Part shown: positions 1 to 26,293 of the stretch, piece by piece
Numbering within the stretch: position 1 is the first letter of the stretch
Layout: every line of letters begins with the position of its first letter
From: a virus
Length of the DNA: 26,293 bases
IMG/VR virus record: IMGVR_UViG_3300044631_002598
Location: 1 to 26,293 of that record
Reading direction: 5' to 3' (one strand)
The notes under the pieces: generated by a model
What the model was told of the DNA's origin: nothing
The model's database searches: none
What the model saw: the letters and a program-made list of their open reading frames with translations, nothing else
Program-made: the position numbers and the translations under genes

Positions 1-432
1 CAATGGGCAGACCCTTATGGAATATTCGAAGGAGTGTATGGCTTAATAAAATCAGCCGACGAAGATTTTTCTTTAGAAGACGTAGCTACAATAGCTAGTG
101 TAACTAATACAACTATTACGCTGAATAAAACTCTTACTGGAGCCTCCGCAGACGATGATTTATGGATTTTGTATAAAGTATCCAAGTATATACTTATAAC
201 AAATGAAGGAGAAGGTTCTTTAATATCAGATATAGGAGATATGGCTATCAGTGCCCTGGCTAACGGAGATGGATGTAGTAATGAAAAATCTCTTCAACTT
301 TTATCCAGATTAATGTTAAAGCATGCTTCTCAAATAGCTTTCTCCTGTGCAAATTATTCTAAAGCTCATAATGCAGCTGTTTTATTGGCATCTAAAAGCT
401 CATCTGTAAATTGTACTACCTGTGGCAGTTAA
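1..432 (+). CDS. Unknown late protein, 5' end outside the window
   Basis: The reading frame is open from base 1 (beginning QWADPYGIFEG), so the gene very probably starts before the window; a GTG at 34 is in frame but need not be the start. The visible part is about 143 codons. It has a beta-rich, Thr/Ser/Asn-rich first half (around TNTTITLNKTLTG) followed by a more helical segment with scattered cysteines, and ends in NCTTCGS. I do not recognise the family. Its position directly before a fibre-like gene and the lysis genes suggests a virion or tail-associated protein, which is inference. The C-terminal NCTTCG is repeated, in protein and nearly in DNA, at the start of the fibre gene at 726. 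Confidence 0.7.
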   Translation, partial: QWADPYGIFEGVYGLIKSADEDFSLEDVATIASVTNTTITLNKTLTGASADDDLWILYKVSKYILITNEGEGSLISDIGDMAISALANGDGCSNEKSLQLLSRLMLKHASQIAFSCANYSKAHNAAVLLASKSSSVNCTTCGS

Positions 433-733
433 CTTGTACGATATCACTACTTTAAGCCCCTCCATTACTAAAGATGAAGTTTGTAAAACTATTTCTGGTA
501 TAAGAGCTGGTATTATGGAAGGAACTTTAGCCATGGCCTACAATGACTTGTACAAAACAATTCCCAATCCTTGTTTACCGAGCAACGCTTTAGGAGTGCA
601 CTGTTTATTGCTGTACTGGTATGCTTTGGAAAATTTCTCCTTTACTGAAAGTAATTTCTTAACTGAAGTTCAGCTTAATGCCATTTTGGTACTATCTGAA
701 CAAATCTCTAAAAAATGTTGTTGTAATGGCTAA
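422..733 (+). CDS. Small Cys-rich protein of unknown function
   Basis: A 103-residue protein starting with GTG inside the end of the preceding gene (11-nt overlap) and ending inside the start of the fibre gene, so the three are probably translated together. It is mostly helical, with a hydrophobic segment around residues 55-72 (CLLLYWYALENFSF) and a Cys-rich C-terminus (KKCCCNG). No family is recognised. The GTG start is the only upstream choice; a later ATG at about 516 would remove a third of the protein. Its place among tail genes suggests a small structural or assembly protein, but nothing in the sequence proves it. Confidence 0.65.
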   Translation: MAVNLYDITTLSPSITKDEVCKTISGIRAGIMEGTLAMAYNDLYKTIPNPCLPSNALGVHCLLLYWYALENFSFTESNFLTEVQLNAILVLSEQISKKCCCNG

Positions 734-2048
734 CTGTACTACTTGTGGAGGAACTGTAAGCAATCCTTTCGATTTATCTCAAACATCGACAGATAGTTGT
801 CAGTGTAATGTTTATGGCTTAGTTCCAGAACAAAGTAAAAATACAAACGGTTGTTGTGTAGTATCAGTTAATGGAAAAACTGGAAAAGTAGTACTTACAA
901 TCAATGACATAGATTTAGGAGACAACGTATTTTATAGTAATACATTAGTTTATAATGCATTAAGTGGGATAGCTCCTGTTTCATTTAATTCTTTAAATGG
1001 GCAAATAAGTCACAATAATTCAGGAGTTTCAGCAGGAACTTATGGAAATTCTTCAGAATATCCTATTATAACTGTAAATGCTACAGGACATATTACAGCA
1101 GTTACTATGCAGAGTGTTTCAGCTCTTTCTTTGGGACCAGATCTTACAGCTATAGAAGCATTGTCTGGTACAGGAATAGCTGTTAGAAGTGCTAGTAATA
1201 CCTGGGTATTAAGATCTTTAGCCGGTACATCCGGTAGAATAGCTGTTACAAATCCTGCAGGAATAGCTGGAAATCCTACCTTTGATTTAGTAGCTACTGG
1301 CGTAAGTGCCGGAGTTTACGGCAACCTTGCGTCTTATCCTGTCTTAACAATAGATGCTTATGGAAGAATTACAAGTGCTTCCGTAAATCCTATACCTCCA
1401 GCAGTTATTCCAGCACATACGCACAGTGTAGGAGATTTGTCCAATGCTGATGCATCTTGTGATACTCAAACTGTAGCAGAAGATGGAAAATGTTTGATTT
1501 GGGAAAATCCTAATTGGGTACCATCAAACAATAAGTACGTTTATGAGTTTGAAACTTTTACTCCTACAACAAACATTTTTATTTGTACAGGTAATGCAGA
1601 CATAGATGTAGATGAAATGGAAGATCCAATCAACAAATTACAGCGTTGGAAAGATCATAACAATAAAGCTATGGTACATTGTGATGTAGCTTTATACGTA
1701 GCTTATAGTACTATATCAGTAGATCTTGGAACTAGTGGTTCTACAAAAAGTTTAGTAGAAAAGTTTATTGGAACTGTTCCAAGTGGTTTTGAACCTATTC
1801 ATACTGTTAACTTACCATGTAGTGCAGTATTCTCAGCCACTAGATACTGGAATACCGGACATACAGTTCAATTTGCAGCTTACTGTTTGATGTACAATCT
1901 AGGAGTTACAATTTTACCTAACGGTAATGTGTACTTAAATTTCTCACACCATTCAACAGATGCTAGATTTCCTACGCTTTCTGCTGCAGATACAATTATT
2001 TGTCATATACTAGGATCTTATCCTACTAAAACAATTATTCCATCATGA
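726..2048 (+). CDS. Tail fibre-like protein with repeats
   Basis: A 440-residue protein. I choose the ATG at 726 (MANCTTCGG) over one at 678, because the latter would overlap the previous gene by 56 nt in another frame. The N-terminus is Cys-rich (C4, C7, C25, C27, C43, C44). It then has a VVSVNGKTGKVVLT segment (residues 45-58), typical of phage fibre shafts, and two copies of a repeat at about 101-126 and 193-218 with the pattern VSAGxYGN..YPxxTxxAxGxIT. A block between them reads SGTGIAVRSASNTW and NPAGIAGNPTFDL, and HTHSVGDL occurs at 231-238. These patterns are common in phage tail fibres. The C-terminal 170 residues (about 270-440) show no repeat and may be the receptor-binding or trimerisation head (inference). 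Confidence 0.8.
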   Translation: MANCTTCGGTVSNPFDLSQTSTDSCQCNVYGLVPEQSKNTNGCCVVSVNGKTGKVVLTINDIDLGDNVFYSNTLVYNALSGIAPVSFNSLNGQISHNNSGVSAGTYGNSSEYPIITVNATGHITAVTMQSVSALSLGPDLTAIEALSGTGIAVRSASNTWVLRSLAGTSGRIAVTNPAGIAGNPTFDLVATGVSAGVYGNLASYPVLTIDAYGRITSASVNPIPPAVIPAHTHSVGDLSNADASCDTQTVAEDGKCLIWENPNWVPSNNKYVYEFETFTPTTNIFICTGNADIDVDEMEDPINKLQRWKDHNNKAMVHCDVALYVAYSTISVDLGTSGSTKSLVEKFIGTVPSGFEPIHTVNLPCSAVFSATRYWNTGHTVQFAAYCLMYNLGVTILPNGNVYLNFSHHSTDARFPTLSAADTIICHILGSYPTKTIIPS

Positions 2049-2290
2049 TAAAATATTTTTTACAAATTCACATTCCTTACCTCAAAGAAAATATGGAAAC
2101 TATTGCAGCTTTCTCCTCTGGGAGTATTTTAACTTTAGGCTATTGGTTAGCAATAGATCCTACCGCTATAATGGGTAAAATCATTATGAGTGCAGTTTTA
2201 GGACTTGCCGGTGGTCTTGGAGGATTACTTGCAAAAGCAATTTGTAATAAAGTAACAAGATATTTTAAAAACAGAAATAGAAAATCTTAG
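2045..2290 (+). CDS. Small membrane protein, holin candidate
   Basis: An 81-residue protein whose ATG overlaps the fibre gene stop as ATGA. It has two predicted membrane helices: about 19-38 (ending LGYWLAI) and 42-66, a Gly/Ala-rich stretch. A short basic tail follows (TRYFKNRNRKS). Small size, two helices, charged C-terminus and location three genes before an endolysin fit a class II-type holin. The lysozyme has no signal peptide and would need such a partner. There is no sequence motif that proves holin function; a tail-associated membrane protein is the alternative. Confidence 0.6.
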   Translation: MIKYFLQIHIPYLKENMETIAAFSSGSILTLGYWLAIDPTAIMGKIIMSAVLGLAGGLGGLLAKAICNKVTRYFKNRNRKS

Positions 2291-2574
2291 TGGATTCTTT
2301 AACTACTATAGCGGAGGGATGGATTAATTTTGTAAAAGCAGATCATCAAACTAAACAAATGATGAGGGAAAGACTTAAAATTTGTAATTCCTGTCCTTAT
2401 AAACAAGAAATAACTCCTGCAGGTCAAGTACTACTAAAGTTAATTCACTCTTCAGCTAATCTGTTTAAATGTTCTAAATGTAAATGTCCTTTAAGCGCAG
2501 CTACAGCAGCCCCTTCTAAAACATGTCCTATAGGGAAATGGAAAGAATTTGGAAATTCAAATAACTATTATTAA
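2290..2574 (+). CDS. Zinc-ribbon protein
   Basis: A 94-residue protein that begins with GTG overlapping the previous TAG stop (TAGTG). Cysteines are arranged as C32-x2-C35-P, then C61-x2-C64-x-C66-P, then C79-P-I-G-K-W. This is a zinc-ribbon pattern with a closing CPIGKW that I recognise as recurring in small phage proteins of unknown role. The N-terminal 30 residues are helical and charged. It sits between the holin candidate and two unknown genes in the late block. Binding of one zinc ion is inferred from the cysteines; the target is unknown. Confidence 0.65.
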   Translation: MDSLTTIAEGWINFVKADHQTKQMMRERLKICNSCPYKQEITPAGQVLLKLIHSSANLFKCSKCKCPLSAATAAPSKTCPIGKWKEFGNSNNYY

Positions 2575-2583
2575 TTTTATACT

Positions 2584-2889
2584 ATGTCAGTACTTACCGT
2601 AAAAGCTCCTTTCATTATATATGAACCAGATGCATCAGAGCCTGGAGTAGGAAATCCTCTTTTAGTTGAAACCTTGAGAGTACAAAAAATTCATTATTCT
2701 AAAATCTCTGAAGGAAACAATACCCTTGTATGTACTTCTGCAGATAAGATTAAAGAGATTCCTCTCATAACTATTGATCAAATCATAAACAGTTCTGGAG
2801 CTACTCCTATTGAACACGAAGTAGATATCAACGCTGAAGATGCAGTACAAAAATCTATTGCTGTCAGTATTAACACTGAATTCCAATAA
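2584..2889 (+). CDS. Unknown late protein
   Basis: A 101-residue protein with no recognised motif. It is rich in Val, Ile and short beta-like stretches (ITIDQIINSSGA, VDINAEDAVQKSIAVSIN), with no signal peptide or membrane helix. An ATG start follows a 9-nt gap after the zinc-ribbon gene, and the next gene starts 2 nt after the stop. Co-orientation and close packing with fibre and lysis genes suggest a late, possibly virion-associated role. The antisense ORF opposite it has no support. Confidence 0.6.
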   Translation: MSVLTVKAPFIIYEPDASEPGVGNPLLVETLRVQKIHYSKISEGNNTLVCTSADKIKEIPLITIDQIINSSGATPIEHEVDINAEDAVQKSIAVSINTEFQ

Positions 2890-2891
2890 TC

Positions 2892-3236
2892 ATGCAAGTC
2901 AATACCAGAATTCAAGTATACAAAGTAAACGATGAAGTTTTTTTTGGTTTGTGGCCTAAAGATTCTGATGGATATAATCCGTTATCTTTTAAACTTCATA
3001 GACTTTTTGGGCATCATTGTACTGCTGCTACTCAAGGAGGGTATACTTATGCAATGTTACATTTGGTAGTAGAAAATAACCAAGAAGTACACGTACCTCT
3101 TTATATTGTACAATCTCTAAATGGAGTAAGCATTGATTGGCAAAATGTTGAAGACCCTTTAGATTCTTCCTTAGATACTGATGGTACCATTCAAGCTTCA
3201 ATTGTAAACTCAATTAATAGCATCATTAAAGCATAA
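2892..3236 (+). CDS. Unknown late protein
   Basis: A 114-residue protein, soluble in appearance and mixed alpha/beta, with a His-containing segment (LFGHHCTAA) near residue 40. The C-terminal part (VEDPLDSSLDTDGTIQASIVNSINSIIKA) ends in a likely amphipathic helix. I recognise no family. It starts 2 nt after the previous stop and ends 2 nt before the lysozyme start, so it is surely in the same transcript. A role in virion structure or lysis timing is possible but unproven. Confidence 0.6.
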   Translation: MQVNTRIQVYKVNDEVFFGLWPKDSDGYNPLSFKLHRLFGHHCTAATQGGYTYAMLHLVVENNQEVHVPLYIVQSLNGVSIDWQNVEDPLDSSLDTDGTIQASIVNSINSIIKA

Positions 3237-3238
3237 CT

Positions 3239-3784
3239 ATGTACAAACTAAATAAAGCCTCTGAGAATCTTATCAAAAGTTTCGAAAGTTTACACGATGG
3301 TGATCTCTCTGTAGTAGGATTGCAGCCTAAATTAGATCCGGTAGGTATCTGGACAGAAGGATATGGAAGAGCCATGACAGATCCAATAACTAAAGGACAT
3401 TTACGAGGTACTCATAACAAAAAAAGAGCTTATGCTTTAGCTTCTATTAAGACAGAAACAGAAGCTGTAAAAGCTTTAGAAAAAGATGCTTATTTTAAAG
3501 GATACCTTCCAGCAGCTGGCATTCTAGGTCCAAGTATAGACAAATTAAATGACAATCAAAAAGGAGCTTTAGTTTCTTTTGTTTACAACTGTGGAACAGG
3601 ATCTCCCAGGTATAAAATTTTTGCAAACATTAAAGCCTGGCAGAATGGAAAAATGTCAAAAGAAGCACTTATAAAATATTGGGAAAATTCTGTAATACGA
3701 GGAACAATCCACAAGAAAAAAGTAATTCTTCAAGGATTGGTTCGAAGAAGAAAAGCAGAAACTGAATTATTCTTCAAGCCTTAA
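3239..3784 (+). CDS. T4-type lysozyme (endolysin, GH24)
   Basis: A 181-residue muramidase that would cleave the MurNAc-GlcNAc bond of peptidoglycan to release progeny. The catalytic pattern of the T4 lysozyme family is visible: E16 in KSFESLHDG, D33 and T39 in LDPVGIWTEGYGR (same D-x5-T spacing as D20/T26 of T4 lysozyme), followed by the GYGR turn. The later NDNQKGALVSFVYNCGTG segment matches the conserved second half of the family. There is no signal peptide or SAR helix, so export should depend on a holin; the 81-residue membrane protein at 2045 is the obvious partner. It is the last gene of the rightward block, ending just before a strong terminator. Confidence 0.92.
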   Translation: MYKLNKASENLIKSFESLHDGDLSVVGLQPKLDPVGIWTEGYGRAMTDPITKGHLRGTHNKKRAYALASIKTETEAVKALEKDAYFKGYLPAAGILGPSIDKLNDNQKGALVSFVYNCGTGSPRYKIFANIKAWQNGKMSKEALIKYWENSVIRGTIHKKKVILQGLVRRRKAETELFFKP

Positions 3785-3790
3785 AGAAAA

Positions 3791-3821
3791 AAGACCTCCC
3801 AGCTGTTAACTGGGAGGTTTT
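3791..3821. terminator. Bidirectional terminator between convergent blocks
   Basis: Perfect 9-bp inverted repeat ACCTCCCAG (3794-3802) / CTGGGAGGT (3810-3818) with a 7-nt loop, extendable by three weaker pairs. It is followed by TTTT rightwards and by CTTTTTTCTTT leftwards. It sits exactly between the lysozyme stop and the stop of the leftward operon, so it can end both transcripts. Confidence 0.93.
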
Positions 3822-3824
3822 AGT

Positions 3825-4367
3825 TTATACAATTAAAAATTGTTCTTTTGCCGGAGGTTCCATTAATTCTGAATCTGGAGACAAGTGGATATCTAAAGCT
3901 TCTTCTAAATATTCCTTTAAATAAGGAGATTTATCTAAAGCAAGTAATCTATAATCAGTAACTATTTTATCTAGCTTACTGATTCCATCCTTTAATCCAG
4001 ATAGCTTTTTAATAAGATCTTTAGCATAAGGACTCATTTTGCTGTACAAACCTTTTTGAAAAAGTTGTAAATCTTTATTCCATAATTCTGGAATAATAAA
4101 TTCTAAGACTGCTCCTGGAATTCCATACTTTTCCCTCAATCCATCCTTAACATGGAGTGTTGTACAAGTAATTTTGATTTCCATGGGAACTACCTTAATA
4201 TCGTGAACTTGCACAAATACTTTGGATAAGTCTTCTGAAATGTAACAATTCGCAAAGTTTCCTTCGCCAAAATTGAATCTTGAAAGTCCTATAAGAGGAA
4301 GCACAAAAAAAGTACATAAATGTTCTTTCTTCATGATTTCTATTAACTCAGGAAGGGTATTTACCAT
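3825..4367 (-). CDS. Unknown protein at the end of the replication operon
   Basis: A 180-residue protein, last gene of the leftward block. No motif is recognised. It has a hydrophobic stretch near residues 18-28 (CTFFVLPLIGL) too short to be a confident membrane helix, a beta-rich middle (VFVQVHDIKVVPMEIKITCTTL), then a helical lysine-rich C-terminal half. It starts 25 nt after the FEN nuclease stop. It is likely expressed with replication genes, but its role is unknown. Confidence 0.65.
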   Translation of the reverse strand: MVNTLPELIEIMKKEHLCTFFVLPLIGLSRFNFGEGNFANCYISEDLSKVFVQVHDIKVVPMEIKITCTTLHVKDGLREKYGIPGAVLEFIIPELWNKDLQLFQKGLYSKMSPYAKDLIKKLSGLKDGISKLDKIVTDYRLLALDKSPYLKEYLEEALDIHLSPDSELMEPPAKEQFLIV

Positions 4368-4392
4368 GTGTTTAAAATTTGGACAAAAATTA

Positions 4393-5163
4393 CTACATTT
4401 CTAGCAACTCTTCCGGGTGAATTTTAGGAGTAGGTTTGAAAAGGGTACCATTAATCCCTTGTAAAAAAGCTTTAATTCTTTCAGGTTGTTCTGCAAAATC
4501 AATGTTTACAGTTATTTCTGTTTCTGCTTGGATAAGAGGTCCGTAGAAATCTCCAAAAGATTTAAAGTACTGATAACTTACTTTAGAATATAAATCAACA
4601 ATGTCTGTACACTCACTTAAAAGTTTAGTAGCTTTAACTTCTCCCATGCCAGGAATACCTTTAATGTTATCTGAAGTATCTCCACAAAGTAAAAGCATAC
4701 ATTTGTTATAAGCTGCCTCAAACTCAGTCACTGTAACAAATTCTCGTTTTCTGTAATCATAATGAACTCCTTTAATTTGTTTGATGTCTTTATCTGGAGA
4801 ACACAAAGTAAGGTCTAAATCTTCAAAAGGAATACCAAGTACATCATCCGCTTCAAGGCCATGGGATAGCTCATAGAATCCTCCTAATGAAATAAAGTAT
4901 TCTTTAATAGTAGAAGACCATTTAGTTACCCACTCAGGTTTATCAGGTCTGGTTCCTTTGTAAGGAGCAAACCGGTAAACTTCTTCTCTCCAGGAAGGGC
5001 CAGGATCAGAAAAAACTCCTAAATACTGCTCAGCTTTCGTTTGATTGAAGATATCAGCCAATAAAGAATCACAAGCTTGATGTACATAAAATTCTTCAGA
5101 ATCTTTGTGATGGTATGCAATGATATAAATTAAACTATCAGCATCTATAAGAATTGACTTCAT
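4393..5163 (-). CDS. FEN-family 5'-3' exonuclease / RNase H
   Basis: A 256-residue structure-specific nuclease that would remove RNA primers and 5' flaps during lagging-strand synthesis, like T5 D15 or T4 RNase H. The metal-binding acidic residues of the family are visible in order: D7/D9 in LIDADSLIY, E104/D106/D107 in GLEADDVLG, D124/D126 in SPDKD, and D162/D165 in GDTSDNI. The helix-hairpin-helix GIPGMG (169-174) follows. The basic YKGTRPDKPEW (68-78) matches the arch region. It overlaps the upstream nuclease gene by 26 nt. The phage polymerase here lacks a 5'-nuclease domain, so this protein supplies that activity separately. Confidence 0.93.
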   Translation of the reverse strand: MKSILIDADSLIYIIAYHHKDSEEFYVHQACDSLLADIFNQTKAEQYLGVFSDPGPSWREEVYRFAPYKGTRPDKPEWVTKWSSTIKEYFISLGGFYELSHGLEADDVLGIPFEDLDLTLCSPDKDIKQIKGVHYDYRKREFVTVTEFEAAYNKCMLLLCGDTSDNIKGIPGMGEVKATKLLSECTDIVDLYSKVSYQYFKSFGDFYGPLIQAETEITVNIDFAEQPERIKAFLQGINGTLFKPTPKIHPEELLEM

Positions 5164-5551
5164 CTTGAAGAGTTTTTAAGGTTCGTAAAATATTTACAAA
5201 AGCTTCGAAGTCCATATAAACATACTCTCCAGTAACTTTAAAAATAGCTTTCTTTGATTTAGTAACTATTTTCTTAGTTTTACGATGAAGAATTACATTA
5301 GTAATTTGTGGAATTACAGGAAGCTCTTTAAGAAGTTTCTCTAAATCCACATTTCCTGTCAAACATTTACATTGAAAGTTGTAGGGCAATCTGCCATGAA
5401 CTGATTCATCTGCATTTACTAAGTCTACTTTTTGACTATCTCTAAGCCTATTACAAGCTCTGGAAGTAGCAATATTAGGAAAAATCTCTCTTAGTAGTTT
5501 TACAGTATCTCGTTCCCACGAATGTCCTACTGATCTGTTTCTATTACTCAT
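5138..5551 (-). CDS. PD-(D/E)XK nuclease, Holliday-junction-resolvase-like
   Basis: A 137-residue protein with the layout of the restriction-endonuclease fold: E13 in the first helix (GHSWERDTVKLL), D43 in KVDLVN, and the Q60-x-K62 pair in FQCKC, where the usual E-x-K is Q-x-K. The arginine/serine stretch ATSRACNRLRDSQ resembles archaeal-type Hjc and phage resolvases. It would cut branched recombination or replication intermediates before packaging. It lies between rIIB and the FEN nuclease and overlaps the latter. A non-resolvase nuclease of the same fold is the main alternative. Confidence 0.75.
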   Translation of the reverse strand: MSNRNRSVGHSWERDTVKLLREIFPNIATSRACNRLRDSQKVDLVNADESVHGRLPYNFQCKCLTGNVDLEKLLKELPVIPQITNVILHRKTKKIVTKSKKAIFKVTGEYVYMDFEAFVNILRTLKTLQDEVNSYRC

Positions 5552-5574
5552 AGTGTAAAACTATAAAATGTTGA

Positions 5575-5592
5575 GGAAAGTTTTACCTTTCC
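5575..5592 (-). other. Short hairpin between rIIB-like and nuclease genes
   Basis: Inverted repeat GGAAAG (5575-5580) / CTTTCC (5587-5592) with a 6-nt loop, in the 52-nt gap between two leftward genes. Reading leftward, it is followed by an AT-rich but not purely U-rich stretch. It could be a weak terminator, a processing site or chance; it is too short to decide. Confidence 0.35.
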
Positions 5593-5603
5593 CCAATCAT
5601 TTA

Positions 5604-6764
5604 TTAAATGAGATTTTTAGCTTCTTCAGTTTCTTTAGAAGCTTTTTCTTGTACACTAATGGCAGCAGCTAAAACTTCCTGATATTGTTTATCAGTAAAT
5701 TCTTCGTAGCTAGAAGAAGTGTACAAAGATCTGTTTACTCCATTAAAAGTAGAATGTACAAAATACTGTTTTACAGTCATTGCTCCGTCCTGGTGCATGT
5801 TAATAGAGTGAATGTCTGCCGGGTTTACTAAAATGTTGTGAGTGACAGTTCCTTCTACTTGGTAATTTTCAATGTAAGATAATCCTCCACAATGAAGCCC
5901 TTTGTGACCAGGTGAACTCACTTGATTCCAATTTTCTAGATAGTGTACATGTCCAACTTTAATAATATGACCAACTTTGACATTTCCTCCTAAAGAACTG
6001 CAAACAAATTCATCTCCATTTTTACCCATAATAGCTGGCTGAAATATGCGTTCTTCAGCAAATTCTAATGGGTCAGTATAGGATACTAATCCGGTTTCAG
6101 GATCAACATTTTTAGTCAAAATAGACTTAGATACAACATTATCTTTATCATCTAAAGCATAACGATCAGTGATTTCTCTACTTACTTTGTAGCAATTCAA
6201 GAAACCTTCCTTTGTAATAGCAACCTGGGTAGTAACAGCTAAAGCTCTAGCTACGTCCTCAGATAACTTTTCTTCTTCCATTAAACGTTCTACTTCTTTT
6301 TCGTTAACATAAGGAGCAGAAATATATTCTGCAAACAATTGACCTCTGAGAGAAGTATATGCCGGTCTTCCTGGAATAGGACACAAGAATCTTGCCCAAG
6401 CTTTTAAAAGTGGTTCTACACTCAATTCTTCATCCACAGCCTTCATAATACGAGTAGCAAACTCCAGAGGTAAAGGAATAGAAGATTTGGTACCATCTTT
6501 TAATTTCAAAAAGAATTCGTTTGTAACAGGATTAACAAACAAATGAGGAGTTTTAGACTCAATGATTTCCTTATAACTTTCTTTAGTATAAGGAATGAAA
6601 GAATCAATCAAAACTTTCATTTCTTGCATAGAAGCAATGTCATAAGAGCTTTGTTCAAGTTCTTTCATAGCAGCAAATTTCTCTGCTGTATATGTACAAT
6701 GGTAAGGTTGTCCATTGACTTGACCGGTAATTCGATCATTGACCTTGTTTACTGTAATAAACAT
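5604..6764 (-). CDS. rIIB: rIIB-like protein
   Basis: A 386-residue protein resembling T4 rIIB (312 residues). Matching landmarks are GFLNCYKV (187-194; compare GYFYAYKV in T4), KGLHCGGLSYI (288-298; compare GLHVCSKSYI), ILVNPADIHSI (311-321; compare VHPRDVVSI) and MTVKQYFV (329-336). The N-terminal NGQPYHCTYTAEKF also recalls the T4 pattern. In T4, rIIA and rIIB act together at the membrane to overcome exclusion by a lambda prophage; their biochemistry is unclear. Here the gene follows the rIIA-like gene by 20 nt, so the pair is conserved. It is longer than T4 rIIB, mostly through an acidic helical insert (about 155-175). Confidence 0.82.
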   Translation of the reverse strand: MFITVNKVNDRITGQVNGQPYHCTYTAEKFAAMKELEQSSYDIASMQEMKVLIDSFIPYTKESYKEIIESKTPHLFVNPVTNEFFLKLKDGTKSSIPLPLEFATRIMKAVDEELSVEPLLKAWARFLCPIPGRPAYTSLRGQLFAEYISAPYVNEKEVERLMEEEKLSEDVARALAVTTQVAITKEGFLNCYKVSREITDRYALDDKDNVVSKSILTKNVDPETGLVSYTDPLEFAEERIFQPAIMGKNGDEFVCSSLGGNVKVGHIIKVGHVHYLENWNQVSSPGHKGLHCGGLSYIENYQVEGTVTHNILVNPADIHSINMHQDGAMTVKQYFVHSTFNGVNRSLYTSSSYEEFTDKQYQEVLAAAISVQEKASKETEEAKNLI

Positions 6765-6784
6765 AAATTTTTAAATTTTAAAGG

Positions 6785-9517
6785 CTAAATTACTCCTTTA
6801 TTGCGACAATAATCGACAACAGATTCGAATAAGCCGTGAGAAATTTTATGTGGAACTCTAGTTTCACACATATCGTATGGACAGTAAGCAGAACGTCTTC
6901 CTGTAAGAATAATATTACCATTTAACATTTCTTGGATGGATACACTCCAATCTAAAAGCTGATATAAATTCTGTAACATATCCAGGTCAACTGCTTTACC
7001 ATCAGTAATATCAGCTTGACCCCAAGTTGATCTAACGTAATCTAAAACTTCTTCAGAAGATTTTTGATTATGTACTAATAACTGAAGCTGCTGAATTTTG
7101 TTCAAATGCTGAATAAGCTGATTTTCAGCATTTTGAAAAGGTTGACTATCTCTTAAAGTGATGTTTAAATCTCTGTAGTGTTTAGAAACATACTCTACTA
7201 AAGTACTATAGACAAGGTACTGTTTTGGAAAGATTTCTTGAGAGTTATATAAAAAATCTACTTTATGAAGAAGTTCTTTTAACTGTCGTGCAGTATTCCA
7301 TTGAATAAGTACATCAGACATAGTAAGAGTTTTGTTTAAAATTTTAGCAAAAAATTTAGAGACATGTTTAAAGTCTCTAACGTATTTGACTTTATCCTTA
7401 GCAATTTGAAAAAGTCGCACACCTTTTTTAGGCTGTACAAAAGAATGGAGTAAAGAAAGTTCGTAAGTAGACTCAATTCCGTGTGTAAGTTGTCTATCTT
7501 CAGGAAGTATGTGAGATAAAAATTTAGTGTTAGCAGCTATATTTTCAATTAATACTTCGTCTCTACAAAGAAGTGCTACAGTCATTAAAGTATCTAACTC
7601 TCCTGGAATACTGTAATAAATTTCAGCATCGTCCCAAGCATTTACAACTTTAAAAGGAATCTCAGTAGTAATTGGAATATATGGAGCTGGTTCCCATCTA
7701 GAAAGATTACTTTTTAGTACTTTAATTAGAAGTTTTCCTTCCTGTTTTCTTCTTTCAGCAGCAGAAAGTGTTGCAGCTTTAATTTCTTCTACAGTTTCTT
7801 GTTCTTGCTCATCTATTTCTTCAGACCAATCAAATTTTTCTACTTCTACACCTTCATAATCTAAAACTAAAGAAGATTCTAAAAGCAGTTTAGTAGCTTT
7901 AGATGCAGTAGCTTTAAATTTTGCAAACTCTTGAGAAAGTTCCAATAATTTAGCTGATATCCATGTTTCTTCTGGATCAGAGTCCTCCGAAATAGGTTTT
8001 TCGACATCTTCTTCTACAGACAAAGATTTCACTTTTAATTCTGCATAAGTTCCATGCTTAGTTACTAAATATCTGTTTTTCTTTAAATTAGAAGGACCTA
8101 AACGTAAATAAATAGGATGATCCAATACTCTGGAAATATCATAAGAAGTCCTAATTAATTTTTTTTTCAATTTACCTGCTACTCTTTCGTTTTGAATACT
8201 TACTAATGTAACAGATAAATCTAAAAACATTTTTTCAGACTGATGATAAAATTTGATGTCTGAGTCTCCTGGAAAAGTAAATTGTAAATCTTTACTTTCC
8301 ACAATACTAGCTAATGTATGTAATACCGTAGCTTCTCCTTGTGTATCTCTATAAGAGTACCAAGAACTCAACGTATACAAACATGCTTTATACCATTGAA
8401 TAAAATCAGTCTGATTTAAATTTGCTTGAAGTACTTTAGAAGCAGATAAAGAAGCTTGTTGAAGTCTTTCAAGTATCTTAGTTTTAGTATTATCTTTCCA
8501 AAGAATACTTTCTCTGGAAGGAGAAACATCAATATCTTCCGGAAGTACTTTTAATCCAATGTTAGCTGAAAGCTCTTTTAACTCTAACTCGTTAAAGTTA
8601 ATACTTCCGTAATTAACTCTGTTTAAGATCAAGTAAGGTTTATTAAAATAAGAACTATCCGTAATAACTAAATACTCATCTTCATACAATACTTTCGGAT
8701 GAAAGTTTTTTACAATAGATGCGGAGTTTTCATGTACAGTATACACTACCTCAGTAAAAAACATCAACTGTTTTTCTACTGCTTTTTCATACTCTGTCCA
8801 ATGGTGCTTTTTAGTTTCAATTTTAATAAGCGTTCCATTCTTTTCAGTGGTAGGAGCAGCATAAATACTTTTATAAGGCTCAGTTGGGTGAGATTTAATA
8901 AGAATGTTAGGTTGTCCTGTATCTAAGTTGTAAGAAGGAATTAAAGATTCAAAGTTAGAATTGTAAACATTAAACTTCATGTGAAGTCCATTGTACCAGG
9001 TTTCTATTGTAAAGAAATCTGCTACAGATAATCCCGCCTTACCTCCTAATCCAAACTTACCTATAGGTACCTTAGAGAGTCTTTTAGTAGAAAATCCAAG
9101 ATTAAAGTACTTCAAAATTCTGGAAGGTCCAATACCTACTCCATAATCTCTAAAAGTAATATAATCTCTTTCAGTTAACGGAGTTTTATGGTAATCAATG
9201 TAGACTTTGTTATCTTCAGATAACCAGGCAGGATCATAATAAGCAGCATCAAACTTACTATCTATCAACAAAGGGTCTTCAGTAGTTTCTATGTAGTACT
9301 TGTTAACTGGACAACCTTTTACTAAAATATCCAAAGCCATGGACTTCTCAGAATTTGCATCTAAGCAATTAGATGTTAACTCTCTGACAGTACTTTGGAT
9401 AGGAAATTGGTATTGATAACCCTGCAAAACTCCTAACATCATATCAAAAGATGCACGATCAATTTGTTTTACCCATCCGGTGTTGATATCGTTTTGGGAA
9501 CTATTAAGTAATGACAT
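6785..9517 (-). CDS. rIIA: rIIA-like GHKL/HSP90-type ATPase
   Basis: A 910-residue protein with an N-terminal Bergerat-fold ATP-binding domain: the N box E46-x3-N50-x2-D53 (TVRELTSNCLDAN), the G1 box D124-x-G126-x-G128 (FRDYGVGIG), and the glycine-rich lid GFSTKR to KFGLGGKAG (141-162). The order and the adjacent rIIB-like gene identify it as an rIIA homologue; T4 rIIA is about 725 residues, so this one carries extra C-terminal sequence. The C-terminal half is long, helical and highly charged, with an acidic stretch at about 550-610. It overlaps the primase gene by 14 nt, placing it inside the replication operon. Confidence 0.82.
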   Translation of the reverse strand: MSLLNSSQNDINTGWVKQIDRASFDMMLGVLQGYQYQFPIQSTVRELTSNCLDANSEKSMALDILVKGCPVNKYYIETTEDPLLIDSKFDAAYYDPAWLSEDNKVYIDYHKTPLTERDYITFRDYGVGIGPSRILKYFNLGFSTKRLSKVPIGKFGLGGKAGLSVADFFTIETWYNGLHMKFNVYNSNFESLIPSYNLDTGQPNILIKSHPTEPYKSIYAAPTTEKNGTLIKIETKKHHWTEYEKAVEKQLMFFTEVVYTVHENSASIVKNFHPKVLYEDEYLVITDSSYFNKPYLILNRVNYGSINFNELELKELSANIGLKVLPEDIDVSPSRESILWKDNTKTKILERLQQASLSASKVLQANLNQTDFIQWYKACLYTLSSWYSYRDTQGEATVLHTLASIVESKDLQFTFPGDSDIKFYHQSEKMFLDLSVTLVSIQNERVAGKLKKKLIRTSYDISRVLDHPIYLRLGPSNLKKNRYLVTKHGTYAELKVKSLSVEEDVEKPISEDSDPEETWISAKLLELSQEFAKFKATASKATKLLLESSLVLDYEGVEVEKFDWSEEIDEQEQETVEEIKAATLSAAERRKQEGKLLIKVLKSNLSRWEPAPYIPITTEIPFKVVNAWDDAEIYYSIPGELDTLMTVALLCRDEVLIENIAANTKFLSHILPEDRQLTHGIESTYELSLLHSFVQPKKGVRLFQIAKDKVKYVRDFKHVSKFFAKILNKTLTMSDVLIQWNTARQLKELLHKVDFLYNSQEIFPKQYLVYSTLVEYVSKHYRDLNITLRDSQPFQNAENQLIQHLNKIQQLQLLVHNQKSSEEVLDYVRSTWGQADITDGKAVDLDMLQNLYQLLDWSVSIQEMLNGNIILTGRRSAYCPYDMCETRVPHKISHGLFESVVDYCRNKGVI

Positions 9518-10667
9518 TTACAGTTTTTAAGAAAATATCTAAGGGAAGTTCATATCTCTTAGAATGGGTGAATAAAATTATTTGAGGCTCTACAGTCATA
9601 CTGTATTCGATGCAAAGTCGTTCTAACCAAATGGTTTCTAACTTACCAGAGTTTAAAAAGGAAATACTTACTCTCTGAAATTTACTCATTAACTGACTTT
9701 CCAACAATAAAAAATCTTCTTGCATTCGTTTTAGAAGTTTTAAAAGAGTTTCAACACCATATTTTTTTGCAAAGTCTGTAGGATCTTTTTCTCCACTATC
9801 TGTAGGAATATGGGTAGCAGCAAAAGGATATAAATGTTCTGAAGTTTTAAGATCATTGTCAAACAATGTGAAAACTTTTCCTTTGTACTTCCACTTTAAC
9901 CAGTCTAAAAAAAGTGGATTTGGGTAGTTGTTTTCAGCTTTAGAAGCTACAACATCAAACCCAAGTTGCCATAAAAGCATAACATCTTTATAAGACTTAG
10001 TAATAATACAAACTTCTTTACCTCTTAATTGCTCAAATCCTGGAACACAGCTATCAGTCCAATCCATAAAAAATCTTTTAGGATTAGGTTGATATAACTG
10101 ATATCTTCCTTGAATTTTGTAAGCATACATTCTTCCTCTAGCATGAAATGTTTCTTGAGTATCAGGGTATAGCTTATAAAAAGAAACTGCTTGTACTTTA
10201 AAATGTTCTAAAGTTTCAAGAGTAATAAAATAGCTTGACCAGTATTCTAAATCTGTTTGAGTAAAAGGTCTTGCTTTGAAAGAAATCTGGCAAGGAGGTT
10301 TTCGTACTGGCACTATTACAAGTGTTTTACTCGCTTTTGTACTCCCTTCTATTAAACCAAAATCTTCTGCTACTTTAATCAAAGCTTCCCAGCGAGTTAA
10401 AGAATACAAAATTCTTACTAAATCAAAAATATCCCCAAAGTTGGGAGCTGGTAATCCGGCATCCTTCCATAAAAACTCATGAGGATCTTCAGGATTTCCT
10501 TTCTTTCTTTCAAAAACTCCAAAAGAAGCTTTATCATCTACTGTACGAAGAGTGGAATTAGTTTTGGCTCCTATAACAGGCTCATAGCCTAGATAAAAAC
10601 AATAGAGCGAGTACTCGTCGACTCGCTCTAAAATTGTTAACTCTGAAATATCAGAAAATGAAAGCAT
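9504..10667 (-). CDS. DNA primase (TOPRIM, DnaG-like, divergent)
   Basis: A 387-residue primase candidate that would make RNA primers for lagging-strand synthesis. The N-terminal part (about 20-85) keeps the outline of a primase zinc-binding domain (YLGYEP..., SFGVFERKKG, FLWKDAG...FGDIFDLVRIL) but lacks its zinc ligands. The TOPRIM domain begins at VCIITKSYKDVMLL (219-232), continues with GFDVVAS and has LFDNDL (268-273) as the acidic D-x-D motif. KDPTDFAKKYG (295-305) follows, as in other primases. The usual catalytic Glu of the first TOPRIM motif is replaced (T-K-S-Y-K-D). It lies three genes after the DnaB-type helicase in the same operon. Confidence 0.8.
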   Translation of the reverse strand: MLSFSDISELTILERVDEYSLYCFYLGYEPVIGAKTNSTLRTVDDKASFGVFERKKGNPEDPHEFLWKDAGLPAPNFGDIFDLVRILYSLTRWEALIKVAEDFGLIEGSTKASKTLVIVPVRKPPCQISFKARPFTQTDLEYWSSYFITLETLEHFKVQAVSFYKLYPDTQETFHARGRMYAYKIQGRYQLYQPNPKRFFMDWTDSCVPGFEQLRGKEVCIITKSYKDVMLLWQLGFDVVASKAENNYPNPLFLDWLKWKYKGKVFTLFDNDLKTSEHLYPFAATHIPTDSGEKDPTDFAKKYGVETLLKLLKRMQEDFLLLESQLMSKFQRVSISFLNSGKLETIWLERLCIEYSMTVEPQIILFTHSKRYELPLDIFLKTVNVIT

Positions 10668-10669
10668 AC

Positions 10670-11440
10670 TTATCCTAAAGCCTGGTTCAAGTCCACAGCT
10701 TGCTCTGGAATTTTAAACAAAGATTCAGCTGGAACATCCGCTGTTGGCTCACTGCTACTTGTTGTAGCTGCAGGTGCAGAACTATCCAACTTTTTATCAA
10801 GCTCATATTTTGTAAAAGCTATTTTTGAAACTGCTTTAGGAATTCCTGCCATAGGTTCTACAAAAGGAAATGCAGTAATAAACTTGTCTCTAAAAGACGG
10901 AAAAGCTTTAGCTTCTGATTGTCTTTTGAGTAAAAGTCGTACTTTAAACTCCGGTTTGTTTAAATAAGGTCCTACCAGGGTTACAAACTGATTTGTAAGA
11001 TTTTTAAGTACCGCAGCAGTAACTTGTTCATCCAATACAGAGGAGATGTTATCCTTAGTAAGTGTTAGCCCCTGGAAACGTTGAAAAGCTCCAACTACTT
11101 TGTCTGTTGTTAAATAACAACGTGCCCAAGCAGTAAAGAAATTTTGTTGTTCTTTTAAGGCTTCTAAAACGGTATTAACTCTTTCTGCAATAGAATAAGA
11201 TTTACCGTTAGATTCTTCTTTTGGAATAGATACAGGCCATACTTTAACGACAGTACCTTTACCTCCGGAAGTAATTACATTTCCTTGCTCATCATACTTA
11301 TCCTCCAAATCATATTCAACTCCTTCGGATGAGTCTACTACATCAGAAGAAAGTTTAAAATCTGTGGACATTTTGCCGTCTTTTTCAGTTATTGTGACTC
11401 CGGCTAAAATCACATTTTCATTAATGCCTATTCCTATCAT
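10670..11440 (-). CDS. Unknown replication-operon protein, SSB candidate
   Basis: A 256-residue soluble protein with no motif I can name. It has a short beta-rich N-terminus (MIGIGINENVILAGVTITEKDG), a middle with aromatic and basic residues (FFTAWARCYLT, FKVRLLLKRQSEAKAFPSFRDKF) and a low-complexity Ala/Ser/Thr linker (about 222-240) before a short C-terminal motif (FKIPEQAVDLNQALG). A compact domain, flexible linker and short conserved-looking tail are the layout of single-stranded DNA-binding proteins. Its neighbours are primase and a Sak4-like ATPase. SSB function is an inference only. Confidence 0.65.
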   Translation of the reverse strand: MIGIGINENVILAGVTITEKDGKMSTDFKLSSDVVDSSEGVEYDLEDKYDEQGNVITSGGKGTVVKVWPVSIPKEESNGKSYSIAERVNTVLEALKEQQNFFTAWARCYLTTDKVVGAFQRFQGLTLTKDNISSVLDEQVTAAVLKNLTNQFVTLVGPYLNKPEFKVRLLLKRQSEAKAFPSFRDKFITAFPFVEPMAGIPKAVSKIAFTKYELDKKLDSSAPAATTSSSEPTADVPAESLFKIPEQAVDLNQALG

Positions 11441-11466
11441 GGTAAAATTTATAAGGATGTAAAAAT

Positions 11467-11485
11467 AACTTCTTTCAAAGAAGTT
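11467..11485 (-). terminator. Weak terminator or leader hairpin
   Basis: AACTTCTTT / AAAGAAGTT inverted repeat, effectively 6 bp with a TTTGAAA loop, in the 62-nt gap between the 260- and 256-residue genes. Reading leftward, it is followed by ATTTTTAC. It may partly terminate transcription, lowering expression of primase and later genes relative to the proteins above. Confidence 0.5.
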
Positions 11486-11502
11486 AAGAAATCAAACTTT
11501 GT

Positions 11503-12285
11503 TTAAGCGGAAGGTATTCCAGCCATTGAAGGTGCTGCAGGAACTGCAATTTCTGCATTTGACTCTTCCAGAACTGCTGCAACAGAATCTGTTACAACTG
11601 TAAGAGGAAAAATATCCACATTTTCTCTGCGTACAAAATCCGCTTTTCCTTTCTTTTCTCCCCTGGTAATCAATTTAGGTAGATTGAAAATTCCATTAGG
11701 AGCCACATTACGAATGTTTTTTGCTACGTTGATTTCCAGGTCCAAATAATCCATATCTTCCACATTGCAACCATAAACCTCCTTCAACATAGGCAACAAG
11801 CTGTCTTTCCCAAAAGTACCGGCACCTTGATCCAAAACACTTGACTTAGGTGTACCATCGTCATTGTACTTGGTATTGGAAAACAAATCAACTTTATCCG
11901 CTTTTTTAGGAGTTACTGCAACCAAAAGTACATTAGACATTTGCAGTCTGTTTTCAACCTGGCTCCAATTGTGTAAAGAAAACACATCAAATCCAAAATG
12001 ACCCTCCGGAGTTTCAACAGTTCTTTTAGTGACAGGATTTCCTTCAGCATCTTTTAAAGGGGCACCACTTTCAACGTCAAAAAGTTGTTTATTTATAATA
12101 GTAGCTTTCGGGTACTCCAGATTAAACTTTTGTACCAAAGCTTCTGATGGAAAGATACTGCCATCCTTATGTACACGAATGCCCATAAATGTAGCAGGAG
12201 GATTTGAATCCTTTTTAGCTAAACGAGGAGAAGTTGAGCTAATCTCTTGAATGGATAAATTATCCAAAAAATCTAATGCAAACAT
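11503..12285 (-). CDS. Unknown replication-operon protein
   Basis: A 260-residue protein with no family I can name. After a short N-terminal helix (MFALDFLDNLSIQEI) it has beta-rich segments (ATFMGIRVHKDGSIF, HFGFDVFSLHNWSQVENRLQMSNVLLVAV) and a C-terminal Ala/Pro-rich tail (VPAAPSMAGIPSA). The gene is somewhat richer in G+C than its neighbours in parts, as is often seen in highly expressed phage genes. It directly follows the AAA_24/Sak4-like ATPase and is followed by a hairpin. Position and flexible tail suggest an abundant DNA-binding or SSB-like protein; this is inference. Confidence 0.65.
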   Translation of the reverse strand: MFALDFLDNLSIQEISSTSPRLAKKDSNPPATFMGIRVHKDGSIFPSEALVQKFNLEYPKATIINKQLFDVESGAPLKDAEGNPVTKRTVETPEGHFGFDVFSLHNWSQVENRLQMSNVLLVAVTPKKADKVDLFSNTKYNDDGTPKSSVLDQGAGTFGKDSLLPMLKEVYGCNVEDMDYLDLEINVAKNIRNVAPNGIFNLPKLITRGEKKGKADFVRRENVDIFPLTVVTDSVAAVLEESNAEIAVPAAPSMAGIPSA

Positions 12286-12305
12286 ATTTTTATTGTTTAA
12301 ATGCT

Positions 12306-12986
12306 CTAATTACTATAGTACTCACGAGCAGTTTTGAATACTAAGTTTAAATCGTTAGGAATAAGACGCTCAGCAAACATCCCTTCTGGAGATTTTGCTG
12401 GAATTTCAACTCCTTGTCTAAGACATCTGTTTGTAATAAAACTATAAACAGGATTGCCTTCTTTGTCGTAAGAAACGTCTGTAAACAAAGCAACAGTAAC
12501 CACTGATAGTGGATTATATTGGTCATCTACTAATTTACCTACAGTTTTGGCTTTTTTTCCGACAATAATTCCGTTAGAAACTAAATCATCCTCATGCATT
12601 ATGATTGCAATGTTGAGATCATCCCTAAGGGATTTAGCTGTAGAAAGAATACTTTGAAATGCTTTGGCAATTTCTGTGAACTTTTCATAGCCTTTATCGG
12701 AAGACTTTTTAAAGAATAATTCGGTCATAATAAAACCAGAATCATCAATAATAAGATTTTTAATATGAGTAGCTTTCTCTGAAACCTGTCTCATTGCACT
12801 AACAATAAATCCAGATTCATTCGAAACTACCATATTAACTCCCGCTTGATACAAATTACCGGAACCAACAAAAGGGAGAGGTTTGTTGGCACAATTTATC
12901 AAGTATGTCTCTTTGGGGTTAAGGTCCCGCAGAGATCTTGATTTACCTGTACCGGTATTGCCTGTTATTAAAACTACATTAGCCAT
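12306..12986 (-). CDS. AAA_24 / Sak4-like P-loop ATPase
   Basis: A 226-residue RecA-core ATPase. The Walker A is GNTGTGKS (9-16), and a Walker B-like LIIDDSG follows at 78-84. Conserved features of phage nucleotide-binding proteins are seen: the early ETYLINCANKPLPF strand, then MHED (146-149) and GKKAKTVGKLVDD. Proteins of this type (Pfam AAA_24 and Sak4 group) have been linked to homologous recombination and single-strand annealing in phages. Its start overlaps the DnaB-type helicase stop by 8 nt, so the two are coupled. A role in recombination-dependent replication with the unknown protein that follows is likely but not shown by the sequence. Confidence 0.78.
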   Translation of the reverse strand: MANVVLITGNTGTGKSRSLRDLNPKETYLINCANKPLPFVGSGNLYQAGVNMVVSNESGFIVSAMRQVSEKATHIKNLIIDDSGFIMTELFFKKSSDKGYEKFTEIAKAFQSILSTAKSLRDDLNIAIIMHEDDLVSNGIIVGKKAKTVGKLVDDQYNPLSVVTVALFTDVSYDKEGNPVYSFITNRCLRQGVEIPAKSPEGMFAERLIPNDLNLVFKTAREYYSN

Positions 12987-14142
12987 AAGATTTTAAAGTT
13001 TTAGCGAAGTGAATCCATGGACTATAATCCGGGTCCAAAGTTTCCGGGAGATCATAAAACATTCCAGTTAAACCATCCATAAACTGGTGCTGATATCTAT
13101 CTGTAAAACCATCTCGATTTTTTAGAAGATATACAGCTCTAAAATGAGGTCCAATACCTCCCAATTCTACAGGGCCAATAGGAACATCATCAAAGGTTTG
13201 TAACTGAAATTTACTTGGTTGTACTAGAGCAAGTACTAAATCCGCATCTCTGAATGTATAGGTACTATCTCCAAAGTCTAATTGCTGTGGAGCAAGTAGT
13301 TGAGGAATTCTTCTTGGATCATCTTTGACTCCCCTAGTTAAAGATTCTCTTCTAGAAGACATCAAATCTTGATTAAACTGTTGTATAAGTACAGGACTAA
13401 TTCCAAACATATTTCTAGCATCTACAGAATCTTTAGACATTGCATCTAATGCATTCTTAGTTGTTGAGCCAGGAATTAATCCTATATGATCTGCTACTAA
13501 AAGTGTTAAAGGAATATCCTGATTAGGTATAAAACTGATAACATGCCCAGGGATATTAAACTTCTTTTGCTGTTCAGTTTGATTATCTCTTTTGATAGTC
13601 CCTAATTTAGCATAGTAATTATCAGCTATAAACTTGTACAACCTATGACCAGGCATAGACTGATCAATGATAATAACATCTTGAAGCAAATAACTTACAA
13701 ATTGTAAAGCTTCCTGAATTTTTTCAAATTCTTCTTTAGTAGGAAGTTTATCCGGAATTCTTCCCAAGATAAACTTTGCTTTCCAATGAAGTCCATACTT
13801 CATCTGAAGATAAAAAGAAGCCCACTTAGCTTTTTTCATAGAGGATGAAATCTCCAAAGACCAGTAAAAAATCTTTAAAGGCTTACCCACTGACTTAGCT
13901 TTTAACCAAGCTTTTAGTACAAAAAAGAAATCTGCAAACTGAGTTTTTCCAATGTTTGGATGTGCACCTATCAAATAGTAAGAAGACTTTTGAATTCCAT
14001 CAATCATTCTACTTATAGAACCTCCTACATCAAATCCTTGATTCAGGCCAGTTAAACCATCCTGTAAAACTTTCTCAAACTTACTGTCTACAGGAGCTGA
14101 GGTATCTATATTAACCTCTGGTAAATTGTGCTGGATTTTCAT
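12979..14142 (-). CDS. DnaB-type replicative helicase
   Basis: A 387-residue SF4 helicase that would unwind DNA at the fork. The C-terminal DnaB ATPase domain is complete: Walker A GAHPNIGKT (59-67), YWSLEIS (94-100, the H1a Glu at E97), Walker B LTLLVADH (212-219), sensor-like VLIQQFNQDL (251-260) and RDADLVLAL (298-306). The DnaB N-terminal helical domain is absent or reduced to about 55 residues, compared with about 150 in cellular DnaB. The domain that normally binds primase and loader is therefore missing. It overlaps the 167-residue gene upstream by 32 nt, which may encode a partner. Confidence 0.88.
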   Translation of the reverse strand: MKIQHNLPEVNIDTSAPVDSKFEKVLQDGLTGLNQGFDVGGSISRMIDGIQKSSYYLIGAHPNIGKTQFADFFFVLKAWLKAKSVGKPLKIFYWSLEISSSMKKAKWASFYLQMKYGLHWKAKFILGRIPDKLPTKEEFEKIQEALQFVSYLLQDVIIIDQSMPGHRLYKFIADNYYAKLGTIKRDNQTEQQKKFNIPGHVISFIPNQDIPLTLLVADHIGLIPGSTTKNALDAMSKDSVDARNMFGISPVLIQQFNQDLMSSRRESLTRGVKDDPRRIPQLLAPQQLDFGDSTYTFRDADLVLALVQPSKFQLQTFDDVPIGPVELGGIGPHFRAVYLLKNRDGFTDRYQHQFMDGLTGMFYDLPETLDPDYSPWIHFAKTLKSYG

Positions 14143-14614
14143 CGGATAATTCTTTTTTTAAGTGTTCTGTTAAAGTACCATCTTTACTTTTTCTAACAAT
14201 AGTATCATAGTCTGACTGCCACTCCCCGGAGACCATATAATTAGTCACAGTCTTTTTGTAAGCTACCGAAGAACTATAGTACATCTTTAAAGAAAGTGCA
14301 ATAATTCTAGGGTCATATCCAGATTCTACAGCTTTAATAAACGCAGCCTCAGCATCTTTGGAGTACTTGTTTAAAGCATAAGGTCTCCCAGAAGCATCAT
14401 ACCCTCTTTCAGGAATTTTACATTCCAGCAAAAGAATTTTGTAGGCATCTGGAGCAAGAGTAATAGTACTAGGTAAAGCAGTAGCAGATTTAATAGCTAC
14501 CTGCAAACCTGTAACAGCTTCATCGTGGTACTTTTGAGTAAATACAGGTTTCTTTTTGTGAAATACTACATACTCGTTTAAAACAAGAAAGTCCATTGCT
14601 TCTTTTAGTGTCAT
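14111..14614 (-). CDS. Unknown protein before the DnaB-type helicase
   Basis: A 167-residue, largely helical, basic protein with no recognised motif. It has a central segment LALNKYSKDAEAAFIKAVESG-like in character (about 90-115) and a C-terminal charged tail (LKKELSDENPAQFTRG). Its last 32 nt overlap the helicase start, so the two are translated in tandem. Helicase loaders often sit next to the helicase gene in phages, which makes that a reasonable guess; no P-loop is present, so it would be a non-ATPase loader such as the T4 gp59 or P2-type adaptors. Confidence 0.65.
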   Translation of the reverse strand: MTLKEAMDFLVLNEYVVFHKKKPVFTQKYHDEAVTGLQVAIKSATALPSTITLAPDAYKILLLECKIPERGYDASGRPYALNKYSKDAEAAFIKAVESGYDPRIIALSLKMYYSSSVAYKKTVTNYMVSGEWQSDYDTIVRKSKDGTLTEHLKKELSDENPAQFTRG

Positions 14615-14618
14615 AAGA

Positions 14619-15827
14619 TTATTTTAAAGGTGGAGTATTTACAGTAAACAGTTTAATTCTTTTAGTATCAAAATGTTTTATAGCTTGATTAAACCATTTT
14701 TCATCTGCTGTATCTTTTGTTACAATGATAACGATTCTAGCTTTAAAATCCATTTGATTGTACCTAATTCTGATTAGTCTTCCAATACGTTGAACAATAT
14801 CTCTAGGAATAGAACTTATTTGAGTAATAAGACCAATATCTGGAGCAGTTAAATTTTTACCTTCATTCAAAGCTTTTACAGTAACTAAATGATCTATTTC
14901 TTTGGCTTGAAATTTATCCAAAAATTCTGAAGAGGATTCAGAATGATACACATTAGAAGATAAATTGTTTGCAAAGTTAATAGAGCCACAAAAAACAAGA
15001 AGTCTACCTTGTCCCTGTAATTTATCAAAACATTCTTTGGCTAGTCGAAACTTAGAAGGAAGATTGTAAAGAAATTGTGCTCTTTTTGAAATATGAATCA
15101 TTTTCAACTTTTCCATCTTAGGATCTTTTTGTGCAAGCATAGTGGCTTTTTGAATAGATTTAGTTTTAAAACTATAAGCAGCTGCTTCTGTTTGATAAAA
15201 AGGATCTTTAACTGTTCCAGCCTTGATATTCTTATTTAAAGAATCTAAAGCATGGTATAAAACTGAGATTTCAAAATCTGCTACTAACCCTAAATCTACC
15301 GCTTCATCTATTGTTATTCGGTATACTGTTGGTAAAAGTGTATTAAGTAAAAATACTCTCTCAGTATCATCCGGATATTCAACTTCAGGCTTAGTAGCAG
15401 TAAGTCCTAAAATATAAGGTCTTTTGACAGCAGTTAAAACTCCTTCCAGTAAACGTAAATTTGGAATAGTTATTCTATGACATTCATCATAAATAATAAA
15501 GTCGTATTTGTACAATTGCTCTTTAACCAGGCTATTATAACAGATACATTTTACTCCTTCTAAACTTACACCCCACTTAGCAGCTTCTTCAGGCCAATCA
15601 GAATCTCGGAGCTGTTCAGTAGGAACAACTAACAAGCCAACAACTTCCCTTTGCTCTGTACTTAAAATGCTTCTTTTCACAGTTTCTATAAAATCTAAAG
15701 CAACTTTAGTTTTACCGGTACCTGTAGCACCTTCAAAACAACCAACTCCCATGTTATCTAAAACAGCATTTAAAGCTTCGTGTTGTACTCTAATTTTGTT
15801 TTCAAGAGCTTGTTCTGCTGTTAACAT
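14619..15827 (-). CDS. SF2 DNA helicase (UvsW/SNF2-like)
   Basis: A 402-residue superfamily 2 helicase. Motifs in order: Walker A GATGTGKT (33-40), Ia-like VVPTEQLRD (68-75), DECH (114-117), motif III GLTATKP (141-147), motif IV LLVFCGS (276-282), motif V ALNEGKNL (319-326) and motif VI QRIGRLIR (346-353). This is the layout of T4 UvsW and related ATP-driven branch-migration enzymes, which remodel stalled forks and recombination intermediates. It starts by overlapping the 89-residue gene by 7 nt and ends 5 nt before the next gene. There is no nuclease or extra domain. Confidence 0.88.
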   Translation of the reverse strand: MLTAEQALENKIRVQHEALNAVLDNMGVGCFEGATGTGKTKVALDFIETVKRSILSTEQREVVGLLVVPTEQLRDSDWPEEAAKWGVSLEGVKCICYNSLVKEQLYKYDFIIYDECHRITIPNLRLLEGVLTAVKRPYILGLTATKPEVEYPDDTERVFLLNTLLPTVYRITIDEAVDLGLVADFEISVLYHALDSLNKNIKAGTVKDPFYQTEAAAYSFKTKSIQKATMLAQKDPKMEKLKMIHISKRAQFLYNLPSKFRLAKECFDKLQGQGRLLVFCGSINFANNLSSNVYHSESSSEFLDKFQAKEIDHLVTVKALNEGKNLTAPDIGLITQISSIPRDIVQRIGRLIRIRYNQMDFKARIVIIVTKDTADEKWFNQAIKHFDTKRIKLFTVNTPPLK

Positions 15828-16090
15828 AAGTTCAAGGATTTTAAGTATGATGTAATAAGAAATTGTTCTTCTGGTAAACTCTCAATAGCTCCATCAGACC
15901 AAACACCAATTCCTGCAGTATCTTCAAGTTCATGAGTTATACCATTAAACTTGTACAAACCAGCATAATAAGCTGTAGCAATGCTACGAGCCAGAAAACT
16001 TTTAATAGCTTCTGGCCCTGTAGCAATGGCATTTTCTAAATCTTTCGAGAAAGAAAATGTATTAATTAAATCAAAATCTGTGATTATCAT
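15821..16090 (-). CDS. Small unknown protein between two helicases
   Basis: An 89-residue protein. I choose the ATG at 16090 (MIITDFDLINTFSF) because it overlaps the stop of the SF1 helicase as ATGA; an in-frame ATG at 16141 would add a basic 17-residue extension inside that gene. Helical in the middle (KDLENAIATGPEAIKSFLARSIATAYYAGLYKF), it ends in EEQFLITSYLKSLNLC. No motif is recognised. Being sandwiched between two helicase genes with overlaps at both ends suggests a small replication accessory factor. Confidence 0.6.
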   Translation of the reverse strand: MIITDFDLINTFSFSKDLENAIATGPEAIKSFLARSIATAYYAGLYKFNGITHELEDTAGIGVWSDGAIESLPEEQFLITSYLKSLNLC

Positions 16091-17631
16091 AGTATAAATA
16101 GTTTTTCTTTTGCTCTTGAAACTCCTACATATCTTAAACAAGTGCGTTCAAAAAGTTTGGTATCCACTCCATTTACAACTCTTTTTAAAGAGTCTACAGT
16201 ATCCATTAAAAGGACACAGTTTTTATAAGTAGATCCTTGACTTTTATGAATAGTTAAAGCATAATTAGGACTAATAGAAGCAGATAGTTTTTGAAAGTTG
16301 TAAAACTCTCTCCAGGCAGCTGTTCTGTCGTAAGCTTTGTGAGCAATTTGTTCTAATGCTGCAATTACCTGTTTAAAATAAGCTTCAGAATCTTCATGAA
16401 TCACATAGACAGTATAACGATAAGGAACTTCTTCCATATTATCATTCAATCTGTATACTATAACATTACATTTGTACATAAAGAAAGTATAACTCATAAC
16501 AGAAGAAGTAACTGCAAAACCTTTTTTAATTGCATTATCTACCCAAAGTTCTTTAGCTATTTCATCTTCTCCAACTGCTTTAACTCTAAGTTCTGTTCTA
16601 ATTTCTTGCAAGGATTTAGAAACATTCCATCTTATTGGAACTTCTATTTTTGTACATTCTTCAATTAAAAGTTCTTCCGAATTACTAATAATAATTGGTT
16701 TTAAAGGATGTTTCATATCAAAAATAGGATCATCAGCAACAAAGAAATCGCCAGCAACAATTTTAGGAGGGCAAGCTTCTTGAAGCCGGTATTGACGAAT
16801 AAGTTGATTCATTTGTCTAACAGCTTCATTGGTGTAAGCTAAAACTTTGATGTGATCTGAATCTAAATCAAAAGGTTCTCCAAACATAGGAAGTATTTCA
16901 GATTGAAAATGCTCTGTATCCATTTGAAGTAAATCATCTCCAAGAAAATGTTTATAAGAAACATCTCCTTGAGTATCTCTAATTGCAGTAGCAAAACTAA
17001 GAATATTGCTATTTGCAGTTTGACGCATAGGTTGAGATAGAATGTATTCTTCTGAATTGTACAACGGATGAGAAATAAAAGCGCTACTAAAAGTTTCATT
17101 AACAGGAGGAAGTTGTTTAGGGTCTCCGGTAAAAATAATTTTTAGTAGGTTTATATCTTTTTTAGAAGCTTGATAGTTCATAATCTTTTGAAAAAGGTCT
17201 TTAGGTAGCATAGAAGCTTCATCCACAATTAAAACAGATGCTTCATCTATTTTACTTTGTTTAGATAAATAATTGTCATTTTCAAAAGTTCTGTTACCAG
17301 TTTTACTATCTATTCTTTCTTTCAACCCCAACAGAGAGTGAATAGTTCCAAATAAAGCATTTTTACTTCCTGAAGCATTTTTCTTCAACTGTTTGACAGC
17401 TTTATGAGTTGGAGCAGTCATAGCTACCACAGCAGTAGGAAATTGTTCTTTATAAGCTCGTATAATAGAAGCCAAAGTAAAAGTTTTTCCAGTACCAGCG
17501 AATCCTTTAAAACGAATGTAATGTAAATCAGAGGGAGCAGTTAAATAGTTCAATATTGGATAAGCAGCTTCAAGCTGATGTTCTGTCAACAGACTCAACG
17601 CTTGCGAAGGTTGTATTATTGCTGGAGTCAT
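16087..17631 (-). CDS. SF1B helicase (RecD/Dda-type)
   Basis: A 514-residue 5'-3' DNA helicase. It opens with LTEHQLEAAYPIL (Q motif region, 15-27), Walker A GFAGTGKT (43-50), Ia APTHKAVKQLK (73-83), Walker B LIVDEASML (134-142) and motif III GDPKQLPPV (169-177). Late in the protein come ALTIHKSQGSTYKN (motif V) and RYVGVSRAKEKLFIL (motif VI, the last 15 residues). This is the domain order of T4 Dda and RecD2. A role in fork restart, protein displacement or origin melting is known for the family. It starts within the preceding gene (62-nt overlap) and ends with an ATGA overlap. Confidence 0.9.
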   Translation of the reverse strand: MTPAIIQPSQALSLLTEHQLEAAYPILNYLTAPSDLHYIRFKGFAGTGKTFTLASIIRAYKEQFPTAVVAMTAPTHKAVKQLKKNASGSKNALFGTIHSLLGLKERIDSKTGNRTFENDNYLSKQSKIDEASVLIVDEASMLPKDLFQKIMNYQASKKDINLLKIIFTGDPKQLPPVNETFSSAFISHPLYNSEEYILSQPMRQTANSNILSFATAIRDTQGDVSYKHFLGDDLLQMDTEHFQSEILPMFGEPFDLDSDHIKVLAYTNEAVRQMNQLIRQYRLQEACPPKIVAGDFFVADDPIFDMKHPLKPIIISNSEELLIEECTKIEVPIRWNVSKSLQEIRTELRVKAVGEDEIAKELWVDNAIKKGFAVTSSVMSYTFFMYKCNVIVYRLNDNMEEVPYRYTVYVIHEDSEAYFKQVIAALEQIAHKAYDRTAAWREFYNFQKLSASISPNYALTIHKSQGSTYKNCVLLMDTVDSLKRVVNGVDTKLFERTCLRYVGVSRAKEKLFIL

Positions 17632-18103
17632 TCGGTAAATTTAAGGGTGAAAGAATAATAGTAATAGTGTGAGTTTCTTCAACATAGGAAAATTTTCCAG
17701 GTAAATCTCTGTAATCGGCTTTAAGTTCTTCTAAAGCAAGCTCTAACAAGGCAGTGTATTTTCCTACACGTAACTTTTTAGAGATTGTTTTATAATTTAC
17801 TATTTCCTGCAAAACATTAAATGCAACTCTGGAAATTTCTTGTTGACCTTTATCGTTAAGCTTTACAGCAAGAAGCATTAGATTTTTAAATAGCTCAGAA
17901 GAAGTGAAATGGTTTAATTGTTTATTAACCCATTGTTGAGTAGGAGGAGGTAAAGTTGTAATGATACTTCGTTGGTACTCTAAAAGATGTTCTTTTAATT
18001 GTACAGCTGAAGAATCAGAGACTTCTGATAGAAGTTTAAGTAAGATATTGGATACTAAAATAGTATTGCTTATTTGAGCTTTTTGTTGTTGCTGTAAAGT
18101 CAT
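17570..18103 (-). CDS. Unknown protein between polymerase and SF1 helicase
   Basis: A 177-residue, mostly helical protein (LLKLLSEVSDSSAVQLKEHLLEYQRS near residues 22-47) with a beta-rich tail (YVEETHTITIILSPL) and a Ser/Asn-rich end lying in the 62-nt overlap with the helicase gene. No motif is recognised. It starts 54 nt after the polymerase stop. The overlap is long for this genome, so the helicase start could in principle be internal. An accessory factor for polymerase or helicase is a guess from position only. Confidence 0.62.
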   Translation of the reverse strand: MTLQQQQKAQISNTILVSNILLKLLSEVSDSSAVQLKEHLLEYQRSIITTLPPPTQQWVNKQLNHFTSSELFKNLMLLAVKLNDKGQQEISRVAFNVLQEIVNYKTISKKLRVGKYTALLELALEELKADYRDLPGKFSYVEETHTITIILSPLNLPNDSSNNTTFASVESVDRTSA

Positions 18104-18157
18104 GATTATTATTGTTTGAAGGTTTTAAATTGTTTAAGAACTTAGGATACGTTGTTT

Positions 18158-20362
18158 CTATTTTGTCCACATTGCAGAAGTATTAGTTTCTGCTTTAAGA
18201 ATACCGGTTGGAATAACTATAGCAGCAGCTTTGCACATCAAAGCATCAAGCTGAGCATTCCAATCTAATTCTAGTGTACAATCTTTTTCTGTGGTAAGCT
18301 GATCATGTACATTTAAAAGAATTCGAATAAAATCTTGAAGATTATTATCCCTAATCCATTTATAAACTACCCACATGGCTAGTTTCATGATATCTGCACC
18401 GGAACCTTGAATAGGATGGTTCTTAGATTGTCTTTCAATTCTTCCAAGTCTCCCATTGTATTCAATCCCAGATGCATGTAAGTCTATGTCACTTTGAGTA
18501 AAATTCTTCCATTCCCAAAACCATCTTTTACGTAAAAACGGTCCAAGAGTTTGAGTATACCCATGAGTAACTCCAAAACGACCAAAGGAGTTTAAAACTG
18601 CTTTTAATCCTGGGAAAGTATTAAAGTACTCGTAAATCAAAGCTTCTGCTTCTTTTACACTACATTTATTGTTTCGAGATAATTTAAACTTACTCATTCC
18701 ATAAGCCAAACCAAAGTTGATAGACTTAATGGAATTCCTCATTTGCTTATGCCCAAAACACTTACACTTTTGTTTGTGTGTTATGTACTTGCAATCTGGG
18801 TCAGCAGCTTTAGTCCATTTTTGTTTGTACACTAAAGCAGCAGTTACACTGTGTAAATCATGTCCAGATTCAATGGCATTAACCCAAGTAGGTTCTCCAG
18901 AAGCAAAAGCAATTAAAGCTAATTCTTGTCCAGTATAATCACTATCTACAATTTCAAATCCTGAAGAAGGTTTAAAAGCATTCCGATACCTTAAATAAAA
19001 ACTTCCTTTAGGTTTAGTAGGATGATCTTGTTCCCATTGTGCCTCTACTTCAGGTGACCCTGGTTTGGCGGGAATTTGCTGCATGTTAGGACTTTTAGAA
19101 GAAGCTCTTCCTGTAGATACAATTGAGTTATAAGTAGTTCTAACTTTTCCATCTGGTTCTACGTGTTTAGCTATAAAAGCTTCTCCGTAGGTACTTTCAA
19201 GTTTAGTAGAATCTTTAAAATCTAAATAAGCATCGAAAATAGGATGAGCCAATTCTTCAATCAATTCTCTCTTAGTAGATTTAAGTTTAGGTTCAATTGC
19301 TTTAAATAGTTCTAAAGTTTGTGTTGGAGAACTCCAATTAATGGATAAAGTTCTTGCTGGAATTAGAAAGTTATTTACTATTAAAGAATCTCTGTGATTT
19401 TGTACAAGATACTTGGTAAAAGATTCATAATCTCCAGAACTTACATCCATTAGAATAGTAAGCTCCGTAGTATTTAAAGTTTGAAAGTTATTTTGAATAA
19501 AATGTTTCAAGTATACTTTAGAACTCCCTTCACAAGTGGAAAGAAGTAACTGAAGCATCTGTAACTTTTGTTTTCCAGAATTCAAATTCAATGTAACTCT
19601 ATCTTCGACACTGTAAAATCCTAGCTGAATAGCCCTAGAAAGTAAAACTGTATCTGCCTCAATATGTTCTACCAATTGCTGCTCAGAGTGTTTTATAATA
19701 GGTTCTACGTACTTTAAATTATCCAACCATTCTTCTTTATTCAAAGAGATTCCATGATAAGTGCACTCTGAAAAAGCTAATAAAGCTCTCATTTCAAGCC
19801 ACATAACTTGAGTACTACCAGTTTTAATACTTTCAGTATCTTGAAAATCCTTTATTTTCCCTAACCAGGTAACATCGTTAAAAGCGTACTCAATTTGTTC
19901 CGGAGTTAAAAGATTTTCTAAATTAAAAGAAGTTTGAAGAGTTTTATCCAAAGTGATATCACAGTATTTCCATGTTAAATCTCCTAAAGCAAACCCATCT
20001 GTTTCTACACCACCGGTTAAAACCTGTTCCGCTACCATTGTACAATAAACATTGTTCACTTCAAGATTGTGAAATCTGCAAACAACATATTCAAAAGCAG
20101 CTGCATGAATGAGTTTTAAAACTTCCCAAGAACCTAAATACTCTTTTAAAAAGTTTATCTGTTCTTCTTTTAAAGCAGGATAATACAATAAAGCTTTATT
20201 TTCTCCACTCAAATCTCCGAACTGTAAAGTAACCAGCTTTTTTGTACACCAATAAGATGTTACAGTAGTTTCAATATCAAATTGAATTTCTTTCTGGGAA
20301 CTTAGCCAAGTTTCAATTAGTTTCCATTGAATGGGATTATTTTCAAGGTATATCAGGTTCAT
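18158..20362 (-). CDS. DNA polymerase, family A, with 3'-5' proofreading
   Basis: A 734-residue replicative polymerase. The exonuclease domain has D29-x-E31 (FDIET), an Exo II region (LIHAAAFEYVVCRF) and Exo III Y159-x3-D163. The polymerase domain has STGRASSKSPNMQQIP (417-431), motif A SDYTGQEL with D475, motif B R542-x3-K546-x2-NFGLAYG, and motif C V685-H-D687-Q688. Motif C is HDQ instead of the usual HDE. A Cys/His cluster (C524, H529, C533, C535, H538) just before motif B looks like an inserted zinc site. There is no 5'-nuclease domain; that activity is encoded at 4393. It overlaps the gene upstream by 20 nt. Confidence 0.95.
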   Translation of the reverse strand: MNLIYLENNPIQWKLIETWLSSQKEIQFDIETTVTSYWCTKKLVTLQFGDLSGENKALLYYPALKEEQINFLKEYLGSWEVLKLIHAAAFEYVVCRFHNLEVNNVYCTMVAEQVLTGGVETDGFALGDLTWKYCDITLDKTLQTSFNLENLLTPEQIEYAFNDVTWLGKIKDFQDTESIKTGSTQVMWLEMRALLAFSECTYHGISLNKEEWLDNLKYVEPIIKHSEQQLVEHIEADTVLLSRAIQLGFYSVEDRVTLNLNSGKQKLQMLQLLLSTCEGSSKVYLKHFIQNNFQTLNTTELTILMDVSSGDYESFTKYLVQNHRDSLIVNNFLIPARTLSINWSSPTQTLELFKAIEPKLKSTKRELIEELAHPIFDAYLDFKDSTKLESTYGEAFIAKHVEPDGKVRTTYNSIVSTGRASSKSPNMQQIPAKPGSPEVEAQWEQDHPTKPKGSFYLRYRNAFKPSSGFEIVDSDYTGQELALIAFASGEPTWVNAIESGHDLHSVTAALVYKQKWTKAADPDCKYITHKQKCKCFGHKQMRNSIKSINFGLAYGMSKFKLSRNNKCSVKEAEALIYEYFNTFPGLKAVLNSFGRFGVTHGYTQTLGPFLRKRWFWEWKNFTQSDIDLHASGIEYNGRLGRIERQSKNHPIQGSGADIMKLAMWVVYKWIRDNNLQDFIRILLNVHDQLTTEKDCTLELDWNAQLDALMCKAAAIVIPTGILKAETNTSAMWTK

Positions 20363-20681
20363 ATCTTAAATCTTTTAAAGTACTACAAACATCGTAGAAA
20401 GAATATGCATAAACAAACATTCCAAATTCGTCTATAACATTTCCATCTGAATCTTGTAAAGGAGTGGTACAATGTACAAAAGGTTGATTTGAAATTATAG
20501 TAGAAACTTCAGCTTTAAAACTATCCATAAATGCAATGGCTTCCCCCCTTGTAGTTCCAAAAGGTAGAGTCATAGATACATCCGGTAATTGAAGTTTAAC
20601 TTTGAGAGAATAAGGACTGCTGGAAAAAATCACAGGGCCGTTATCACTCATGTACAAATTATAATCCTTCCCTAGCTTCAT
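20343..20681 (-). CDS. Unknown protein upstream of the polymerase
   Basis: A 112-residue protein with a beta-rich first half (YSLKVKLQLPDVSMTLPFG), a helix (RGEAIAFMDSFKAEVSTII) and a C-terminal aromatic patch (FGMFVYAYSFYDVC). No motif is recognised. It overlaps the polymerase start by 20 nt and the upstream small gene by 23 nt, so it is tightly coupled to polymerase translation. Confidence 0.6.
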   Translation of the reverse strand: MKLGKDYNLYMSDNGPVIFSSSPYSLKVKLQLPDVSMTLPFGTTRGEAIAFMDSFKAEVSTIISNQPFVHCTTPLQDSDGNVIDEFGMFVYAYSFYDVCSTLKDLRYEPDIP

Positions 20682-20904
20682 GTTTAAAATCTGAAACCCT
20701 AAAATCTTCTGTATTGGTAGAAACTTTTTTAGGATTACTGGCTTCTATAATCAAGCAAGCTGAAATATTTTTATCTATTAACTTTACATCGGTAGCAATG
20801 TTAATAGTAGCCCCATCTAACTTTTTAAGAATCTCATCTTCTATGGCATCTTCTGAAACTAATAAAAGTTTCAAAGTGCCGTTTTTTATTACAATACTTT
20901 GCAT
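20659..20904 (-). CDS. Small unknown protein
   Basis: An 81-residue protein from the ATG at 20904 (MQSIVIKNGTLKLLLVSED). An in-frame ATG at 20979 exists but would put 25 extra residues inside the end of the dNMP kinase gene. Alternating hydrophobic residues suggest a small beta-sheet domain (TLKLLLVSEDAIEDEILKKL, TINIATDVKLI, CLIIEASN). There is no known family. The 18-codon ORF coupled to the kinase stop (20889-20945) ends just inside this gene and may control its translation. Confidence 0.55.
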   Translation of the reverse strand: MQSIVIKNGTLKLLLVSEDAIEDEILKKLDGATINIATDVKLIDKNISACLIIEASNPKKVSTNTEDFRVSDFKHEAREGL

Positions 20905-20945
20905 GTTGTTTGTTGTTTTACTATTTCTAATGCTTCTAAATTCAT
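20889..20945 (-). CDS. Possible 18-residue leader peptide
   Basis: ATG at 20945 overlaps the dNMP kinase TGA as ATGA, the same coupling used at several other junctions here. It opens an 18-codon frame, MNLEALEIVKQQTTCKVL, ending at TAA 16 nt inside the next gene. It is helical and has no other support. It may be a coupling peptide that carries ribosomes to the ATG at 20904, or chance. Confidence 0.3.
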   Translation of the reverse strand: MNLEALEIVKQQTTCKVL

Positions 20946-21595
20946 AGTATAAGTTTAAAGTGTTTGAGCATTTTCTCAACCTCTACTACAAGATCTTCAA
21001 TTGTGCCAAAGTTATCAAGTACATAATCAAAGTTATAACTATCTAAGGCAGTTTCTGAAGGATGATTCCAATTTGGCACTTCATTAAAGTCTCGTCTTTC
21101 TACTCGAATACAAATACCTCCATGTTTCTTTACAGCTTCAAACTCATTAGAAAATCTTAAATCTGTAATAATCCAGTTAGGAAGTTCCATTTTATATTCG
21201 GAAACATCTTCTACATAATACTTGATTCTACTTTTATAGTAGTCTGCAAACAAAGCATTTACCCATGTTTCAGAATGTAAACCATTTCGAATTGCATCTG
21301 TACCTAGTTTCTGTAGGAATTCTCTGTAAGTCATTGGCATCATAGAAAATCCATCTTGATTATTCTCATCACATTCAAACATCTGCTTACAATAATTCCA
21401 CTCTTCAGGCATATTAGACTGTTTAAATTCCTGGTCTTCAAACTTTTCTTCAGGTATTCCGGTAAGTAAAGAAGCTATTTGTTTTAACTTGCCGGCAAAC
21501 TTCTTAATTTTCCAACCATCGTAGGTTAAGTACTTGATAATACTGCCTACAGCGTCTTTTCCAGACCCTATTCTTCCGTTAATTGCTATGATCAT
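20942..21595 (-). CDS. Deoxynucleoside monophosphate kinase
   Basis: A 217-residue P-loop kinase resembling T4 gene 1 dNMP kinase, which phosphorylates dNMPs to dNDPs for DNA synthesis. The P-loop is GRIGSGKD (7-14). The later LGTDAIRNGLHSETWVNALF (about 95-115) and NWIITDLRFSNEFEAVKKHGG followed by ICIRVERRD match the family's substrate and LID regions. DLRF-x-NE is a recurring motif of phage dNMP kinases. Its start overlaps the previous gene as ATGA and its stop overlaps the small ORF at 20945. It lies in the operon two genes before the polymerase. Confidence 0.88.
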   Translation of the reverse strand: MIIAINGRIGSGKDAVGSIIKYLTYDGWKIKKFAGKLKQIASLLTGIPEEKFEDQEFKQSNMPEEWNYCKQMFECDENNQDGFSMMPMTYREFLQKLGTDAIRNGLHSETWVNALFADYYKSRIKYYVEDVSEYKMELPNWIITDLRFSNEFEAVKKHGGICIRVERRDFNEVPNWNHPSETALDSYNFDYVLDNFGTIEDLVVEVEKMLKHFKLIL

Positions 21596-21858
21596 TGTTT
21601 AAATCCTATTCTTTTAATAATGTTGAATTTTCCTCTTCCTTTTAAAGTAAAAGTTCGTTTTGAACTTAATGCTAAAGATTCAAACAATTCTTGTTCTTTT
21701 TGAGTAAGAGACTCTGGTCCAAGACTTCCATTAGCTTGAGGTACCAACTTAATGCCATTCCAAGGTTCTGTACCGGAGGTAACAGCTATGGGCCAAACAC
21801 CGTTCCAACAATAAACATTGTTTAAATTTACTTCATGTTGAAAAATTACTATTGTCAT
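21592..21858 (-). CDS. Small unknown protein
   Basis: An 88-residue protein with a Trp-rich first half (YCWNGVWPIAVTSGTEPWNGIKL) and a basic C-terminus (RTFTLKGRGKFNIIKRIGFKQ). No family is recognised. It starts and ends in ATGA overlaps with its neighbours, so expression is coupled to the dNMP kinase. Confidence 0.6.
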   Translation of the reverse strand: MTIVIFQHEVNLNNVYCWNGVWPIAVTSGTEPWNGIKLVPQANGSLGPESLTQKEQELFESLALSSKRTFTLKGRGKFNIIKRIGFKQ

Positions 21859-22106
21859 ACTACATATTTTATAGGTATAAAGTAAGCACTACCACCTGTT
21901 TTATCTTCACTTCCTCCACAAAATATTGCTTCTTCATCAAACCATTCTTCTTCCATATACTCTTGTGATTCAGGCCATTGTACTAATACGTATCCTTCGT
22001 TTACAATTGATAGTAAATTAGAAACTGGTTGTGGAGTGTTTTTATCAAACATTTCAAATACTGCTTGACCAATTGCTTCCATTGCATTTTCAAAATTTTT
22101 ATTCAT
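21855..22106 (-). CDS. Small acidic unknown protein
   Basis: An 83-residue acidic protein (net negative; YMEEEWFDEEAIF near 50-62) with an N-terminal helix (NFENAMEAIGQAVFEMFD). No family is recognised. High acidity and small size are common among early phage proteins that bind or mimic nucleic-acid partners, but no specific function can be assigned. It is ATGA-coupled to the gene after it. Confidence 0.58.
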   Translation of the reverse strand: MNKNFENAMEAIGQAVFEMFDKNTPQPVSNLLSIVNEGYVLVQWPESQEYMEEEWFDEEAIFCGGSEDKTGGSAYFIPIKYVV

Positions 22107-22108
22107 CG

Positions 22109-22732
22109 TTATTTCTTTTTGAATTGTTCAAACCATTCTTCAATATTCTGCTCTACAAAGTGAGCTTTTCTAAGTAATTCTAACGCTTCTTCTTCGCTAT
22201 ACTTATTCTTGTCTTGTTCTTGTTGCCATTTAGCACCATCTTTAAAAGTATCATGAAATAACCAATACAGAGGTGTTTTTTTTAAATCAGATTTAACATA
22301 CTTTTCAGCAGCTTCTTCAACTGTTTCTTTTTTAGGTTCTTCTTGTGGAATGGTGATTTTGTATTTCCAAACACATTGTGAATGATTTTGACCTAAATTC
22401 ATTGGGTCAACTTGTCTTCCCATAGGATTAAATAAACCATGTATAGTTTCAACTTCCTCACAACTTGGATTCTTAACAAACCATTCTAAGAACTCATCAT
22501 CAATAGCTTGTACACCATCTTTGATTAAGTCTTGGTCTGTTGTTAAAATGATTTTCTTACAATTTGAATAATCAGAATCATTTGTATCTAATCTTTGCCC
22601 TACACTATATCTTTCTCCATTACTATCTTTAATTTTAGTAATGTAATAGTCTAAATGTTTAGGTTTTTCATCAGAAGTGATGTAGATGTTTTGAATCAGT
22701 TTATTTGTTGGTAATATGTGTATGTTTTTCAT
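22109..22732 (-). CDS. Modular protein common in Bacteroidota phages, function unknown
   Basis: A 207-residue protein starting MKNIHILPTNK. I choose the ATG at 22732 because it makes an ATGA overlap with the gene before it; an ATG at 22741 adds only three residues. The segments NIHILPT, NIYITSDE, KKIILTTDQDLIKDGVQAIDDEFLEWFVKNPSCEEVE and the closing EEWFEQF are, from memory, recurring in uncharacterised proteins of Bacteroidota phages and prophages. The C-terminal half is helical with KWQQEQ and YSEEEALELLRKA. It is the best host indicator in this window. Function is unknown. Confidence 0.7.
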   Translation of the reverse strand: MKNIHILPTNKLIQNIYITSDEKPKHLDYYITKIKDSNGERYSVGQRLDTNDSDYSNCKKIILTTDQDLIKDGVQAIDDEFLEWFVKNPSCEEVETIHGLFNPMGRQVDPMNLGQNHSQCVWKYKITIPQEEPKKETVEEAAEKYVKSDLKKTPLYWLFHDTFKDGAKWQQEQDKNKYSEEEALELLRKAHFVEQNIEEWFEQFKKK

Positions 22733-22980
22733 GTTATACAAGTCAACTTAGCTCTGACTACAGCTTTAGTTTTAACAATATGTGGAGGCGTTACATCATT
22801 CTTATTAAAAAGTTTAAAGAATTCATCTAAAAACATATTTTGAAGAATGCTGTACTTTCTAACTCTTAAATACCCTTTAGAAGTAAATCCTACAACTTGG
22901 CCATAATCTAAACAAGCTTTATAAGGAGTCCAAACTATCCAGTCTCCTATTTTAATTTCTTCCCCGTAGTAAGTTGTCAT
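22729..22980 (-). CDS. Small unknown protein, SH3-like in character
   Basis: An 83-residue basic protein with a beta-rich start (IKIGDWIVWTPYKACLDYGQVVGF, KGYLRVRKY). The GDWIVW-x-GQVVGF pattern resembles small SH3-like barrels that bind nucleic acid or protein, but I cannot assign a family. It is ATGA-coupled to genes on both sides. Confidence 0.58.
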   Translation of the reverse strand: MTTYYGEEIKIGDWIVWTPYKACLDYGQVVGFTSKGYLRVRKYSILQNMFLDEFFKLFNKNDVTPPHIVKTKAVVRAKLTCIT

Positions 22981-23387
22981 TTTGAGTTTTCGATTATCTG
23001 TAAAGCAAGTTGCTCCGGAATGAACATACAGCGATGTTTCAATCCTGCATCAATATGTTCTTGAGGGAAAGGAAATCGTTTGTAATTTTCTTCCGTAACA
23101 ACAAGATATTGTCCTGTTCGATAAAATCCAGCTCCTTGAGGTTTTACAGTGAAGTCTGATTTAGTTTCATCGAATCCAATCAGTACAATGCCTTTTTCTT
23201 TGTTGGCTTTACACTCATTGCAATCTCCGTAGTCAGAGGGTTGAGACATCTCAGCTTCTCGTTTTCGAGCTGTCTCTTCAGTTGTGATTCTGGTGTCCAT
23301 GAGGATTGCAGAATCGTCTTTGTGCTGTCTGCCACAGATCAAGCAGATTTTAGTTTGTATGGCTATTGCCAGTCTTTTGTTACTCAT
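22977..23387 (-). CDS. Zinc-binding unknown protein
   Basis: A 136-residue protein with two CxxC knuckles, C15-x2-C18 (KICLICGRQH) and C56-x2-C59 (YGDCNECKANKEKG), that together could hold one zinc ion. The C-terminal part (GFYRTGQYLVVTEENYKRFPFPQEH) is beta/helical and ends in EQLALQIIENSK. I have the impression that the KDDSAILMD and KANKEKGIVLIG wording recurs in phage proteins of unknown role. It begins after a 28-nt gap that contains a short palindrome. Confidence 0.62.
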   Translation of the reverse strand: MSNKRLAIAIQTKICLICGRQHKDDSAILMDTRITTEETARKREAEMSQPSDYGDCNECKANKEKGIVLIGFDETKSDFTVKPQGAGFYRTGQYLVVTEENYKRFPFPQEHIDAGLKHRCMFIPEQLALQIIENSK

Positions 23388-23394
23388 AGGGTTG

Positions 23395-23409
23395 TGACAA
23401 TTAGTGTCA
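23395..23409. promoter_or_regulatory. Palindrome before the zinc-binding protein gene
   Basis: TGACA-ATTAG-TGTCA, a perfect 5-bp inverted repeat centred in the 28-nt gap between two leftward genes, about 8 nt upstream of the ATG at 23387. It could be an operator or an RNA hairpin near the ribosome site; the length is too short to exclude chance. Confidence 0.35.
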
Positions 23410-23415
23410 TATAAA

Positions 23416-23691
23416 TTAATGTTTATAAAGAATCATTTCTTTAGCATCAGATTCTAAGTGAGTTCCTAAGTAAATGAAAGTTCCGGTAATAGGATTGTAC
23501 CCATCCCAAAGACCATCACTGTCTTTATAGATCCATTTATACTCGTCTGCATTGATTCCTTTAGTTTTACAAATAGCACTGACTACATTCTCAATGTCGT
23601 TAGTAACAGACATTCCTTCATCTAAATCTATAATAGATACGATGTTTCTAAGAACTGTAAAAGTAAATGTTGAAGCTGTTTTAATTCTCAT
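23416..23691 (-). CDS. Small unknown protein behind a leader hairpin
   Basis: A 91-residue protein with a C-terminal WDGYNPITGTFIYLG segment and no recognised family. It is the first gene after the terminator-like hairpin at 23714-23746, which ends only about 20 nt before this ATG. There is little room for a promoter between them, so this gene is probably reached by read-through or from a promoter whose transcript carries the hairpin. Confidence 0.6.
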   Translation of the reverse strand: MRIKTASTFTFTVLRNIVSIIDLDEGMSVTNDIENVVSAICKTKGINADEYKWIYKDSDGLWDGYNPITGTFIYLGTHLESDAKEMILYKH

Positions 23692-23713
23692 GGGGTTTTA
23701 GTTTAAAGATAAA

Positions 23714-23746
23714 AAATCCTCCCAAAAAAACTTCTCGGGAGGATTT
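23714..23746 (-). terminator. Leftward terminator or attenuator
   Basis: AAATCCTCCC / GGGAGGATTT stem of 10 bp with a 13-nt loop, followed on the leftward strand by a run of T (23711-23716). This is a classical intrinsic terminator. The next leftward ORF starts at 23691, so it may work as a leaky terminator or attenuator that sets the ratio between the ligase segment and the rest of the operon. Confidence 0.85.
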
Positions 23747-23821
23747 GTAAAAACTGTAGCTATATCTTTTGGCCTTATTACAGGACTTACAAAAGAAACT
23801 ACAGATGTAGTCGAAGGATAA

Positions 23822-24298
23822 CTACGAAACAGGAAGAATCTTAGAAGCTGTTGCACATGTAACTCTGATTACATCTGATAACAGAAATCCTTGTACTAAT
23901 GTACCAGGAGTATTCTTTGATTCATTCTCAAATTTCAGATCGACGTTGTAATTAGTTACTTTTACAACTCCATCTGCAACTAAGACTTCCGCTGTTACTC
24001 CAATAACAATTGGAGGTTGATTGTTTAAAGACACTGTAATGTGAGCATTAGGTGTTTTTAAAAGACTTTCAAAAATGGTTGAAGAACTCATTAGATTTTT
24101 TTTAGTTAATAAAATTTTTTGTGCTAAGACTTTTACATTCCGTAGGTGTACACTGCCTCTACCTCGACTACCTTTGTCTATATAGAACAAGTTAGTCTGT
24201 GGATTAAATGAAGCTTCTTGTATGTACTTGTTTAACGGCAAATAAGCTATAGGTTTTAGAATTTCAATAAGGTACACGTTTGTAGGACTACAGCTCAT
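23822..24298 (-). CDS. Unknown protein after the ligase
   Basis: A 158-residue protein from the ATG at 24298 (MSCSPTNVYLIEIL), overlapping the ligase stop by 11 nt. An in-frame ATG at 24352 would overlap by 65 nt and its 18 extra residues look unlike a separate domain. Beta-rich throughout (HITVSLNNQPPIVIGVTAEVLVADG-like strands, GTLVQGFLLSDVIRVTCATASKIL). No family is recognised. It is the last gene before the terminator at 23714-23746. Confidence 0.62.
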   Translation of the reverse strand: MSCSPTNVYLIEILKPIAYLPLNKYIQEASFNPQTNLFYIDKGSRGRGSVHLRNVKVLAQKILLTKKNLMSSSTIFESLLKTPNAHITVSLNNQPPIVIGVTAEVLVADGVVKVTNYNVDLKFENESKNTPGTLVQGFLLSDVIRVTCATASKILPVS

Positions 24299-25481
24299 CC
24301 CTAAAAGCTTTTCCAATTGGAAATCTAGGAAAGCCATCTTCAGTAAGTCCAAAGTGTTTGATTGTGATCATTCCTGTATGACTAGGATGTTTGGCGAGTT
24401 CAAGTTTTTCTGTTTTTGTACCTATCATCTTGGCTCTAAATTCTCCAGATGCAGAGCTACAAACAGCAATTAAATCTTCTTCTCTTTGTCCGTATTCCCA
24501 GAACATAAACTTGTACTCAGTTTCATCGAACTCTTTAACTTTCAACAATTCTCTGCTTCTGGCACCGGCAGCATATTTACCATGTAAAAGACGAATCATA
24601 GCTCCTTCATATCCTTGTTGAACCCAGGTATCATGATGAGCTTTAACTTCATCTTCATTATTTGCTATCCAAGTGGCTACAGGCCAGATTTCAGAGGATG
24701 CGATTGAATCCACAAACTCTACTACTTTTTTCCACCTAACATGTTGAAGATCGTCCGTAATAGTGTCATAGACTCTGAACTTAAGTTTTAAGCTTTCAGG
24801 TCTTTGCTTTTTTACAGCAGCAATGATTTCTTGAAATGTAAGCTCATCTGAATAGATTTCACCGTCAAGAATAAACTGATAGGGCACATCTTCATCTAGT
24901 ACAGCGTCGTAAACACATACTTTTATGTGCTCTAAAGTTGTATACTCTTTACCACTACGAGATAAAAAGGTAATACTTTCTTCTCCGTTTACAATCATCA
25001 AGCATCTTACACCATCAAGTTTAGGTTGTACCATTACTGGGTATTTGATTTCTTTGATTTTTTTCCAGTCTGTGGCTAACATTGGTTTGGCGTTTCCTGA
25101 CGCATCAGTGTTTTCTTGAGGTAAAAACTCTTCAAGACGCTCTTGTAGAATTTTATTCCACATTTCTTTCGAAAAGTCATCAGCATTTTTTGTAGGACCA
25201 ACTATGGCAAGGTTTAAGTCCTTGAGACTCTTGTAACCTTCATCACGTTTTTTGTTCCAGTCAGACTGTGCTTGACTGATAGCTTGCTCCACAGGTGTAG
25301 TTTCATTAGATTTTCCAATGTTTTTACCTTCCCGAATTTCCTCTTTGTGTTGTATAGGTGAAGTAGTACCTAATTGTCCGGATTCTTTAAAAATAGTAGG
25401 ATAGGTAAGTGCTAAAACTGCAACTTTCCAATACTGAATTTTTCCGGTTTTTGATCTTTTATAAAGTGTATCCAATTCCAT
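24288..25481 (-). CDS. ATP-dependent DNA ligase with N-terminal extension
   Basis: A 397-residue ligase that would seal nicks after FEN processing. Nucleotidyltransferase motifs: motif I with the adenylated lysine K154 (QPKLDGVRC), the motif III region FILDGEIYS (203-211), motif IV EGAMIRL (292-298) and motif V LLKVKEF (312-318). A short OB-fold-like C-terminus (about 325-397) follows. The first 120 residues are an extension: YKRSKTGKIQYWKV and EGKNIGKSNETTPVEQAISQ resemble a WGR-type domain seen in some viral ligases (my recollection). The gene starts 9 nt after the lipoprotein-like gene. Confidence 0.92.
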   Translation of the reverse strand: MELDTLYKRSKTGKIQYWKVAVLALTYPTIFKESGQLGTTSPIQHKEEIREGKNIGKSNETTPVEQAISQAQSDWNKKRDEGYKSLKDLNLAIVGPTKNADDFSKEMWNKILQERLEEFLPQENTDASGNAKPMLATDWKKIKEIKYPVMVQPKLDGVRCLMIVNGEESITFLSRSGKEYTTLEHIKVCVYDAVLDEDVPYQFILDGEIYSDELTFQEIIAAVKKQRPESLKLKFRVYDTITDDLQHVRWKKVVEFVDSIASSEIWPVATWIANNEDEVKAHHDTWVQQGYEGAMIRLLHGKYAAGARSRELLKVKEFDETEYKFMFWEYGQREEDLIAVCSSASGEFRAKMIGTKTEKLELAKHPSHTGMITIKHFGLTEDGFPRFPIGKAFRDEL

Positions 25482-25490
25482 AAAGTACTA

Positions 25491-25814
25491 TTAAAAAAAT
25501 ATTCTTTGTGGAATTGGAGAGTAAACCCGAATATTCTTAGGACAACTGAATTGAAGTACAATAGATGTTGTTCCAGTGGGTACGTGGAGAGTAGCAGAAG
25601 GCCATACTTTGAAAGGATGTTGAGTAACTTTAAGAGGTTCTTGTACTCCTCCAGGAGAATAAATTGCTGTTACAGCAACCTCTTCTGTAGTACAAAACTC
25701 AATGAAAGTTTCTCCGGCAGGAATAGAAGACTGTTGTACAAGCCCTGTAGTGGATTTTGTACAAGCAAATGTGGTAGCCATTAAAACGGCTAAAAGAAAA
25801 ATTACTGATTTCAT
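25491..25814 (-). CDS. Small predicted lipoprotein, first gene of the operon
   Basis: A 107-residue protein with a signal sequence: K2, hydrophobic 4-12 (VIFLLAVLM), then TTFAC with Cys18 as the likely lipidation site in a relaxed lipobox. The mature part is beta-rich (VAVTAIYSPGGV, TTSIVLQFSCPKNIRVYS). The start is fixed by an A-rich leader without Shine-Dalgarno, as is usual in Bacteroidota. The residues after Cys18 (TKSTTG) lack the acidic surface-export signal, so a periplasm-facing lipoprotein is more likely. Phage lipoproteins can block receptor or superinfection (T5 Llp); that role is inference. Confidence 0.72.
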   Translation of the reverse strand: MKSVIFLLAVLMATTFACTKSTTGLVQQSSIPAGETFIEFCTTEEVAVTAIYSPGGVQEPLKVTQHPFKVWPSATLHVPTGTTSIVLQFSCPKNIRVYSPIPQRIFF

Positions 25815-25883
25815 GATTTTTTTGTTTTTAAATTAAGCTTCTAGGTTACAGCAGAAGCATTCTGTTTTAAGTAAAAATAGTAA
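25815..25883 (-). promoter_or_regulatory. Leader of the leftward operon with a hairpin
   Basis: This AT-rich stretch between the terminator at 25884-25926 and the first ATG must hold the operon promoter if the terminator is efficient. A GCTTCT (25837-25842) / AGAAGC (25853-25858) hairpin with a 10-nt loop lies about 22 nt upstream of the ATG. I cannot point to a convincing Bacteroidota -7/-33 pair. Confidence 0.4.
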
Positions 25884-25926
25884 AAGTGGGGTTTTCTCCA
25901 ATCCTTCCTGAAGAAAACCACCACTT
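25884..25926 (-). terminator. Strong leftward terminator
   Basis: Stem of 13 bp, AAGTGG-GGTTTTC (25884-25896) with GAAAACC-A-CCACTT (25913-25926), one bulged A and a 16-nt loop. Read leftward, the stem is followed by TTTACTATTTTTAC, a U-rich tract. It would end a leftward transcript coming from 25945 and beyond, so something is transcribed there. Confidence 0.75.
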
Positions 25927-25927
25927 A

Positions 25928-25944
25928 TGCTTGCTAAACAAGCA
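25928..25944. other. Short hairpin beside the terminator
   Basis: TGCTTG (25928-25933) / CAAGCA (25939-25944) with a CTAAA loop, 1 nt from the terminator stem. Together with the terminator it would form two stacked hairpins at the 3' end of a leftward RNA. Confidence 0.5.
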
Positions 25945-26293
25945 ATAGTTTTAAAAATAAAGTACAGGTGCCTCTTCCGCTGTCATACGGGCCTAGAGGA
26001 TGGGACACATTCAACAAGCTTCTTTACGGCTTTCAACATTCCACTTGTTCTGTACTATAAAAACAACAGTCTCCGTTACAAATAGAAAGACTTCCCACTA
26101 AGTAGAAGTACAGCATTCTATGTCTGCTCCAAACACTCCTGTAACGAGGAGCCACTCTAAGGGGAACTTTTTACAGGAATCGAACCCTACCCTCTTACCA
26201 CATTCTGAAATGTTGTTCTGCAGACGACTGGTGTTTCAATAAGTTAAAAAGAGCCTTACTGAGGGAGGCTGTCATCGCTGACTTTATTCTTCT
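25945..26293 (-). other. G+C-elevated non-coding region, candidate structured RNA
   Basis: About 350 nt to the window edge without a convincing ORF on either strand (longest candidates are about 26-42 codons with no good start or context). Counting five lines by hand gives about 43% G+C, compared with roughly one third elsewhere. It contains short inverted repeats (for example TAGAA/TTCTA at 26103-26120, CTCCT/AGGAG near 26137-26152, AGCCT/AGGCT near 26252-26270) and, on the minus strand, GGTTCGATTCC, which fits a tRNA T-arm but has no matching tRNA. It ends leftward at a strong terminator. A structured RNA is an inference. Confidence 0.4.

Follow-up and report, generated by a model that had tools for sequence, protein, structure and literature searches.

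A very probable orphan non-coding RNA gene in a phage contig and an apparently undescribed family of GTPase-centre-mimic RNAs in jumbo phages

Introduction

Translation proteins, tRNAs and tmRNA are known from the genomes of large phages (PMC7162821), and phage T4 has a stable RNA of 139 nt, RNA C (species 1 RNA), whose function is unknown (PMC9697503). The long non-coding gaps of large phages are rarely examined, and the candidate RNA described here is an orphan from one such gap. It lies at the right end of a 26,293-nucleotide phage contig (IMG/VR record IMGVR_UViG_3300044631_002598; the whole stretch is called the window), where an initial annotation had proposed a large structured RNA. The main discovery of this study is not that RNA but a family of phage RNAs, called GTPase-centre mimics here, that resemble a part of 23S rRNA.

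Results

A gene-free stretch that ends in its own terminator

The right end of the window, which is also the end of the contig, contains the following features.

24288..25481, minus strand: ATP-dependent DNA ligase, which served as the query for relatives
25491..25814, minus strand: small lipoprotein-like gene, 107 aa, downstream of the candidate RNA
25815-26293, minus-strand reading: gene-free stretch at the right end of the 26,293-base contig
25837..25858, minus strand: second terminator-like hairpin, GCTTCTGCTGTAACCTAGAAGC, ahead of the lipoprotein gene (terminator listing)
25884..25927, minus strand: strong terminator-like hairpin, then a T-rich run (sequence and folding)
25929..25943, minus strand: GCTTG-TTTAG-CAAGC, a small additional hairpin immediately before the terminator; its plus strand is listed as terminator-like
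25956..26288, minus strand: proposed RNA domain, non-coding by ORF and codon tests
26156..26164, minus strand: 9-mer CCCCTTAGA
26176..26186, minus strand: T-arm-like 11-mer GGTTCGATTCC with no tRNA around it

The longest frames of the gap in the ORF listing are only 20-52 aa, and its small ORFs have codon log-odds of -0.25 to -0.37, compared with +0.32 to +0.47 for 13 phage genes. Together with a single 1-nt indel inside the region between the window and its sister contigs, this bears out the earlier statement that no credible gene is present. The neighboring lipoprotein-like gene had no PHROG match. The G+C content of the stretch is 0.418 (41.8%) against a mean of 0.336, a value matched by 0.3% of other 349-nt stretches; the G+C is thus raised as first reported, but by about 8 points rather than about 10.

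The leftward run into a strong terminator with an extra hairpin (25884-25927 and 25929-25943) was confirmed, as an 83-nt stretch with both hairpins (25884-25943 region) had a fold z of -5.5. In the minimum-free-energy fold the domain is closed by 8 bp between AATAAAGT (26281-26288) and ACTTTATT (25956-25963), an A/T-rich helix that could be due to chance. The 341-nt domain had a fold z of -0.4, or -1.8 once the terminator was included; except in the terminator hairpin, the predicted structure has no gain in stability over shuffled sequences. However, the true tmRNA of one relative (L006) has a fold z of only -1.3, so fold energy neither supports nor refutes a structure for the window RNA, and fold stability was dropped as uninformative. 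Of the "large structured RNA" first proposed, a discrete non-coding leftward unit with its own terminator fits the sequence, whereas the strong fold that this name implies is not supported, the fold energy being ordinary.

Sister contigs extend the gap

An exact-pattern search of IMG/VR recovered L002 and L003, two contigs from the same phage species, both of which extend past the window edge and have the same gap with few changes. The locus is conserved in both, and their sequences are near-identical to the window domain (two substitutions and one 1-nt indel). The whole gap in L002 is 676 nt (9456-10131) from a 117-aa gene to the lipoprotein gene, all leftward, and extends about 200 nt beyond the window edge. 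These extra 200 nt end in a further terminator, a perfect 9-bp hairpin with a run of seven T, GCAATTAGG..CCTAATTGC-ATTTTTTT. This terminator suggests that the locus probably makes two RNAs, and that the gap probably consists of two RNA units with the right one ended by its own terminator. The unit had been expected to run past the window; the gap does so, but the added part is in part a second RNA.

No match of the window RNA to tRNA, tmRNA or Rfam families

No tRNA was found in the region by ARAGORN, by ARAGORN with introns allowed or by the Rfam tRNA model at E<=10, and no tmRNA was found by ARAGORN or RF00023. In cmscan no Rfam family, ROOL and GOLLD included, matched at the gathering threshold or at E<=10. 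The initial annotation had suggested both the ARAGORN and the Infernal/Rfam searches, and its description of a T-arm-like 11-mer without a tRNA, in an RNA with no specific match to ROOL or GOLLD, agrees with their outcome. The stem of the 11-mer is weakly paired beyond two G-C pairs, and the element may be a chance occurrence. A placement by eye of the T-arm in a permuted tmRNA or a tRNA-Cys-like fold was rejected because no supporting arms were present. The pattern GGTTCGATTCC-N6-20-CCCCTTAGA returned only the same species and five unrelated matches from IMG/VR, several of them tRNA-like arms, and the window RNA had no similarity to E. coli 16S or 23S.

A BLAST search with the window RNA over 50,697 phage records was empty, and one over five large relatives, among them the 735-kb LR756501, gave no convincing match. 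Across the BLAST, pattern, profile and covariance-model searches, no homologue appeared beyond the species itself.

RNA content of relatives found through the ligase

The DNA ligase query gave relatives at 43-68% identity, and the closest named phage record by ligase was the 735-kb huge phage LR756501 (37.7%). L013, L006 and L010 are one contig, as are L017 and L048. Upstream of the ligase the relatives have unrelated sequences or other genes. Several have many non-coding gaps of 150-700 nt, with long non-coding gaps at 2.0-6.1 per 10 kb versus 0.4 in the window; comparison of these gaps with the window RNA gave short scraps only. The 9-mer CCCCTTAGA also occurs in non-coding stretches of L013 and L017, possibly by chance. 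The 9-mers GTAAGAGGG and CCCCTTAGA, common to the window and L013, were first read as homology, a reading that was abandoned when profiles gave no confirmation. The relatives also encode tmRNAs, as well as tRNAs whose anticodon arm contains an insert of 16-45 nt, far below group I intron length.

L015:9203-9333: insert-bearing tRNA
L033:28593-28710 and 31646-31756: insert-bearing tRNAs (735-kb huge phage)
L014:8264-8370: insert-bearing tRNA
L006:6866-7277: tmRNA
Contig of L008 (160 kb), 141134-141506: tmRNA

For the L006 tmRNA the predicted tag is AREKKKITGTSPY, which lacks the customary ALAA-like end. The ligase relatives also contain a second family of conserved non-coding sequences, with the motif ACCTCC..GTGA..CCCC.ACTTAG.

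L014:2700-2994, second non-coding family
L015:1678-2014, second non-coding family
L017:1620-1977, second non-coding family
L018:4115-4397, second non-coding family (by eye only)

Separately, 55 non-coding nt are 93% identical between L004:2127-2181 and L006:8073-8127, in two phages whose ligase DNA is about 75% identical, and the non-coding motif TTCTTTAAGGAGCANNNCCATATATGTAAGTGG occurs in L013 (=L010), L017 (=L048) and L047 and in no other IMG/VR contigs.

A family of GTPase-centre mimics

The gap directly after the tmRNA in L013 opens with a piece of 23S rRNA, identical to E. coli 1054-1088 at 30 of 35 positions, and the copied piece is the L11-binding GTPase centre. An exact sarcin-ricin-loop 13-mer, TAGTACGAGAGGA, follows it. 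At about 7785-7850 of L013, TAGTACGAGAGGA is accompanied by a CGGTAGCCAAATG piece that resembles 23S domain VI, and the order is collinear with 23S. A search pattern designed to leave out true 23S (shorter H43 loop) matched an unrelated 209-kb phage contig, with more than 30 nt identical, directly 3' of an RNA ligase gene. The loci are as follows.

L013:7543-7914 (=L006:7282-7653): GTPase-centre mimic
L058:1484-1734: GTPase-centre mimic
L061:590-847: GTPase-centre mimic
L057 and L062-L070 (not L071): further mimic loci
L050:4541-4611: short form

In L050:4541-5722 the short GTPase-centre-like RNA is directly downstream of a T4 Rnl1-type RNA ligase gene (PF09511), a neighbor which suggests an RNA-repair or decoy context.

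Among phage records, mimics were found in Xanthomonas XaC1 and XbC2, Pectobacterium CBB, Cronobacter GAP32 and Serratia BF, and additionally in Erwinia phages, Acinetobacter ME3 and Pseudomonas Milchi and UNO-G1W1. All of the 15 Lak megaphages had one. CBB and GAP32 have the mimic at a shared position, flanked by homologous genes, and in most annotated records the copy is intergenic or beneath a tiny predicted frame. A survey of eight genomes found it in GAP32, Lak-A1 and Milchi, all members already known, and not in 121Q, phiKZ, G, KVP40 or T4. Several matches were discarded: that in Paenibacillus phage Pd_22F is true rRNA, several short "phage" records are annotated 23S rRNA, matches in the genome collection look like coding chance matches or true rRNA, and T4-like matches of the XaC1 3' end are antisense within a gene and probably due to chance. 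Rfam had no match to the family, and it was not mentioned in the literature searched, which covered few subscription journals. The GTPase-centre-mimic RNAs of jumbo phages, which copy H42-H44 of 23S rRNA, are apparently an undescribed family, mostly unannotated.

The order of elements is a closing helix, H43, the H44 5' strand ATTTAAAGAG, an insert, the 3' half TTTGGCGTAAYAGCACAC and the partner strand of the closing helix. The 3' half corresponds to the 3' strand of the 23S GTPase centre; in most members the motif CCCTTAGAG precedes it. The insert within helix 44 varies widely in length, so that the whole unit, measured from H43 to the 3' half, has between 156 and 411 nt. The closing helix varies in sequence between phages while complementarity is kept (CCGTTG/CAACGG, GATTTGGTGG/CCACCAAATC, GTACAGAGG/CCTCTGTAC). 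In an alignment of 12 rows, E. coli 23S among them, 27 cells had two-sided changes compared with 9.7 +- 2.4 in shuffles (0 of 500 shuffles as high), a count biased toward structure because the two halves were hand-chosen and joined and the structure was read from the same sequences, and biased against it because the Lak rows are two columns out of register. Helix 1 had two-sided changes in 7 of 8 pairs, and the closing helix appears from these sequences to be strongly covarying.

When the window RNA was compared with this family, neither half (H43 hairpin with ATTTAAAGAG; TTTGGCGTAAYAGCACAC) was present within 4 errors. The nhmmer profiles of the halves (E<20) found known members and not the window species, and covariance model R1 found the tested members and E. 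coli 23S (62.9 bits) and nothing in the window RNA. The window RNA has CCCCTTAGAG at 26155-26164, without the rest of the CCCTTAGAG motif. As judged by these searches, the window RNA is outside the family.

Discussion

The features of this stretch make it very probable that it is a genuine non-coding RNA gene of a phage, an unclassified orphan without known relatives outside its species. The explanation tentatively preferred here, which may be correct, is a stand-alone phage RNA of about 340 nt that is transcribed leftward up to an intrinsic terminator of its own, with another RNA unit immediately beyond the end of the contig. Such an RNA would accumulate as a stable RNA and might act on the host translation apparatus, as is expected of the tRNAs, tmRNAs and ribosome-mimic RNAs of related large phages. 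A role in translation is suggested indirectly by what the relatives encode: numerous non-coding gaps, tRNAs with inserts, two tmRNAs and, in L013, a GTPase-centre mimic. Against this explanation stand the lack of excess fold stability in the domain (z -0.4), of a homologue outside the species and of membership in the mimic family.

The stretch could instead act as a long, structured leader (or an attenuator) for the lipoprotein-ligase operon, whose hairpins stop transcription unless a signal permits readthrough. This is somewhat unlikely: the stretch is on the same strand, immediately upstream of the operon, and has two terminator-like hairpins in series, but in relatives that share the ligase this place holds unrelated sequence or different genes, and nothing in Rfam resembled a known riboswitch or leader.

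The debris of a decayed tRNA or tRNA cluster, with the T-arm as a relic and neutral non-coding DNA around it, would explain the 11-mer without a tRNA, the tRNA genes that the sister contig has 1.5-4 kb upstream and the ordinary fold energy. However, it is rare for a phage to retain as much as 676 nt of neutral DNA, such debris would not be expected to show raised G+C or intact terminators, and the tRNA model gave no match even at E<=10, which together make this origin unlikely.

A further proposal, which is doubtful, places the window RNA in a group of fast-evolving phage RNAs that mimic or engage components of the host's translation apparatus. The GTPase-centre mimic of related large phages would be the clearest case, and the window RNA would copy a part not recognised here. 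That it is a divergent member of the mimic family itself is very improbable and largely refuted, as CCCCTTAGAG, shared with the conserved 3' motif, and a T-loop-like hairpin resembling that of XaC1 are set against the absence of both halves in the pattern, profile and covariance searches.

The mimic family points to a phage-encoded, free-standing copy of the ribosomal site at which L11 and the elongation-factor GTPases work. It might serve as a decoy or as a tool that redirects translation, and both ideas are directly testable in cultured phages.

Among known systems, ROOL and GOLLD resemble the window RNA in that they are long non-coding RNAs of phage or phage-like regions, whereas the window RNA is shorter, has no Rfam match at E<=10 and has no evident ornate fold. 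RNA C of T4, with which no sequence match was seen, has a T-arm (CCGGGTTCGAATCCCGG) and yet is annotated as misc_RNA rather than tRNA; its T-arm is at the 3' end, while that of the window RNA is internal and weakly paired. The window RNA differs from the mimic family in that it has neither rRNA-like half, but both are intergenic phage RNAs of similar size, and a member of that family is present in the sister phage L013.
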